Below the pieces are notes generated by a model. It did no database searches. It was given only the letters and a program-made list of their open reading frames with translations, and had not been told where the DNA came from. Below are positions 1 to 64,000 of a DNA stretch of 64,000 nt, in pieces. How positions within the stretch are numbered: the stretch's first letter is position 1; every line of letters begins with the position of its first letter. Source of the stretch: Gemmatimonadales bacterium (GTDB lineage: Bacteria > Gemmatimonadota > Gemmatimonadetes > Gemmatimonadales > GWC2-71-9); contig DATAOI010000022.1 of assembly GCA_036265815.1 (NCBI GenBank), positions 1 to 64,000 of the forward strand. The letters run 5' to 3'. Both the position numbers and the translations under genes were made by a program.

Positions 1-76
1 CTATGTTACGCCGTCCATCAAATCTCCTCCCCGGCGCCCACACCAGGCCCGAGGCATCAGCCCGAAGGAAGGTGTC

Positions 77-418
77 ATGACCCGTCAGTACGAGGTGGTC
101 TATATCTTCGACAGTGCGCTCGAAGAGGCCGCCATCAACGAGCGCCTCGCGCGCTTCCACTCCCTCATCCAGCAGTCGGGCGCCGAAGCTCCCCAGGTCA
201 ACCACTGGGGCAAGCGGACTCTGGCCTATCCGGTCAAGAAGCATGAGACCGGCTACTACGTCGTCGCCAAGTTCGACGCCGAGGCGACGGCGCTCCCCGA
301 GTTCGAGCGGGCCATCAAGCTCGACGATGGAGTGCTTCGCTTTCTCGTCGTGGTGAACGAAGGCGCCCAGCCGGTCCCGGTGACGGCCGGCAAGAGCGAC
401 GAGGAGGACGACGAATGA
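77..418 (+). CDS. rpsF: 30S ribosomal protein S6
   Basis: Small-subunit ribosomal protein S6, which binds 16S rRNA in the platform together with S18. The 113-residue product begins [17 protein letters not shown], the usual first strand of the S6 ferredoxin-like fold, and its length is normal. The C-terminus is an acidic tail (DEEDDE), comparable to the tail that RimK glutamylates in some bacteria. A strong Shine-Dalgarno (AAGGAAGG) lies 5 bases before the ATG. The stop overlaps the rpsR start in an ATGA, so the S6 and S18 partners are probably translationally coupled. It is the first gene of the operon visible here; the window starts too close to see the promoter. Confidence 0.97.
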
Positions 419-636
419 GGCGGCCCCAGAAGACCTGCGCCATCTGTGAGTCGGGCGTCAGGGTCGTCGATTTCAAGGACGAGCGTACCCTGTCCCGGTT
501 CCTGACCGAACGGGGGAAGATCCTGCCCAGTCGGCTCTCGGGCACCTGTGCGCGGCATCAGCGGCAGCTCAGCACCGCCATCAAGCGGGCCCGCCAGCTC
601 GCCCTCCTGCCCTACATCAAAGGTTTCGGCGGCTGA
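415..636 (+). CDS. rpsR: 30S ribosomal protein S18, zinc-ribbon form
   Basis: Ribosomal protein S18, partner of S6 on the platform of the small subunit. The 73-residue protein carries the S18 core ([20 protein letters not shown]). Cys8, Cys11, Cys45 and His48 form a CxxC...CxxH set, so this is the zinc-binding form rather than the cysteine-free form. It overlaps rpsF by 4 bases. The order rpsF-rpsR-membrane protein-rplI is a common bacterial arrangement. Nothing is unusual in its length or composition. Confidence 0.97.
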
Positions 637-740
637 TCGCGGCCGGAGCCGGAACGCCCTGGGGCGCCCGCTCCCGGGGCCGAGCGTCGGGATGGGGTCC
701 GGTCGTCCTGGGACTGGGCTATCTGCTGTTCGCCCCACCG

Positions 741-1589
741 GTGTTCGCCCTGTGCCCCCTGGCCGGGCTGCTGCTCCTCTCCCGCCCCAGCACGGTCCGG
801 GAGTGGGGCTGGCTGCTCGGCACCGCCGCGTGGTCGGCCGTCTGGCTGCAGCAGGTCGGAGGACTCGGCGCCCAGGTCGTCCGCGCGGCGGCGGTCTTTC
901 TCTGCGGCACCTTCCTCGCCCTCACCCTCTGGCGCCCATCGGGCGGCTTTTCCCGGGCGCTGCTTGCCACCGCCGGTGCCGGCCTTACCCTGGTGGCGTG
1001 GATGGCGTGGCTGGGGATCAGGTGGGCGGCCGTGCAGCAGGCCATCGAGCAGGACCTCTCCACCTACCAGGCCGCCGCGCGCGCCCAGTGGACTGCGGCG
1101 GGCGCGCCCAAAGAGCTGCTCACCGACCTGGCCGCGATGCCCCACACCATCGCACAGCTGACCCCGGGGCTCCTCGCCATCGCGGGAATCGCCGGGCTCA
1201 GGCTCGCCTGGAGCTGGTATCATCGGCTGGCCAGCCGGCCCTGGGGCGCGGCGAGTGCCCCGTTTCCGGCGTTCCGCTTCAGCGACCAGATGGTCTGGGG
1301 ATGGGTCGTCGCGCTGGCGCTCTGCCTGCTGCCCGTGGCCCCACCCTGGCCGCTGGTCGGGGCCAACCTGCTCCTGGTCTGGTCCGTACTGTACGCCACC
1401 CGGGGGCTCGCCGTCCTCCTTGGCGTCGCGGGCCGGATTCCCCGGGCCGTGGCCGGCATGCTGGTGCTGATCGCGATGTTTCTGTTGCCGTTCGTGCTGG
1501 GCGGGCTCACGCTGCTCGGGCTCGCCGATACTTGGCTAGATTTCAGGCGCCGATTCTCGACGCCGACCACCGGAGGGCTCGACCGATGA
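741..1589 (+). CDS. DUF2232-type multi-pass membrane protein
   Basis: Predicted integral membrane protein of about 282 residues with roughly eight hydrophobic segments. It sits between rpsR and rplI, the position where many bacteria keep a DUF2232 (YybS-like) protein of unknown function. The GTG used here falls inside a hydrophobic stretch. The same frame stays open upstream through about 636 with more membrane-like residues (GPVVLGLGYLLFAPPV), so the true start is probably further upstream at a non-ATG codon overlapping the end of rpsR. The stop codon overlaps the rplI start region in an ATGA, suggesting coupling. The family name rests on position and topology, not on a catalytic motif. Confidence 0.7.
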   Translation: MFALCPLAGLLLLSRPSTVREWGWLLGTAAWSAVWLQQVGGLGAQVVRAAAVFLCGTFLALTLWRPSGGFSRALLATAGAGLTLVAWMAWLGIRWAAVQQAIEQDLSTYQAAARAQWTAAGAPKELLTDLAAMPHTIAQLTPGLLAIAGIAGLRLAWSWYHRLASRPWGAASAPFPAFRFSDQMVWGWVVALALCLLPVAPPWPLVGANLLLVWSVLYATRGLAVLLGVAGRIPRAVAGMLVLIAMFLLPFVLGGLTLLGLADTWLDFRRRFSTPTTGGLDR

Positions 1590-2032
1590 TGGAAGTGATT
1601 CTGCGCGATGACGTGAAGTCGCTTGGCAAGGCCGGCGAGATGGTCCGGGTGAAGCCCGGATACGCCCGCAATTACCTGCTCCCCCAAGGGCTGGCCTACG
1701 AAGCCACCGAAGGCAACAAGAAGCGGATCGCGGCGGAGACCAGGGCGCGCACCTCTCGGCAGGAGGCCGAACGGACCGAGGCCGAGCGTGCGGCGGCGAC
1801 CCTGGGACAGGTGGCCCTTACCCTGGCCGGCAAGGCCGGGGAGGAAGGCAAGCTGTTCGGCTCGATCACGACGCAGGATCTGGCCGAGGCGCTGGCCCGG
1901 CAGGGCCACCCGATCGACAAGCGACGCATCGAGCTCGAGCACCCGATCAAGACGCTGGGGCATCATACCGTGACGGTGCGACTGCACCCGGAGGTGCACG
2001 CCGAAGTGCACGTGTCGGTCGTCGCGGAGTGA
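1586..2032 (+). CDS. rplI: 50S ribosomal protein L9
   Basis: Large-subunit protein L9, 148 residues. The N-terminal rRNA-binding domain is clear: MEVILRDDVKSLGKAGEMV, then VKPGYARNYLLPQGLA. A charged connecting helix and a C-terminal domain (KLFGSITTQDLAEAL) follow. Two consecutive ATG codons lie at 1586 and 1589; the second gives the canonical MEVIL start, and the first overlaps the preceding stop codon. L9 stabilises the L1 stalk region and influences frame maintenance. Only 10 bases separate it from the next gene, so it shares the transcript. Confidence 0.97.
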   Translation: MMEVILRDDVKSLGKAGEMVRVKPGYARNYLLPQGLAYEATEGNKKRIAAETRARTSRQEAERTEAERAAATLGQVALTLAGKAGEEGKLFGSITTQDLAEALARQGHPIDKRRIELEHPIKTLGHHTVTVRLHPEVHAEVHVSVVAE

Positions 2033-2042
2033 CCCGGCTTCG

Positions 2043-3923
2043 ATGAGCCTGGGCATCACCTCGGTCGACGGCCCGCGCCTGAGCCGCGCGTTGTTCGCAG
2101 CGGCGGACTGGGTCGCGGCCGGCCGGGAGGAGATCAACCGGATCAACGTCTTCCCGGTCCCAGACGGAGATACCGGTACCAACTTCAGTCTGACGCTTCG
2201 TACCGTCGCCGACGCCCTCCGGGCGCTCGGCGACGCGACGCTTCCGGAAACCGCGGCCGGCATGGCCCGCGCGGCGGTTCTCGGTGCCCGGGGCAACTCC
2301 GGGATGATGCTCGCCCACTTTCTGCTCGGGTTCGCTGATGCGCTGGGCGACCGGCCGCTGGCATCGGCGGTCGAGCTTGCCGGTGCCCTCCGCCAGGGGG
2401 CCGACCGGCTCCAGCTGTCGGTCGACGATCCGCGTGAGGGGACGATCCTCACCGTGGCTCGCGATGCCGCGGGCGCCGCCGAGCGGGCCGCCGCGGAGTC
2501 GGCGGACATCGCCCGCCTCATGCGCGCCATGCTCGAGGAGGCCGAAGCCGCACTCGCCCGCACCCCGGAGCAGATGCCGACCCTCAAGGAGGCCGGCGTG
2601 GTGGATGCCGGAGGGAAAGGTTTCGTCCGGATGCTGGAAGGAGTGGTACGCGTCATCGATGGCGAGCCGGTGCCGGCGGCGGCCAGCTCCAACGAACGGG
2701 GGGAGTCGACGGTAGTAGTCCCGGCGGCTCGAGCGGCGGTAGCCGCGGACCGGGATTACCGGTTCTGCACCGAGGTGCTGGTACGGGGTGACCGGCTCCC
2801 GCCGGCCAACACGGTGCGCGCCGCGATGCACGAGTTCGGCGGGTCGGTCGTCGTCGCGGTGATGGCCGACATCCTCAAGATCCATGTGCACACTGATACC
2901 CCCGAGGCCGTCTTTAGCTGTGCGGGACGGTGGGGCCGGATCGAGACCAGCAAGGCCGATGACATGCGGGCGCAGCATCGCCGGCTGGCGCATCCCGACC
3001 GGCGTGCGGTGGCCGTCGTGACCGACAGCTCGGCGGACCTGCCGGATGGGGTGCTGGACCGTTACGGGATCTCCCTGATCCCGCTCCAGGTCGTCTTTGG
3101 CGAGGAAACGTTCCGGGATCGGGTGGAGCTCGCGCCCGAGGAGTTCTATCGCCGGCTCCGCCGGTCGGCCGAGCTTCCGACCACGTCGCAGCCCACGCCG
3201 GCCGACTTCGTCCGGGTGCTGCGCGATGCGCGGGAGGAGGCGGACGAAGTCGTCGCCGTATTTCTGTCGGCGAGTCTCTCCGGGACATTCGGCTCGGCCC
3301 AGGCCGCTGTCCGCGATGCAGGACTCTCGGGTGTCCATCTGGTGGACAGTCGGTCCGCATCCCTGGGGCTGGGCATGCTGGCGCTCCGAGCGGCGGAGCT
3401 GGCGGACGGGGGTTGGACCGGGGCGGATATTCGCCGGGAGCTCGAGCGGGTGCGGGGGCGGTCGGGCATGCTGCTCACCGTCGATCGCTTCGATAATCTT
3501 CTCCGATCGGGGCGGGTCTCACGCGGCAAGGCGTGGCTCGGGGGCATGCTGGACCTGAAGCCGATCCTCACGCTGGACCCCGTGGGGCAGGTCGTGGCAA
3601 TGGATCGGATCCGCGGCCGGGAGCAGCTCGTGTCGAGGACGTTGGAGCTGCTCCGACAGCGGCTTACGCCGCGGCCGGAGGTCGTGCGCTTCGGGGTGGC
3701 GCACGCGGAGGCCCCGGAAGCGGCCGAGCGGGTGCGTGCCGAGCTCGTGGCGGAGTACCGGCCTCGGGACTGCTTCGTCACCCTGGCCACCGGTGTGCTG
3801 GGGGCCCACGTGGGCGCCGGGGCGTGGGCGGTCTTCTATCAGGTCGAGGACGGCACTCCCCGGCAACTCGAGCCGGCCGGCGCCGGAGGTCAGCTGGCTA
3901 CGCGGGAGCACGGCGCCCGGTGA
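2043..3923 (+). CDS. DAK2 (FakA-like)/DegV (FakB-like) fusion protein
   Basis: A 626-residue protein that appears to join both halves of a bacterial fatty acid kinase. Residues about 8-205 are a DhaL/DAK2 kinase domain with the ATP/Mg loop PVPDGDTGTN and the downstream ARGNSGMM motif. Residues about 225-310 match the FakA middle domain (YRFCTEVLVRG, KIHVHTDTPEAV). From about residue 318 to the end is a DegV/EDD domain with VTDSSADLPD, TSQPTP and SASLSGTFGSA, the hallmarks of the acyl-binding FakB fold. In classical systems FakA phosphorylates a fatty acid held by a separate FakB. Here the FakA C-terminal domain seems to be replaced by the carrier itself. Substrate is inferred from family, not shown. 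Confidence 0.85.
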   Translation: MSLGITSVDGPRLSRALFAAADWVAAGREEINRINVFPVPDGDTGTNFSLTLRTVADALRALGDATLPETAAGMARAAVLGARGNSGMMLAHFLLGFADALGDRPLASAVELAGALRQGADRLQLSVDDPREGTILTVARDAAGAAERAAAESADIARLMRAMLEEAEAALARTPEQMPTLKEAGVVDAGGKGFVRMLEGVVRVIDGEPVPAAASSNERGESTVVVPAARAAVAADRDYRFCTEVLVRGDRLPPANTVRAAMHEFGGSVVVAVMADILKIHVHTDTPEAVFSCAGRWGRIETSKADDMRAQHRRLAHPDRRAVAVVTDSSADLPDGVLDRYGISLIPLQVVFGEETFRDRVELAPEEFYRRLRRSAELPTTSQPTPADFVRVLRDAREEADEVVAVFLSASLSGTFGSAQAAVRDAGLSGVHLVDSRSASLGLGMLALRAAELADGGWTGADIRRELERVRGRSGMLLTVDRFDNLLRSGRVSRGKAWLGGMLDLKPILTLDPVGQVVAMDRIRGREQLVSRTLELLRQRLTPRPEVVRFGVAHAEAPEAAERVRAELVAEYRPRDCFVTLATGVLGAHVGAGAWAVFYQVEDGTPRQLEPAGAGGQLATREHGAR

Positions 3924-4273
3924 CGCCCCGGCCCCCCGAGGCGTTGCGGCTGGCCATGGACGCCATTCAGGATCTGAAGGGCAATCAAATCGTGGTCCTC
4001 GATTTGCGCGGGCTGACTGAGGCCACGGACTATTTCGTCATCGCATCGGGTACATCCGACGCGCACGTGCGGGGCATTGCGGAATCGGTCATCGAGAAGC
4101 TCGGCCGTCGGGGCCACCGCACGCATCACGTCGAAGGCCTGAACGGCGGCCGATGGGTGCTGCTGGACTTCGTGGATTTCGTGGTTCACCTGTTCCACCC
4201 CGAGACCCGCTCGTTCTACCAGCTCGAGCGGCTCTGGGACGACGCACCGGAGCTCCTGATCAGCTCCACCTAG
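3920..4273 (+). CDS. rsfS: Ribosomal silencing factor RsfS
   Basis: RsfS (Iojap/YbeB family) binds L14 on the large subunit and blocks subunit joining when nutrients are limiting. The GTG start at 3920 overlaps the previous stop in a GTGA and gives 117 residues, the usual family length. Family motifs visible are the LRGLTEATDYFVIASG segment, HVRGIAESV, and the C-terminal WVLLDFVDFVVHLFHPETRSFYQLERLW. The position behind ribosomal protein genes is consistent with the role. Confidence 0.94.
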   Translation: MTPRPPEALRLAMDAIQDLKGNQIVVLDLRGLTEATDYFVIASGTSDAHVRGIAESVIEKLGRRGHRTHHVEGLNGGRWVLLDFVDFVVHLFHPETRSFYQLERLWDDAPELLISST

Positions 4274-4284
4274 CTGAGGTCGCC

Positions 4285-7200
4285 ATGTTTCGACGCACCG
4301 CACCGGCATTGCTGCTCCTGCTCCTCGGGGTGCCGGGAGTCCTGCCCGCCCAGTATTTCGGGCGCAACAAGGTCCAGTACACGAGGTTCGACTTCAAGGT
4401 CATCCAGACCGAGCATTTCGATGTGTACTACTACGACCGGGAGCGGACCGCCGCCATGGATGCCGCGCGGATGGCGGAGCGCTCCTACGGCCGGCTCTCC
4501 AAGGTGCTGAATCACGAGTTCCGGGAGCGGAAACCGATCATTCTGTACGCCTCCCATTCCGACTTCCAGCAGACCAACGCGCTGGGTGAGGCTCCGGGCG
4601 AAGGCACCGGCGGCGTGACCGACTTCGAGCGCAACCGCGCGGTGATGCCGTTTACCGGCTCCTACGCCGAGTTCGAGCACGTGCTCCAGCACGAGATGAC
4701 CCACCAGTTCCAGTACGACATCTGGTCCCATGGGCGGGCCGGCGCGGGCCTCTCCAACCTGATCGCGATCGCGCCGCCGCTGTGGTTCGCCGAGGGCATG
4801 GCGGAATACCTCTCGCTCGGCCCCATCAACGCCGAAACGGCGATGTGGCTGCGCGACGCCTCGCTCGAAGGAAAGCTCCCCACCATCGAGCAGATGACCG
4901 AGGACCCGTACACCTACTTCCCCTATCGTTTCGGCCACGCGCTGTGGTCCTACATCGGCGAGCGCTGGGGAGACGAGGCGGTCGGCGCCATCATGAAGGC
5001 GACCCTCGCCGGCGGCATCGAGCCCGCCTTCAAGCGCACCATCGGGCTCAATCTGGAGCAGTTGTCGGATCAATGGCGGGACGCCGTGCAGAAGCGCTAC
5101 CTCCCGGAGATCGGTGCCCGGGCCAAGGCGAAGGCCATCGCGGACGAGCTGCTCACCGAGAAGCGGTCGGACGGCACCCTGCACCTCGCGCCGGCCCTCT
5201 CGCCCGATGGCTCGGCGGTGGCCTACTTCAGCGAGAAGAACTTCTACTTCGTGGATCTGTATCTGGCCGACGGCACCACCGGCAAGGTGAAGCGCCGGAT
5301 TCTCAAGTCGGGCATCAGCAGCAACTACGAGACCTACCGCTTCATCAACTCGCAGGCCAACTGGTCGGCGGACGGGAAGTATCTCGCCTTTGCCGCCAAG
5401 CGGGGACCGCGAGACGTCATCGTGATCGTCGACGTGGCGCGCAACAAAGAGGTGAAGCGCATCGACGTCAAGCTGAGCGGCGTCACCACGCCCTCCTGGA
5501 GTCCCGACGGAAACCAGCTGGTCTTCACCGGCTACGACGGTGGCCTGAGTGATCTCTTCGTCGTCGACCGCGATGGTCGCAATCTCCGCCGGCTGACCAC
5601 CGACAAGTTCGCCGACCTGCACCCGGTCTGGTCGCCCGACGGCAGCACCATCGCCTTTGCCACCGACCGGGGCCCCCGGACCGACTTCAAGACGCTGGAC
5701 ATCGGCAACCTGCGCATCGCCTTCTACGACCTGGCCACCGGCACCATAAAGGTGCTGGAGCATATGGACCAGGGTAAGAACGTGAGCCCGCAATGGGCGC
5801 CCGACGGTCACTCGCTCGCGTTCGTCTCCGACCGGAACGGGGTGAGCAACGTCTTTCTCTATGAGCTGGGCGACCAGCAGGTCTATCAGCTCACCGATTT
5901 CTACACCGGCGTCCAGGGAATCACGCCGCTCTCACCCGTGCTCTCCTGGGCCCGCCAGGCCGACCGGCTCGCCTTCGTGTACTACGAGGCCGGGAAGTAC
6001 GATGTCTACTCGCTGGCGAACCCGCGGTCGCTGAAGCGCTCCCCCTACCAGCCGGCAGCGGTGGACAGCACCGGGATGCTGGCCCGGGTGACCAACCCAC
6101 CGATCGACACCACCCGGTCGCTCCAGGTGCGTGAGGACGTGCGCGCGCAGGTGGGTGAAGGCGGCTCGATCTACCGGACCCAGCGGGGATTCCGCTCCGC
6201 CGCTGACCTGGCCCGCTCGGGAGACACCGTCCAGCTCGACCAGCCGGTCTCGATCTCGGCGCTGATGGACTCGGCCAACTACAGCCTGCCCGATACCAGC
6301 GAATTCACTCTGAAAGACTACCGGGTGCACTTCACGCCCGACTACATCGCGCGGCCCTCGATCGGATATGCCCGCGACAACTTCGGCCGCGGATTTTTCG
6401 GCGGGTCCGCCATCTCGCTGAGTGATATTCTGGGCAACCACCAGCTGGTGTTCGCGGGCTACGTCAACGGGCGGATCAGCGAGGCCCAGGTACTGGCGGC
6501 CTATGCCAACCTGAGCAAACGGGTCAACTGGGCGGTGGGCGCCTCGCAAGATCCCTACTATTTCCTCGAGCCCAGCACGGTGCTTACCGGCAGCCCCACG
6601 GCGGGGGAGAACACCTTCGTCACCAACATCCGCCGGCTGGTGCTGCGCTCGGTGTTTGGCCAGGCGTACTATCCTATCAGCCGGTTCCAGCGGATCGAGG
6701 CGGGGATGCGCTTCTCCAACGTGGACGACGCCATCCTCCACATCAATGAGCCCTACGATCCATCGACCAGCTTCGCCACCCGGGACGCTTTCCTGGAGAC
6801 GGAGAACCTCCCGGGCGTCAACTACTTCCAGCCTTCCACCGCGCTGGTGTTCGACAACTCGCTGTTCGGTTACGTCGGACCGTTCTACGGCCGGCGCTAC
6901 CGCCTGGAGTTCGCCCAGACCCTGGGCGACTGGCGCTTCTCCCAGGTGACCGCCGATTACCGGAGGTACGACCGCATCGTCGGACCGATCGTGCTAGCGA
7001 CCCGGGCGCTCTACTTCGGGCGGATCGGGCGGGACGCGCGCGAGTTCCGCATTTTCGCGGGCAGCACCGACCTCATTCGAGGCAATACCTCGGGGTCCTA
7101 CCGGAGGAACGAGTGTCTCAACGCCGATGATCCCAACTCCGAAACCGGGTGTGCCGAGCTCGACCGGCTGGTCGGGACCCAGGTCGGGGTCGGCAGCGTG

Positions 7201-7494
7201 GAGCTGCGCTTCCCCATCCTCAACCCCTCGTTCGGACTGCCGGCGGCGTTCCCGCCCATCGAAGGCGCGCTGTTCTACGACATCGGCCTCGCCTGGGACG
7301 AACAGAGCACGCTCAAGTGGAACCGGGAGGCCGGTGACGACCCGATTCGGGTGCGGACTCCGCTGCAGACGCTGGGCGCATCCGTCCGGGTGAACCTGTT
7401 CGGCTTCGCCATCGCGCGGTTGGACTATTCGATTCCGCAACAGCGAAAGGGCGTCAAGGGACTTTGGACCTTCAGTCTCGGGCCGACCTTCTGA
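4285..7494 (+). CDS. Exported metallopeptidase / TolB-like propeller / outer-membrane barrel protein
   Basis: A 1,069-residue exported protein in three parts. Residues 1-22 are a signal peptide ending LPAQ. Residues about 30-290 resemble the peptidase-MA (gluzincin) fold, with His136-Glu137-x-x-His140 (QHEMTHQF) and a downstream Glu in WFAEGMAEYLS that fits the third zinc ligand. Residues about 290-620 contain repeated SPDG/DLFVVDRDG blocks typical of TolB/PD40 beta-propellers. The remainder is rich in alternating aromatic and polar strands and ends in a terminal Phe (FSLGPTF), as outer-membrane barrels do; BamA-like surface-antigen homology is possible. I infer a surface or periplasmic protease anchored by its own barrel. 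The substrate is unknown. The ATG chosen opens the signal peptide. Confidence 0.75.
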   Translation: MFRRTAPALLLLLLGVPGVLPAQYFGRNKVQYTRFDFKVIQTEHFDVYYYDRERTAAMDAARMAERSYGRLSKVLNHEFRERKPIILYASHSDFQQTNALGEAPGEGTGGVTDFERNRAVMPFTGSYAEFEHVLQHEMTHQFQYDIWSHGRAGAGLSNLIAIAPPLWFAEGMAEYLSLGPINAETAMWLRDASLEGKLPTIEQMTEDPYTYFPYRFGHALWSYIGERWGDEAVGAIMKATLAGGIEPAFKRTIGLNLEQLSDQWRDAVQKRYLPEIGARAKAKAIADELLTEKRSDGTLHLAPALSPDGSAVAYFSEKNFYFVDLYLADGTTGKVKRRILKSGISSNYETYRFINSQANWSADGKYLAFAAKRGPRDVIVIVDVARNKEVKRIDVKLSGVTTPSWSPDGNQLVFTGYDGGLSDLFVVDRDGRNLRRLTTDKFADLHPVWSPDGSTIAFATDRGPRTDFKTLDIGNLRIAFYDLATGTIKVLEHMDQGKNVSPQWAPDGHSLAFVSDRNGVSNVFLYELGDQQVYQLTDFYTGVQGITPLSPVLSWARQADRLAFVYYEAGKYDVYSLANPRSLKRSPYQPAAVDSTGMLARVTNPPIDTTRSLQVREDVRAQVGEGGSIYRTQRGFRSAADLARSGDTVQLDQPVSISALMDSANYSLPDTSEFTLKDYRVHFTPDYIARPSIGYARDNFGRGFFGGSAISLSDILGNHQLVFAGYVNGRISEAQVLAAYANLSKRVNWAVGASQDPYYFLEPSTVLTGSPTAGENTFVTNIRRLVLRSVFGQAYYPISRFQRIEAGMRFSNVDDAILHINEPYDPSTSFATRDAFLETENLPGVNYFQPSTALVFDNSLFGYVGPFYGRRYRLEFAQTLGDWRFSQVTADYRRYDRIVGPIVLATRALYFGRIGRDAREFRIFAGSTDLIRGNTSGSYRRNECLNADDPNSETGCAELDRLVGTQVGVGSVELRFPILNPSFGLPAAFPPIEGALFYDIGLAWDEQSTLKWNREAGDDPIRVRTPLQTLGASVRVNLFGFAIARLDYSIPQQRKGVKGLWTFSLGPTF

Positions 7495-7509
7495 GCCTCC
7501 GGAAAAGCA

Positions 7510-7548
7510 GGCGGGCACGGCGCTAAGCTTCCTCGCGCCGTCCCCGCC
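7510..7548. other. Strong hairpin between two genes
   Basis: Two 14-base arms at 7510-7523 and 7535-7548 pair with a single C-C mismatch around an 11-base loop. This is very stable, but no run of U follows on either strand, so it is not a standard intrinsic terminator. It could end the upstream transcript or protect its 3' end. It begins 16 bases after the stop of the metallopeptidase-barrel gene. Confidence 0.5.
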
Positions 7549-7587
7549 CGTCTGCCACCGGTCGGCACGCCCGACTATCTTTTCCTT

Positions 7588-8982
7588 GTGAACATTTCCT
7601 GGTCAGCGCTGGGAGTCGTCCTTGTGCTCCTCGGGGCGGCGTGCGAGCGCGAGACGAAGCTGTCCCTGGGGAAAGTCCCCGCCGTCACCCAGGGCCCCGC
7701 TCCGTCCTCCGCGTTGCGCATGCCCCCCGGTGGTGGCGTCCCTCGACTGTACCGGCTGCCCACCCTGAGCCCATCCTCCTGGGCCATCGAAGACAAGCTC
7801 CCCGCGATCGAGCGGCCGATCGGGGCCGACGCCGAGCAGGGGCTGGTGTACGTCCTGGACGGCAAGCGCAACGTGGTGGCACTCGACCTGGAGACCCGGC
7901 GGGTACGGACCTCGCTGGATCAGATCCGCTATGCCGCGGTCGGGCCGGATGGTGCCTTGTACACCGTCGATACGGGGAGCACGGTCACCCAACTGGTACG
8001 GCGAGCGCCGGTCCGCTTCCGCTCCAAGCTGCAGGGCACCCCCGCCGAGCTCTATGCTACCATGAGCGGAGCCGTGCTGGCGCGGCTGACCGGCCCAGCG
8101 CCGGTGCTGGAGGCGTTGGGCTCCGACCAGGCGCCGACCTCCACCACACTCCCCTCGGGCCCGCTGGCCACGAGCCTCTACGGCGACCTGGTGGCGGTAG
8201 CCGCCGATACCGCGGTGGTCCTCTACGCGCCGCTGGGCAAGACGCGCCCGCTCTCGCTCCCGGTGTCGGGGCACGCGCGGGCGGCCGTGTTCTCGCCGTC
8301 GGGGCATCGGGTCTACGTCGCGCAGCAGGACCACCAGCTGCTGGTCTTCGACCGCTTCAGCGGCGCGCGGATCCAGACCATCGACCTGCCCGGCGGCGCC
8401 CGCGGGCTGCGGGGCGACCAGTACGGCCAATGGCTCATGGTCCGCCCCGACAGCGGTGATTCGGCGTGGGTCATCGACATCGGGCGCGCACGCCGCACCG
8501 GCACGGTGGCCACCAAGTGGGCCGCCGACCTGCCGGCGGTCGCGTCACCCAACACTCTGCTGGCGCGCGAGGGGAAGGACGTGATCGGGCGCGACCTGGG
8601 CAAGACCGGATTTCCCGAGACCGGTCGGGTGGCGGATGGGGCGGACGATTTCTGGCTGGTCATCGGATGGCGGCCCGCCCAGGACGTGGAGACCGTCAGC
8701 GCCTCGGATTCGGCGGCCGTGGCGGCGGCGGCCGATTCGCAAGCGGCGCCGTCGGTGTATCTCCAGGTGAGCAGCTCACAGAACCCGTCCTGGGCCAACG
8801 AGCTGTCGGACAAGCTGCGGGCTGCGGGCCTGCCCGCGTCGGTGCTCCCGCCCAAGCGGAGCGACGAGGCGTACCGGGTGGTGCTCGGCCCGTATGCCTC
8901 GCGCGATCAGGCGGAGGAGACCGGCCGGAAGATCGGCATGCCGTCGTTTGTCGTCACGGCGCAGGACGAAGCGGCGCAGTAG
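7588..8982 (+). CDS. Secreted SPOR-domain protein with propeller-like middle
   Basis: A 464-residue exported protein starting at GTG. The hydrophobic N-terminus runs to Cys19 (VVLVLLGAAC); this could be a lipoprotein site, although Gly at -3 makes the lipobox weak. The middle 300 residues contain repeats such as LYVLDGKRNVVALDL-type strands, suggesting a beta-propeller. Residues about 388-460 are a SPOR domain (YLQVSSSQNPSWANELSDKL ... YRVVLGPYASRDQAEETGRK), which binds glycan strands lacking stem peptides at division sites. A cell-envelope role near the septum is therefore inferred. A hydrophilic Ala-rich linker separates the two parts. Confidence 0.75.
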   Translation: MNISWSALGVVLVLLGAACERETKLSLGKVPAVTQGPAPSSALRMPPGGGVPRLYRLPTLSPSSWAIEDKLPAIERPIGADAEQGLVYVLDGKRNVVALDLETRRVRTSLDQIRYAAVGPDGALYTVDTGSTVTQLVRRAPVRFRSKLQGTPAELYATMSGAVLARLTGPAPVLEALGSDQAPTSTTLPSGPLATSLYGDLVAVAADTAVVLYAPLGKTRPLSLPVSGHARAAVFSPSGHRVYVAQQDHQLLVFDRFSGARIQTIDLPGGARGLRGDQYGQWLMVRPDSGDSAWVIDIGRARRTGTVATKWAADLPAVASPNTLLAREGKDVIGRDLGKTGFPETGRVADGADDFWLVIGWRPAQDVETVSASDSAAVAAAADSQAAPSVYLQVSSSQNPSWANELSDKLRAAGLPASVLPPKRSDEAYRVVLGPYASRDQAEETGRKIGMPSFVVTAQDEAAQ

Positions 8983-9032
8983 CTCCCCAGCGTGTTCGAG
9001 ACCAGCACTCCACCCCCACTGGGGCCACCCGC

Positions 9033-12000
9033 ATGAAGCTCACCCGGCTGGAGCTCTCCGGCTTCAAGTCTTTCGCCGATACCGTCACCCTGACCTTCGA
9101 GGAGGGGGTGACCGCGATCGTGGGGCCGAACGGATGCGGCAAGTCGAACGTCTCCGACGCGGTCCGCTGGGTGCTGGGAGAGCAATCCGCCCGGCTGCTG
9201 CGCGGCGGCAAGATGGAAGACGTCATCTTCCAGGGCTCCACCGCCCGACGTCCGGTGAACGTCACCGAGGTATCGCTCTACCTCGACAACAGCGAGGGGG
9301 ACCTGCCGATCGCGTACCGCGAGGTGGTGGTCACCCGGCGGCTCTCTCGTTCGGGCCAGAGCGATTACCTGCTCAACGGCTCTCCGGTCCGGCTCCGCGA
9401 CATCCAGGACCTCCTGCGGGGCACCGGTCTGGGGAGTGACGCGGGCGTGGTCATCGAGGCCAAGATGATCGACCTGCTGCTCTCCGACCGGGCGGACGAG
9501 CGCCGCTCCCTGTTCGAGGAGGCGGCCGGCATCGGGCTCTACCGCGACCGGAAGCACAGCACCGAGCGGCGGCTGGAAGAGACCGCGGTCGACCTCCAGC
9601 GAGTGGAAGACCTGATCGCCGAGGTGCAGTCCCAGATCCGCAGCCTGGCGCGTCAGCGCGGCAAGGCCGAACGCCACGGCAAGCTGACCGAGGAGAAGTT
9701 CTCGGTGCAGCTCACCCTCGCGCGCCGGCAGCTCGACCGGCTGAGCGAAGAGGCCGCCGGCATGGAGGCGCGGTTCGCCCAGCTGACCGAGCTGTTGCCC
9801 GCCGGACGCGAGCGCCTCGCCCAGGCGGAGCACCGGCGGGAGGAGGGCGCGCGAGCCCGAGGGGGGGCGGAGGCCAACCGGACAGAGATCGCGCGCCGCT
9901 TGTCCGCCATCCAGGTCGAGCTGGGCAAGCTGGACGGAGATCTCGCTCTCGCGGCCGAGCGCCTGGCCAACGCCACCGCACGCCGGCTTCGCGCGCAGGA
10001 GGAGCGGAGCGTGATGGAGCTCCGGGTCCAGCAGGCGCTGGTGGAGCGTGACGCGGCGCTGGCCGACCGGGATGCGGCGTCGGTGGAGCACCAGCGGATC
10101 CGTCAGGAGCTCACCGACCGCGCCCACGCCGAGGAGGAGGTCCGCCGCCGGCTGGGCGAGCAGCGCAATCTGGTCCGTCAATGGGAGCAGGAGCTGCAGA
10201 CGCTGGCCCAGAGCCTCCGCTCGCTGGAGGGGGAGCGGGCCGCGCTGGAAGGCGAGTTGGCGTCGCTGCGTGAGCGCGCCGCCCAGGCCGCCGCGCACCG
10301 CGCCAGCCTGCAGGTAGAGCTGGCCAACGCCCAGCGCCAACGCGACCAGGGGATCGAGCGCGCTGGATTTCTCAGCCACGAGGCCAAGCGCTCCGCCGCG
10401 GAGGCCGAACGGGCTCGCCACGCGGTGGCGGAGGCGCGGGAGCAGGAGGCGATGAATCGGTCGCACCGGCGCCAGGCGGAGGAGGCGCTGGCCCAGATGA
10501 CGGCCCGGCGCCACGCACTGGAGGAGCTGGAGCGGGACCGGGTGGGGCTCGCCCCGGCTGCGGCCGCGCTGCTCGACGCCCGAACCCGATTCGACGGCGG
10601 TGTGCTCGGACCGTTGAGCGATTTCGTCAGCACCGGCAGGGACGACGCCGAGCTGACCGAGCGGCTCCTGGGCGACTGGATGCATGCGGTGCTGGTGCGC
10701 GATGATGCGGCCGTCAAGGCGATTCAGGACTGGCACGCCGAGCAGCAGCCGGGAGCCCTGGTTCTGCTCCCGCTCGACCCCGGTCCCCAGATGGCCTCGG
10801 ATGGCCAGCCGCTGGACGCTCGATTGCGGGTGGACGGGCCGGCCCTGGGCTGGGTCCGCGCGGCGCTCGCCGGGTCGGTGGTGCTGGATACCACGGGACG
10901 GGTACTCCGTCGGGCCAGCGGGGCCATCTTCCTGAGCGGCGCCGCCACCCCCTCGGGACCGCTGCGCCGGCGCGCGGAGCTCGCATCGCTGGCGCTCGAG
11001 GTGGAGCGGGGCACGAGCACGGTCCAGGCCACCGAGGCAACCCTCCAGAGCACGGTGGAGCGCCTGGCCGAGCGGGAGCGGACGCTGGCCAGCGTCACCG
11101 CGGCGGCCGAGCAGGCCCGCGAGGCCGAGCGCCAGGCTGTGGCCGTCCGAGAGGATGCTGTCCGCCTGGTGGGGAATCTCACTCGCGAGGCCGATGGCTC
11201 CGAGGCCCAGCTCGCCCGAGTGACCGAGCGGCTCACAGATTGCGAGCGGCGCATGGCCGAGATCGATGCCGCGCTGGTGGAGGGCGATCTGTCGCGCGGG
11301 CGCCTGGACGAAGCCCTCGGCGCCGGCCGCACCCGGCTGGCGGACCTGGAGACAGAGCAGGAGCTCGCCCGCGAGCAGCGGGCCCACTGGCAGGTCCAGG
11401 AGGCGCACGTCGGAGGCGGGCTCCGCTCGGCGGAGGAGCGCCTGCAGCGGGCCGCCGCCGCCGGCACCGAGGCCGACAACGCGGTGCTGCGGCTGAGCGG
11501 CGAGCTCAGCCAGCTGGAGGCGGACAGCGGAGCGCTCGCGAGTCAGCAGGCCGCCTGGCGAGAGTCGCGGGCCGAGCGGCAGCTCGCGTTCCAGGAGGTG
11601 GAAACCGCCACCGCAGCGGCGGAGACCGACCTGACCCGGGCCGACGCCGCCCTGGCGGCGGCGGAGCGCAACGTGACGGCCGCACGGAGCACGCTGGAGA
11701 GCGTGCAGGAGGAGAGCCACCGGCTGCAGGTCCAGCTCACCGAAGCGAGCGGCGCACGGCGCAGCATCGTCGAGCGGATCGAGGCCGAGTGGCACCGGCC
11801 GCTCGACCAGCTGCTGGACGGTGCCGCGCTGCTGGACCTCGACCTCGAGACGCTGGAGACCGAGGCCGCCCGCATTCTGGGCGCCCTCGAGGGAATCGGG
11901 CCGGTCAATGCGCTGGCCGTCGAAGAGCACGCCGAGGAGGTGAAGCGTCTGGAGTTTCTCACCTCGCAGCGCGACGACCTGGTCGGCGCACGGCAGTCGC

Positions 12001-12506
12001 TCATCCAGGCCATCCGGGAGATCGACGGGACCGCCCGCAGCATGTTCCTGGAGACCTTCACCGCGGTGCAGGCCAATTTCACCACGGTCTTCCAGACGCT
12101 CTTCGGCGGCGGTGAATGCGAGCTGCTCCTGGCCAACCCCGCCGACCCGCTGGAGAGCGAGATCGACATTCACGCGGCGCCCCGAGGCAAGCGGACCCAG
12201 CGGATCCATCTCCTGTCCTCCGGCGAGCGGACCCTGGTGGCCGTGTCGCTCCTGTTCAGCATCTATCTCACCAAGCCGAGCCCCTTCTGCCTGATGGACG
12301 AGGTGGACGCCCCGCTGGACGACGCCAACGTGGGGCGCTTCACCCGGCTGCTGGACGAATTCAAGGCCGGCACGCAGTTCCTGGTCATCACCCACAACCC
12401 GCGCACGATGCAGGCGGCGGATGCGGTCTATGGGGTGACTATGCAGGAGCCCGGCGTATCCACCATCGTGGGGGTGCGGTTGGGTGAGGCGGAGCACGTC
12501 GCGTAA
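9033..12506 (+). CDS. smc: Chromosome segregation protein SMC
   Basis: Condensin ATPase, 1,157 residues, normal for bacterial SMC. The N-terminal head contains the Walker A motif GPNGCGKSN near residue 35, followed by SDAVRWVLGEQ. Long heptad-rich coiled coils flank a hinge around residues 515-660. The C-terminal head has Walker B and the D-loop in CLMDEVDAPLDDANV near residue 1087, and ends with the conserved ITHNPRTM segment. The ABC signature reads LLSSGERTL, with Ser where most SMC proteins have Gly (LSGGE). The ATG starts the conserved MKLTRLELSGFKSF segment. No scpA or scpB lies nearby. Confidence 0.96.
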   Translation: MKLTRLELSGFKSFADTVTLTFEEGVTAIVGPNGCGKSNVSDAVRWVLGEQSARLLRGGKMEDVIFQGSTARRPVNVTEVSLYLDNSEGDLPIAYREVVVTRRLSRSGQSDYLLNGSPVRLRDIQDLLRGTGLGSDAGVVIEAKMIDLLLSDRADERRSLFEEAAGIGLYRDRKHSTERRLEETAVDLQRVEDLIAEVQSQIRSLARQRGKAERHGKLTEEKFSVQLTLARRQLDRLSEEAAGMEARFAQLTELLPAGRERLAQAEHRREEGARARGGAEANRTEIARRLSAIQVELGKLDGDLALAAERLANATARRLRAQEERSVMELRVQQALVERDAALADRDAASVEHQRIRQELTDRAHAEEEVRRRLGEQRNLVRQWEQELQTLAQSLRSLEGERAALEGELASLRERAAQAAAHRASLQVELANAQRQRDQGIERAGFLSHEAKRSAAEAERARHAVAEAREQEAMNRSHRRQAEEALAQMTARRHALEELERDRVGLAPAAAALLDARTRFDGGVLGPLSDFVSTGRDDAELTERLLGDWMHAVLVRDDAAVKAIQDWHAEQQPGALVLLPLDPGPQMASDGQPLDARLRVDGPALGWVRAALAGSVVLDTTGRVLRRASGAIFLSGAATPSGPLRRRAELASLALEVERGTSTVQATEATLQSTVERLAERERTLASVTAAAEQAREAERQAVAVREDAVRLVGNLTREADGSEAQLARVTERLTDCERRMAEIDAALVEGDLSRGRLDEALGAGRTRLADLETEQELAREQRAHWQVQEAHVGGGLRSAEERLQRAAAAGTEADNAVLRLSGELSQLEADSGALASQQAAWRESRAERQLAFQEVETATAAAETDLTRADAALAAAERNVTAARSTLESVQEESHRLQVQLTEASGARRSIVERIEAEWHRPLDQLLDGAALLDLDLETLETEAARILGALEGIGPVNALAVEEHAEEVKRLEFLTSQRDDLVGARQSLIQAIREIDGTARSMFLETFTAVQANFTTVFQTLFGGGECELLLANPADPLESEIDIHAAPRGKRTQRIHLLSSGERTLVAVSLLFSIYLTKPSPFCLMDEVDAPLDDANVGRFTRLLDEFKAGTQFLVITHNPRTMQAADAVYGVTMQEPGVSTIVGVRLGEAEHVA

Positions 12507-12542
12507 AGCGCGGCGGGGCGACTACACCGAGCGAGGATCCCG

Positions 12543-13583
12543 ATGCTAATCGTGATGCGCCACGGCGCGGCCGAAGAGGAGATCCAGCGGGTGGTGGCCA
12601 CCATCGAGGAGATGGGCTACCAGGCGCGGCCGATGCCTGGGAAGCAGCGCACCTCCGTCGGGCTGGTCGGCAACGACGGGCGGGTGGACGGGTCCCGGCT
12701 GGCGGCGCTCCCCGGCGTGCAGGAGATCATCCACGTCACCAAGCCGTACAAGCAGGTTTCCCGCGAGTGGAAGGCGGAGCCGACCATCGTGCGGTTGGCC
12801 GGCGGACTCTCGGTGGGCGGCGAGGACGTCGTCGTCATGGCGGGGCCCTGCTCGGTCGAGAGCGAGCGGCAGATCATCGAGGCCGCCCGGGCCGTGCGGG
12901 AAGCCGGGGCGACGGTGCTCCGGGCCGGCGCCTTCAAGCCGCGCAGCTCACCCTACGCCTTTCAGGGACTCGGGGCCGTCGGCCTCCGCCTCCTGGCCAA
13001 GGCCCGGGAGGAGAGCGGACTGCTCATCGTGACCGAGGCGATGGACGCCGAGGGGCTCGACCAGGTGGTCGAGGTGGCCGACCTCGTGCAAGTGGGGGCG
13101 CGAAACATGCAGAACTACTCCCTGCTCAAGCACGCCGGCCGCTGCGGCAAGCCGATCCTGCTCAAGCGGGGCCTTTCCGCCACCGTCCAGGAGCTGCTGC
13201 TCTCGGCCGAGTACATTCTGGCGGAGGGCAACACCCAGGTGATTCTCTGCGAGCGCGGCATCCGAAGCTTCGACCAGGCCACCCGCAACCTCTTCGACCT
13301 GAGCGCCATCCCGGTGGTGCACGGGCTATCGCACCTGCCGATCGTCGCCGACCCGAGCCACGGCACCGGCCATCGCGACATGGTCATACCCATGGCGCGG
13401 GCGGCCGTCGCGGCGGGGGCCGACGGTCTGCTGGTCGAGGTGCACCCCTATCCCGACCGGGCCCTCTCCGACGGCGCGCAGAGCCTCTACCCCGAGCAGT
13501 TCGAGCGATTGATGAAGGAAGTTCGCCTGATCGCCGAAGCCATCGGACGCCGGGTCGCCGAGCCGGCAGCGGCTCGGGCCTGA
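12543..13583 (+). CDS. aroF: 3-deoxy-7-phosphoheptulonate (DAHP) synthase, type I-beta
   Basis: Catalyses condensation of phosphoenolpyruvate and erythrose-4-phosphate, the first step of the shikimate pathway. Residues about 1-70 form a ferredoxin-like regulatory domain ([14 protein letters not shown]...), as in the Thermotoga-type enzymes. The barrel follows with [55 protein letters not shown] and DPSHGTGHR. The catalytic and metal-binding segments all look intact. The regulatory domain suggests feedback control by an aromatic amino acid; which one cannot be told from sequence. The stop overlaps the lolA start (TGATG). Confidence 0.95.
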
Positions 13584-14245
13584 TGCTGCGGCTCCTGCTC
13601 CTGGTCGGCTGCCTCACGGCTGCGCCGCCGCTGTGCTCCGCCGGGTTGGTCGCCCAGGATGCCCAGGCGATCGTCGGCCGCTCCTCGCGGGTGTACCGCT
13701 CGCTCAGCAGTCTCAAGGCCGACTTTGTCCAGGTGATCGACAACCCCATGATCGACAGCGCCGAGAGCCGGGGCGTCCTGGCGCAGGCGGGGGCCGACAA
13801 GCTCTCGATGCGCTTCAGCGATCCCCCGGGCGAGGCCATCGTCATCGACGGACAGCACGTCTGGGTCTACACTCCCAGCACCACGCCGGGACAGGTGCTG
13901 CGTCTGGCGGTGCCGAGCGGAGGGCCGGTCTATGGCTACAACATGCTGGCCTGGCTGCTCGACCGTCCGGCGGAACGCTATCAGGCCTCGTATGTCCGGA
14001 CCGACAAGCTGAACGGGCGGGCGATGGACGTCGTGGCGCTGGTGCCCGCGGTGCCCGACCTTCCGTTCGAGCGGGCCGTCGTCTGGCTCGACCGGGAGGA
14101 CGCCCTGCCCCGCCGCCTCGAGATCAGCGAGCGCAGCGGCTCCACTCGGATCCTGACGCTTTCCAGGGTCCAGGTGAATCGGCCGGTCCCGGACCGCACC
14201 TTCACCTTCGAGGTGCCGCCCGGGGCCCGGGTAGTGGATCAATGA
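13583..14245 (+). CDS. lolA: Outer-membrane lipoprotein carrier LolA-like protein
   Basis: Periplasmic chaperone of 220 residues that carries lipoproteins from the LolCDE complex to the outer membrane. It has a signal peptide (LRLLLLVGCLTAAPPLCSAG) and the family opening YRSLSSLKADFVQV. A FSDPPGEAIVIDGQHVWVY block follows, and the C-terminus has LTLSRVQVNRPVPDRTFTFEVPPGARVV. The start overlaps the aroF stop. The gene converges with the S41 protease, the two coding ends overlapping by 7 bases. LolCDE permeases are not obvious in this window. The exporter at 55108-60807 is an alternative ABC system, but its permeases look MacB-like. Confidence 0.88.
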   Translation: MLRLLLLVGCLTAAPPLCSAGLVAQDAQAIVGRSSRVYRSLSSLKADFVQVIDNPMIDSAESRGVLAQAGADKLSMRFSDPPGEAIVIDGQHVWVYTPSTTPGQVLRLAVPSGGPVYGYNMLAWLLDRPAERYQASYVRTDKLNGRAMDVVALVPAVPDLPFERAVVWLDREDALPRRLEISERSGSTRILTLSRVQVNRPVPDRTFTFEVPPGARVVDQ

Positions 14246-15813
14246 GCCGGTGCCGGAATCGTGGCCATCCCTAGGAGAGCCTGGGGCGTCGGGGCGTTCC
14301 GCAGCAGCAGCAGGGCCTGCCGGATCTGCCGGTCGTCGGCCACGCGCCGGCGGCTCTCGGCGGCCGGCCCGAAGCGGTAGCGGATGATCTCGTAGGCGAG
14401 CTGCTGGTCGAGCAGCGATTCGCTACCGCCGTAGAGGCTGTCCGGGATGACCACCCCACGCTGTTGCAGTCTCCGCCGCAGCTCCTGCCGCATCGCGCGA
14501 GTGACCTCGAACGCCTCGGACCGCACGTCGGGCGAGCGCCGCAGGTCCAGCGCATAGGCGGTGAGCACATCACGAAACGCCGGGACCTGCCCTTCCAGAG
14601 CCCGGGCGAAGAGCTGCTCCGCCGAGCTGAGGGTATCGGGCTGCAGGCGCACGTCGGGAACGATGCCTCCGCCACCCGGAAGCACTCGGCCCTCATCCGA
14701 TTGGAATCCCACCTGCACCGCGGGCGCGTGTGCCGCGCCCATCGCCGAGTCGAGCAGGGCTCCTTGAATCGAACGGCCGCTCGGGGTGTACCAGCGGGCA
14801 GTGGTCATCCGCAGGGCCACCTCGGGTCCCAGCGGAAAGACGGTCTGCACGATCCCCTTGCCATAGGTCGTATCGCCGACCACCAGCGCGCGGTCGTGGT
14901 CCTGCAGCGCTCCCGCGATGATCTCGCTGGCGCTCGCTGTTCCCCGATTCACCATGACCACGATCGGCAGGCCGCGCCAGCGCTGGGGCGCGCCGTCCCG
15001 CCAGACGTGGTTGTCCCCCGGGGCGCGGCCGCGGCTCACCAGAATCCCTTGCGGCGGGTCGAGAAAGAGATCGGCCGCCGCCACTGCTTCGTCTCGCACC
15101 CCACCTGGATTGGACCGGAGATCGAGCACCAGGGATTTCATTCCCTCGCCGACCAGCCGGGTGATCTCCTGCTCCAGCTCTGCCGCGCAATGATCCCGGA
15201 CCATGGTCAGGCTGAGATAGCCGATCCCGCCGCCCAGCAGGACGCCGTCGGACACGGCGCGCTGGTGGATCCGCTCGCGATTGAGGCGGATGCGGAGCGG
15301 CGCCGCGGAGCCGTCCCGGAGCACCGCGACTTCGATGGGGCTGCCGACCGGTCCACGCAGCGCCTGCACCGCGCGTTCGAGCGTCCAGCCAGCCGCCGAT
15401 ACACCGTCGACCTCGACCAGTTGATCTCCCGCTCGGATGCCGAGCCGCTCCGCGGGCGTGCTGGGCATCGCGGCCATCACGGTGATCCAGCCATTCCGGG
15501 CGTCCACCTGCAGGCCGATGCCGGCGTAATCTCCCGTGGTCCGCTCCTGCAGGCTGGTGTAGTCCTTGCCTTCGAGCAACGCGGCGTAAGGGTCGTGCAG
15601 CTCGGTGAGCAAACCGTCGGTGGCCCGGTGATAGAGTTCGGATTCGGGCACGCTGTCGACGTGATAGTCCCGCACGTGGGCCAGGACGGTCTCGAAGAGG
15701 CGCGCCTGCTGATAGACATCGTTCCCTGCGCCCAGGCGGCGTTGGAGAAGCCAGCCGCCGCTGAAGCACACGAGCATGGCAAGGAGTGCGGAAACAGCCC
15801 AGGGTCGGGACAT
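14239..15813 (-). CDS. S41 family C-terminal processing peptidase
   Basis: Exported serine protease of the CtpA/Prc family, 524 residues. It has an N-terminal membrane anchor (AVSALLAMLVCFSGGWLLQ) and a helical YQQARLFETVL region. A PDZ domain around residues 90-180 reads YAGIGLQVDARNGWITVMAA. The peptidase core has catalytic Ser in RGTASASEIIAGAL and Lys in DTTYGKGIVQT. Such enzymes trim or degrade envelope proteins from the C-terminus. It is the last gene of the leftward block and lies 26 bases after the DUF2520 gene. It is a close paralogue of the proteases at 16802 and 45172, sharing the YQQARLF and GGWLL segments. Confidence 0.92.
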   Translation of the reverse strand: MSRPWAVSALLAMLVCFSGGWLLQRRLGAGNDVYQQARLFETVLAHVRDYHVDSVPESELYHRATDGLLTELHDPYAALLEGKDYTSLQERTTGDYAGIGLQVDARNGWITVMAAMPSTPAERLGIRAGDQLVEVDGVSAAGWTLERAVQALRGPVGSPIEVAVLRDGSAAPLRIRLNRERIHQRAVSDGVLLGGGIGYLSLTMVRDHCAAELEQEITRLVGEGMKSLVLDLRSNPGGVRDEAVAAADLFLDPPQGILVSRGRAPGDNHVWRDGAPQRWRGLPIVVMVNRGTASASEIIAGALQDHDRALVVGDTTYGKGIVQTVFPLGPEVALRMTTARWYTPSGRSIQGALLDSAMGAAHAPAVQVGFQSDEGRVLPGGGGIVPDVRLQPDTLSSAEQLFARALEGQVPAFRDVLTAYALDLRRSPDVRSEAFEVTRAMRQELRRRLQQRGVVIPDSLYGGSESLLDQQLAYEIIRYRFGPAAESRRRVADDRQIRQALLLLRNAPTPQALLGMATIPAPAH

Positions 15814-15839
15814 CGCGAACCTCGGTGGGAGTGTACTCC

Positions 15840-16718
15840 CTAGGGGTGCCCAGGGGAAAAAGTTTCGGGATCATCCTGATCGGTGAGAATCTGCTCGACC
15901 TTCCGAGCCGACGCCGCGTCCAGCCCTGCCTGCCGCGCGAGTCGGAGGGCGGCCACGCCCAGGCCGCGGTACAGCTGCCGGTCGGCCGGCGGCAGCGCGG
16001 CGAGATGGGCCCGGATGGTGCCGAGGTCGCCCCGGCGAATCGGGCCGGTCAGCGCGGCCACGGGCCCCAGATCCAGATTCGACACGGCGCCGCGCATCAG
16101 AGGCAGGTAGAGCCGGCCGGCGATCTCCGGAGGAACTCCGGCCTCGCGTGCGAGGTGCTCGGCGATACCGGCGAGCACGACGGTATAATTGGCGGCGAAG
16201 ACCGCCCCGGCGTGGTAGCCGGCCTTCCGATCCGTGGCGAGCACCACCGGGTGCATCCGAAGATCGCCGGCGAGCCGGGTTCCCGCGGCGAGCGCGCGGG
16301 CATCGCCTTCGATTCCGGCATAGCAGCCGGCCAGCCGCCGGGCCGCGGTGGAGGGCTCGACGATCGTCTGCAGCGGGTGGAACGATCCCAGCGCCGCGCC
16401 GGTCGCGTCGAGCGAACGCAGGGCGCGACGATCGAGGAGACCGGAGAGATGGAGCACCACCTGAGGCCGGCCCACCGCACCTTCGTCCGCCAGCTCCGCG
16501 GCCGCGTGCGGAATGACGTCGTCGGGCGTGGCGAGCAGCACCAGCTCGGCGGCTCGGACCTGCCCCGCGCGGGGGCCCGGATGGAGGGCCAATGGTGGAA
16601 CCAGCGACCGTGACCGGCGGGAGAACAGCGCGACGTCGGCGCCTGCTGCCGAGAGGGCCAGTGCCAGCCCCTGGCCCATCCGGCCCGCGCCGATGATCAC
16701 CACGTGCTGTCGCTCCAC
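15840..16718 (-). CDS. Rossmann-like / DUF2520 NAD(P)-binding protein
   Basis: A 292-residue protein with a dinucleotide-binding N-terminus (VVIIGAGRMGQGLALALSAA). A VLLATPDDVIPHAA segment and GSFHPLQTI follow, features of the Rossmann-like plus DUF2520 family related to pyrroline-5-carboxylate reductase and ketopantoate reductase folds. The C-terminal helical DUF2520 domain begins near residue 150 (HPVVLATDRKAGYHAGAVFAANY). In other genomes this family often neighbours pantothenate genes; here it does not. Substrate unknown. The upstream protease gene has its own terminator, so this gene probably has a separate promoter, which I could not locate confidently. Confidence 0.82.
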   Translation of the reverse strand: MERQHVVIIGAGRMGQGLALALSAAGADVALFSRRSRSLVPPLALHPGPRAGQVRAAELVLLATPDDVIPHAAAELADEGAVGRPQVVLHLSGLLDRRALRSLDATGAALGSFHPLQTIVEPSTAARRLAGCYAGIEGDARALAAGTRLAGDLRMHPVVLATDRKAGYHAGAVFAANYTVVLAGIAEHLAREAGVPPEIAGRLYLPLMRGAVSNLDLGPVAALTGPIRRGDLGTIRAHLAALPPADRQLYRGLGVAALRLARQAGLDAASARKVEQILTDQDDPETFSPGHP

Positions 16719-16740
16719 GGCATCCCCCTGAGCCGGCCGG

Positions 16741-16774
16741 AAAACGCGCGAGCCCGGCCTCGGCCGGGCTCGCG
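16741..16774 (-). terminator. Intrinsic terminator of the S41 protease gene
   Basis: A perfect 12-bp stem (16747-16758 with 16763-16774) closes a CTCG tetraloop. On the minus strand it is followed within two bases by TTTT (16744-16741). It lies 28 bases after the stop of the protease gene at 16802-18448 and 23 bases before the DUF2520 start. It therefore separates the two transcription units on the minus strand. Confidence 0.85.
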
Positions 16775-16801
16775 AATGGTGTCCTCACACTGGCCGGAGC
16801 G

Positions 16802-18448
16802 CTAGTTCTGCGCCGGCGCCGTTCCGTGGCTGGCGGCGGCGAGACTCATCAGCTCTTTGGGACTCTGGGCCTTCCGCAACAATGCCATGGCCGTCTGCAT
16901 CTGCCGGTCGTCGGTGGCCTGACGCTTGAACTCCGCCGGGCGGCCGAAGACGTAGCGGGTAATCTCGTAGGTCAGCTGCCGGTCCAGGAGCGCGCTGGCG
17001 CCGTTGAACACGGTGGGGGAGATGTCCACGCCCTTGGCCCGAAGCCGCGCGAGCACCTGCTGGCGCATCTCCGGCGTCACCTTGAACGATTCTGAGGTCA
17101 CGGTGTGATTCTGCTTCGCCTCGAGCGCGTAACCGGTGAGCACGTCCCGGTATTCCGGCACGTGGCTGCCGACGGCCTTGGCGAAGTCCCGCTCCCCCTG
17201 TGTGAGGGTGTCGGGCCGGATGACCAGATCGGGCACGATCCCACCGCCGCCGCGGACGATCCGCCCCGCGTCGGTGTGGAACACCGGCCGAGTGCGGATA
17301 GCCGAGTCGCTGTGCTCCTTGGGGACGGCACCGGGGATGGTATCGCCGGCTTCCTGGGCCGCCTGCTCCGCCTGGTCCTCTTCGTTCTTGGCGATCCGCT
17401 GAATGGTGCGGCCGCTCGGCGTGTACCAGCGGGCGGTGGTCAGCTTGAGGGCCACGCCATCGCCCAACGGGAAGAGCGTCTGCACCAGGCCCTTGCCGAA
17501 GGTCGGCGTGCCAACCACCACGGCCCGATCGTGGTCCTGCAGTGCGCCGGCGATGATCTCGGCAGCGCTGGCCGTTCCGTCGTTGACCAGCACCACGATG
17601 GGGAGCTCGGGCCACGCCTGCCGCGCCTCGTCATAGAACTCCTTGGTGGAGCCGCGCGCGCGGCCGCGAGTCGCCACGATCTCCTGCTTCGGGTCGAGCA
17701 GGAGGTCGGCCACCTTGACCCCCTGGTCGAGCAACCCGCCGGGGTTGAAGCGGAGGTCGAGGATGAGCGACTTCATCCCCTTGGACTTCATCGCGACGAT
17801 TTCCTGCTGCAGCTCGTCCGCGGACGTCTCCGAGACCGGATTCAGCGAGATGTAGCCCACCCCGCCGTCGAACATCGTCCCGGGCGGGACCGAGCGGATG
17901 TGGATCTGGGCACGAGTCAGGGTGTACTTGATCGGCTCGGCGATGCCGACGCGGCGGATGGTCAGGGTGACCTTGGTGCCGGCCAGCCCTCGGAGCGACT
18001 TCACCGCCTGGTCGTTCTTCCAGCCCTCCGTCGACTTGCCGTCGACTTCGATGATCTGATCGCCGGTTCCGATGCCGGCCCGTTCTGCCGGCGTCTCCGG
18101 CAGGGGGGCGACGACCGTGATCCAGCCGTCGCGCACGTCGATCTGGATGCCGAGCCCGGCGTAGTTGCCCGAGGTCTGCTCGGTGAGCGCCTTGTAGTCG
18201 TCGCCCGTAAGGAGCACCGAATACGGGTCCTTGAGCTGCTCCAGCATCCCGCGACTGGCGCGGTCGTAGAGCTCGGTCTCCCCGATCGAATCGACATAGT
18301 ACGCGCTGACATGCCCCAGCACGTCGTCGAAGAGCCGGGCCTGCTGATACACGTTGCCGCCGGTAGCGACGCCACGCTGCAGCAGCCAGCCCCCGCTCAC
18401 GAAGGAGATCGCCGCCACCAGCGCCATCACGCTCCACCGCTGCTTCAT
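16802..18448 (-). CDS. S41 family C-terminal processing peptidase
   Basis: Second CtpA/Prc-type protease, 548 residues. The ATG at 18448 is preceded by GGAGG with a 5-base spacer; an in-frame GTG four codons upstream lies inside that ribosome binding site and is unlikely to be used. It has an N-terminal membrane anchor (ALVAAISFVSGGWLLQ). The PDZ domain contains YAGLGIQIDVRDGWITVVAP. Catalytic Ser is in DGTASAAEIIAGAL and Lys in TPTFGKGLVQT. A Glu/Gln-rich insertion (KNEEDQAEQAAQEAGD) follows the substrate-groove strand. The gene lies 65 bases after tmk and ends in a clear intrinsic terminator. Confidence 0.93.
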   Translation of the reverse strand: MKQRWSVMALVAAISFVSGGWLLQRGVATGGNVYQQARLFDDVLGHVSAYYVDSIGETELYDRASRGMLEQLKDPYSVLLTGDDYKALTEQTSGNYAGLGIQIDVRDGWITVVAPLPETPAERAGIGTGDQIIEVDGKSTEGWKNDQAVKSLRGLAGTKVTLTIRRVGIAEPIKYTLTRAQIHIRSVPPGTMFDGGVGYISLNPVSETSADELQQEIVAMKSKGMKSLILDLRFNPGGLLDQGVKVADLLLDPKQEIVATRGRARGSTKEFYDEARQAWPELPIVVLVNDGTASAAEIIAGALQDHDRAVVVGTPTFGKGLVQTLFPLGDGVALKLTTARWYTPSGRTIQRIAKNEEDQAEQAAQEAGDTIPGAVPKEHSDSAIRTRPVFHTDAGRIVRGGGGIVPDLVIRPDTLTQGERDFAKAVGSHVPEYRDVLTGYALEAKQNHTVTSESFKVTPEMRQQVLARLRAKGVDISPTVFNGASALLDRQLTYEITRYVFGRPAEFKRQATDDRQMQTAMALLRKAQSPKELMSLAAASHGTAPAQN

Positions 18449-18513
18449 ACCTTCCTCCACTGCCGCAGAATAGCTCCGATGGGACAGGCGACTCTCATCC
18501 CACCGCGTCCCGC

Positions 18514-19155
18514 CTAACCGGTTACGCCGCCAAACCTTTCCGGCGCTGCCGCCGCCAGCTCCGCCCAGGCCGTCTGCAAGAGCCGGTCCGGCGGGAGGCG
18601 TGCATCCAGATGGCGAATCCCCTTGCCCTGCACTCCCAAATAATAGTCGATTACCCGGCGATGAAACTCGGCGCTTTCCCCGTCGAGGCGGTCCAGCCGC
18701 TTGCCGGCCGCTTCCTGCCGCGCACGACCCACGGCCGGCGGGAGGTCGAGAATGAGCGTCAGATCGGGAATCAGCCCGCTGGCCGCGGCCTGGTTCGCGG
18801 GCCGCACCACCTCCGCCGGCAGCCCGCGTCCGGCCACCTGGTAGGCCTCGGTCGAGAGAATGAATCGATCCGAGAGTACCACCCGACCTGCATGCAGCGC
18901 GGGCAGGATCACGGTCTGCACCAGATCCGAGCGCGCCGCCAGATAGAAAAAGAGCTCGGCCAGCGATCCGAGCGGATGCTCGGGATCGAGCACCGCCTGG
19001 CGGGCCAGCTCGGCCGCGCGGGTGCCCCCGGGCTCCCGGGTCAGAATCGGGTCGACCCCGCGCTGCCGCATGCGCTCCGCCAGCGGTGCGGCCAGCGTGC
19101 TCTTCCCCGACCCCTCCGGCCCCTCGATGACGACGAAGAAGCCCGGGTGGCTCAT
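18514..19155 (-). CDS. tmk: Thymidylate kinase
   Basis: Phosphorylates dTMP to dTDP. The 213-residue product starts MSHPGFFVVIEGPEGSGKST, giving the P-loop, followed by LTREPGGTRAAELAR. The DR motif is in VVLSDRFILSTEAYQVAGRGL, and the lid region is AGKRLDRLDGE. The ATG overlaps the stop of the YlbF-family gene in an ATGA. Placement downstream of prfA-prmC is not unusual for housekeeping clusters. All catalytic features are present. Confidence 0.94.
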   Translation of the reverse strand: MSHPGFFVVIEGPEGSGKSTLAAPLAERMRQRGVDPILTREPGGTRAAELARQAVLDPEHPLGSLAELFFYLAARSDLVQTVILPALHAGRVVLSDRFILSTEAYQVAGRGLPAEVVRPANQAAASGLIPDLTLILDLPPAVGRARQEAAGKRLDRLDGESAEFHRRVIDYYLGVQGKGIRHLDARLPPDRLLQTAWAELAAAAPERFGGVTG

Positions 19156-19505
19156 CCCAGCGTGATGATGCTGCTGGTCGCCCCCTTCTCCATGCCCTCG
19201 CTGATCTGCTGGTTCACCCGGGTCATCAGCTTCTCGAAATTGGCGCGAGCTACCACGTACGCCTGGCCGACCGGGCTCATCTCCAGCTCTCGCACGGCCG
19301 TCTCGTAGGCCTCGGCGGTCGCCTGGTCGGGCATCTGCCCGGCGGTGACCAACTGGTCGACCTGGCGCGCGAGGGTCTGAATCTGATCCAGCTTGCTCAC
19401 CGTCTCCTTGTCGTCGCGCAGCGTCGCTTCGGCCCGCCGCAGTGCCTGGTATTCCGCCGCTTGCCCGATCAGCCTGCCGAGCTCCTGCGCCTTGTCCCAG
19501 ATCAC
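19152..19505 (-). CDS. YlbF/YmcA family protein
   Basis: Small all-helical protein of 117 residues (VIWDKAQELGRLIGQAAEYQ...). It matches the Com_YlbF family by its repeated charged helices, the AEYQALRRAE segment, and the pattern TVSKLDQIQTLARQVDQL. In Bacillus, YlbF and YmcA help RNase Y mature mRNAs; a role here is only suggested. The GTG at 19505 overlaps the prmC stop in a GTGA and has AAGGAG upstream, so the longer open frame is not the gene. It is followed by tmk with a 4-base overlap. Confidence 0.75.
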   Translation of the reverse strand: MIWDKAQELGRLIGQAAEYQALRRAEATLRDDKETVSKLDQIQTLARQVDQLVTAGQMPDQATAEAYETAVRELEMSPVGQAYVVARANFEKLMTRVNQQISEGMEKGATSSIITLG

Positions 19506-20356
19506 GGTGTCTCGCTCCTTCGCGCGAGCAGGTAGCGCTCGCGACCGAAAAGGTCTGCGTGGATGGCGACATCGGTCCAACCGAAGGCGCCTGCCCGTCG
19601 GGCGGATTCCGCCGCGCGGCCAGCATCGACTTCCATCGCGAGCCACCCGCCCGGCCGGAGCACGGTCCGCCCTTGCTCCAGCAGCCGGGTGGTGGCCTCG
19701 AGTCCATCACTCCCGCTCTCCAGCGCCGACCTGGGCTCCCAGTCCCGCACCGAGCGGTCGAGCACGGCGTATTCCCCACTCGTAAGATACGGCGGATTGG
19801 AGACCAGCGCGTCGAACGCTCCACCCCCGAGCGGCGCGCACAGGTCCCCCCTGACCAGCGACACGGACACTCCGGTGAGCGCGCGATTCTCCCGTGCCAG
19901 CGCCAGCGCGTCGGCCGACCGGTCCACGGCGACCACCTGGTCAAATTCACCCTCGAGCGCGAGGCTCAGGGCCAGGCAGCCGCTCCCGGTTCCGATGTCC
20001 GCTGCCCGTCCGGCGCGAACGCGAGTGAGCAGCAGATCGACCAGGCCCTCGGTCTCAGGCCGGGGGATCAGGCCCCGGGCGTCGCTTCGAAGCGTCAGCG
20101 TGCGAAAGTCCGTCCGGCCGGTCACGTGCGCCAACGGCTCACCGGCGGCGCGGCGCTCCACCGCTGCGAGGAACGCGACCGCGGCCGCACTGTCGATCAC
20201 CCCTTCCGGCCAGAGAACGGCCTCAGCGGCATGCTCGCCCGAGAGATCGGCCCAGATGCGCAGCGCTTCCCGCCTCGGCGAGACGAGTCCCGCCGCAGTC
20301 AGCCCGGCTGTCGCGTCCGCCAGCAGCGCGCGGCGGGACTGCTCCACGTCAGGCAC
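19502..20356 (-). CDS. prmC: Release factor glutamine methyltransferase PrmC
   Basis: N5-glutamine methyltransferase acting on the GGQ motif of class I release factors. It has 284 residues with an N-terminal helical domain, a GEPLAHVTGRTDF segment and IPRPETEGLVD. The SAM-binding DIGTGSGCLALSLAL and the substrate motif NPPY in VSNPPYLTSGEY follow. It lies directly downstream of prfA, its substrate gene, with the coding regions overlapping by 8 bases, a classic pairing. Confidence 0.96.
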   Translation of the reverse strand: MPDVEQSRRALLADATAGLTAAGLVSPRREALRIWADLSGEHAAEAVLWPEGVIDSAAAVAFLAAVERRAAGEPLAHVTGRTDFRTLTLRSDARGLIPRPETEGLVDLLLTRVRAGRAADIGTGSGCLALSLALEGEFDQVVAVDRSADALALARENRALTGVSVSLVRGDLCAPLGGGAFDALVSNPPYLTSGEYAVLDRSVRDWEPRSALESGSDGLEATTRLLEQGRTVLRPGGWLAMEVDAGRAAESARRAGAFGWTDVAIHADLFGRERYLLARRSETP

Positions 20357-21407
20357 CGTCCTGCTCCTGCCGGCTGGCCACCCGCAACGCCTCTACGACG
20401 TCATCCAGGTGGCCGTTCAGTACCTCGGCCAGATTGTGCACCGAGAGATTGATGCGGTGGTCGGTGATGCGGCTCTGGGGAAAGTTGTAGGTCCGGACCT
20501 TGGCGGAGCGGTCGCCGGTGCCGACCATGGCGCGCCGGTCGCGGGCGCGAGCCGACTCCTGCTCGGCAATCATCCGGTCGAGCAGCCGCGCCCGAAGCAC
20601 TTCCATCGCCTTGATCTTGTTCTGCAGCTGTGATTTCTGATCCTGCTGACTGACCACCAGCCCGCTCGGGAGGTGGGTGATGCGCACCGCGCTGTCGGTG
20701 GTGTTCACGCTCTGGCCGCCGGGACCGGACGAGCGGAACACGTCGATCTTGAGATCCTGCGGCTCGATCCTGATGTCCACCTCTTCCGCTTCCGGGAGCA
20801 CCGCCACGGTGGCGGCGGAGGTGTGGATCCGACCCTGCGTCTCCGTGGCGGGCACCCGCTGCACCCGGTGGACACCCGACTCGCGGCGCAGCAGCCCATA
20901 GGCCTCCGGGCCACGCACGGCCACGATTGCCTCCTTGAGGCCGCCCAGGGTTCCCTCGCTCAGGGAGATCGGCTCCCAGGCGAGGCCGTGCCGCTCGCTG
21001 AAGCGCTGGTACATGCGATAGAGATCGGCCGCGAATAGCGCGGCCTCATCGCCGCCGGTGCCGGCGCGGATCTCCACGATGGCATCGCGATCGTCGTGAG
21101 GGTCGCGAGGGACGAGCAGGGTGTGCAGCTCGTCGGCGATGGCCGCGATCTCCTCGGGCAGGCGGGCGAGGTCGGCCCGGGCCAATGCAACGAGCTCGGG
21201 ATCCGCCTCCTGGGCGAGCTCCCGAGCGTCTACCAGCTCGCGTTCCAGCCGCTCCAGCCGCTGGGCCAGGCGGAGGATGGGCGCGAGCCGCGCGTGCTCC
21301 CGCCCGAGGGCCTGCAATTGCGCCGGATCTCGGGCGACCGCCGGATCGGCGAGGAGCCGCTCGACCTCCGCCGCCCGCTGCAGTGCCTGGCGGAGTCGAG
21401 CCTCCAC
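20349..21407 (-). CDS. prfA: Peptide chain release factor 1
   Basis: Recognises UAA and UAG and triggers peptide release. It has 352 residues. The codon-recognition motif is PAT in HRVQRVPATETQGRIHTS, which distinguishes RF1 from RF2 (SPF). The catalytic GGQ lies in RSSGPGGQSVNTTDSAVR. The C-terminal segment YNFPQSRITDHRINLS is also typical. It follows rpmE by 3 bases and overlaps prmC. Confidence 0.97.
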   Translation of the reverse strand: MEARLRQALQRAAEVERLLADPAVARDPAQLQALGREHARLAPILRLAQRLERLERELVDARELAQEADPELVALARADLARLPEEIAAIADELHTLLVPRDPHDDRDAIVEIRAGTGGDEAALFAADLYRMYQRFSERHGLAWEPISLSEGTLGGLKEAIVAVRGPEAYGLLRRESGVHRVQRVPATETQGRIHTSAATVAVLPEAEEVDIRIEPQDLKIDVFRSSGPGGQSVNTTDSAVRITHLPSGLVVSQQDQKSQLQNKIKAMEVLRARLLDRMIAEQESARARDRRAMVGTGDRSAKVRTYNFPQSRITDHRINLSVHNLAEVLNGHLDDVVEALRVASRQEQDGA

Positions 21408-21410
21408 GGC

Positions 21411-21632
21411 TTACGCCTTAGGTGCGGCGGCCGGCTCGGTCTGATATCTCCGGCGAAACCGATCCACCCGTCCAGCGGTGTCCACCAGCCGCTGCTTGCC
21501 GGTGAAGTAGGGATGGCACTGGGCGCAGACCTCCACGTGGATGGATGCGGCGGTCGACCGGGTCTCGAACGAATTGCCGCAGGCACACACAGCGGTGACC
21601 TTGCGGTAGTTGGGATGCAGATCGGCTTTCAC
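21411..21632 (-). CDS. rpmE: 50S ribosomal protein L31, zinc-binding type
   Basis: L31 of the zinc-containing type, 73 residues. It starts [20 protein letters not shown], and the four ligands are in CACG and CAQC. The [24 protein letters not shown] segment is diagnostic. A short Ala/Pro-rich tail follows. It is the first gene of the leftward operon rpmE-prfA-prmC-ylbF-tmk, with a good promoter 33 bases upstream of the ATG. Confidence 0.97.
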
Positions 21633-21664
21633 GATGAAACTCCGCGGTTGGCGCTAAGCCGTGA

Positions 21665-21694
21665 AGTATAACCGCTTTGCGGGGCCGGATGCAA
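21665..21694 (-). promoter_or_regulatory. Sigma-70-type promoter for rpmE operon
   Basis: On the minus strand a -35 box TTGCAT (21694-21689) and a -10 box TATACT (21670-21665) are separated by 18 bases. Transcription would begin near 21658, leaving a leader of about 26 bases before the rpmE ATG. It is divergent from the crp/fnr promoter, with the two -35 boxes only 20 bases apart. Confidence 0.65.
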
Positions 21695-21714
21695 GGAGAA
21701 CGCTCCGGCGCCAA

Positions 21715-21743
21715 TTGACTTCGTAACAAGCTGCAAGTATAGT
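21715..21743 (+). promoter_or_regulatory. Near-consensus sigma-70 promoter for the Crp/Fnr gene
   Basis: A -35 box TTGACT (21715-21720) and a -10 box TATAGT (21738-21743) are separated by exactly 17 bases. This places the start of transcription near 21750, some 28 bases before the GTG start. It is the closest match to the housekeeping consensus that I found in the window. Confidence 0.8.
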
Positions 21744-21777
21744 ACTCGCAACTACTTCCGCCATTCGGAGGCGCCTC

Positions 21778-22458
21778 GTGCCCCTGTCCCCCCTAGAAGT
21801 CTTGCGAAAGGTTCCCCTCTTTGCCGGGCTCGCCGAGGCCGATCTGGCTGCCTTCGCCGAGCTCACTCGCGAGCGCAGCTACCCCAAGGGTAGCGTGATT
21901 GTCTTCGAGGACGACCCGGGAGACGCCCTGTACCTGGTAGCCGCCGGGCAGGTCAAGGTCGTGCTGATCGCGGAGGACGGCCGGGAGGTCATTCTCTCCG
22001 TCCTGGGCGAAGGGAGCTTCTTCGGCGAGATGGCGGTCATCGACGAGGAGCCACGCTCCGCCCACGTCATCGCGATGGAGGATTCCGGCCTGCTGGTGCT
22101 TCGCCGGGAGGACTTTCACGCCCGTCTCAGGAGCTCGCCCGAAGTGGCGATTTCGCTGCTCCGGGAGATCTCCCGCCGCCTCCGGCGGGCAGACGAGAAG
22201 ATCGGCAGCCTGGTGCTGCTCGACGTCAACGGCCGGGTGGCGCACCTCCTCCTCCGAATGGCCGACGACGAGGGAAACGACAGGATCACCCGCAAGCTCA
22301 CCCACCATACCATCGCGCAGATGATCGGCTCCAGCCGAGAGACCGTTTCGCGGACCATGCGCAATCTGGTCGAGCGGGGAATCATCCAGGTCACCCGCAA
22401 AGACATCACCCTCAAGGACCGGCGCTCCCTCATGCTGGCGGCGCGGCGCGGCGCGTGA
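21778..22458 (+). CDS. Crp/Fnr family transcriptional regulator
   Basis: A 226-residue regulator. Residues about 10-130 form a cyclic-nucleotide-binding-type beta roll (FEDDPGDALYLVAAGQVKVVL, GEGSFFGEMAVIDEEPRSA). The C-terminal winged helix contains LTHHTIAQMIGSSRETVSRTM, the Crp-type recognition helix with the usual RETVSR motif. FGEMAVIDEEPRSA resembles the CRP phosphate-binding cassette (FGELALI...RAA), so cyclic nucleotide binding is possible. No Fnr cysteine cluster is present. Start GTG at 21778 follows GGAGG. Its targets are unknown; the gene stands alone between a near-consensus promoter and the next hydrolase gene. Confidence 0.92.
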   Translation: MPLSPLEVLRKVPLFAGLAEADLAAFAELTRERSYPKGSVIVFEDDPGDALYLVAAGQVKVVLIAEDGREVILSVLGEGSFFGEMAVIDEEPRSAHVIAMEDSGLLVLRREDFHARLRSSPEVAISLLREISRRLRRADEKIGSLVLLDVNGRVAHLLLRMADDEGNDRITRKLTHHTIAQMIGSSRETVSRTMRNLVERGIIQVTRKDITLKDRRSLMLAARRGA

Positions 22459-22460
22459 GA

Positions 22461-22485
22461 GCGGTCACTCGAACCGGGTGACCGC
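22461..22485. other. 8-bp inverted repeat after the Crp/Fnr gene
   Basis: GCGGTCAC at 22461-22468 and GTGACCGC at 22478-22485 are perfect inverted repeats around a 9-base spacer, starting 2 bases past the stop codon. No U run follows. It may be a weak terminator hairpin or an operator. The half-sites are in the opposite orientation to a CRP site (TGTGA...TCACA). Confidence 0.4.
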
Positions 22486-22553
22486 GACCGCTGCTCGATA
22501 CCTGTGACGGGAAGAGGTTCGGGCATGTTGCTTCACGCAAGCAATCCGAAGCC

Positions 22554-23417
22554 GTGTCCTACAGCTTGAGGTTCTGGGGGACACGTGGCTCCATTCCGAC
22601 TCCTGGTCCCCAGACCGCGCGCTACGGGGGGAACACCCCGTGCGTCAGCATTCTGGGCGAGGGTCGGCTGCTGATCCTGGACGCGGGGAGTGGCTTGCGT
22701 CCCTTGGGGCACGAGCTGATGAGCCCGCACGCTCCTCCCCTCTCGGCCGACATTCTCCTCTCCCACACCCATTGGGATCACATCCAAGGTCTGCCGTTCT
22801 TCAAGCCACTGAGCGCCCGGGGCAACGCCTTCTGCGTCTACGGCGCCCGCCAGGAGGGCGTTCCCCTGCAGGAGATCCTGCGGCGTCAGATGGATCCGAT
22901 GGTTTTCCCGGTTCCCCTCGAGGCGCTGGCGGCCACCATCCGGGTGAGCGACATCGAGGAGGGCGAGCTGGCGCTGGACGGCTTCCAGGTACGCGCCTTC
23001 CGCATGCGGCACCCGGGTACCACCTTCGGCTACAGGCTGGCGCCGGTTGGCGGCGGACGGGAGATCGCCTATCTCACCGACAACGAGCTCGGGACCGGTG
23101 GCACCTATCCCGTCGCGGCGGACTGGCGCGCCCGCCTGGTCGAGTTTCTGGCCGGCACCGACACCCTGATCCACGATGCGATGTACGCCGACCGCTTCAT
23201 CCGCGCACGGGCAGGGTGGGGGCACTCGACGCCCCGGCAGGCGGTGGATCTGGCGGTCGAGGCCGGGTGCGCCCGGCTGATCCTGTTTCATCATGAGCCG
23301 GAGCACGACGATGATGCTATCGACCGGCTCCTGGCGGACACCCGCTCCTACGCCCGTGGCATCGCCCCGCTCCTGGCGATCGACGCGGCAGCCGAAGGGA
23401 TGACGATCTCGCTCTGA
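22554..23417 (+). CDS. Metallo-beta-lactamase-fold hydrolase
   Basis: A 287-residue MBL-fold protein, probably a phosphodiesterase-type or general hydrolase. It begins SYSLRFWGTRGSIPTPGP and carries the metal site in LLSHTHWDHIQGLPFF (HxHxDH-type). Further ligands are plausible in RHPGTTFGYRL, YLTDNE, LIHDAMY and FHHEPEHDDD. Homologues resemble PhnP/RNase Z-like or cyclic-nucleotide phosphodiesterase class III proteins. If the upstream regulator senses a cyclic nucleotide, a phosphodiesterase beside it would be meaningful, but that is speculation. The start is GTG, preceded only by a weak ribosome binding site. Confidence 0.85.
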   Translation: MSYSLRFWGTRGSIPTPGPQTARYGGNTPCVSILGEGRLLILDAGSGLRPLGHELMSPHAPPLSADILLSHTHWDHIQGLPFFKPLSARGNAFCVYGARQEGVPLQEILRRQMDPMVFPVPLEALAATIRVSDIEEGELALDGFQVRAFRMRHPGTTFGYRLAPVGGGREIAYLTDNELGTGGTYPVAADWRARLVEFLAGTDTLIHDAMYADRFIRARAGWGHSTPRQAVDLAVEAGCARLILFHHEPEHDDDAIDRLLADTRSYARGIAPLLAIDAAAEGMTISL

Positions 23418-23428
23418 GAGGAGGACGT

Positions 23429-24133
23429 ATGGGGCGGCTTGGCTGGGCCTGGGGCTTCGCTGGCGCGGTGCTGGTGTCACCGCTGCAGGCGCAAGGCGGT
23501 CGGACCGTCCTGGCGGTGCTGCCCTTCGAGAACGCGGGATCCTACGGCGAGGACGAGGAGGTCTCCGAGGGCCTACGGTTGGGGATTCCGGCGATGCTCT
23601 CGAGCGCGTTGGCCGACCGTGCCGGCGTCCGGGTGGCGGAGCCGAGCCGAGTGGCGCAGGCGTTGGAGGCGCGGCACCTCCGCTCCGGCGGCCGACTCGA
23701 TGCCGCCACCGCGGGACAGGTGGGCAAGGCGACCGGTGCCCGGTACAGCGTGACCGGAAGCTTCGCCGACTTCTACGGCAAGTTCCGGATCAACGCGCGG
23801 GTGGTCGACACGGAGACCGGCGGGATCGTCAAAGTGGTCTCCAACGACGAAGCGAGCCTGCAGGATCGGGCCCGTCTCGGGCTCATCATCCAGGCGGTGA
23901 GCGAGAAGATCGCCGCCGCCGTGGGGCTGCCACCCTTACCCTCTGACGCCGCCTCCAGCCGGGCCGGCGCGCTCCCGACCGAGGCGCTCACCCAGTACAG
24001 CCGCGGGCTGCTGTACGAGAGCCGGGGCGACAAGGACAAAGCGGCCGATGCCTACCAGCACGCCCTGAGCGCCTACCCGGAATACCCGGAAGCGCGCGAC
24101 GCCCTTCGTCGCATGGGACCCATCAGCCGCTAA
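23429..24133 (+). CDS. CsgG/FlgO-like exported protein with C-terminal TPR
   Basis: Exported protein of 234 residues with a signal peptide ending near LQAQGG. The core from residue 25 (TVLAVLPFENAGSYGEDEEV ... IPAMLSSALAD) matches the curli-assembly CsgG / FlgO-like fold, in which a periplasmic protein checks or binds envelope partners. Residues about 187-225 form one tetratricopeptide-like repeat (ALTQYSRGLLYESRGDKDKA). No cysteine for lipidation is visible. A GAGGAGGA site precedes the ATG. It converges with the DUF4105 gene, overlapping it by 4 bases. Confidence 0.7.
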   Translation: MGRLGWAWGFAGAVLVSPLQAQGGRTVLAVLPFENAGSYGEDEEVSEGLRLGIPAMLSSALADRAGVRVAEPSRVAQALEARHLRSGGRLDAATAGQVGKATGARYSVTGSFADFYGKFRINARVVDTETGGIVKVVSNDEASLQDRARLGLIIQAVSEKIAAAVGLPPLPSDAASSRAGALPTEALTQYSRGLLYESRGDKDKAADAYQHALSAYPEYPEARDALRRMGPISR

Positions 24134-25380
24134 CGAAACGACCGGAGCGCCGCCACTACGCCCAGGTGGGCCGGGAGCGCCAGAGCGATCACCGATCCGT
24201 TCACCTGGTGGAACCCGGGCAGCAGCTTGGCCGCGAGCCCGAGGCCGGAAACACCGGCCACCATGGCGGCAACCGCGAAGGCGCTCCGCCCCCGTCCCGA
24301 CGTTCCCCGGACCGCGCCGAACAGAAACGGCAGCAGCAGCAGCGCGAGCGGGGACATCTGCAACAGGTTCTCGTTCCGATACGCCATGACGTGATCGGTC
24401 AGGCCCCAGAGACCCGCCAGCACCAATCCCGCGAGACCCACCAGCAGGGCCCAGCCCGCCACCACGAAGAGAAACCCGGCACGCGCGACGACGTTGCGGC
24501 GCGCGCCGCGGGAGAGCACCCACGCCAGCCCGCCGATGGTCGAGCCGACCAGGAGGTACGCCGGCAGCCAGTCGGGCGGCGCGTCGGGTGGGGGCGAGCC
24601 GGTCGAGCGGAAGATGGTGCGCTCGGATTTCACAAGCGGTCTGGGCCGGCCATCGGGCCCGGAGATGGTTACCCGCCGGAGGTGCTCGCGCAGCTTGAGG
24701 GGCAGGAACATCTCCTCCCATGCGCTCAGCGGCCGATCGACGCCCGGGCCGAGCGCGAGGAGGAGACCGGTGTAGATCAGAGGATCGTTCGCGGTGAGCC
24801 GCTGAGTGTGGAACCGGTAGCTCGCGGCCACCGGCACGGCGGCCGTGGCCCGTCGCACCGCGCCGCCGACGACACGGTCGATGACGTCCCGCACCCGGGT
24901 GGAGCAGTTGTCGCGGTAGTAGTCGTAGTGGTAGAACCGGTTCTCCGGCCGCGCGTTCCAGGCGAGAAACTCCTGCAGCTGGAGCCGAGCCCGGGGCGGG
25001 AGATCGAGCTCCTGGACCCAGACCGACCGATTGTTCCGCTTGTACTCCTCCAGATACTGGTCAGCCGGGAATCCGGCCATCCAGTACCACATCTGTCCCC
25101 GGACGAAGCGGAGCACGAAATTGTGCTGGCGAAAGTCGAACAGGCCGTAGTTGTAGGTGAGATCGGTTCCCTGCACCGGATCGTGGACCCAGATCGCGTT
25201 GTGGCCGAACCGCTCCCACACCATTGCCCCGGGGCCCATGGTCATGACGTACACTGTGAGCGCGGCGCCAGGCTCCGCCGGGCTCGGCGCGGTCTGGCCC
25301 GCGGCCACGACGGGCGTCCCACCCCAGGCGCACGCGACCCAGAGACCCAGGCGTCCGACCGTTCGGCAGGCGCCGCTCAC
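24130..25380 (-). CDS. DUF4105 (Lnb N-terminal-like) membrane protein
   Basis: A 416-residue exported membrane protein. After a signal sequence, the N-terminal domain carries the DUF4105 pattern WERFGHNAIWV, with a probable catalytic His, and YRDNCSTRVRD, with a Cys. These are the hallmarks of the papain-like domain found at the N-terminus of the lipoprotein N-acyltransferase Lnb. About five hydrophobic segments follow from residue 265 on. Lnb transfers an acyl chain within diacyl lipoproteins in Gram-positives; whether this homologue does so in a double-membrane cell is not known. The start overlaps the stop of the oxidoreductase gene by 4 bases. Confidence 0.8.
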   Translation of the reverse strand: MSGACRTVGRLGLWVACAWGGTPVVAAGQTAPSPAEPGAALTVYVMTMGPGAMVWERFGHNAIWVHDPVQGTDLTYNYGLFDFRQHNFVLRFVRGQMWYWMAGFPADQYLEEYKRNNRSVWVQELDLPPRARLQLQEFLAWNARPENRFYHYDYYRDNCSTRVRDVIDRVVGGAVRRATAAVPVAASYRFHTQRLTANDPLIYTGLLLALGPGVDRPLSAWEEMFLPLKLREHLRRVTISGPDGRPRPLVKSERTIFRSTGSPPPDAPPDWLPAYLLVGSTIGGLAWVLSRGARRNVVARAGFLFVVAGWALLVGLAGLVLAGLWGLTDHVMAYRNENLLQMSPLALLLLPFLFGAVRGTSGRGRSAFAVAAMVAGVSGLGLAAKLLPGFHQVNGSVIALALPAHLGVVAALRSFR

Positions 25381-26405
25381 AGCTGGACGTCGCGGCCGTC
25401 GTCCGTCGAGCGATAGATCGCATCGAGGATCTTGTGCAGCACCAGGTGCTCGCTGAGGCTTGGCGCCTTGGCCTCACCGGCGATGGCGGCCTCGAAATGG
25501 GCCCACTCTGCCCGATAGGACGCGGTGAAGGCATTCTCCCGGCTGCCCGACGAGGTGGGCGACACATCCGCGGGCAGCCCGTGGAGCTCCTTCCACACGG
25601 TCAGCGGGTTGATCGCGGCGGTCCCCTTGCTGCCACGGAGACCTACCCCGAAACGCTCGCCCTCGCCCAGGTGGTGCCAGGTGACGTCGACGAAGAGGGA
25701 GATGCCGCCTTCGCACACCACGAAGGCACTGCCCGACTGCTCCACCGCTCGTCCGGAGCCGGTGGTGTCGAGGCAGGCGCTCACCCGGGCGGGCGTTGGG
25801 TTGCCCCCCAGCCACAAGCCCAGGTCGAGGATCGAGAGTCCCAGGTCGAGCATCGCGCCGCCACCGGCCTGGTCGCGCCGCTGGCGCCAGCCAAGCTGTG
25901 ACCGTCCGGGCCGGAAGACGTGCCAGCTCCCGCGCACGCTCTCAATGGTCCCCAGTTCGCCGCTCTGCACGAAGCTGCGGACGATCTGGACGTCGGGTCG
26001 ATAGCGGTGATTCATCCCCACCATCACCACTCGATCGCGCTTTTCCGCGGCGCGCACGATCCGCTGCACGCTGGCCGCAGTCATCGCCAGCGGCTTCTCC
26101 ACCAGCACGTGGAGGTTCGCCGAGAGGGCGGCCAGGATATGCGATTCGTGGAGATGGTTCGGGGAGCAGATCACCACGGCGTCGAGCGACTCGAACCGCA
26201 GCAGCTCCTCGATGTCGTCGAACGCATCCTTCACCCCGAAGCGGGTGGCCAGGGCGCGCGCCTTCGGCAGATCGGTGTCGCAGATCGCCTGCACCTCGAT
26301 GGTCTTGAGCTTCTTGAGCACCGGCAGATGGGCCACCTGGGTGATGGCCCCGCCGCCGATGATGCCCAGTCGGAGCCGTTCGCTGACCGGCCGGCTGACG
26401 CTCAT
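25377..26405 (-). CDS. Gfo/Idh/MocA family oxidoreductase
   Basis: NAD(P)-dependent oxidoreductase of 342 residues. The N-terminal Rossmann fold has GIIGGGAITQVAHLPVL, then VICSPNHLHESHILAAL and the family catalytic EKP motif in VLVEKPLAMT. The C-terminal GFO_IDH domain includes GMNHRYRPDVQIV and a GGGAMLDLGLSILDLGLWL segment carrying the catalytic Asp region. Sugar or inositol derivatives are typical substrates; the specific one cannot be told. It lies between a SpoIID-like gene and DUF4105 on the same strand. Confidence 0.9.
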   Translation of the reverse strand: MSVSRPVSERLRLGIIGGGAITQVAHLPVLKKLKTIEVQAICDTDLPKARALATRFGVKDAFDDIEELLRFESLDAVVICSPNHLHESHILAALSANLHVLVEKPLAMTAASVQRIVRAAEKRDRVVMVGMNHRYRPDVQIVRSFVQSGELGTIESVRGSWHVFRPGRSQLGWRQRRDQAGGGAMLDLGLSILDLGLWLGGNPTPARVSACLDTTGSGRAVEQSGSAFVVCEGGISLFVDVTWHHLGEGERFGVGLRGSKGTAAINPLTVWKELHGLPADVSPTSSGSRENAFTASYRAEWAHFEAAIAGEAKAPSLSEHLVLHKILDAIYRSTDDGRDVQL

Positions 26406-26417
26406 GCCACTCTCCCT

Positions 26418-27722
26418 CTAGTAAAGGCGCTCGAGCACGGTGCCCGGATAGTATGCCGCGAGGATCTGCTGATGACTCTGCCCGACGCGGGCGCGCCCGA
26501 CGGCCCCCCATTGGCAGAACCCCACCCCGTGGCCGGCACCCGCGCCGTCGGCCACCAGCCGGGTGACTCGCGCTCCCCCGCGCGTCGCGGTGAGGGTAAA
26601 GACGCTGCTCCGCAGGATGTCCCCCGTGGTCGAGCGGAGCACCTGGCGCACATTCGGGCCGTCCACCTGGACCTCGGAGCGGCGCAAGCCGATCGCCAGC
26701 TGGCCGACCCGGCCGGATGGAGTCCGATAGGCCACCCGCACGTCGGATACCTCCTCCGCGTCGCGGCTGGAGACCCCGACCGTCGGAAGCGTCCGCCGCA
26801 GGACGGCGCGCAGCTCGTCGCCGCCCCAGGTCTCCTTCCAGCGAAACCGGGGCGAGATGCTGCAGTAGACGGCGCCATCATCTGCGACGTCCGGAACGGA
26901 GCGCAGGTAGGGCCGATCCGCGCCCCGGAACACCTCGGTGCCGTCTGCCGTTCGACCGCCACAGGTGGAATAAAAGAAGGCGTCGATCGGCTGGCCCCCG
27001 TAGGTCAGGATTCGACCGCGGGTGGCCATCACGGCGTCGGTACCCTCCGGCGTCTCCCGCTCCGCGCCCCCGTAGACCTGATCGGCCACCGTGGCGTACA
27101 GGTCGAATCCCTGTACATCCCACCGGCGGAGGTGCCGGAGCGCGTACGTGCGGGAGACCACCGCCTGGGCCCGGAGCGCCTCCAGCTCGGCGGGAGCGCG
27201 CCGGCCCATCTCGGTCGACACCACACCGAGGAGATAGGTCTCCATCGGAAGCCGGTTGACGACCGTGAGGCCGGTCCGGTCTCGAAGGATCTCGATCATG
27301 CCGCGGTAGGGGCGGCCGTTCACCCGAACGAGCGCGCCGCTGTCGCTGCCCGTCACATCGATGATCTCCCCGCCGGTCGAGCCGCCTCCCGGCGCCCGCA
27401 CCGCGACGCCGCTGCCAGCGGTCACCGCCTGCCAGCTCTCTCCGGGCGACACGGCCGCGAGGCGAGCGCCGGACGGGTCGGTGACCGAGAGGCCCGCGTC
27501 GCCACTGATCACGGCCGACACCGCGCCGACCATCAGGCCGATGCGGACCAGCGGCTCGGCTGTCCCCGGCGCTCCGGGCGCCGGCTGCTCCGGGGCGACC
27601 GGGGTCGGCGAGGGCCCCGGCGCGCAACTCCCCATGGGGAGGGCCGCGCCCGCCGTCACCAGAAACGCGGCACCCCAACGCCGCAGTTGAACAGCGGCGG
27701 CGTCAGCCGCGATAGTTGCCAA
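26418..27722 (-). CDS. SpoIID/LytB-domain protein
   Basis: A 434-residue exported protein. The SpoIID domain, a lytic transglycosylase on stem-peptide-free glycan in Bacillus, is recognised from LPMETYLLGVVSTEMG with the catalytic-type Glu, LRAQAVVSRTYAL, FYSTCGGRT and HGVGFCQWGA. The N-terminus has a hydrophobic stretch ending in LPMGSC, a possible lipoprotein site. The TTG at 27722 overlaps the end of yajQ by 20 bases. Other weak starts downstream are possible, so the first 15 residues are uncertain. SpoIID proteins occur widely in non-spore-formers; a cell-wall remodelling role is likely. Confidence 0.85.
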   Translation of the reverse strand: MATIAADAAAVQLRRWGAAFLVTAGAALPMGSCAPGPSPTPVAPEQPAPGAPGTAEPLVRIGLMVGAVSAVISGDAGLSVTDPSGARLAAVSPGESWQAVTAGSGVAVRAPGGGSTGGEIIDVTGSDSGALVRVNGRPYRGMIEILRDRTGLTVVNRLPMETYLLGVVSTEMGRRAPAELEALRAQAVVSRTYALRHLRRWDVQGFDLYATVADQVYGGAERETPEGTDAVMATRGRILTYGGQPIDAFFYSTCGGRTADGTEVFRGADRPYLRSVPDVADDGAVYCSISPRFRWKETWGGDELRAVLRRTLPTVGVSSRDAEEVSDVRVAYRTPSGRVGQLAIGLRRSEVQVDGPNVRQVLRSTTGDILRSSVFTLTATRGGARVTRLVADGAGAGHGVGFCQWGAVGRARVGQSHQQILAAYYPGTVLERLY

Positions 27723-28206
27723 ACTTGAGCTCGATCCCGAAGTCCTGGGCCTTGAGCGCGCCGATCACCGCCTGCAGCTCGTCGCGCGAAGGGCTGGTCA
27801 CCCGGATCTCGTCGCCCTGGATGCTCGCCTGGGTCTTCTTGAAGCCGCCGTCCTTCACCGCCTTCACGATCTTCTTGGCGACGTCCTGGGGAATGCCCTG
27901 GGTGAGGCTCACCGTGCGGCGGACCGACTGCCCCGTCCCCTGCACGATATCGCCGACCTTGAGATTCTTGACCGGAACTCCCCGCTTGATCATGCGCGAC
28001 TGCAGCACGTCCACCAGCGCGTCCATCCGGAATTCGTCGTCGGCCGCGAGCCGGATCTCCGCCTTGTCCCGGTCGAACTCGATGGTGCAGTGGGTGCCCT
28101 TGAAATCGTAGCGCTGCGCGATCTCCTTCAACGCCTGGTTGACCGCGTTGTCGACCTCCTGCAGGTCGGCACCGGTGGACACGTCGAATGAGGAATTGCT
28201 GGCCAT
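27703..28206 (-). CDS. yajQ: YajQ family nucleotide-binding protein
   Basis: A 167-residue YajQ/DUF520 protein. It starts MASNSSFDVSTGADLQEVDNAV and contains YDFKGTHCTIEFDRDK. KKIVKAVKDGGFKKTQASIQGDEIRVTSPSRDELQAVI makes up most of the second half. Homologues bind nucleic acids and nucleotides, and in Xanthomonas a homologue is a cyclic-di-GMP effector. The gene is divergent from the methionine operon, with about 90 bases between its start and the met promoter. Its stop overlaps the SpoIID-like gene. Confidence 0.95.
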   Translation of the reverse strand: MASNSSFDVSTGADLQEVDNAVNQALKEIAQRYDFKGTHCTIEFDRDKAEIRLAADDEFRMDALVDVLQSRMIKRGVPVKNLKVGDIVQGTGQSVRRTVSLTQGIPQDVAKKIVKAVKDGGFKKTQASIQGDEIRVTSPSRDELQAVIGALKAQDFGIELKFGNYRG

Positions 28207-28298
28207 AGCGGGAACGGCGCGGTCGGTGAGAGGACGGATGATGCCGGACGGACGCGGGAAGGATTACCCCGTCGGTAGGGCCCAAGCAAGCGCTTCGC

Positions 28299-28327
28299 TT
28301 GACAGCCGGCCGGGCCCCCGGTACTCT
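28299..28327 (+). promoter_or_regulatory. Promoter of the methionine operon
   Basis: A perfect -35 box TTGACA (28299-28304) is followed after 17 bases by TACTCT (28322-28327), a weaker -10 box. Transcription would start near 28334, immediately before the first stem of the aptamer. The leader to the metY ATG would then be about 367 bases. The preceding stretch from 28207 holds no gene. Confidence 0.6.
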
Positions 28328-28340
28328 ACCCGGTAGTCTA

Positions 28341-28418
28341 CCAACGGCGGTTGATTTAGGGCCACTTGCTCCCGCCGGCCCCGGACGTTCAGGGCAAACC
28401 AAAGAGCTAAAGCGCCGG
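28341..28418 (+). ncRNA. SAM-II-like riboswitch aptamer
   Basis: The leader of the metY operon contains the SAM-II core. P1 pairs CGGCGG (28345-28350) with CCGCCG (28372-28377). The loop carries the conserved TTGATTTA (28351-28358) and TTGC (28366-28369), with 7 bases between them. The 3' pseudoknot strand has AGCTAAA (28405-28411). Between P1 and that strand sits an extra small hairpin, about 28379-28395 (GCCC...GGGC), absent from the most compact SAM-II RNAs. SAM-II (metA-type) aptamers usually control metA/metX/metY genes, matching the genes downstream. I could not fully resolve the second pseudoknot helix by eye. Confidence 0.65.
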
Positions 28419-28562
28419 ATGTACGCCCTCCGCGCTGATCTGGCCGGGGGGCGTTGCGTTTCACGCGGTTGCCTATCGCCCCGAGTGCTGGCTTCGCCAA
28501 CCCTGGACCCGACATGCTGCCTCAGTTGCGCGGGTGCTGTCGAATGTTCGCCTGTCGCCCCT

Positions 28563-28588
28563 GTCCGGGGTGGACGGTGCCGTCCGGG
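28563..28588 (+). promoter_or_regulatory. Candidate antiterminator strand of the met leader
   Basis: GTCCGGG occurs twice, at 28563-28569 and 28582-28588. Each copy is complementary to CCCGGAC at 28641-28647, which is the 5' arm of the terminator. Pairing of either copy with that arm would prevent the terminator from forming, giving a two-state switch. This is inferred from complementarity alone. Confidence 0.4.
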
Positions 28589-28637
28589 TACACGCGGGAG
28601 GGAAACGGAGTGTAGCAGTCCCTCAGGCGACGATCCC

Positions 28638-28673
28638 AGGCCCGGACCACCGCTCGAGTGGTCCGGGCCTTTT
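28638..28673 (+). terminator. Intrinsic terminator (attenuator) upstream of metY
   Basis: A perfect 12-bp stem pairs 28639-28650 with 28658-28669, extended by one A-T pair. It closes a 7-base loop and is followed by TTTT. It ends 28 bases before the metY ATG and after the SAM-II-like aptamer, so it is placed to stop transcription before the operon. No gene upstream on this strand needs a terminator here, which favours an attenuator. Confidence 0.85.
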
Positions 28674-28698
28674 CGCTGACCTATTTCCCCAGGAGTGA

Positions 28699-31264
<2,566 letters not shown>

Positions 31265-31268
<4 letters not shown>

Positions 31269-32299
31269 CCGCCGGGCTCACCTCCGAATCGCTGGCCGGT
31301 GACCTGGCACTGGGTGAGTTCCGGACGGCGGCGGGGCACCAGCTCAAGGGGCTACGCCTCCGGTACCGAGTCCTGGGAAACCCGGAGCTCGCCCGCCGGC
31401 ACGGATGGATGCTGGTGTTCCACGCCTTGACCGGCAGCGCCGAGGTGGAAACCTGGTGGGGACCGATGGTTGGACCAGGCCGGCCGCTCGACACCACGCG
31501 ACATGCGATCGTCTGCGCCAATCTCCTGGGAGGCTGCTATGGGTCCACCGGACCTCGCGATTGGTCGATCGATCGCACGGACCCTTTCCCCGAGCTCACG
31601 CCCTCGGATCTCGCCCGGGCGCATATCCCCCTGCTCCGCCACCTCGGCGTCGAGCGGCTGGCGCTGGCCACCGGCGGCTCACTAGGCGGCATGGTGGCCT
31701 TGGAATGGGGACGGCTCTCCAGCGTGCCGGTGGATCGGCTCGTGGTCTTCGCCGCACCCGCCGCGACCTCGGCTCAAGCGATCGCCTGGAATACGGTGCA
31801 GCGGATGGCCATCGAGGCCGATCCCGCGTGGAACGGAGGCCGCTACCCGGAGGGAGCGGGCCCCGTGGCAGGTCTGGCCGCCGCTCGCGCTCTCGCGATG
31901 ATCACCTACCGCAGCGCCCTCGAGTTCGAGGAGCGCTTCGGGCGGCGCTCCTCCCGGGCGCCGGGTCGATTCGACGTCGACCACTATCTCCGCCGCCAGG
32001 GCGACAAGCTGGTGGCGCGGTTCGACGCGGCGAGCTACGTGTCGCTGATGCGCAGCATGGACCTGCACGACGTGGGCGATCTCTCCCGCGCGGCTCGCGA
32101 GACCGCTGCACGGGTCGGCACCATCATCGGGGTGGGCGTGGGCAGCGACATCCTGTACCGCTGCGAGGAGGTGCGTGACTGGGTCGATGCCTATCGTGCG
32201 GCGGGCGCGGCGGCCGAGTACCGGGAGATCACCTCGACTGCCGGCCACGATGCATTCCTGATCGAATGGGATCAGGTGGAGGCGATCCTCCGCGGCTGA
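31265..32299 (+). CDS. metX: Homoserine O-acetyltransferase
   Basis: Alpha/beta-hydrolase-fold acyltransferase of 344 residues. It shows the MetX pattern HALTGSAEV, ANLLGGCYGSTGPRD, and the nucleophile Ser in ATGGSLGGMVALEW. The Asp of VGSDILY and the His of TAGHDAFL complete the triad. The neighbouring metY favours O-acetylhomoserine as product, although acyl-donor choice in this family (acetyl or succinyl) cannot be told with certainty by eye. The GTG start overlaps the kinase stop. It is the last gene of the operon; the convergent sigma gene ends about 70 bases later and I see no terminator between them. Confidence 0.92.
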
Positions 32300-32371
32300 C
32301 CTCGACCGACGGGCACGGATGCGCGGCGTGAAGGTGGATGTCCGGCGGGCGAGGCGGAGATGCCCCCGGGG

Positions 32372-33241
32372 TCAGGCGAGGAAGCTCTCCAGCGCCCGGG
32401 CGCGACTCACATGGCGGAGGCGACTCAGCGCCTTTTCCTTGATCTGGCGCACCCGCTCGCGAGTGATGCCCAGCAGGCTGCCGATCTCCTCGAGCGTCAT
32501 CGGCTCGGGGCCGTCGAGGCCGAAATAGAGCCGCAGGATCTTGGCCTCCCGTTCCTTCAGGGTGGACAGCACCTCTTCAATGGACTCGGTGAGCGCGTGC
32601 TCGAAGGTTTCGGAATCGGGGCCTGGGTTCTGAGTGTCCGGCAGGTAGTCCAGCAGCTTGTTGTCTTCGCCCGGGGTGAGCGGTGCATCGAGCGAGAGGT
32701 GGTTCTGCGAGATGGAGAGCGTCTTCTGCACTTCCTCCATCGAGATGTCCATCCCCTCCGCGATCTCGGAGGGGGTCGGCTCACGGCCGAGCTCCTGGAG
32801 CAGCGCCGAGGAGCGCTTGCCGATCCGGTGGAGCGTGCCGGCCCGATTGAGCGGTACCCGCACGATCCGGCTCTGCTCGGCGAGGGCCTGCAGGATGGCC
32901 TGCCGGATCCACCACACCGCGTAGGAGATGAACTTGATGCCCTTGGTCTCGTCGAATTTATGGGCCGCGCGGATGAGGCCGAGGTTTCCCTCGTTGATCA
33001 GATCCGCGAGCGAGACCCCCTGGTTCTGATACTTCTTGGCCACCGACACGACGAACCGCAGATTGCTGCGGACCAGCTTGTCGAGGGCTTCGCCATCTCC
33101 CGTACGGATCCGCTGGGCGAGGTTGACTTCCTCCTCCTGCGGAATCAGCGGGTACTTGCTGATCTCGCGGAGGTACTGGTCCAGCGACCCCTCATCGAAC
33201 GAGGGTCCCCGCTTGCCGGAACCGACCTGCATTGGACGCAT
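32372..33241 (-). CDS. rpoD: RNA polymerase sigma factor, RpoD/SigA type (short)
   Basis: A 289-residue sigma-70 factor. It has region 1.2 (SLDQYLREISKYPLIPQEEE), region 2 (DLINEGNLGLIRAAHKFDETKGIKF, YAVWWIRQAI), region 3, and region 4.2 with LEEIGSLLGITRERVRQIKEKALSRLR. Region 1.1 and the long non-conserved insert of E. coli RpoD are absent, as in the primary sigma of Bacteroidota. The perfect RpoD-type 2.4 and 4.2 sequences favour a housekeeping factor, but a second sigma elsewhere in the genome cannot be excluded. An internal ATG three codons in is an alternative start. About 200 bases upstream hold no gene. Confidence 0.88.
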   Translation of the reverse strand: MRPMQVGSGKRGPSFDEGSLDQYLREISKYPLIPQEEEVNLAQRIRTGDGEALDKLVRSNLRFVVSVAKKYQNQGVSLADLINEGNLGLIRAAHKFDETKGIKFISYAVWWIRQAILQALAEQSRIVRVPLNRAGTLHRIGKRSSALLQELGREPTPSEIAEGMDISMEEVQKTLSISQNHLSLDAPLTPGEDNKLLDYLPDTQNPGPDSETFEHALTESIEEVLSTLKEREAKILRLYFGLDGPEPMTLEEIGSLLGITRERVRQIKEKALSRLRHVSRARALESFLA

Positions 33242-33440
33242 GAGACTGGACCTCGAACTGAACCGGGGGATCGACTGGAAAAGCGGCGCGGCTTTTAGAG
33301 AACATCCTCAACACCACACCGAAAGAATACGCCGGAAGCTTGAGCCTGACGAACCTTACTCTCCGGCCAAGCGCCGCGCAACCGCTCCCCGCGCGCCCGC
33401 TCGAAGCGCGGGTCATTCATCACCGAGGTCGCGCGAGCTG

Positions 33441-34931
33441 CTACACGTCGTAGGTGTCGATCTGCGCGCGCTGCAGCCGTCCGGAGTAGTCCACGTAGCA
33501 GACCTTGGTCTCCGAGTAGAACTCGTACACCTCCCAGCCGCCCTCGCGATGCCCGTTCCCGGTGGCTTTCACGCCCCCGAACGGCAGATGCGCCTCCGCG
33601 CCGATGGTGGGCGCGTTGACGTAGGTGATGCCGTTATCGAGCTCCTGCATGGCACGGAACGCCTGGTCCACATCGTCGGTGTAGATCGAGCTGGAGAGTC
33701 CGTAGCGGACGTCGTTGTTGACCCGGACGGCCTCGTCGAACGACCCCACCCGGATGACGCTCAGCACTGGACCGAAGATCTCCTCCTGCTCCAGGCGGCT
33801 CTTGGCCCGCACCCCAGCGAAGACCGTGGGCCGGAAGAACCAGCCGCGGCCCAGGCGCCCGCCAGGGGCCTTGCCGCCGGTCACCAGCTCGGCCCCTTGC
33901 TCGCGCCCGATCTCGACGTACCGCTCCACCTTCTCCCGGGCCGCTTCGTGGATGAGCGGGCCCACATCGGTCTTGTCGGCCCGTCCGTCTCCCAGCCGCA
34001 ACCCCTCGGCCGCGTCAGCCAGACGGCGGAGGAAGCGATCGTGCACCTTGCGATGCAGGATCAGACGGCTGGTGGCGGTGCAGCGTTGGCCGGTGGTGCC
34101 GAACGCGCCCCAGAGCACCCCCTCCAGCGCGAGGTCGAGATTGGCATCGTCCATCACGATCATGGCGTTCTTGCCGCCCATCTCCAGAGACAGACGCTTG
34201 TGCATCCGGCCGCAGGTCTCGCCGATGACGGCGCCGGTCTCGGTCGATCCGGTGAAGGAGATCACCGGCACATCGGGATGCTCCACCAGCGCCTTGCCCG
34301 CGGTCTCGCCCCGGCCGTGGACCAGCTGGACCACCTCCGGCGGCAGACCCGCCTCCAGCAGCAGCTCGACTAGCAGGTGCACCGTGTGGGGGACGTCCTC
34401 CGATGGCTTGATCACCACCGAGTTTCCACAGAGCAGCGCGGGAAACATCTTCCAGGTCGGAATGGCGAGGGGAAAGTTGAACGGGGTGATCAGGCCCACG
34501 ACCCCGATCGGCCGGCGGTAGCTCATCGCCCACTTGGAGCGAAGCTCCGAGGGCACCACGTGACCGAAGAGCCGCCGCCCCTCGGTGGCCGCGTAGTACG
34601 CGGTATCGATGCCCTCCTGCACGTCACCCCGGGTTTCGGCGAGCACCTTCCCCATCTCCCGGGTCATCGCGCTGGCGATCGCCTCCTTGCGCTCGACGAG
34701 CAGGTCGCCCACCCGGCGCAGCACGTCGCCCCGCACCGGCGCCGGCGTGCGCGACCAGCGCGCGAACCCGCGCCGCGCCGAGCGGACCGCCGCATCCACG
34801 TCCCGGTGATCCGAATCCGGGAAGCGGCCGATCAGGTCGCTGGTCTCCGCGGGGTTGCGGTTCTCGAAGTAGGCGTCGGTGGCGGGTGCGACCCAGTCAC
34901 CGGCGATGAAGTTGCGGAAGGTCTTGGCCAT
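33441..34931 (-). CDS. Aldehyde dehydrogenase family protein
   Basis: NAD(P)-dependent aldehyde dehydrogenase of 496 residues starting MAKTFRNFIAGDWVAP. Conserved parts are TPFNFPLAIPTWKMFPAL, the nucleotide-binding FTGSTETGAVIGE, and the general-base Glu in SLEMGGKNAMIVMDDA. The catalytic Cys is in FGTTGQRCTATSRLI. EEIFGPVLSVIR and LPFGGVKATGNGHREGG also fit. The GQRCTATSR segment resembles alpha-ketoglutaric or aminoadipic semialdehyde dehydrogenases, but the substrate is not certain. The coding region starts 3 bases after the stop of the upstream membrane protein gene, suggesting one transcript. Confidence 0.93.
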   Translation of the reverse strand: MAKTFRNFIAGDWVAPATDAYFENRNPAETSDLIGRFPDSDHRDVDAAVRSARRGFARWSRTPAPVRGDVLRRVGDLLVERKEAIASAMTREMGKVLAETRGDVQEGIDTAYYAATEGRRLFGHVVPSELRSKWAMSYRRPIGVVGLITPFNFPLAIPTWKMFPALLCGNSVVIKPSEDVPHTVHLLVELLLEAGLPPEVVQLVHGRGETAGKALVEHPDVPVISFTGSTETGAVIGETCGRMHKRLSLEMGGKNAMIVMDDANLDLALEGVLWGAFGTTGQRCTATSRLILHRKVHDRFLRRLADAAEGLRLGDGRADKTDVGPLIHEAAREKVERYVEIGREQGAELVTGGKAPGGRLGRGWFFRPTVFAGVRAKSRLEQEEIFGPVLSVIRVGSFDEAVRVNNDVRYGLSSSIYTDDVDQAFRAMQELDNGITYVNAPTIGAEAHLPFGGVKATGNGHREGGWEVYEFYSETKVCYVDYSGRLQRAQIDTYDV

Positions 34932-34933
34932 CG

Positions 34934-35416
34934 TTAAGGCGTCTTGGGTGTGGGAGCGGGAGCGGCGCTGGGCGCCTCGGAGGGACACATCCAGGTCCGG
35001 CTCTCCTTGGCGTAGCCGATCCGCGGCAGGACTTCACGCGCGGTCAGGATGCCGGCCCAGGCGAGGACCGTCAATGCGAGCAGGTGGGCAAACCCCCGGC
35101 GGTGCGCCCAGCTCGAGAGGGCGCCGAGCACCCCGACGATGATGGTGATCCCGGCCGCGCCGAGGAAGAAGAAGAGCTGCAATCCGCAGGTCTTCTCGTA
35201 GGGCCATAGCGGGAGCGCCGCCGCGAGGGCCACGGCGAGCAACACCCAGAACCAGGCGAGCGCCACCGATCGCCGGCGCGGCGCGGGCACTCCCGCCGGA
35301 CTCCTCGGCGCGGCGCCAGCGGTTGGGGGTGAGCCGGCCGGGGTGGCGCCTTGCTTGGCGATGGCCTTGTCGATATTGGCCAGCTCCCGGTCCCAATCCC
35401 TTGGCGGATCGCTCAT
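34934..35416 (-). CDS. Small membrane protein of unknown function
   Basis: A 160-residue protein with a hydrophilic N-terminus (MSDPPRDWDRELANIDKAIA) and a Pro/Ala-rich linker. Three hydrophobic segments follow from about residue 48 (ALAWFWVLLAVALAAALPLW, LFFFLGAAGITIIVGVLGAL, FAHLLALTVLAWAGILTA). The C-terminus is Pro/Ala-rich. I recognise no family. The ATG overlaps the stop of the response regulator gene in an ATGA, so the two are likely translated together. Confidence 0.7.
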   Translation of the reverse strand: MSDPPRDWDRELANIDKAIAKQGATPAGSPPTAGAAPRSPAGVPAPRRRSVALAWFWVLLAVALAAALPLWPYEKTCGLQLFFFLGAAGITIIVGVLGALSSWAHRRGFAHLLALTVLAWAGILTAREVLPRIGYAKESRTWMCPSEAPSAAPAPTPKTP

Positions 35417-36777
35417 GCCGTGTCCCGTGTGATGCCGTAGCGCTCGATCTTCTTGTACAGGTTCGAGCGCGGCATCTTGAGCGCCCGCGCCGTCTCCGAG
35501 ACGTTCCAGTCGTGCTCCCGGAGCTTGATGGCGAGGAAGCTCTTCTCGGCTTCCTGCCTGAACGTCTCGAAGGTCTGCTCCCCGCCGGTCTCGCCCGCGG
35601 ATTGGCCTCCGTTGCCCCCCGGCAGGAGGCGATCGACGTCCGCGGGGGTGACCACCTTGCCTGGGGCCAGGATCAGCGCGCGCTCCACCGCGTTGCGCAG
35701 TTCGCGGATGTTGCCCGGCCACTGGCGTGCCTGGAGCCGCCGCACGGCGTCCTCGGCGAATGTCTTCCCCGGCACCCCGGCGCCGGCCGCCAGCTGCCCG
35801 GCGAAATGGGCCACCAGCGCCGGAATGTCCTCCACCCGATCTCTCAGTGCGGGGACCTCGATCGGGACCACGTTCAACCGGTACAGCAGATCCTCCCGGA
35901 AGCGCCCATCCGCGATCTCCACCTCGAGGTCTTTGTTGGTGGCCGCGAGCACCCGCACATCGACCTGGATCGACTTGGAGCCGCCGATCCGGGTGACCAC
36001 CCCCTCCTGCAGGACTCGGAGCAGTTTGGCCTGGGCCGAGAGCGACATGTCGCCGACCTCGTCGAGGAACAGCGTGCCGCCGTCGGCCTGCTCGAACTTT
36101 CCGGCGCGATCGGCGAAGGCGCCCGTGAAGGAACCCTTCATGTGGCCGAAGAGCTCGCTCTCGATCAGCTCCGAGGGAATGGCGGCGCAGTTCACCTCGA
36201 CGAAGGCGCGATCGCGGCGGGGCGAAGCCTCGTGCACCCCGCGGGCCACCAGCTCCTTGCCCGTGCCGTTGTCTCCAGTGATCAACACCCGTGCTGCGGT
36301 AGGTCCGACTTTGGCGATCAGCTCCCGCACGGCCTGCAGCCCCGGGCTCGATCCCACCATCTGATAGCGGCTCTCGGCCACCTCCCGCAGGCGGGCGTTC
36401 TCGCCCACCAGCTCGGCGTGCGCGAGCGCGTTCCGGACCGTGAGGAGAAGCCGGTCGGTGTCGAGCGGCTTCTCCAGGAAATCGAAGGCGCCACGCTGAG
36501 TGGCTTCGACCGCCGTCGCGATCGTCCCATGTCCCGAGATCATCACGATCTGGGCGCGGGAGTCAATTGCCCGAAGACGGCTCAAAGTCTCCAGGCCGTC
36601 CAGGCCGGCCATCTTCACATCGAGGAACACCAGATTGGGCCGGAACTCCGAGTAGACCGTGATGGCTTCTCCGCCCGAGGCAGTGACCCGCACCTCCAGG
36701 TCCTCGTACTCGAGGACCTGCTTCAAGGCCTGGCGGATGCCGGCCTCGTCGTCGACGATGAGCACGCGGTGGCTCAT
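35413..36777 (-). CDS. NtrC/NtrX-family sigma-54-dependent response regulator
   Basis: A 454-residue activator. The receiver domain (residues 1-120) has LIVDDEAGIRQAL, phospho-acceptor Asp in LVFLDVKMAGLDG, and FLEKPLD. The AAA+ domain (about 140-370) has Walker A GDNGTGKEL, the sigma-54 contact loop written GSFTGA rather than the usual GAFTGA, and Walker B GGTLFLDEVGDM. The Fis-type helix-turn-helix ends the protein (NVSETARALKMPRSNLYKKI). The large NtrY-like kinase at 46763 is a plausible but distant partner. The ATG at 36777 starts the receiver domain and overlaps the upstream gene in an ATGA. Confidence 0.93.
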   Translation of the reverse strand: MSHRVLIVDDEAGIRQALKQVLEYEDLEVRVTASGGEAITVYSEFRPNLVFLDVKMAGLDGLETLSRLRAIDSRAQIVMISGHGTIATAVEATQRGAFDFLEKPLDTDRLLLTVRNALAHAELVGENARLREVAESRYQMVGSSPGLQAVRELIAKVGPTAARVLITGDNGTGKELVARGVHEASPRRDRAFVEVNCAAIPSELIESELFGHMKGSFTGAFADRAGKFEQADGGTLFLDEVGDMSLSAQAKLLRVLQEGVVTRIGGSKSIQVDVRVLAATNKDLEVEIADGRFREDLLYRLNVVPIEVPALRDRVEDIPALVAHFAGQLAAGAGVPGKTFAEDAVRRLQARQWPGNIRELRNAVERALILAPGKVVTPADVDRLLPGGNGGQSAGETGGEQTFETFRQEAEKSFLAIKLREHDWNVSETARALKMPRSNLYKKIERYGITRDTA

Positions 36778-37421
36778 GGGCGTGTCGCTCCATACAGAGT
36801 AGCACCGCTGGGCCGAAGCCGGACGGCCCGGACGCCCGGCGGGACACGCCAGGGTACCGTGCGCTGCCGCGGATCGCCCAGCGCCCGCGAGACCAGACGC
36901 GGAACCATCGCGTCTGGCAGCGGGAAGTCTCGAATTCGGACGGAGCGGATCGCCCACTCACCGCTCCCGGGACCGAGAACCCGCAAGGGGCCCACCGCCT
37001 GTACCGGCTCGTAGGCTCGCAAGGCCACGCCGAGCGGTCCCACCAGCTCCTTCGGCAGCCGAGCGGTCCTGAGCCGGGCGTGTACCGCGACTTCCCCGTC
37101 GAGCAGTTGCACCTGCAGTGAATCGAGCTCCTTTCGAAACTCCGGTTGCAGTCCGCTGCCCATGAGGGACGCCACTTCGGAGGCAGTGAGCACGATCGAG
37201 TCGGCACGCCATCCGTTGAGCGAGTCCACCTTGGACCGCGCCGATGCCAGCGCGCGTGCACCCGGGCGCCCGCCCGAGACGCTCGGCGCCGCTGCCGCGC
37301 GATCGCCCAGGATCCGCCGGCCCTCCCGCAGGAGCCGGTCGCGGTAGAGCCAGCCGAGCGCCAGGCCCGCGATCAGGCCGAGCCAGCCGATGAGCCGGAG
37401 CGGCGCGCTGAGACAGCCCAT
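36774..37421 (-). CDS. Conserved-type hypothetical protein with N-terminal anchor
   Basis: A 215-residue protein I do not recognise. Residues about 8-25 form one hydrophobic helix (LIGWLGLIAGLALGWLY). The rest is soluble and probably periplasmic. A repeated LTASEVASLM and LDSLQVQLLDGEVAVHARL pattern suggests a mixed alpha/beta domain of about 130 residues, possibly a lipid-binding or scaffold fold. It overlaps thpR upstream (TGATG) and the response regulator downstream (ATGA), so it sits in a coupled cluster with them. Confidence 0.7.
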   Translation of the reverse strand: MGCLSAPLRLIGWLGLIAGLALGWLYRDRLLREGRRILGDRAAAAPSVSGGRPGARALASARSKVDSLNGWRADSIVLTASEVASLMGSGLQPEFRKELDSLQVQLLDGEVAVHARLRTARLPKELVGPLGVALRAYEPVQAVGPLRVLGPGSGEWAIRSVRIRDFPLPDAMVPRLVSRALGDPRQRTVPWRVPPGVRAVRLRPSGATLYGATRP

Positions 37422-37975
37422 CAGGCTCCCAGCTCGAGCGCGAGCCGGGCCTCATAGCGGGGGCCCCGGGTGGTCAGCACGCTCTCGTACAGCCCCAGCT
37501 GGCTCCCGACGAAGGGCACCCGCCGGTATACCGCCTGAAACTCGTCGAGACCGTGTGACGGACAGCGCTGGCCTTCCCGCACCCGGCCCAAGGTCACGTG
37601 GGGCTGAAACGGCGTTCCCTCCGGCGGGAAGCCGATCGCCTCACCGGCGCGCTCCAGCCGGTCCTGCAGCAGCTCGAGCGCCGGCGTCCCTTCCAGGCCG
37701 ATCCACAGCACCCGGGGCCGGCTCTCGCTGGGGAAGGCACCGAGATCACCCAGCGTGAGCGACAGCGGCCCCAGATCCTGGCCGGCGATCCGCATCGCTT
37801 CCTCGATCACCTCCAGGCGCTCGGAGGCCACCTCGCCGAAGAACTTGAGGGTGAGATGGAGTCCTTCATCCTGCACCCACCGCACCGGCCACTCGGTGGC
37901 CCGGAGGCGGGCCAGCAGGGCGAGGATCTCGGTCCGGGCCGGCTCCGCCACCGGCACGGCGGCGAAGAGCCGCAT
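37421..37975 (-). CDS. thpR: RNA 2',3'-cyclic phosphodiesterase (2'-5' RNA ligase family)
   Basis: ThpR/LigT family, 184 residues. It starts MRLFAAVPVAEPARTEILAL and carries the two HxTx motifs, HLTLKFFGE and HVTLGRVRE. These supply the two catalytic histidines of the 2H phosphoesterase fold. It overlaps the larE stop by 3 bases. Its physiological substrate in bacteria is generally unclear. Confidence 0.9.
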   Translation of the reverse strand: MRLFAAVPVAEPARTEILALLARLRATEWPVRWVQDEGLHLTLKFFGEVASERLEVIEEAMRIAGQDLGPLSLTLGDLGAFPSESRPRVLWIGLEGTPALELLQDRLERAGEAIGFPPEGTPFQPHVTLGRVREGQRCPSHGLDEFQAVYRRVPFVGSQLGLYESVLTTRGPRYEARLALELGA

Positions 37976-38787
37976 TACCGCTCCGGCGCTCGGGGAGCGA
38001 TGGCGAGCAGCCCGCCTCGGCGATAGCCGGCCGGGTCGAGCTCCACCGCGGCGAAGCCGAGTCCGCCGAAGAAAGTGACGACTGCGCTCCACTCCTCCCG
38101 TACCCGGGAAAGCTGTTCGGCCGAGACCTCGAGTCGAGCCCGCTCGCCGTGATGCCGGACGCGGAGATCACCGGTGACTCCCATCCCGCGCAGAAAGGCC
38201 TCGCCGGCCTCCACCTGCTGCAGGCGTGCCGGGGTGATGCGGAGTCCGTACGCCACCCGGCTGGAGAGACAGGGCGCCGACGGCGCATCCCAGGTTGGCA
38301 GTCCAAGCTCGCGGGAGGCGGCACGGATGGCGTCCTTGGTCCATCCCAGTTCGGCCAGCGGAGAGCGGATCGAGCGCTGCTCCGCTGCCCGGAGCCCGGG
38401 TCGGTGCTCCCCCAGATCATCGGCATTGGTGCCGTCGATGATCGTATTGAACCCGCGCTCCCGCGCGATCTCCCCGAGCCGGGTCCACAGCTCGGACTTG
38501 CAGAAGTAGCACCGGTCGGTCGGATTGCTGAGGTAGCGCGGGTCCGCCAGCTCGCGGGTCTCCACCTCGAGCAGCGGCACCTCGAAGTCCCGGGCGAGCT
38601 CGACGGCGGTGCGCCATTGCGCCTCCGGATAGGAGGCGCTCCGGCCGATGACGGCGAGGAAGCGCTGGAGACCGAGCGTCTGTCGTCCCACCACCGCCAG
38701 CAGCGCGGAGTCGACGCCTCCCGAATAGGCCAGCAGCACCCGCCCGAGTCCGAGCAGGTGCCGACGTAGGGGTTCCAGGGCCGTCAT
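37975..38787 (-). CDS. larE: ATP-dependent sacrificial sulfur transferase LarE-like
   Basis: PP-loop enzyme of 270 residues. The ATP-pyrophosphatase motif is AYSGGVDSALLAVV; IDGTNADDLGEHRPGL and the TDRCYFCKSELW segment match the LarE family. The conserved Cys in APCLSSRVAYG is the residue that LarE of Lactobacillus sacrifices for sulfur when building the nickel-pincer cofactor of lactate racemase. No larA, larB or larC lies in the window. An upstream in-frame TTG would add ten residues; the ATG gives a normal LarE N-terminus. It overlaps thpR. Confidence 0.88.
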   Translation of the reverse strand: MTALEPLRRHLLGLGRVLLAYSGGVDSALLAVVGRQTLGLQRFLAVIGRSASYPEAQWRTAVELARDFEVPLLEVETRELADPRYLSNPTDRCYFCKSELWTRLGEIARERGFNTIIDGTNADDLGEHRPGLRAAEQRSIRSPLAELGWTKDAIRAASRELGLPTWDAPSAPCLSSRVAYGLRITPARLQQVEAGEAFLRGMGVTGDLRVRHHGERARLEVSAEQLSRVREEWSAVVTFFGGLGFAAVELDPAGYRRGGLLAIAPRAPER

Positions 38788-38864
38788 GGGCAGTAACGTA
38801 ATGCTATCCCTAGGCAACGGAAGCGCGTTTGCGCCGGGGTCGCGGTGGCGGTTAGATAGGTGCC

Positions 38865-39302
38865 ATGGATGACGTCAGTCACCTGATCGTGAGCCCCGCG
38901 CTCAGCCTTCCGCTGAGCGAGCTCGAGTACCGGGCGTCTCGCTCCGGCGGCCCCGGCGGGCAGCACGTAAATACGTCGTCGACACGCGTCGAGGTGTGGT
39001 GGGATGTGGCGGGATCGCCGGCGCTCAGCGAGGAGCAGCGGGCGCGGTTGCTCGGCCGTCTGTCCAGCCGGCTCGATTCGAGCGGACGCCTGCGCCTCGT
39101 CTCCAGCGGCTCCCGCAGTCAGCTCCGGAACCGCGAGGAGGTGACCGAGCGGCTGCGCGACTTGGTCGCGGCGGCACTGCGGGTGCCCAAGCCTCGCAAG
39201 CGGACCCGGCCCACCCGCGCAGCCAAGGCCGCTCGACTGGAGGCCAAGCGAAAGCGGTCCGCGATCAAGCGCGAGCGACGCCCGCCGGGTGCCGAGGAGT
39301 GA
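38865..39302 (+). CDS. arfB: Alternative ribosome-rescue factor ArfB-like peptidyl-tRNA hydrolase
   Basis: A 145-residue codon-independent release factor. The GGQ motif is in SRSGGPGGQHVNTSSTRVEV. The C-terminal basic tail (KPRKRTRPTRAAKAARLEAK and on) inserts into the empty mRNA channel of stalled ribosomes. It is divergent from larE across 77 bases. The canonical GGPGGQHVN core and Lys/Arg-rich tail make the call firm. Confidence 0.93.
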   Translation: MDDVSHLIVSPALSLPLSELEYRASRSGGPGGQHVNTSSTRVEVWWDVAGSPALSEEQRARLLGRLSSRLDSSGRLRLVSSGSRSQLRNREEVTERLRDLVAAALRVPKPRKRTRPTRAAKAARLEAKRKRSAIKRERRPPGAEE

Positions 39303-39382
39303 GTCCGCTGGGGGAAACTGAGCCAGGGAAGCCGTCGTACGGTCAGTACACCGCTGGTCCTCGCCCGCTTCGAGGTCGCCTC

Positions 39383-40567
39383 ATGTTTCGCCGTGGGACT
39401 CCGCGCCGCACGACAATCGCCTTGCTAACGACGGCCCTGTGCCTGCTGCTGGCCGCCCCCCGGGCGATGCGGAGCCGCACCGACCAGGGCGGGTTCATCG
39501 TGTGCCTCGGGTCCGATACGCTGGCGGTGGAGCAGTACGCTCGCACCGACACGAAGCTCGAGAGCCAGCTGGCGCTCCGGGCGCCCTACGCTCGTCGCGT
39601 GCACTACGTCGCGGCGCTGGATTCGGCGGGTCACATCACCCGGTTCGATCTCACCATGCGACCGCTCGCCACCGGAATCGGAGCTCCGGCGCTCGGGACC
39701 ATCGTCTTCAGGGGAGACACGGCCGACGTCACCGTCACCCTGGACGACAGCGTCAGGCAACAGCACATCCCCGTTCGGCCGGGCGCGGTACCGCTCTCGA
39801 TGTTCTCCCACGCGCTGGTCGAGCACGCCATTCTCCAGGCCAGGCGTTCCGGATTGGACAGCGCTGCGTTCGACTGGCTGGCGCTGGGATCCCCCGAGGC
39901 TTCGGCCTCGTACGTCGTCCGCTTAGGCAAGGACTCGGTGGCAGTCGGGCTGTTCGGCCGCCCGCTCTTTGCCAAGGTCGACCGCCGCGGACGGTTGCTC
40001 GGGCTCGACGGTCGCGCCACCACTCAGAAAGTGGTGGTGGAGCGGGTGCGTGAGGTGGACGTGGGGAGCTTCGCGACCGAGTTCGCCAGGGCGGACATGG
40101 CGGGAAAACCGATGGGACAGCTCTCGCCCAGAGACACGGTGCGGGCGACGGTGGGCACGGCACACCTGCTGGTGGACTACGGCCGCCCCTGGAAGCGAGG
40201 GCGGCGGATCTTCGGGAACGTGGTGCCTTGGAATCAGGTGTGGCGCACGGGGGCCAACGCGGCGACGCAGTTCACCACCGACATGGCGCTCACCATTGGC
40301 GGTACGATTGTCCCGGCCGGCAGCTACACCCTCTGGACCGTTCCAACCCCGACCGGCGCCACCTTGATCATCAACCGGCAGACTGGCCAGTGGGGCACCG
40401 ACTACGACGCTACCCGGGACCTCGCACGGGTCGAGCTCGAGCAAGACCATCTGGCAGTGCCGCTGGAGCAGTTCACCATTGCGGTCGATTCCACCGCCGG
40501 CGGCGGGGTGCTCCGGCTGGCGTGGGACAGCACCGGATTCAAGGTACCGTTGACCCCGACCCGGTGA
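39383..40567 (+). CDS. DUF2911-domain secreted protein
   Basis: A 394-residue exported protein starting MFRRGTPRRTTIALLTTALC. Residues about 35-245 are beta-rich and unrecognised. Residues about 250-394 match DUF2911: VDYGRPWKRGRRIFGNVVPW, NQVWRTGANAATQFTTDMAL, and IVPAGSYTLWTVPTPTGATL. DUF2911 proteins are common in Bacteroidota and Gemmatimonadota and have no assigned function. Its 3' end faces comM across 86 bases holding no clear terminator. Confidence 0.82.
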   Translation: MFRRGTPRRTTIALLTTALCLLLAAPRAMRSRTDQGGFIVCLGSDTLAVEQYARTDTKLESQLALRAPYARRVHYVAALDSAGHITRFDLTMRPLATGIGAPALGTIVFRGDTADVTVTLDDSVRQQHIPVRPGAVPLSMFSHALVEHAILQARRSGLDSAAFDWLALGSPEASASYVVRLGKDSVAVGLFGRPLFAKVDRRGRLLGLDGRATTQKVVVERVREVDVGSFATEFARADMAGKPMGQLSPRDTVRATVGTAHLLVDYGRPWKRGRRIFGNVVPWNQVWRTGANAATQFTTDMALTIGGTIVPAGSYTLWTVPTPTGATLIINRQTGQWGTDYDATRDLARVELEQDHLAVPLEQFTIAVDSTAGGGVLRLAWDSTGFKVPLTPTR

Positions 40568-40653
40568 GCTTGCCCCCAGCCGACTCCCCAGTTGTTTCTG
40601 TCAGGACGATCATACAAATTCCAGCTGACGCACCACCCCACCGGACAGGAGAG

Positions 40654-42192
40654 TCACGCCGCGGCCTTCCGCCGGTCCAGGCTCCGGTACTGAATGGCCT
40701 CACGGACGTGTGTGCCGGCCAGCAGGTTTGCGCCGGCCAGATCGGCGATCGTGCGTGCGATCTTGAGGATGCGGTGATACCCTCGGGCCGACAGGCCGAA
40801 ACGGTGCACCGCGTCGCGCAGCAACTGCTCGATGTCGGGAGTTACGGCGCAGTGGCGGCGCAGATCGCGCGTGGTCATGTGGGCATTTGCGTCGACCCCG
40901 GGTCGGTCCCGGAAGCGCTGGCGCTGGATGCCCCGTGCCCGCTCGACCCGCTCGCGGATGATGGCGCTCGGCTCCTCCGCGCGGCACTCGACCAGGTCGG
41001 AATAGACCACGGCGGGAACCTCGAGGTGAATGTCGATCCGGTCGAGCAGCGGACCGGAGACCCGAGACCGATACCGCTCCACATCCAGCTCGGTACAGCG
41101 GCACTGCTGTCGCGGATCTCCGAAATAGCCGCAGGGACAGGGATTCATGGCGGCGGCGAGCATGAACCGCGCGGGATAGGTCAGGCTGATGGCGGCCCGG
41201 CTCAAGGTGACCACGCCATCCTCCAATGGCTGGCGGAGCACCTCCAGGACGTTTCGCCGGAACTCGGGGAGCTCGTCCAGAAAGAGCACTCCCCCGTGGG
41301 CCAGGCTGACTTCCCCCGGCCGGGGGCAGGATCCGCCGCCGATCAGGCCGGCATCGCTGATGGTGTGGTGCGGCGCGCGGAAGGGCCGTAGGGTGCAGAG
41401 GGACTGCCCCGGAGCGAGCAGACCAGCGACGCTGTGGATTTTGGTGGCCTCCAGTGCCTCGTCCAGGCTCATGCTAGGGAGAATGGTGGGAAGCCGCCGG
41501 GCCAACATGGTTTTCCCGGCGCCCGGCGGTCCGACCAGGAGCAGGTTGTGCGCGCCCGCCGCGGCCACTTCGAGCGCCCGTTTGGCGGACGCCTGGCTCC
41601 GGACGTCGGCAAAGTCGCACTCGTCGGCGTGCCGGCCAGCCATCAGCCCCGCGACGTCGATCCGGGCGGCGGCAAGAGGGCGATGACCCGTCAGGTGAGC
41701 GCAGGCATCGGTGAGGCTCCGCACCCCCCGCACCTCCAGGCCTTCGACGACGGCCGCTTCGGGGAGATTCTCCAGGGGCAGGAGCATTCCCCGGCAGCCG
41801 GCGGCGCGAGCGGCCAGTGCCATGGAGAGTGCGCCGCGGACCGGCCGGACGTCTCCCTCGAGGCCGACCTCTCCGACGACGATGTGGTCGCGAAGTCGCG
41901 CGTCGTCGAGCTGGCCGCTGGCAACGAGGAGGCCCAGGGCGATCGGCAGGTCGAGTCCGGTACCATCTTTGCGGACATCGGCCGGGGCTAGGTTCACCGT
42001 GATCCGCCGGAGCGGAAAGGCGAACCCGGCGTTGGCGAGCGCGGCACTGACTCGCTCTCGCCCTTCCCGCACCGCTCCATGGGGCAGCCCGACGGTGGAA
42101 AACGAGGGAAGCCCGTTGCTGATATCGACCTCGACCTCGACCGGCAACGCGTCGATGCCGAGCACGGCGGCGGAACGAATGCGCGCGAGCAT
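40654..42192 (-). CDS. comM: YifB/ComM family Mg-chelatase-like AAA+ ATPase
   Basis: A 512-residue AAA+ protein; in naturally competent species ComM is a branch-migration helicase. Residues 1-165 are the ChlI/Lon-type domain (VDISNGLPSFSTVGLPHGAV). Walker A is GPPGAGKTMLARRLPTILP near residue 220. The Walker B/sensor part reads HGGVLFLDELPEFRRNVLE, and AMNPCPCGYFGDP contains the cysteine-rich finger. The C-terminal domain (SARGYHRILKIARTIADLAG) completes the family. MLARIRSAAVLGI is the usual start, so the upstream extension was dropped. Confidence 0.94.
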   Translation of the reverse strand: MLARIRSAAVLGIDALPVEVEVDISNGLPSFSTVGLPHGAVREGRERVSAALANAGFAFPLRRITVNLAPADVRKDGTGLDLPIALGLLVASGQLDDARLRDHIVVGEVGLEGDVRPVRGALSMALAARAAGCRGMLLPLENLPEAAVVEGLEVRGVRSLTDACAHLTGHRPLAAARIDVAGLMAGRHADECDFADVRSQASAKRALEVAAAGAHNLLLVGPPGAGKTMLARRLPTILPSMSLDEALEATKIHSVAGLLAPGQSLCTLRPFRAPHHTISDAGLIGGGSCPRPGEVSLAHGGVLFLDELPEFRRNVLEVLRQPLEDGVVTLSRAAISLTYPARFMLAAAMNPCPCGYFGDPRQQCRCTELDVERYRSRVSGPLLDRIDIHLEVPAVVYSDLVECRAEEPSAIIRERVERARGIQRQRFRDRPGVDANAHMTTRDLRRHCAVTPDIEQLLRDAVHRFGLSARGYHRILKIARTIADLAGANLLAGTHVREAIQYRSLDRRKAAA

Positions 42193-42335
42193 GGCGGGAC
42201 CCGGGTGAAGGCCTCGGGAAGGTAGAGCAAAACGCCACTGGGCTCGCATCACGCATCTGCCCGGCGGTACCCAGGAGCGCAGGATGGGGTGGTGCGACGC
42301 CCCGCCGCGTGGGTTCGGTCCTCAGGGAGAGATGA

Positions 42336-42785
42336 ATGCGCAAGTTGTTCTGGACGGGGGTGTTGCTGGTCAGCGCGTGTGCCATGCCTCGGGCCGCGGG
42401 CGCTCCGCTCGCTCCGGTGGAGCGGGCCTGGGCGGTGCCCACGCTGGAGCTGTACCAGGACTGGTGGGCCAAGACCGAGGCGTGCTCCGGACGCACCGCG
42501 GACATGTCCGAGGTGTCCTTCTATGCCGTGGATGCTCCCAACGGCGCGATCGACCTCGGCGGCCCGGTGGCGCACGGGTGGTGGGTTCGCACCGGCAACC
42601 GCATCTATCTCCCCGCCAACGCCTTGGGTGAGGAATGGCTGGTGCGCCACGAGATGCTGCACGCCCTGATCAGGCGCGGGTCCCACCCTTCCCGCACGTT
42701 CGTGGAGTCCTGCCACCTGGCCTCTGCGCAGGTTTGGCGGGACTCGACCCTGATCGTCGATCCGGAGAACCCCAAGGGTCACTGA
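42336..42785 (+). CDS. Small putative lipoprotein with HExxH motif
   Basis: A 149-residue exported protein. The N-terminus (MRKLFWTGVLLVSACAMP) has a lipobox VSAC with Cys15. Residues about 85-110 read WLVRHEMLHALIRRGSH, containing the zinc-protease-type His-Glu-x-x-His. A third ligand may be the Glu in FVESCHLA. The length is small for a known metalloprotease family, so I give the fold no name. It is divergent from comM and stands alone. Confidence 0.72.
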   Translation: MRKLFWTGVLLVSACAMPRAAGAPLAPVERAWAVPTLELYQDWWAKTEACSGRTADMSEVSFYAVDAPNGAIDLGGPVAHGWWVRTGNRIYLPANALGEEWLVRHEMLHALIRRGSHPSRTFVESCHLASAQVWRDSTLIVDPENPKGH

Positions 42786-42872
42786 CCGTTGGGGGTCGCT
42801 CAGAGCGCGGCCCCTGGATGCTTCCCGCCGATTCCCTTCCGAGACTCTTCGTTCCCTTATACGACAGGCGCC

Positions 42873-42886
42873 GGCCGGTACCGGCC
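42873..42886. promoter_or_regulatory. Perfect 14-base palindrome upstream of an ALDH-fold gene
   Basis: GGCCGGTACCGGCC lies 52 bases before the TTG of the ALDH-like gene. It is bordered on both sides by unusually AT-rich stretches for this genome (CTTATACGAC before, CTATTCTATTGATATAGG after). It may be a repressor operator with the AT-rich parts forming the promoter. As a hairpin its loop would be too tight to be a good terminator. Confidence 0.4.
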
Positions 42887-42937
42887 CTATTCTATTGATA
42901 TAGGCAGTTCTGGCTACTCACCCCAACTGCTCGGCGC

Positions 42938-44683
42938 TTGCTGACCCCTTCCCACCCCACCGGGGCGCTCGCCTCGCAGGGCCCTCCCGTGCCTCCTCCG
43001 ACTGACCGCCGGAGATTGGACGAGTCCGTCGCAAGACTGCACCAGGCCGCTCCCAGCTTCGCCATGCTCCGCCTGGCCGACCGCATCCGACTCGCGACCG
43101 CCATGCGCGCCGGATATGCCCAGACGACCGCTCGCTCGGTAGAGCTGTCCTGCCAGGCCAAGCGAATCGTGCCCGGTACACCACTCGAAGGGGAAGAGTG
43201 GCTGCTCGGGCCGTGGCCGGTGTTGCGCCACCTGCGACTCCTGATCCAGGCGCTCTCCGCCTTTGGTTGCCGCAGGCAGCCGCCGCTCGGCCGCGTCGGC
43301 AGCACCGTCGACGGCCGATTGTCGGTCGAAGCCTTTCCGGGAAGCGTCCTGGACTCGCTCGTCCTCGGCGGCACCCGCGCCGAGGTCCATATGCGGGCCG
43401 CGGTGGAAGAGCCGGAGATGCGGGCGACTCGCGCGCGCTTCTACAAGGAGACACCGGGATCCGGCGGAGTCGTGCTCATCCTCAGCGGTGGCAGTGCGGC
43501 CGCGCTCCCCTGCCATGATCTCCTGATCAAGCTGTTCAATGAGGGGAAGGTCTGTCTGCTCAAGATGCACCCGGTGAACGCTTATCTAGGCCCGCTCCTG
43601 GAGCACGCATTTGCCGCGGCGATCGAGCAGGACTTTCTGCGGATCGTGTATGGAGGCCACGACGAGGGAACCTACCTGGCTCAACACCCGGGAGTGGACG
43701 AGATCCACCTGACCGGCTTCTCCGCCACCCACACTGCGCTGCACTGGGGTGGGAATTCCCGGGAGCGGAGGCGCAGGGTCGACGACACACCCGCACCGGG
43801 CAAGCCGATCACCGCCCAGCTCGGCAATGTGAGTCCGGTGCTCATCGTGCCGGGGCCGTACCTCGACCGGCAGCTCGCCGCCCATGCGGAATGGCTCGCC
43901 GGCGCCATGGTCCAGAATGCCGGGTGCAACCGGACGACTCCGCGGCTGATCGTCACGGCACTCGGCTGGCCGCAGCGCGCGGCCTTCCTCCGTTACCTGG
44001 AGGACGCCTTGAGCCGCGCCCCGTTGCGGATCCCGTTCTATCCCGGCGCCCTCGAGCGATGGGAGCGCCTGACGGAGAATCACCCCAACGGCCGATGCGT
44101 CGGTAAGCCGGTCGCCGGGGCGCTCCCGTGGACGCTGATCCCCGGCCTCGACGCCGCGGACCGCCGCGAGCCGCTGTTCTCGACCGAGGCGTTCTGTCCC
44201 ATCGTGGGGGAAACCTCCGTTGGCGGTCGCGATCCCCTGGAATACCTGCATCATGCCGTCGGGTTCGTAAACGAGCGGGTGTGGGGGACCCTCTCCGCCT
44301 CCCTGATCGTTCACCCCCGCACGCTGGCCGACCACGAGCTCGGGGCGGCCGTCGAGCGCGCCGTCGCCCAGCTCCGGTATGGCGCGGTCGGGATCAACGC
44401 CTGGCCTGCCCTCCTTTCGGCGCTCGTGGCCCCACCCTGGGGCGCCCACCCGAGCTCGAGCGCGGGCGACGTACAGAGTGGTCGCGGCTGGATCCACAAC
44501 ACCGCTATGCTCGAGGATGTCGAAAAGACGGTGTTACGCCGGTCCTTCTCCATCCACCCTCGGCCGCACTTCGCGCCGGGCCACCGCTCGGCCCACCTCG
44601 TCGGCCGCCGCCTGGCGGACATCGAACGAGGCGCCGGCTGGGCCGGGCTCCCTGGCGTGATCAGGGCCAGGCTTCGGGCCTGA
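42938..44683 (+). CDS. Aldehyde dehydrogenase-fold enzyme, divergent
   Basis: A protein of up to 581 residues. An in-frame GTG at 42989 gives 564 and may be the real start, since TTG at 42938 lacks a ribosome binding site. ALDH superfamily features are the nucleotide-binding LTGFSATHTALHWG and the catalytic Cys in MVQNAGCNRTTPRLIV. FSTEAFCPIVGET corresponds to EEIFGPV. The general-base Glu motif ELGGK is replaced by AQLGNVSPVLIV. It is longer than typical ALDHs (about 500). Substrate unknown; the first 170 residues are not recognisable. Confidence 0.78.
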   Translation: MLTPSHPTGALASQGPPVPPPTDRRRLDESVARLHQAAPSFAMLRLADRIRLATAMRAGYAQTTARSVELSCQAKRIVPGTPLEGEEWLLGPWPVLRHLRLLIQALSAFGCRRQPPLGRVGSTVDGRLSVEAFPGSVLDSLVLGGTRAEVHMRAAVEEPEMRATRARFYKETPGSGGVVLILSGGSAAALPCHDLLIKLFNEGKVCLLKMHPVNAYLGPLLEHAFAAAIEQDFLRIVYGGHDEGTYLAQHPGVDEIHLTGFSATHTALHWGGNSRERRRRVDDTPAPGKPITAQLGNVSPVLIVPGPYLDRQLAAHAEWLAGAMVQNAGCNRTTPRLIVTALGWPQRAAFLRYLEDALSRAPLRIPFYPGALERWERLTENHPNGRCVGKPVAGALPWTLIPGLDAADRREPLFSTEAFCPIVGETSVGGRDPLEYLHHAVGFVNERVWGTLSASLIVHPRTLADHELGAAVERAVAQLRYGAVGINAWPALLSALVAPPWGAHPSSSAGDVQSGRGWIHNTAMLEDVEKTVLRRSFSIHPRPHFAPGHRSAHLVGRRLADIERGAGWAGLPGVIRARLRA

Positions 44684-44699
44684 GCCGCTCCGGTTATCC

Positions 44700-45053
44700 G
44701 AGTTGCTCTTGAGGACCTGACACGGGGCCTGACGCTCGACGCGCTGGGCTTCCTCGAGGTGGATTGGCAGGCGCTGGACTTCCCCCTGCATCGCGTGCGA
44801 CCCTCCCACGGCCTCGCACATCCTCCAGCGCGAGGTGGAGACCGCAAATCGATGAAGCCATCTTCGGATGGCTCTCCAGCGCGAACGAACAGGGATAGCC
44901 GCAGACGAGTTGCAGGATATCGTTCAGCACTGCACGCAGGCCGACTCGTCGACCACCCGGAAGCACGGCGGCACTGGACTGGACCTGGCCATCGGCGGTC
45001 AGTCCCTGGCCGATGCCCTGTCCCGCTGGCTGCCTCGGCCGGGGGGCATATGA
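44700..45053 (+). pseudogene. Remnant of a hybrid-type histidine kinase
   Basis: This 490-base stretch between two genes has no intact reading frame but holds two kinase-like fragments in different frames. Around 44705-44790 the frame reads LTLDALGFLEVDWQALDFPL, resembling the end of a HisKA domain (LDFSKIEAGKLxLExxxFDL). At 44886-44990 another frame reads RTGIAADELQDIVQHCTQAD followed by STTRKHGGTGLDLAI. This matches the G1/F/G2 boxes of hybrid kinases ([37 protein letters not shown]). Several key positions are changed and the N box is missing. It is decayed and internally deleted. Bases 45054-45171 show nothing. Confidence 0.6.
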
Positions 45054-45171
45054 CGGCTACCGGCGGCCTCCCTTTTGCTGCATCTTTCCTTCAGAGGCTT
45101 CATCCCGCCGTCTCTCCTCCGTCGAGGTTGCATCCGGCAGACCTTCTCGCATTGTGCGGGAGCCATGGGCC

Positions 45172-46755
45172 ATGATGAAATCGTTCCCTCGAGCTCGCTG
45201 GGTTGCGCTGACGTCCATCGTCGCTCTGTCATTCGCGAGCGGCGGCTGGCTGCTTCGGCCCCGACCGTCCGCGGAGGGTGGGGTGTACCAGCAGGCCCGC
45301 CTGTTCGAGGACGTCGTCGCGACGATTCACCGACACTACGTCGACTCGCTGGGCGAGGGTGACCTCTACCAGCGCGCTTCCGATGCGCTGGTGAAGTCAC
45401 TGAACGATCCGTACGCCGAGTTGCTGGTGAAGGACGGCTACCGGGAGTATCAGCGGCAGATGACCGGCACCGAAGTGGACCTCGGACTGGAGAAGACGCC
45501 GACCGAGTCGGGTATCAGCGGCTATGGCAGCTTTGGAGCCATCGCCCCAGGCGATCAGGTGCTGAGCATCAACGGCAAGAGTACCAAGGGCTGGTCGGTG
45601 CGGAAGCTGGACGAGGAGCTTCGGAGCGGTACCGGGCCCACGGTGACGCTGGTGGTGCTGCCCAAAGGCGCGCGCCGGGCGGTTGTCCGGCGGCTCACTC
45701 GCACGGAGGTGCACGTTCCCGCGGCCTCCGAGGGGATGATCCTCCAGGGGAACATCGGGTATGTCGTGCTCCGGCGGATGAGCGACGGGGCCACCGACGA
45801 GCTGCGGCAGGCGGTGGACCACCTGGTAGCCGAGGGCATCACCGGCCTGGTGCTCGATCTGCGGTCCAACCCGGGAGGGCTCATCCGAGAAGGCGTCGGC
45901 GTGGCCAGCCTGTTCCTCCATCCGCGCGATACGGTCGCCACGTCGCTCGGCCGCTCCTCCGGCCAGATGAAGACCTACCTGGCCGGACGCTCGGGCGAGT
46001 GGAACGGCCTCCGGCTGGTCGTCCTGGTCAACCGGGGCACTGCGAGCTCCGCCGAGCTGGTGGCCGGCGCGCTGCAGGACCACGATCGGGCCGTACTCAC
46101 CGGCACCCCGACCTTCGGCAAAGGCGTGCTGCAGACCACCTACCCGCTGGCCGATGAGGTCGCGCTCAAGCTCACCACGGCGCGCTGGTTCACCCCCAGC
46201 GGCCGAAGCGTGCAGCGCCCGAGAGCCGATACGGCCGGCGGCGTCGGCAACCGCACACCGGCGCTCCAGCCTCGGATCTTCCGTTCCGACGCGGGGCGGC
46301 CGGTGCAGGACGCCAGCGGCGTGCTGCCCGACCTGCTGGTGCGCTCCATCCCCCGCTCGGACGGCGAGCGCATCCTGATCGGAATCCTGGGCGATGACCT
46401 CGACCACTTCCGCGACGTGATGGTGGGATATGCGGCCGAGCTGCGGGCCGCCAGGAGCGTGAGCAACGAATCGTTCGCGGTCACCCCGGAGATGCGGGAA
46501 GGCCTGTTCCAGCGGCTGCAGGAGGCTGGGGTTCGGCTCGACCGGGAGAGCTTCGATCAGGCTCGCGGGTACGTGGACGAGCAGCTCGGATTTGAAATCG
46601 CGCGCGAGCTCTTCGGCTCCGATTCAATGCTGCGCCGGCAGGCCAAGACCGATCGCCAGGTCCAGGCGGCGCTTCAGATCCTGCGCGCCTCCCGCACCCA
46701 GCAGGACGCCCTGGCGATGGCCACCGCGGCTCAGCTCACGGGCCGCTTCCGCTGA
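45172..46755 (+). CDS. S41 family C-terminal processing peptidase, divergent PDZ
   Basis: Third CtpA-like protease, 527 residues. It has a membrane anchor (VALTSIVALSFASGGWLL) and the paralogue-specific YQQARLFEDVV. Catalytic Ser is in RGTASSAELVAGAL and Lys in TPTFGKGVLQT. The PDZ region is shortened: where its paralogues have YAGLGIQID plus a DGWITVVAPLP strand, this one has TEVDLGLEKTPTESGISGYG and then goes to GDQVLSINGK. Substrate recognition is therefore probably different. Starts at ATG 45172 or 45175. The 3' end faces the sensor kinase, 7 bases away. Confidence 0.9.
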   Translation: MMKSFPRARWVALTSIVALSFASGGWLLRPRPSAEGGVYQQARLFEDVVATIHRHYVDSLGEGDLYQRASDALVKSLNDPYAELLVKDGYREYQRQMTGTEVDLGLEKTPTESGISGYGSFGAIAPGDQVLSINGKSTKGWSVRKLDEELRSGTGPTVTLVVLPKGARRAVVRRLTRTEVHVPAASEGMILQGNIGYVVLRRMSDGATDELRQAVDHLVAEGITGLVLDLRSNPGGLIREGVGVASLFLHPRDTVATSLGRSSGQMKTYLAGRSGEWNGLRLVVLVNRGTASSAELVAGALQDHDRAVLTGTPTFGKGVLQTTYPLADEVALKLTTARWFTPSGRSVQRPRADTAGGVGNRTPALQPRIFRSDAGRPVQDASGVLPDLLVRSIPRSDGERILIGILGDDLDHFRDVMVGYAAELRAARSVSNESFAVTPEMREGLFQRLQEAGVRLDRESFDQARGYVDEQLGFEIARELFGSDSMLRRQAKTDRQVQAALQILRASRTQQDALAMATAAQLTGRFR

Positions 46756-46762
46756 GAGCAGG

Positions 46763-49700
46763 TCAGACCGGCAGGCGGACCAGAATGGTGGTCCCCTGCC
46801 CCACCTCGCTGTCCACCTCGATCTCTCCCCCCCAACTCTCCACCAGCCGGCGCACGATCGCGAGCCCCAGGCCGGAGCCGCTGGTGGTGGTGGAGAATCG
46901 CGGCTCGAAGATCCGCGGCAGGAGGTCGGGTGGGATGCCACTGCCGTCATCGGCCACCCGAATCCGTCCAGGCCCCACGGCGATTTCCACCACGGCCGCA
47001 CCGGCATTCCTGGCATTCTCCAGCAGATTTACCACCACCTCCTTCACCTCGTCGCTGCGCGCCGCTCCGGTCGATCCGGGCTCCGCGGTGAGCCGGATCT
47101 CGCAACCATCCTCCGACAAGCGATAGAGCTGGACCACCTCCGCGACCGCGACGCCGAGATCGATGCGCTCGAGGGGCTGCTGGTCTTCGGCCGGCGCCGC
47201 GAAGCGGCTGAAGGCGCGGGCGATGGTATCCAGACGGTCGATCTCGCTGAGCATCCGCTCCGCGGTCTCTTCCAGCGTGCGGTCGAAGTCGGTGCGACGG
47301 TCCCGGTAGACCCGCCGGAGGTGCTGGAGCCCCAGTCGCATCGGGGTGAGAGGGTTCTTGATCTCGTGGGCGACCTGGCGCGCCATCTCTCCCCAGGCGA
47401 GCACGCGCTGTGCCCGGGAGACATCGGTCACGTCATTGAGCGCGATCACCACCCCGCGCACCTCCGGTCCGAGGGCCGCGAGCTGCAGGGTGAGGCGCCG
47501 GCCTCCGACCTCGAGCTCGGTCGAGGCCTGAGCCGTCGGATTGTCCAGGAACCAGCGGACCTCGGCGGCCAGGATGATCCACTCGGGTGAGAGACACTCC
47601 AGAAAGGGCTGGCCCTCCTCCAGCCGCGCTCCGAGCAGATCCACCGCGCGCGGATTGGCGAGGAGCACCCGGCCCTCCGGGTCGAGTCCCACGACTCCGG
47701 TGGCGACCGTGGCCAGCACCGCGTCGGTCCGCCGCCGGGCCTGCTCCAGTGCCTGCTGGCTGGACCGAATGTCCTCCGCCATCCGCTCGAACGCGCCGAA
47801 CACCGGCTCGAACTCGAGCGGCGGGTGCTCCGAATGGGGCGGCATGACCAGGCCGCGTCCCAGGGCGAGCGCCGAACGCCGCAGCTCGGCGACGGGTCGG
47901 GACAGTGCACGCGAGGCGCGCTGCGCTCCAGCCAAGGCAGCGGCGATGCCGGCCAGTGTCGCGAGCAGCAGCACCAATGCGAGGTCCAGCTGGCGTCCAG
48001 CCAGGGAGCTGTCATCCGCCGGCTGGGGAGTGGCGAGAACGCCGATCTCGCTCGGTCCCCCCGGTTGAATCACTCGGTATCCCACGCGCTCGGCCAGCTG
48101 AGGCAGCGAGCCGTCGCGAGCCACCTCCGACTCGCCGTGCAGCGCGAGGGACTGAAACGCGACCGGGTCCATGAGCTGCGGCAGGACGCCGAGATCCTCC
48201 AGCACCGGCGCGCTCGCGCCCTCAAGCCGGCCCCCCTGGTATAGCGCGAGATCGGCATCGATGCGGCGGCTGAGCTCCTCCAGCCGGTCCTCGACGATGG
48301 GGCCGCCGCCGCGCACGGCCCCGCCGGCCGTCAGTACGGCGTCACGCAGGGTCTGGGTGATGAGCAGGTCCCGGCTGCGCTGCACCTCCTCCGCCAGCCG
48401 CAGGAAGCTCCAGCCGGCAAACCCGATGACCGGCAGCAGGAAGAACGCGGCCAGCGTCGCGGCCAGTCGGATGCGGAAGGATCGCGCCAGGCTGTGCCAG
48501 TGAAAGCGCGGCGGGCGGGCACCCGAGATCAACTCTCCCACGAACCAGAGCAGCGCGAGCGTTCCCGCGTCGAGCAGCACCACTAGCACGCCGCGTACGA
48601 ACAGCGGCAGCTGACCCCGCAGGTCGATTCGTGCGTGGACGATGCGCACGCCATCCGGCAGCATCAGCGGGTACTCGTTGCGGAGCGACCATCCTTCCCG
48701 CCGCCAGTGCGGGCGCGGTGGGCGAGTGGACGAATCCAGCGGCGGAGAGAGGGTCAGGCGATACAGCGGAATCCGGTGCGCCGACGGGTCCAGCAGCCGG
48801 CCGACACGGCCGCGCTGGACGAGCTCGGACCGCGGTCCGATGGCGGTCGTCATCACCACGCTGGGCGCGACCCGGACGGCCAGCACGTAGTGCACTCCCG
48901 GCACCCGTACTACCTGCCCGACCATCATGGAGTCGCCTGGCGCCAGACCGCGTACCAGTCCGGAGAGCAGGGATGGTGGAAGGTCGAGCGAATCGAGCGT
49001 CAGCTCGTCGAGGAGCGCACCCCTGGAAGACCAGAGCGCCAGGTGAGTCGGATAGCGCTGGTCGGCGAGGGGCGAGCCGTGCCAGAGCGCGTACATCTCC
49101 GATGCCGTGGCCGGCGCCGCCGCCCGCCGCGCCTGCTCCCCGAAGCCTTCCAGCAGCGGCACCGCGAGCGGATCCGCCTCGGCACCGAGCCGGGTGACAT
49201 CGCGCTGGGCCACCTGCACCTGCCCCGCGAGCTCCGCGCCCCAGGTGACCAGAGCAGCCGAGCTGCCGGCCACCAGCGCGATGCCGCTGATCGCGGCCCA
49301 CCGGGGCGCCGGAAGGGTGACCAGGAGCAGCGCCGGCGTCCAGAGAAAGGTGTACCAGTCGGGCCAGCCGCCCCGGGGACTCCATACCAGCACGCCGATG
49401 ATAGTGGCCGCCAGCGCGATGGCCACACCGATCGCGATCCGCCACGACGTGCGACGGTCCGGCTCCGGGCCCCGGAAGAGGGCCGCGGCCGGGACGATGA
49501 GCGCAGAGACTGAGACCAGCAGGGCGAGCTGCCAGGTGAGCCAGAGGCCAACCGATACACCCTCGGCCGGCGGGGTGATCCCGCGACCGAGGCTGCTGAT
49601 GAGATAGGGTGCCGCCAGCAGCAGCGCCCCGCCGAGCGCCAAACCATACCAGCGATGGGGAAAGCGCTTTCGCCAGAGCCACACGCCGGCGAAGGTGAGG

Positions 49701-50722
49701 AGGATGCCGGCCACCGCCAACGCTCCGGCCGAGCCGGACAGCGGTCCCAGGAGCGGCCGAAAGAAGGTGGCGGGGGAAAAGAGTGGCTGCAGTCCGAGTG
49801 CCGGACCGATCGGCGCGCGCCCGGCCAGCAAGAGCGGCAACGAGAGCAGGGCGATCCGCTCGCTCGGTCGGGCTGCGAGGCTCAAGGCCAGCCCGAGCAT
49901 GGCGAGGAGCAGCCAGGCGATGGATCGGCTCCCCCGCTCGAACACCAGCTCCTTGGCGGTGCCCTGCTCCGGCGGCACGGGCAGCACGCTGAACAGAAGG
50001 CGCGGACCGGCGGTGGTGGGCTCCTGATAGTCGAACACGTCCGCGTTGTCGGGAGCCTTCCCCGGCGGGTACACCATGAGCCCCACCTCGGTGCGCTCGC
50101 GGAAGAGCTCGGCCAGGCTGCGGCCGCGATCCGGGGCGGCCGGGTGGGCCCAGATGAGAATCGCCGCCACGGCGGTCCGGCCGCGGGCGCCGTGGCGCCG
50201 AGCCTCGAGCTCCACGTAATATCCAGTCGCCCGCGAGCCGATGGAGTCTCCTTCGCTCCTGGGCGGCAATCGATGGCGGCCGGCCCAGGCGTAAGGCGTT
50301 CCCAGCGAATCGAGCACCACCACGCTCATCTCCGGCCCGCTGGATGGCACCAATCGCCCGAGCACCCGGAAGGCGCCCTCCCGGTCGTCCGGGCTGGTGG
50401 CCGCCGCTGCCTCCGCCAGGCGCTCGGCCCGGTGGAAGGCCGCGTGGAGATCGCCCTCCAGGCGGCGGGAGGCGGCGTCCACCCGCCGCTCCCGCTCCGC
50501 GGACCAGCGAAACTCGATAGCGGACAGCCGCCACTGGGCCAACCCCATCTCCAGCACGAGGGCGAGGAGCGCTATGGCCAGTCCGCGCCGCCGCCAGCCG
50601 CCCAGCGGTGCGAGCACCGCGAGTCCGGCCAGCAGCACCACCGAGGTAACGACCACCCAGACCGGCGATGGATGCCGCAACCATTCCGCGGCGCCGGCGC
50701 CGGCCCCCAGGACGACCACCAC
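46763..50722 (-). CDS. Very large NtrY-like sensor histidine kinase
   Basis: A membrane histidine kinase of about 1,319 residues, twice the size of NtrY. The N-terminal half has about a dozen hydrophobic segments in groups, separated by two soluble regions. A cluster of eight or so lies at about residues 240-500. After two further membrane helices (GVLVVLLDAGTLALLWFVGEL, ATLAAFFLLPVIGFAGWSFL) comes a periplasmic part, another helix, HAMP and PAS. The catalytic core then has HisKA (VAHEIKNPLTPMRLGLQHLR) and HATPase_c with NLLENARNAG, DDGSGIPPDLLPRIFEPRFS and SGSGLGLAIVRR. GTG 50722 follows GGGGGA; TTG at 50746 is an alternative. It is divergent from the creatininase-fold gene. Confidence 0.88.
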   Translation of the reverse strand: MVVVLGAGAGAAEWLRHPSPVWVVVTSVVLLAGLAVLAPLGGWRRRGLAIALLALVLEMGLAQWRLSAIEFRWSAERERRVDAASRRLEGDLHAAFHRAERLAEAAAATSPDDREGAFRVLGRLVPSSGPEMSVVVLDSLGTPYAWAGRHRLPPRSEGDSIGSRATGYYVELEARRHGARGRTAVAAILIWAHPAAPDRGRSLAELFRERTEVGLMVYPPGKAPDNADVFDYQEPTTAGPRLLFSVLPVPPEQGTAKELVFERGSRSIAWLLLAMLGLALSLAARPSERIALLSLPLLLAGRAPIGPALGLQPLFSPATFFRPLLGPLSGSAGALAVAGILLTFAGVWLWRKRFPHRWYGLALGGALLLAAPYLISSLGRGITPPAEGVSVGLWLTWQLALLVSVSALIVPAAALFRGPEPDRRTSWRIAIGVAIALAATIIGVLVWSPRGGWPDWYTFLWTPALLLVTLPAPRWAAISGIALVAGSSAALVTWGAELAGQVQVAQRDVTRLGAEADPLAVPLLEGFGEQARRAAAPATASEMYALWHGSPLADQRYPTHLALWSSRGALLDELTLDSLDLPPSLLSGLVRGLAPGDSMMVGQVVRVPGVHYVLAVRVAPSVVMTTAIGPRSELVQRGRVGRLLDPSAHRIPLYRLTLSPPLDSSTRPPRPHWRREGWSLRNEYPLMLPDGVRIVHARIDLRGQLPLFVRGVLVVLLDAGTLALLWFVGELISGARPPRFHWHSLARSFRIRLAATLAAFFLLPVIGFAGWSFLRLAEEVQRSRDLLITQTLRDAVLTAGGAVRGGGPIVEDRLEELSRRIDADLALYQGGRLEGASAPVLEDLGVLPQLMDPVAFQSLALHGESEVARDGSLPQLAERVGYRVIQPGGPSEIGVLATPQPADDSSLAGRQLDLALVLLLATLAGIAAALAGAQRASRALSRPVAELRRSALALGRGLVMPPHSEHPPLEFEPVFGAFERMAEDIRSSQQALEQARRRTDAVLATVATGVVGLDPEGRVLLANPRAVDLLGARLEEGQPFLECLSPEWIILAAEVRWFLDNPTAQASTELEVGGRRLTLQLAALGPEVRGVVIALNDVTDVSRAQRVLAWGEMARQVAHEIKNPLTPMRLGLQHLRRVYRDRRTDFDRTLEETAERMLSEIDRLDTIARAFSRFAAPAEDQQPLERIDLGVAVAEVVQLYRLSEDGCEIRLTAEPGSTGAARSDEVKEVVVNLLENARNAGAAVVEIAVGPGRIRVADDGSGIPPDLLPRIFEPRFSTTTSGSGLGLAIVRRLVESWGGEIEVDSEVGQGTTILVRLPV

Positions 50723-50737
50723 CCACCAGCGTCCCCC

Positions 50738-51457
50738 ATGACTCAATCGACACACCCCTGGCGGATCAAGGAAATGACGCCCGACGCGGTACGGGAGCGC
50801 CTGCAGGAGCGGCCGACCCTTCTGGTCGCGGTCGGGACCACTGAGCAGCACGGTCCCCATCTCCCGCTCGGATGCGACACGCTCATCGTGGAGCGTCTGG
50901 CCGACGACATCTCGGCCAGCTTCGGCGTTCCACGGGCACCGACGGTGGAATACGGCGTCCACACGCCATCGCGTGATTTCCCTGGGGGCGCCGCGCTCAG
51001 GCGGCGCACGTTGCACCGTGTCATGAACGAACTTATCGAGTCCTGGGAAGCAGGGGCAGGCGTCCGGGAGTTCGTCATTCTTACGGCGCAAGCGAGCGAC
51101 GCCCACCTGGAGGCGTTGAGCACCATTCGGACCGATGAGGCCACGGTCCAGGTCATGGATGTCTTCAGCCTCGATTTCGGCTCGCTGCTGGAGCACCCGG
51201 GCGCCCCAATACAGGGGGGAGAGCTGGATACCTCCCTGATGCTCTACCTGGCCCCCGAACTGGTCCGGATGGATCAGGCGCAGGACTTCGCGCTGACACC
51301 GAAGGTGATCGCCCGGTACCGGCCCGGCCACAGCCGCCACCTGCCCTCCGGCTCGCCCGGCTCGGTCGGCTATCCCAGCCTCGCCTCAGCACAAAAAGGC
51401 GAACTCCTATATAGATTTATCCTCGATCGGATCCGCAGCTGTCTGACCGGGCCCTGA
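50738..51457 (+). CDS. Creatininase-fold protein with degenerate metal site
   Basis: A 239-residue protein of the creatininase/FAPy-deformylase family. The N-terminal WRIKEMTPDAV and VAVGTTEQHGPHLPLGCDT are typical and keep Glu, His and Asp ligands. GELDTSLMLYLAPELV keeps the second Glu. The NGHGGN segment carrying the remaining histidine reads TAQASD here, and YGxSxEH reads YGVHTPS. The second metal site is therefore probably lost and activity is uncertain. The ATG lies only 15 bases from the divergent kinase start and has no ribosome binding site, so it may be translated from a leaderless message. Confidence 0.78.
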   Translation: MTQSTHPWRIKEMTPDAVRERLQERPTLLVAVGTTEQHGPHLPLGCDTLIVERLADDISASFGVPRAPTVEYGVHTPSRDFPGGAALRRRTLHRVMNELIESWEAGAGVREFVILTAQASDAHLEALSTIRTDEATVQVMDVFSLDFGSLLEHPGAPIQGGELDTSLMLYLAPELVRMDQAQDFALTPKVIARYRPGHSRHLPSGSPGSVGYPSLASAQKGELLYRFILDRIRSCLTGP

Positions 51458-51473
51458 CGCGAGCGGAGTGAGG

Positions 51474-52121
51474 ATGCGCGGCGCCGCGCCTTACCTTGTC
51501 CTGATGCTCCACGTCCTCCCGGCGGCGGCACAGCAGCCGCCGGAGACCAAGCTGGTCATCCAGCAGGGCGGCCGGGAGATCGGTCGGGAGGAGTTCAGTC
51601 TGCGGCAGAGCCGCGGCCGCGGGCTGCCGGGAAGCACGATCAGCGCGACCGCCAAATATCCGGCGACCGCACCCACCACCCAGCTCGCAGCCACCCTGGA
51701 GCGAACCCCCGAACCGGCGCTGGCCAAATTCCAGCTCGACGTCGAGAGTGCGGGGGCCGTGACGGTCATCCTTGCGGCCGGCTCGGGGGCTCGGCTGATC
51801 GTCCGCACCGTGGCCAAGGGATCGGAGTCCGGGCGGGAGTTGCCGGGAGGACCCGATGTCGTGCTGCTCGACGACTCGGTGTACTCCCTGTATATCGTGG
51901 TGGCGGACCTCGCCACGCCGGCCGGAAGACCGCTGACCGCGATCTTCCCTCGGACCGGGCGGCGGGTCAGCTTCACGGCGCGGCGCGAGCCGGGAGGCAA
52001 CGGTGGGGCGAAGGTCACTCTCACCGGCGATCTTTCCGGCACGCTGCTGACCGATGCGCAGGGCGGGCTTCAGCGGCTCGAGCTGCCAGGGCAAGGGATT
52101 CTGGTTACCAGGGCCGAATAG
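51474..52121 (+). CDS. Secreted hypothetical protein
   Basis: A 215-residue protein with a signal peptide (LVLMLHVLPAAAQQ) and no recognised domain. The mature part is rich in beta-strands and begins TKLVIQQGGREIGREEFSLR, a pattern seen in several periplasmic beta-sheet families. ATG 51474 is preferred; an in-frame GTG lies two codons upstream. It follows the creatininase-fold gene by 16 bases and may be cotranscribed. Confidence 0.65.
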   Translation: MRGAAPYLVLMLHVLPAAAQQPPETKLVIQQGGREIGREEFSLRQSRGRGLPGSTISATAKYPATAPTTQLAATLERTPEPALAKFQLDVESAGAVTVILAAGSGARLIVRTVAKGSESGRELPGGPDVVLLDDSVYSLYIVVADLATPAGRPLTAIFPRTGRRVSFTARREPGGNGGAKVTLTGDLSGTLLTDAQGGLQRLELPGQGILVTRAE

Positions 52122-52234
52122 CTCCCTCCTCGCAACATCCACATGTTCGTCGGGCCTTCGTCGCAACCTGAAACCTTGCCGGTGAGGGTCCCGTATTGGC
52201 CCCGGTCACGTCCACACCACAAAGGGCACCATCA

Positions 52235-53818
52235 ATGAATCGCTGGTTCGGCCTCATCGCGCTGCTTGGCATCGTCCCCGAGTTTGCGTCCGCCCAGGAC
52301 ACCACTGCTGCCGCCCGGGACACGACTATCGCGCGGGACACGACGGTCGCCCGGGACACGACGGTCGCCGCCCGACCCGCTTCGGCCGTGACGCTCTCGC
52401 TGACGGAAGCGTTGACCCAGGCGCAAGCCCACAGTCCCACCTACCGACAGACGCTCAATGATGCGGGCCCCGCCAAGTGGGGAGTGCGGAACGCCTACGG
52501 CAATCTGCTTCCCTCCTTCAACGTGTCGTCCGACCTGGGGTACATCGGCACCGGGCAGACCAATATCGGTGGCGGCCTGATCCAGCCGACCTCTGCCTTC
52601 CTCACCTCGGGATACAACCTCGGGCTGCAATGGCAGCTCGATGGACGGCGGCTCTCTGGTCCTGGGCAGCAGAAGGCGCTGCAGCGGGCCACGGAGGAGG
52701 ACATCAGTGGTGCGGGGATCACCCTCCGGGCCGAGATCACGACCCAGTACCTGAACGCGCTGCAGGCCGCGGCCCAGGTGGACGTCGCACGGCAGCAGGT
52801 GATCCGCAATGAGGATTTTCTGCGGCTCGCGAAGGCGCGGTACCAGGTGGGCCAGGCCACCCTCCTCGATGTCCGCCAGGCCGAGGTCACCAAGGGCCAG
52901 TCGGACGTGGCGCTCCTGCGGGCGGTCCAGGCCGATAACGAGGCCAAGCTGGACCTGCTCCGGCGCATGGGAGTCGAGTCGCCGGTATCGATCGAGCAGA
53001 TCGTCCTCAGCGACTCCTTCCCGGTGACCGAGCCGACCTTCCGGCTGGATAGCATGCTGGCGCTGGCGGAGCAACAGAATCCGAGTCTCCGATCGCTTAG
53101 AGCCCGGCGCTCCGCCGCCACCTGGGACGTCCGAGCGGCCAAATCGGACTTTCTGCCGACCCTCTCGGTGCAGGCCGGCTGGAGCGGCTTCACCCAGCAG
53201 TTCACCAATGAGGACTTTCTGGTGAACCAGACCCTGGGCGACGCGCAGCGGATGGCGGCGGACTGCCAGTACAACAATTCGGTCCGCTCCGCGCTCGGGC
53301 TCGGGGGCGTGGTCCCCAACTGCTTCACCTCGGTCGGCCTCAACAGCGCGGGCACGGGGTTGCTCGATCCGGTGAGCCAGCAAATCCGAGATGCCAACAA
53401 CGTGTTCCCCTTCCATTACACCGGCCAGCCATTCCAGGCCAACCTGCGGATCTCGCTGCCGATCTTCACCGGCTTCAGCCGCTCGCTCCGTTTGTCCCAG
53501 GCTCGGGCGCAGGAAGACGATGCCGATGAGGACGTGCGGGCGCGCCGGCTCCAGGTCCGCAGCGACGTGCACGCCCGGATGCTCGGCCTGGAGACGTCCT
53601 ACAAGGCGATCGCCGTTCAGGCGGCCAATCGCGAGGCCGCGCGGGATCAGCTCCGACTGGCGCAGGATCGCTACCGGCTAGGGGCCGGCACCTCCCTCGA
53701 GGTGTCCGACGCCCAGAACGCGGTGCAGCGTGCGGAAGGCGACTACGTGAACGCCGTCTACGATTACCACAAAGCCGTCGCGGCGCTGGAAGCCGCGGTT
53801 GGCCGTCCCCTTCGCTAA
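52235..53818 (+). CDS. TolC-like outer-membrane efflux protein
   Basis: Outer-membrane channel of a tripartite exporter, 527 residues. It has a signal peptide ending EFASAQ, then an ARDTTV repeat stretch, then SVTLSLTEALTQAQAHSP-type opening helices. The two OEP repeats include TQYLNALQAAAQVDVARQQV and LRISLPIFTGFSRSLRLSQA, with a C-terminal LRLAQDRYRLGAGTSLEVSD. It is the first gene of the exporter operon with a membrane fusion protein, an ATPase and four permeases downstream. The start is the ATG of MNRWFGL; the longer frame has no good signal peptide start. Confidence 0.9.
   Translation: MNRWFGLIALLGIVPEFASAQDTTAAARDTTIARDTTVARDTTVAARPASAVTLSLTEALTQAQAHSPTYRQTLNDAGPAKWGVRNAYGNLLPSFNVSSDLGYIGTGQTNIGGGLIQPTSAFLTSGYNLGLQWQLDGRRLSGPGQQKALQRATEEDISGAGITLRAEITTQYLNALQAAAQVDVARQQVIRNEDFLRLAKARYQVGQATLLDVRQAEVTKGQSDVALLRAVQADNEAKLDLLRRMGVESPVSIEQIVLSDSFPVTEPTFRLDSMLALAEQQNPSLRSLRARRSAATWDVRAAKSDFLPTLSVQAGWSGFTQQFTNEDFLVNQTLGDAQRMAADCQYNNSVRSALGLGGVVPNCFTSVGLNSAGTGLLDPVSQQIRDANNVFPFHYTGQPFQANLRISLPIFTGFSRSLRLSQARAQEDDADEDVRARRLQVRSDVHARMLGLETSYKAIAVQAANREAARDQLRLAQDRYRLGAGTSLEVSDAQNAVQRAEGDYVNAVYDYHKAVAALEAAVGRPLR
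52313..52366 (+). repeat. Three 18-bp tandem repeats encoding ARDTT(I/V)
   Basis: Three consecutive 18-base units (52313-52330, 52331-52348, 52349-52366) encode ARDTTI, ARDTTV and ARDTTV directly after the TolC signal peptide. The last two units differ at a single base. In-frame unit-length changes would lengthen or shorten the periplasmic N-terminus without frameshift. A function, such as a flexible linker, is not known. Confidence 0.75.
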
Positions 53819-53830
53819 CGAGGAATGCAC

Positions 53831-55111
53831 ATGTCGCGCGGGATGAAGCTGGGTCTTCTGGTCGTGGTCGTCGCGCTGGCGTCCGGCGGAGGCGTGGCCT
53901 ACCGCATCAGGCAGAAGAAGAATGCCGGGACCGAGGTCCGCGTGGCGCAGGTCGGCCGGCGCGATCTGGTCAGCGCGGTCACCGCCAGCGGGACGATCGA
54001 GGCCAAGACCTCGGTCGACATCAGCGCCGACATCACCGGCCGGATCATCCGCATTGCGGTCCGGGAGGGTGATCTGGTCACCAAGGGCCAGTTCATCCTC
54101 CAGATCGATCCCGCGCAGTACCAGGCCGCCGTGTCCCGGGCCCAAGGGCTGGTAGGCTCGACCGAGGCGACCCTGGCGCAGACCAAGGCCAACCTGGACC
54201 AGTCCGAGCGGGCCTGGAACCGGGCCCGCCAGCTGACCCAACTGGGCCCCAATCTCATTACCGCCGAAGCCGCGGAGCAGGCGCAGACGTCCTATCAGGT
54301 GGCGCAGGCGAATTACGAGGCGAGCCGGGCGCAGGTGGCGCAATCGCGGGCGAGTCTGCAGGAGGCCCGGGACAACCTGAGCAAGACCCGCCTGGTCTCT
54401 CCCATCTCCGGCCGGGTGGTCCGTCTCGCGGTGGAGGAGGGGGAGGTGGCCGTGCCGGGTACCTTCTCCCGGGAGACCGGCCTGCTGATGACCATCGCCG
54501 ATCTATCGGTCATCCTGGCCAAGGTCCAGGTAGACGAGACCGATATCGTCCGGCTCAAGCCGAACGATTCGGTCCAGGTAACCATCGACGCCTACCCGGA
54601 CACCACGTTCGTCGGGCGGGTCACCCAGGTGAGCCATAGCGCGCGCCTCACCCCGACCCAGACGGCCTCCGGATCGAACGATCGCGCCGTCGACTTCGAC
54701 GTGGAGGTGACGCTGGACAATCCGCCGAGGGACATCCGGCCGGACTTGAGCTGCACGGCGCGGATCGTCACCGACACCCGGCTCCACGCGCTCAGCATTC
54801 CGATCATCGCGCTCACGGTGCGGGGCCACGAGCGGGTGCCCAACGAAAACGATTCGGTGCCGGGGATGGACACCTCGCGGGTGCGGGACCGGTCGAAGGA
54901 GGTCGAAGGTGTCTTCGTCGTGCGGAATGGGCTCGCGACCTTCCGCCCGGTGAAGGTGGGTATCGCCGGGGACGAGTACTTCGAGGTGATCGACGGACTC
55001 CGCGAGGGCGAGACCATCGTCGGAGGCACCTACCAGGCGATCCGTGACCTCAAGGACGGTCGCCGGGTCCGCGCCGCCGACACCACCAGCAAGGCCACGG
55101 CCCAGTCATGA
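53831..55111 (+). CDS. Membrane fusion protein (HlyD/MacA family)
   Basis: Periplasmic adaptor of 426 residues linking the MacB-like ABC transporter to the TolC channel. It has one N-terminal membrane helix ([15 protein letters not shown]). The lipoyl and barrel-sandwich halves are [20 protein letters not shown] and [20 protein letters not shown], with a long alpha-hairpin between residues 100 and 180. The beta-barrel domain lies after [23 protein letters not shown] 53831 follows GAGGAA by five bases; an ATG two codons earlier overlaps that site. The stop overlaps the ATPase start in an ATGA. Confidence 0.9.
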
Positions 55112-55806
55112 GCCCGCTCATCCGGATCCTGAATCTCACCCGGGAGTACCAGATGGGCGACGAGCGGATTCTCGCCCTCCGCGGGGTGACGTTGGATATC
55201 GTCCGCAACGAGTACCTCGCCATCATGGGCCCTTCCGGCTCGGGCAAGTCCACCATGATGAACCTGCTCGGCTGCCTCGATACGCCGAGTGGCGGCGAAT
55301 ACTGGCTCAATGGTCAGGAGGTCTCCCGGCTTTCCGATGACGAGCTCGCCCGCGTGCGGAACCGAGAGATCGGCTTCGTGTTCCAGACCTTCAACCTGCT
55401 GCCGCGGGCCACGGCGTTGCACAACGTCGAGCTCCCGCTGGTCTATTCCGGCGTCCGGGGGCGCGAGCGCCGGGCGCGTGCCGCGGCGGCCCTGGAGCGG
55501 GTGGGGCTGGGCCACCGGATGGCGCACCGGCCCAACGAGCTCTCCGGAGGCCAGCGCCAGCGGGTGGCGATCGCCCGCGCGCTGGTGAACCAGCCGTCGA
55601 TCCTCCTGGCGGACGAGCCGACCGGCAACCTGGACAGCGTCACCAGCGAAGAGATCATGAGGGTGTTCGCCGACCTCCACGCGGCGGGCCAGACGGTGAT
55701 CATGGTGACCCACGAGCCCGATATCGCGGCGCACGCGGAGCGGGTGGTGGTGCTGCGTGACGGCGCCGTCGAGACCGACCGTCTCACCCGGGGCGCCGCG
55801 GCCTAG
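55108..55806 (+). CDS. MacB/LolD-type ABC transporter ATPase
   Basis: A 232-residue ATP-binding subunit. Walker A is [20 protein letters not shown], the Q-loop [10 protein letters not shown], the signature [15 protein letters not shown], Walker [14 protein letters not shown] and the H-loop MVTHEPD. The closest class is MacB/LolD/FtsE. It is the only ATPase in this operon, which contains four permeases, so it presumably serves all of them or two alternating pairs. Its ATG overlaps the fusion-protein stop. Confidence 0.94.
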
Positions 55807-55807
55807 G

Positions 55808-57049
55808 ATGCCCGTGCTCGAGGCGGTCCGGATGGCGCTCCGGACGATCCGGGCCCAGAAGCTCAAGAGCTTCTTCTCGCTGATCGGGGTCCTGATCGGG
55901 GTGACCTTCCTCATCGCGGTCGTCTCGATCGTGCAGGGCATGAACCGCTACATGGTGGACCGGTTCGCCAATGCGCTAATCGGCGCGAACACCTTCGAGC
56001 TGCGCCAGCGGCCCAGCATCGTGACCGGCAACGTTCCTGATGACGTGTGGCTCGCCTGGAGGCGCCGGCCCCGCATCAGCTACGAAGACGCGGACTACGT
56101 GCGCCAGCGGATCCACACCCCCGCCACCTTCACCAAATTCTGCTCCGACCGGGTGCAGGTGAAATACGCCGGCCGGGTCGCCAAGGACATCGATCTGGTC
56201 GGAGCCGAGGCGAGCTACTTCGGGATCCGGAACTACGAGATCACGGCGGGACGCAGCTTCACCGAGCAGGAGGTGCAGACCTCGCTCCCGGTGCTGGTGG
56301 TAGGGAACGAGCTCGCTGCCAAGCTGCTTCCCAATGTCGACCCGCTGGGGAAGACGGTCGAGATCGGCGGGCTGCCCTACCGGATCATCGGCGTGGTGGC
56401 CAAGCAGGGCACCTTGTTCGGGCTCTCGCTCGACAAGTTCGCCATCATGCCGTTCAGCGCGCCTGGCCGGCGCCTCATCTGCCCGATCAACATCCTGGAT
56501 GCCCTGATCGTCCGGACCAGCGACCCCGGCCGGATGCAGAACGCGATGGCGGAGGCCGAGGCTGTCATGCGCGGCCGCCGGCACCTCAAGCCATGGCAGG
56601 AGAACAATTTCGCTTTTCAGACCGCGGAAGGCGCCCTGGGCACCTGGCAGAAGATCTCCAAGGTCCTCTTTCTCACGCTGCCCGGCCTGGTCGCCATCTC
56701 CCTGGTGGTCGGCGGGATCGTGATCATGAACATCATGCTCATGGCGGTGAGCGAGCGGACCCGGGAGATCGGTATCCGGAAGGCGCTCGGCGCGCGGCGG
56801 GGCGACATCCTGGCGCAGTTCGTGATGGAGTCCGCCACGCTGTCGCTGGCCGGAGCGATCCTCGGCATCGGCTTCGGGATCGTGCTCGCGTTCGTGGTCA
56901 AGGCGCTGACGCCCCTCCCGGCCGCGGTGGCTCCCTGGTCCGTGCTCGTCGGCGTGGTGCTGGGCGTGACGGTCGGGGTGGCCGCGGGGGTGTATCCCGC
57001 GAGCCGCGCGTCGCGGCTCGATCCCATCGTCGCGCTGAGGGCGGAATGA
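55808..57049 (+). CDS. MacB-like ABC permease, type A copy 1
   Basis: A 413-residue FtsX/MacB-type permease with an N-terminal helix (KSFFSLIGVLIGVTFLIAVV), a MacB periplasmic core domain, and three C-terminal helices. The cytoplasmic coupling segment is VSERTREIGIRKALGARRGD. The opening MPVLEAVRMALRTIRAQK is shared with the permease at 58325, not with its direct neighbour. It begins 1 base after the ATPase and overlaps the next permease by 4 bases, so A and B are made together. Confidence 0.92.
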   Translation: MPVLEAVRMALRTIRAQKLKSFFSLIGVLIGVTFLIAVVSIVQGMNRYMVDRFANALIGANTFELRQRPSIVTGNVPDDVWLAWRRRPRISYEDADYVRQRIHTPATFTKFCSDRVQVKYAGRVAKDIDLVGAEASYFGIRNYEITAGRSFTEQEVQTSLPVLVVGNELAAKLLPNVDPLGKTVEIGGLPYRIIGVVAKQGTLFGLSLDKFAIMPFSAPGRRLICPINILDALIVRTSDPGRMQNAMAEAEAVMRGRRHLKPWQENNFAFQTAEGALGTWQKISKVLFLTLPGLVAISLVVGGIVIMNIMLMAVSERTREIGIRKALGARRGDILAQFVMESATLSLAGAILGIGFGIVLAFVVKALTPLPAAVAPWSVLVGVVLGVTVGVAAGVYPASRASRLDPIVALRAE

Positions 57050-58308
57050 CTCCGTCCCGCCCGATCACCCTGGCCAGCCGGATGCTGGAAGGCGTCGCCA
57101 TCGCGCTCGACTCGCTCCAGGCCAACAAAGTGCGGGCCGGGCTCACCGTGCTCGGCGTGGCCATCGGGGTCACCGCAGTGATCGCGATGGGCTCCGCCAT
57201 CACCGGCATCAACCTGAGCATCACCCGGATTCTCGAGTCGGCCGGACCCAAGACCTTCTTCGTGCAGCGCTATTTCTCCGGCGGCCTGGAAGTGTCCGAC
57301 GGTTCGGAGGAGCTCTCACCCTGGCGGCGGATGCCATGGATCACCACCGAGGAAGCCGAGCTGATCCGTCGGCTCCCGCTGGTGCGGGAGGTGAATATCG
57401 GAGAGTACGCCGCGGGGCCGGTGAGCTTCGAGGGGATCGACCTCAAGAGCGTCGATGTCGCGGGGTTCTCGCCCACCTGGCCCCAGGTGAACGGCGGGGA
57501 CATCCTGGCCGGGCGGAATTTCACGCCGATCGAGTACAGTGCCGGGGCGCACGTCGCGGTCATCAACGACAAGGCCGCCGAGTCGCTGTTCCCCGGACGG
57601 GATCCGATCGGGAAGACGATCAAGATCTTCGGCCAGCCGTTCCAGGTCATCGGGCTCCACGTCGAGGCGGCGTCCCTGTTCACCAACGCGGACAATCCCC
57701 GGCTGGCGATCCCTCACACCGCCTTCACCAAGGTGGCCGATTTCGAGCGGGGCTGGATGGAGGTCGCGGTGGTGCCGACGGCGGCGGCCAGCACGGTCGA
57801 CGCGCAGGAAGAGGTCACGGCCGCCCTCCGGAGCAAGCGGGGCCTTCGGCCAGGGGATCCCAACAACTTCGCCATCGTCACGCAGGACCGGGTGCTGGAG
57901 GCGTTCAATAAGATCACCGCCGGCTTCTTCGTGGTGATGATCGCGCTCTCCAGCGTGGGGCTCATGGTCGGTGGCGTTGGCGTGGTCGCGATCATGATGA
58001 TCTCGGTGACGGAGCGCACCCGGGAGATCGGGGTGCGGAAGGCCCTCGGTGCCACCCGGGGCGAGATCATGTTCCAGTTTTTGGTCGAGGCCGCCACGCT
58101 CACGCTGGTGGGATGCCTCATCGGCATGGGTCTCGGCGCGCTGATCGCCTACGGCATCCGGTCGTTCACCCGGATCCCGGCCACGGTGCCGCTGCTCTCG
58201 GTGGTGGCGGCGGTGGTGGCGTCGGTTCTCACCGGCGTGCTCTTCGGGCTCTATCCCGCGAACAGGGCCTCGCGGCTCGACCCGGTGGAGGCGTTGCGGT
58301 ACGAGTAG
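57046..58308 (+). CDS. MacB-like ABC permease, type B copy 1
   Basis: A 420-residue permease with four membrane helices and a MacB core domain. The N-terminus MLEGVAIALDSLQANKVRAG and the coupling region SVTERTREIGVRKALGATRG are shared with the permease at 59572. The C-terminal LFGLYPANRASRLDPVEALR is also nearly identical to that copy. It overlaps permease A1 by 4 bases. Type A and B subunits may form a heterodimer with the single ATPase; this is an inference. Confidence 0.92.
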   Translation: MTPSRPITLASRMLEGVAIALDSLQANKVRAGLTVLGVAIGVTAVIAMGSAITGINLSITRILESAGPKTFFVQRYFSGGLEVSDGSEELSPWRRMPWITTEEAELIRRLPLVREVNIGEYAAGPVSFEGIDLKSVDVAGFSPTWPQVNGGDILAGRNFTPIEYSAGAHVAVINDKAAESLFPGRDPIGKTIKIFGQPFQVIGLHVEAASLFTNADNPRLAIPHTAFTKVADFERGWMEVAVVPTAAASTVDAQEEVTAALRSKRGLRPGDPNNFAIVTQDRVLEAFNKITAGFFVVMIALSSVGLMVGGVGVVAIMMISVTERTREIGVRKALGATRGEIMFQFLVEAATLTLVGCLIGMGLGALIAYGIRSFTRIPATVPLLSVVAAVVASVLTGVLFGLYPANRASRLDPVEALRYE

Positions 58309-58324
58309 CCGGTTACATTAGGGC

Positions 58325-59569
58325 ATGCCCCTTCTCGAGGCCCTGCGGCTCGCCGTCCAGGCCATCTGGTCCGCGAAACTGCGCTCCTTTTTTACTCTCC
58401 TCGGTATCATCGTCTCGGTCGGTTTCTTGGTGGTCGTCGTCGCCGTCATCCAGGGGATGAACGCGTACGTCAAGGAGAACCTGACCGGAGCGATGATCGG
58501 CACCAACGCCTTCCAGGTGCGCCGCTCTCCCATCGCGCTGGGCCTGCTGGACGACGACCAGGTGCGGGCGATCAACAAGCGCCCGCTGATCTCGGCCGAG
58601 GACGCCGACGCGGTTCTTCGGGCGCTGCCGGAGGCCCAGGCGGTCTCGCTCCAGTCGGGCTGGCCGACGCCGGTCAACGACGTGACCTACCGCGAGCGCA
58701 CGGTCGGCAGCGTGCTGATCTTCGGAGTCACCCCGCCCTACCAGGTGGTGCAAGACTATCAGATGCTGGCTGGGAGCCCCCTCACCGATCCCGACATCCG
58801 GGAGCGCCGGCCGGTGGTGGTGCTGGGCTATGACGTGGCCTCCAAGCTGTTCGATCAGCCGGCGCTCGCCGTAGGCCGCAAGGTGCGGATCGCAGGCCGC
58901 GAGGTGTCGGTGAAAGGGGTGATTGCCAAGAAGGGGCGGGTGCTGGGCCAGTCGTTCGACGGATTCCTGTTGCTGCCGTTCAGCACCTTCGAGGCGTACT
59001 ACGGCCGGCGAAAGACGACCGTCGTCTCGGTGAAGATGGCCAGGGCGGAAGCGATCGACCCGGCGATGGTGCGCGCCGAGGAGGCGATGCGCCTGGCGCA
59101 TCGGCTTCGGCCGGGCGAGCAGAACGATTTCACCGTGGACAAGGCGGACGCCCTGGTGGCCTTCTGGCGCCGGCTCACCCGGCTCCTCTTCACCGCCATT
59201 CCCGCAGTGGTGTGCATCGGCATCGTGGTCGGCGGCATAGTAATCATGAACATCATGTTGATGAGCGTGACGGAGCGGACCCACGAGATCGGCCTGCGCA
59301 AGTCTCTCGGCGCCACCCGGCGAGACATCCGCCGTCAGTTTCTGATCGAGGCGATCGTGCTCTCCTCCTTGGGCGGACTGCAGGGCGTGTTCGCCGGCTG
59401 GGGCCTCGCTGCCGCCGTCTCGACCTTCACCCCGCTTCCCGCGCGGATCACGCTCTGGTCGGTGGCAGTGGCCCTGGCCCTGGGCGCAGGGGCCGGCATC
59501 GTGTTCGGCGTCTTTCCCGCCTCTCGCGCGTCGCGGCTCGATCCGATCACCGCCCTCCGGGCCGAATAG
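58325..59569 (+). CDS. MacB-like ABC permease, type A copy 2
   Basis: A 414-residue permease resembling the one at 55808: it starts MPLLEALRLAVQAIWSAKLR, followed by SFFTLLGIIVSVGFLVVVVA. The coupling segment is SVTERTHEIGLRKSLGATRR. It has four membrane helices and a MacB core domain, and the C-terminus reads FPASRASRLDPITALRAE, as in copy 1. It lies 16 bases after permease B1 and 2 bases before B2. Confidence 0.92.
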   Translation: MPLLEALRLAVQAIWSAKLRSFFTLLGIIVSVGFLVVVVAVIQGMNAYVKENLTGAMIGTNAFQVRRSPIALGLLDDDQVRAINKRPLISAEDADAVLRALPEAQAVSLQSGWPTPVNDVTYRERTVGSVLIFGVTPPYQVVQDYQMLAGSPLTDPDIRERRPVVVLGYDVASKLFDQPALAVGRKVRIAGREVSVKGVIAKKGRVLGQSFDGFLLLPFSTFEAYYGRRKTTVVSVKMARAEAIDPAMVRAEEAMRLAHRLRPGEQNDFTVDKADALVAFWRRLTRLLFTAIPAVVCIGIVVGGIVIMNIMLMSVTERTHEIGLRKSLGATRRDIRRQFLIEAIVLSSLGGLQGVFAGWGLAAAVSTFTPLPARITLWSVAVALALGAGAGIVFGVFPASRASRLDPITALRAE

Positions 59570-59571
59570 GG

Positions 59572-60807
59572 ATGCTGCGGAGTCTGGGCGAGGGCGTGAC
59601 CATCGCGTTCGATTCGCTGCGCGCCAACAAGCTGCGCTCGGGCCTCACCATCCTGGGCGTGGTCATCGGAGTCACCACGGTGATGGCCATCGCCTCGATG
59701 GTCCAGGGCATTCGCACCCAGATCTTCACCGCGATCGAGACCGCCGGGCCCAGCGTCTTCTACGTCATCCGCTTCTTCTCGCAGACTCCGTTGAACCCGG
59801 ACCATCTTCCCTACCAGGTGCGCATCCGGCCGGTGGTCTCGACGACCGACGCCGAGGCGATCCGGCGGGTGCCGGAGATCGCCTACGCCGGGATGTGGGC
59901 GCAGCTGTTTCAGCGGCTGGAGTATCAGGGTGCCCGGACTCAGACCGTGGCGGTGTTCGGCGCGGATGAGCACTACATGGACATCCAGGGCGGCACCCTG
60001 CTCCGCGGCCGATTCTTCACCCGCGGAGAGCTGACGGGCCGCGACGTGATCGTGCTGGAGACCGACGTGGCCGACCGGCTCTTCGGCCAGATCGAGCCGC
60101 TGGGGCGCTACGTCCGCGTGGGAGACAAGGCCCTGCTGGTGATCGGCATCTACCAGAAGCCGGGCAACATCTTCGAGCCGCCCGGGCAGGAGATCGGCGG
60201 AGTGATGCCCTTCGAGACCGCGCGGCAGAATTACCGGTACGACCAGACCAACAGCCTCTTCATCGCGGTGCGGCCCCATCCGGGCCTGCCGCCGGAGCAG
60301 GTCCGCGACCTGGCCACGGTCGCCCTTCGGCGCGCACGGGGGCTCCGTCCGGGGGCGCCCAACACCTTCGATCTCGTCACCCAGGACCAGATCCTGGACG
60401 TGATCGGGAAGTTCACCACCTACTTTTTTCTCGCCATGGTATCCCTCTCGAGCGTGGCCCTGCTGGTGGGCGGGATCGGCGTCATGGCGATCATGATGGT
60501 CTCGGTGACCGATCGCACCCGGGAGATCGGCCTGCGCAAGGCGCTCGGTGCCACCCGGCGGGAGATCCTCTGGCAGTTCCTGGTGGAAGCGGCCACCCTG
60601 ACCTTCGTGGGAGGGCTCCTGGGAATCGTGATCGGACTGCTGGCCGGCGAGGTGCTGAAGGCGGCCATGAACCTGGAGTCCTCGGTGCCGCTCTGGAGCG
60701 CCGCCCTGGCCTCGGGCGTGAGCATCGGCATCGGGCTCGTATTCGGGCTCTATCCCGCCAACCGGGCGGCCCGGATGGACCCGGTGGAGGCGCTGCGGCA
60801 CGAGTGA
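59572..60807 (+). CDS. MacB-like ABC permease, type B copy 2
   Basis: A 411-residue permease resembling the one at 57046: it begins LGEGVTIAFDSLRANKLRSG, with the coupling segment SVTDRTREIGLRKALGATRR and the ending LVFGLYPANRAARMDPVEAL. It has four membrane helices and a MacB core domain. It is the last permease of the operon. The order A1-B1-A2-B2 suggests duplication of an ancestral A-B pair. Confidence 0.92.
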   Translation: MLRSLGEGVTIAFDSLRANKLRSGLTILGVVIGVTTVMAIASMVQGIRTQIFTAIETAGPSVFYVIRFFSQTPLNPDHLPYQVRIRPVVSTTDAEAIRRVPEIAYAGMWAQLFQRLEYQGARTQTVAVFGADEHYMDIQGGTLLRGRFFTRGELTGRDVIVLETDVADRLFGQIEPLGRYVRVGDKALLVIGIYQKPGNIFEPPGQEIGGVMPFETARQNYRYDQTNSLFIAVRPHPGLPPEQVRDLATVALRRARGLRPGAPNTFDLVTQDQILDVIGKFTTYFFLAMVSLSSVALLVGGIGVMAIMMVSVTDRTREIGLRKALGATRREILWQFLVEAATLTFVGGLLGIVIGLLAGEVLKAAMNLESSVPLWSAALASGVSIGIGLVFGLYPANRAARMDPVEALRHE

Positions 60808-60879
60808 CGGTCCTGAGGCGGGCGTGCGATTTTCCCGGCCCATCGCATCTCCCGCGCTCACCCGTGACTCGAGGATGCG

Positions 60880-61767
60880 ATGCGGTTTTCCCTGTGGACC
60901 GTTGGCCTGGTCGCGTGCCTGCTCCTGGCGTGCCGCTCCGGGGGCCGGCCGGTGACGCTGAACCGTGAGCGCTCGGACGCGCGCTCAGATGTGCAGGCAG
61001 GCCCAATGATGCAGAAAGTGGCAGCGCCGGCCTCGGCGCCCCGCGACGAGCTCGCCGCCGCAGGATCCCTCGCCCACTCTCCCGCCACCACGACCGACCC
61101 TGCCATGGGCTCGAGCATGGTTATCCGCACCGGCAACGCGAGCCTCGAAGTCGACTCGCTGGAGCCGGCGATGAACGGATTGCGGCGGCTGGCGGAGCGG
61201 GTCGGCGGGTTCGTCGGCAACAGCGCCATCCAGAGCGGGCGGGAGCAGCTTCGGCAGGCCACCATGGAGATCAAAGTCCCCGCCGCACGTTTCGATGAGC
61301 TGACCAGCGGGTTGCCGCCCCTCGGCCGCGTGGAGTTCGTCAACATCAGCGCCGAGGACGTGGGCGAGGAGTTCGTGGATCTGACGGCGCGGGTGGGCAA
61401 CTCGCGGCGACTGGAGGAGCGGCTGATCGACCTGCTGGGCAGTCGCACGGGACGACTGCAGGATGTGCTGGCGGTTGAACGGGAGCTGGCTCGGGTGCGG
61501 GAGGAGATCGAGCGCCAGGAGGGGCGCCTGCGCTATCTCAAGAGCCGGGTGGCGCTCAGCACGCTCTCGGTCACCATCCACGAGCCTCCGCCGATCCTGG
61601 CCCATCAGCCGGGCTGGAACCCCCTCTGGGAGGCGATGCGCCAGGCCTGGCGCAACTTCGTGGCGCTGCTCGCCGGGGTGATCGCGTCGCTGGGCTTCGT
61701 GGTACCGGTGGCGGCGGCCGCCGGGGCGGGGATATTCTTGGTGCGACGGATCAAGCGAAGGGCCTGA
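60880..61767 (+). CDS. DUF4349 lipoprotein
   Basis: A 295-residue exported lipoprotein. The lipobox LLAC places the acylated Cys at residue 18. Residues about 75-250 match DUF4349: MVIRTGNASLEVDSLEPAMN, GGFVGNSAIQSGREQLRQAT, and the long helix VLAVERELARVREEIERQEG. A C-terminal hydrophobic segment (FVALLAGVIASLGFVVPVAA) is followed by basic residues. DUF4349 proteins have no known function. The gene follows the exporter operon by about 70 bases. Confidence 0.85.
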   Translation: MRFSLWTVGLVACLLLACRSGGRPVTLNRERSDARSDVQAGPMMQKVAAPASAPRDELAAAGSLAHSPATTTDPAMGSSMVIRTGNASLEVDSLEPAMNGLRRLAERVGGFVGNSAIQSGREQLRQATMEIKVPAARFDELTSGLPPLGRVEFVNISAEDVGEEFVDLTARVGNSRRLEERLIDLLGSRTGRLQDVLAVERELARVREEIERQEGRLRYLKSRVALSTLSVTIHEPPPILAHQPGWNPLWEAMRQAWRNFVALLAGVIASLGFVVPVAAAAGAGIFLVRRIKRRA

Positions 61768-61792
61768 CCCGTGCAACGCCTCCGGAGCCCCC

Positions 61793-62509
61793 ATGCCCGT
61801 GGATGTTCTGGCCATCGCCGCCCACCGCGACGACGTCGAGCTCACCTGTGCCGGCACGCTGCTCAAGGCCGTGGACGCCGGCCACCGGGCCGCCATTCTC
61901 GACCTGACGGGTGGCGAGAGCGGGACTCGAGGCAGCGCCGAGCTGCGTGCCGAGGAGGCACAGCGGGCAGCGGCCATCCTGGGTGTGTCCGAGCGGCGAA
62001 ATGCCGGCCTGTCCGACGCGCACCTGCAGAACACCGACGAGACCCGGCGCGTCGTGGTGGAGCAGATCCGCCGATTCGCCCCGCGGGTCGTCATTCTTCC
62101 CTTTCCCGTGGGGCGCCATCCGGACCACCGGATCGCCTCCGAGATCGGGCGGGATGCCTGCTACCTGGCGGGGCTGTCGAAGTATGACGCCCCCGGCACC
62201 CCCCACCGGCCGTTCAAGCTGCTCTACGCCCTGTCCTACCGGGAGGACCCGCTCAAGCCGACGTTCGTGGTGGACATCAGCGCACAGTTCGACCGGAAGC
62301 TCGCCTCGATCCGCTGCTATGGCAGCCAGTTCGATGGCGCCAGGGCGGCGGGCGAGATCTTCCCTACCGGACAGGACCTCTACTCGCTCATCGAGCTCCA
62401 GAACGCCCATTACGGCTCCCTCATCCGTACCCGTTACGGAGAGCCGTTCTTCACCCACGAGACCATGCTGGTCGACGACGTCGTGACGCTCGGCGTTCAG
62501 AGCATGTAA
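61793..62509 (+). CDS. bshB1: BshB1-like GlcNAc-malate / LmbE-family deacetylase
   Basis: A 238-residue zinc deacetylase of the LmbE/PIG-L family. It resembles BshB1 of bacillithiol synthesis: GGESGTRGSAELRAEEA, GRHPDHRIAS, and IRCYGSQF. The metal motif, usually AHPDDVE, reads AHRDDVE here; His, Asp and the following acidic residues are kept but Pro becomes Arg. No bshA or bshC is in the window, so bacillithiol use is only suggested; a broader LmbE role is possible. Confidence 0.82.
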   Translation: MPVDVLAIAAHRDDVELTCAGTLLKAVDAGHRAAILDLTGGESGTRGSAELRAEEAQRAAAILGVSERRNAGLSDAHLQNTDETRRVVVEQIRRFAPRVVILPFPVGRHPDHRIASEIGRDACYLAGLSKYDAPGTPHRPFKLLYALSYREDPLKPTFVVDISAQFDRKLASIRCYGSQFDGARAAGEIFPTGQDLYSLIELQNAHYGSLIRTRYGEPFFTHETMLVDDVVTLGVQSM

Positions 62510-62522
62510 TATTCTTCACATC

Positions 62523-63701
62523 ATGTCACACGCCCCCGTGTATCTCGACCACGCCGCCACCACACCGGTCCGTCCGGAGGTGCTGGAGGCGATGCTGCCA
62601 TACCTGACCGATCAAACCTTCGGGAACCCGTCCAGCGCCCACCGGTTCGGCCGCGCCGCGCGGGCCGGTCTGGAGCAAGCGCGGCGGGAGGTCGCCCAGG
62701 CCGTGGACGCCGAGCCCAACCAGGTCATCTTCACCTCGGGCGGGACCGAGGCGGACAACCTGGGGATCGTGGGGGCCGCCCTGGCCGCGCGCGACCGCGG
62801 CGGCGCCATGTGCGCCGTGGTGAGCGCCATCGAGCACAAGGCCATCCTCGCCGCCGCCCACGCCGTCTGTCACCTGGGCGGCCGCGAAGTGATCCTGGCG
62901 GTCGACTCCGACGGAATCGTGGATCTGGCGGCGCTGGATCGGGCGCTGGCGGACGGTCCGGCCGTGGTGTCGATCATGTGGGTCAACAACGAGATCGGGG
63001 TGGTGCAACCGGTACAGGAGATCGCGGCCCGGTGCCAGGCGGCCAAGGCCTACTTTCATACCGACGCGGTACAGGCGTTCGGCAAGCTGCCGGTGTCGGT
63101 GCGGGAGCTGCCGTGTACCCTGCTCACCCTGTCCGGGCACAAGATCGGGGCGCCCAAGGGGATCGGCGCCCTCGTAGTGCGCGACCGAAAAGCGGTCGAG
63201 GCGATCATTCACGGCGGCGGTCAGCAGTACGGGATCCGGCCGGGCACCGAGAACGTGGCCGGCGCCGTCGCCCTGGGGCGCGCCACTGCCCTGGCCCGGG
63301 AGGAGCAGGCCGAGGAGAGCGCGCGGTTGCGGCTGCTTCGGGATGATCTGGCGGGCCGGCTCAAGGCCCGGCTGACCGACCTGGTGGTGAACGGGGAGAT
63401 GACCGGGCGCGCGCCCCACATCCTCAATGTCTCCGTCGCGGGAGCGGACAGCGAAGCGCTGCTCATGCACCTCGATCTCGCCGGGGTGGCCGCGTCGAGC
63501 GGATCGGCCTGTTCAACCGGGGCGGTGGAGCCTTCCCACGTCCTCACGGCCATGGGTGTGCCGCGGGAGCTGGCGCTCGGAGCCATCCGCTTCAGCTTTG
63601 GCCGGGAGTCGACGGCGGCCGACGTCGAGCGGGTCGTCGAGGTCATGCCCGATGTGGTCGCCAAGGTTCGCCGGCTCGCGGGAGTGCTGGGCCGTGTCTG
63701 A
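62523..63701 (+). CDS. iscS: Cysteine desulfurase (IscS/NifS family)
   Basis: PLP enzyme of 392 residues that mobilises sulfur from cysteine. It has VYLDHAATTPVRPEVLEAM, a TSGGTEADNLGI segment and the PLP lysine in LSGHKIGAPKGIGAL. The persulfide Cys is in SSGSACSTGAVEPSHVL. An R-P-G-T-E-N segment (GIRPGTENVAGAVALG) is also present. The stop overlaps the mnmA start by 8 bases, so it probably feeds sulfur to MnmA for 2-thiouridine at tRNA position 34. A role in Fe-S assembly is also possible. Confidence 0.94.
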   Translation: MSHAPVYLDHAATTPVRPEVLEAMLPYLTDQTFGNPSSAHRFGRAARAGLEQARREVAQAVDAEPNQVIFTSGGTEADNLGIVGAALAARDRGGAMCAVVSAIEHKAILAAAHAVCHLGGREVILAVDSDGIVDLAALDRALADGPAVVSIMWVNNEIGVVQPVQEIAARCQAAKAYFHTDAVQAFGKLPVSVRELPCTLLTLSGHKIGAPKGIGALVVRDRKAVEAIIHGGGQQYGIRPGTENVAGAVALGRATALAREEQAEESARLRLLRDDLAGRLKARLTDLVVNGEMTGRAPHILNVSVAGADSEALLMHLDLAGVAASSGSACSTGAVEPSHVLTAMGVPRELALGAIRFSFGRESTAADVERVVEVMPDVVAKVRRLAGVLGRV

Positions 63702-64000
63702 GCGGGTACTGGTGGCGATGTCGGGCGGGGTGGACAGCTCGGTGGCGGCCGCGCGCCTGGTGGAACAGGGGTACGACGTGGTCGGCGCCACCATGAAGCT
63801 CTTCTGCTACGGCGACTCGGTGCCGGACCGCCCCTGCTGCTCGCTCGATTCCATCAACGACGCGCGGGACGTGGCCCATGCCCTGGGTGTGCCGCACTAC
63901 GTGCTCAATCTGGAGGACCGGTTCGATCTGCACGTGATTCAGAACTTCGTGAGCGAGTACAGCCGCGGACGCACCCCGATCCCCTGTGTCCGGTGCAACT
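63694..64000 (+). CDS. mnmA: tRNA-specific 2-thiouridylase MnmA (truncated by window end)
   Basis: N-terminal 102 residues of MnmA, which thiolates uridine 34 of Lys, Glu and Gln tRNAs. The PP-loop VAMSGGVDSSVAAARL is at the start, and the catalytic Cys motif is in GRTPIPCVRCN at the window edge. LFCYGDSVPDRPCCSLDSIN carries the extra cysteines seen in some MnmA proteins. GTG 63694 overlaps the cysteine desulfurase stop. The gene continues beyond the window. Confidence 0.93.
   Translation, partial: MSERVLVAMSGGVDSSVAAARLVEQGYDVVGATMKLFCYGDSVPDRPCCSLDSINDARDVAHALGVPHYVLNLEDRFDLHVIQNFVSEYSRGRTPIPCVRCN

Follow-up and report, generated by a model that had tools for sequence, protein, structure and literature searches.

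The Omp85 superfamily is known for its insertases and translocons, whereas its noncanonical subfamilies are almost unstudied. In 2014, Heinz and Lithgow named an uncharacterized subfamily, WD40-Omp85, in which an N-terminal propeller most similar to TolB is combined with a C-terminal Omp85 barrel, and they likened it to a BamA-BamB fusion (PMC4104836). The same survey admitted POTRA-less Omp85 subfamilies, described a "Metallo" subfamily with an N-terminal metalloprotease, and found that subfamilies besides BamA, TamA, and Lipo were either not vertically inherited or conserved at the genus level only (PMC4104836). Metalloprotease-type and WD40-like Omp85 subfamilies were called not well characterized in 2024 (PMC11116518). 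In PlpD of P. aeruginosa, a dimeric phospholipase with one POTRA, a patatin-like enzyme domain lies N-terminal to the Omp85 barrel and is periplasmic (PMC11116518). In E. coli, a barrel, a propeller, and a metallopeptidase occur at the outer membrane as three proteins, BamA, BamB, and BepA. BepA, which belongs to peptidase family M48, acts on LptD at BAM (PMC8423444).

Here, we analyzed a gene in a 64,000-nucleotide stretch of a Gemmatimonadales contig (DATAOI010000022.1; the window), which starts with ATG at position 4285 and runs on the plus strand through 1069 codons to a stop ending at 7494. Three folds in its single exported chain of 1069 residues are well supported: a gluzincin peptidase, a TolB-type propeller, and an Omp85/BamA-type barrel. 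An earlier, sequence-only reading of this DNA had placed a gluzincin, a TolB-like propeller, and a barrel together in one exported chain, and both sequence and models bear this out. The features are as follows (74-row counts refer to the alignment described below):

3956..4273, plus strand: rsfS, directly upstream with an 11-nt gap (PF02410; the enclosing frame scores 110.5 bits)
4285..7494, plus strand: whole gene, encoding a 1069-residue gluzincin-propeller-Omp85 protein, with full-length homologues
4285..4350, plus strand: signal-peptide-like segment, residues 1 to 22, ending LPA/Q (from sequence and column conservation)
4354..5160, plus strand: gluzincin metallopeptidase domain, residues 24 to 292 as modeled (AF2 model and fold match)
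4609..4614, plus strand: Gly109-Gly110 ahead of a predicted strand (GG in 66/74, G110 in 74/74)
4690..4704, plus strand: HExxH, here HEMTH, residues 136 to 140 (H136, E137, and H140 in 74/74)
4792..4794, plus strand: predicted third zinc ligand, E170, within W-x-x-E-G-M-A-E (74/74)
5152..6036, plus strand: TolB-type propeller, residues 290 to 584 (PF07676 and fold match)
6037..6306, plus strand: linker, residues 585 to 674, mostly of low model confidence and variable in length
6307..7491, plus strand: Omp85-type barrel, residues 675 to 1069 (PF01103, fold match, C-terminal aromatic residue)
7075..7086, plus strand: I-R-G-N, residues 931 to 934, the L6 "RG" motif of Omp85 proteins, in the loop that joins predicted strands 11 and 12
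7114..7152, plus strand: C944 and C956, a conserved cysteine pair in the RG-bearing loop (C in 70 and 68 of 74)
7588..8982, plus strand: SPOR-domain gene with a lipobox-like start, downstream (PF05036, 38.1 bits)

Conservation was quantified in an alignment of 74 rows (A1), which comprises 76 collected proteins minus the truncated L023 and L078; the full-length L046 and L059, as well as L117 to L124, also lie outside it. Among these excluded proteins, both peptidase motifs were matched by L046, L059, L023, L078, L119, L120, L121, L122, and L124; L123 carries variant motifs (HELAH and WFIEGMVE), the gluzincin L118 is more distantly related, and L117, adjoining an assembly gap, holds the barrel part only. 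The signal-peptide-like N terminus closes with VLPA followed by Q, and the corresponding columns are A in 70/74 (A22) and Q in 67/74 (Q23) aligned homologues. By mean top-residue share, the peptidase domain is the most conserved region of the chain (0.67 versus 0.63 for the propeller and 0.53 for the barrel). The full-length structure model is moderate (pLDDT 65.3; pTM 0.42), and domain arrangement and topology are therefore not reliably predicted by it.

The model of the peptidase domain (AF2; pLDDT 82.4, pTM 0.81) has a gluzincin fold and aligns with M9 collagenase 7wss over 229 residues (VIA Z 16.9; 3.5 Å). The best 50 fold matches range from Z 16.9 to 12.3 and include collagenases, an M30 peptidase, and aminopeptidases, presumably of the M1 kind. 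One exception among these 50, 7edx_B, is titled as a TFIID complex. HEMTH is the single HExxH in the protein; a shuffled protein of the same composition is expected to contain 0.0096, and a chance occurrence was rejected. E170 lies 30 residues past H140, and the Glu ligand of clostridial collagenases lies 28 or 30 residues after HExxH (PMC3711286). All 74 rows carry H136, E137, H140, E170, and Y214 together, and the second-shell residues Q143 and E174 are found in 73/74 and 72/74, respectively; a second-shell Q/E has been described for the clostridial enzymes (PMC3711286). Gly109-Gly110 resembles the double-Gly/edge-strand motif of collagenases (PMC3711286). The sequence-only reading had assigned a gluzincin HExxH...E site with E137 as its glutamate; both the assignment and the numbering hold, and the motif falls within a domain model that matches gluzincin zinc proteases.

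Zinc binding and peptidase activity are predicted from this intact site. An alternative is a scaffold without catalysis, whose peptidase fold would only bind clients; however, the active site is complete in all 74 rows, which span both of two old paralogue clades (49 of the rows were used for the tree), and we regard this explanation as very improbable.

At the sequence level, matches of the domain to known peptidase families are weak. A profile search against PDB sequences returned three matches, all collagenases (best E = 5.8e-5). Scores were below the curated cutoffs for PF13485 (18.8 bits full length and 23.0 for the domain alone; cutoff, 32.4), PF01752 (M9; 20.0 bits; cutoff, 26), and PF04450 (BSP; 18.9 bits full length and 21.9 for the domain alone; cutoff, 23.8), and the flagellinolysin family scored 25.8 against a cutoff of 205. 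PF04450 was matched at E ≤ 0.01 by 45/48 domains, although over a short stretch only, around the HExxH region that BSP peptidases share. Orthodox membership in M9, BSP, or Peptidase_MA_2 was rejected on the Pfam cutoffs. With M9 collagenases and flagellinolysin, the window peptidase has in common the gluzincin fold, an HExxH with a Glu about 30 residues on, and the second-shell Q/E, but it scores below their family cutoffs and shares its chain with a propeller and an Omp85 barrel. As judged from the fold models, the domain is remote kin of M9, BSP, and MA_2 peptidases, M9-like but not M9.

The propeller matched PF07676 in five stretches (92.3 bits), and its model superimposed on TolB over 248 residues (VIA Z 25.9; rmsd 2.5), consistent with a TolB-type propeller fold. 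It is not a TolB orthologue, since the TolB equivalog NCBIfam TIGR02800 scored 130.7 bits against a cutoff of 343.15; the fold is alike, but the window protein adds a peptidase in front and a barrel behind.

The C-terminal domain belongs to the Omp85 superfamily. PF01103 was matched over residues 874 to 1069 (36.9 bits; cutoff, 24), and the model aligned with E. coli BamA 6fsu over 302 residues (VIA Z 21.6; 3.7 Å). Sixteen strands are predicted between residues 675 and 1067, and a long loop holding R932-G933 separates strand 11 from strand 12; the initial strands are uncertain, since residues 680 to 717 and 723 to 730 have pLDDT values below 50. The sequence-only reading had called the barrel putative and suggested looking for 12 to 18 strands in a predicted structure; it can now be specified as an Omp85-superfamily barrel with 16 predicted strands. 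The final residue is F, Y, or W in 74/74 rows, and the barrel residues E973, R975, and D999 are likewise present in 74/74. The L6 RG occurs in 73/74 homologues, with HG instead in a paralogue from the same genome (L073), and I-R-G-N aligns with VRGF of a POTRA-Omp85 from this genome. C944 and C956 may form a disulfide. In a scan of six homologues, PF01103 was matched by L073 and L092, and there was no match at E ≤ 0.01 in L074, L071, L060, or L084. Aligned by hhalign to the Omp85 proteins of its own genome, the barrel matched L093 (E = 2.4e-7) but not three others, the five-POTRA protein included (E = 0.039, 0.64, and 0.92).

BamA has five POTRAs before its barrel. At E ≤ 1, the window protein matched no POTRA family; the linker ahead of the barrel is modeled with low confidence. 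Three POTRA-bearing Omp85 proteins are encoded elsewhere in the genome, one with five POTRA stretches, and the window protein was rejected as the BamA orthologue on both grounds. Seven matches to peptidase M48, the BepA family, are also present in the genome.

An N-terminal propeller combined with an Omp85 barrel is the layout of WD40-Omp85 (PMC4104836), so this part of the architecture is of a kind known since 2014. The sequence-only reading knew of no characterized member; this agrees with the 2024 description (PMC11116518), but the combination is less isolated than was thought. The main text of the 2014 survey makes no mention of a peptidase or a Gemmatimonad (PMC4104836), and neither the attached gluzincin nor the near-universal presence in Gemmatimonadota was found in the literature searched. 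Nothing relevant to a similar protein was found in the consulted portions of PMC12611786, on the Bacteroidota BAM, and PMC3482391. The "Metallo" subfamily shares an N-terminal metalloprotease by description (PMC4104836); its domain, PF00149, is Metallophos in Pfam and was absent from the window protein matches at E ≤ 1. Like PlpD, the window protein carries its enzyme domain N-terminal to the barrel, but the domain is a peptidase, followed by a propeller (PMC11116518).

Homologues were detected in 197/200 sampled Gemmatimonadota genomes (E ≤ 1e-30), in contrast to the subfamilies besides BamA, TamA, and Lipo in the 2014 survey (PMC4104836). Among the three exceptions, the gene of G074 is interrupted by an assembly gap; in G052 and G097 (99% and 96% complete), a closer query, too, found no match at E ≤ 1e-20, indicating that the gene is dispensable in some members. 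Outside the phylum, we sampled plasmid and viral contig collections. Matches were obtained to 80 plasmid records, in none of which a single location spanned 80% of the query; of the 40 matches listed, only a Salinibacter ruber relative, annotated as a basic secretory protein, spans the HExxH region. It has no barrel (PF01103 absent at E ≤ 0.01 in it and in its S10-like neighbor), indicating that the anchor is not required in every relative. The viral contigs gave three weak partial loci (29 to 44% in the best segment).

Gene order around the window gene is conserved as rplI-rsfS-[gene]-SPOR-smc. Among 45 loci of at least 9 kb, the window counted, 30 have rsfS just upstream in the same orientation; rplI accompanies 29 of these, a downstream SPOR gene 25, and smc 27, with Pfam confirming the rplI and smc names. 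The SPOR-domain gene is a possible operon partner. The second old clade lies outside this block, and no neighbor-frame group was common to more than 5 of its 13 loci. Frames common to these loci resembled overlapping-frame noise. The conserved neighbors belong to ribosome and chromosome biology, and we saw no connection of the gene with bam genes.

We propose that the protein is probably an outer-membrane-anchored, periplasm-facing zinc endopeptidase for envelope protein processing or quality control; its activity, topology, and substrates are inferred. The barrel would insert into the outer membrane such that both of its termini face the periplasm, and the peptidase and propeller would therefore hang below the membrane like the PlpD enzyme domain; both the Omp85 architecture and the example of PlpD favor this location. 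Alternatively, the barrel might export the peptidase-propeller part in a type V-like manner as a surface-displayed protease that digests environmental protein as food. The nearest peptidase relatives, M9 collagenases and flagellinolysin, work outside the cell (PMC5595980 and PMC3711286), and the barrel-less Salinibacter relative indicates that the peptidase-propeller unit can stand alone. However, PlpD was once put in this class before its enzyme domain was found to be periplasmic, and passage of folded domains through an Omp85 barrel has been argued to be unfavorable (PMC11116518). Near-universal presence, together with the rplI-rsfS-smc context, gives the family a housekeeping look, and we consider surface display unlikely.

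In the favored periplasmic endopeptidase, the propeller would serve for docking, either to position client proteins or to keep the peptidase near the barrel. The peptidase would have the housekeeping task of cleaving envelope proteins, be they assembly intermediates, misfolded chains, or precursors, a role comparable to that of the BAM-associated BepA. The barrel would be an anchor, perhaps also a membrane-destabilizing or client-contact site; the role of main insertase would fall instead to the BamA-like protein with five POTRAs that is encoded elsewhere in the genome. Another possibility is a single-chain machine for outer membrane protein assembly and quality control, with the barrel as insertase or holdase, the propeller as a BamB-like platform, and the peptidase as a BepA-like proofreader. 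Its parts correspond in role to BamA, BamB, and BepA, here domains of one chain rather than three proteins; the fusion likening (PMC4104836) and the invariant E973, R975, and D999 point the same way. Against this, no POTRA was found, unlike in BamA; the propeller is TolB-type; the genome retains its three POTRA-Omp85 proteins and seven M48 matches; and bam linkage was not seen. We judge such a machine quite unlikely. Unlikely as well is a phylum-wide one-polypeptide proofreader, whose barrel would engage nascent or stalled barrels, whose propeller would present them, and whose covalently attached gluzincin would cut failures; if true, it would do the work of BamA, BamB, and BepA in fused form, having evolved from different parts.

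Almost every sampled genome of the phylum thus encodes an invariant, complete zinc-protease site and an Omp85 barrel in one chain, and one of the two old clades adjoins ribosome and chromosome genes. The finding bears on the 2014 "Metallo" subfamily, whose protease label is based on PF00149 (Metallophos), and offers a testable case of outer-membrane proteolysis hard-wired to an Omp85 barrel. These data suggest that a family nearly universal in Gemmatimonadota provides a built-in protease for envelope upkeep.

The window protein opens with a signal-peptide-like segment that ends in LPA before Q; a conserved YFGxNKVQY stretch comes next. In Pfam, its PD40 repeats scored 92.3 bits (5 stretches) and an Omp85 superfamily domain at residues 874-1069 passed its cut-off (36.9 bits; cut-off 24), and a scan for POTRA found none. 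All Pfam peptidase matches fell below cut-off, as did the TolB model of NCBIfam (130.7 bits; equivalog cut-off 343.15). We regard the anatomy of the chain (peptidase, propeller, and barrel, detailed below) as very likely correct. The gene and its downstream neighbor are as follows:

4285-7494, plus strand: window protein gene, open from the ATG at 4285 through a stop codon whose last base is 7494, 1,069 residues encoded
7588-8982: gene for a SPOR-domain protein, start lipobox-like (LGAAC)

The sole HExxH of the protein is HEMTH (136-140), with E170 lying 30 residues past H140. H136, E137, H140, E170, and Y214 were jointly present in 74 of 74 homologues, and the alignment also retained Q143 (73/74), E174 (72/74), and G109-G110 (66/74). 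In clostridial collagenases (PMC3711286), the third ligand follows at a distance of 28 or 30 residues, a Gln and a Glu lie one helical turn past HExxH and the Glu ligand, respectively, and a double-Gly precedes the edge strand; the spacing of 30, Q143, E174, and G109-G110 correspond to these features. When PDB sequences were searched at E ≤ 10 with a profile built from 48 peptidase domains of this kind, three matched, each of them a collagenase (7wss, 5.8 × 10−5; 7esi, 0.0047; 9l5o, 0.12). Residues 24-292 were modeled by AlphaFold2 from 16 alignment rows (pLDDT 82.4; pTM 0.81), and the three Foldseek matches to this model at E ≤ 0.001 were the peptidase domains of collagenases G and H (9.3 × 10−5 to 3.2 × 10−4). 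VIA-align superposed the model on 7wss (Z 16.9; 3.5 Å; 229 residues) and on M30 lugdulysin (Z 15.7), with aminopeptidases scoring lower. Y214 may be the counterpart of a catalytic tyrosine in collagenase G. The motif and these predicted-fold matches place the domain among the gluzincins, with M9 nearest; membership in M9, BSP, or MA_2 was ruled out by family cut-offs.

The full-length model was moderate (pLDDT 65.3; pTM 0.42), with two parts matching solved folds well: a propeller at about 290-584 (TolB; Z 25.9, 2.5 Å, 248 residues) and a barrel at 691-1069 (BamA 6fsu, Z 21.6, 3.7 Å, 302 residues; TamA 8us4, Z 20.9, 3.2 Å, 279 residues). Deinococcus radiodurans BamA (8xnb) also matched (Z 23.3; 316 residues) and was left out when setting the barrel bounds because its model range begins at residue 98. 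DSSP gave 16 predicted strands of at least 3 residues from 675 to 1067, and I931-R932-G933 sits in the long loop linking predicted strands 11 and 12. RG was kept in 73/74 homologues, the sole exception being a paralogue in the same genome (L073, HG), while E973, R975, D999, and an aromatic C-terminal residue were found in all 74. In a single comparison, the barrel profile aligned end to end with one POTRA-Omp85 of the same genome (E = 2.4 × 10−7), pairing RG with VRGF, ELRFP with ELRVP, and FYDIGLAW with FVDAGGVW; three other Omp85 proteins of that genome gave no match. The genome also encodes a 470-aa Omp85 protein (L098:1420-2829; G000:C36) in which no POTRA was detected at E ≤ 0.01; it may belong to the "noNterm" type.

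Among 45 loci of at least 9 kb, window included, rsfS lay directly upstream on the same strand in 30. These 30, two of which terminate 0-25 bases from the 3′ end of the gene, also held rplI (29), DUF2232 (25), a DegV gene (12), the downstream SPOR gene (25), and smc (27). The SPOR-domain protein is a possible partner. Where rsfS was missing from this place (15 loci), 13 loci grouped in one branch (SH-aLRT 100) of a rapidly built LG+G4 tree covering 49 of the 74 alignment rows; the remaining two were L071 and L074. Because this branch has members in five families (f1, f4, f5, f6, and f9), the window's own included, two paralogues are old. The window's genome carries paralogues at G000:C27 (L073:7257-10301; 38% identity in the best segment; Omp85 loop HG, not RG) and G000:C45 (L074:6831-9674; 35% identity in the best segment; long branch), the latter with no PF01103 match at E ≤ 0.01.

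Matches at E ≤ 1 × 10−30, not necessarily full length and not distinguished by paralogue, occurred in 197 of 200 Gemmatimonadota genomes and 93 of 93 genera. In genome G074, the barrel part of the homologue (L117; G074:C1:3528500-3535500) directly follows a 100-N assembly gap, explaining its apparent absence. Genomes G052 and G097 had no homologue at E ≤ 1 × 10−20 with a nearer query. G052 encodes a more distant gluzincin (L118; G052:C324) with HEIVH and WMLEGLAT; over 37-542 it shares 25% identity with the window protein. Plasmid pSR116 of Salinibacter ruber encodes a 633-aa peptidase-propeller relative (L104:5911-7812; HELVH and EGMAEY) without a barrel, annotated "basic secretory protein-like protein"; the adjoining next gene is S10 carboxypeptidase-like.

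Heinz and Lithgow (2014; PMC4104836) defined the WD40-Omp85 subfamily, with a propeller closest to TolB, compared it to a BamA-BamB fusion, and defined a "Metallo" (Omp85-metalloprotease) subfamily by PF00149; words starting "peptidase" or "Gemmatimonad" were absent from the text. Since PF00149 bears the Pfam name Metallophos, "protease" is apparently the wrong label. The PlpD paper calls the WD40-like and metalloprotease Omp85 subfamilies not well characterized and places the PlpD enzyme domain in the periplasm (PMC11116518). Among the open-licence PubMed Central matches listed, no title or abstract opening described a gluzincin-propeller-Omp85 protein. The propeller-Omp85 kind is already known; the attached intact gluzincin and the near-universal presence in one phylum set this variant apart.

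Beyond the observed domain content, conserved active site, distribution, and context, we propose that the barrel would insert into the outer membrane, placing the propeller and, quite probably, the peptidase in the periplasm, where the latter would bind zinc and cleave protein. BepA (PMC8423444) offers a functional analogy. The protein may serve to process envelope proteins or control their quality, and the balance tips slightly toward a housekeeping role.
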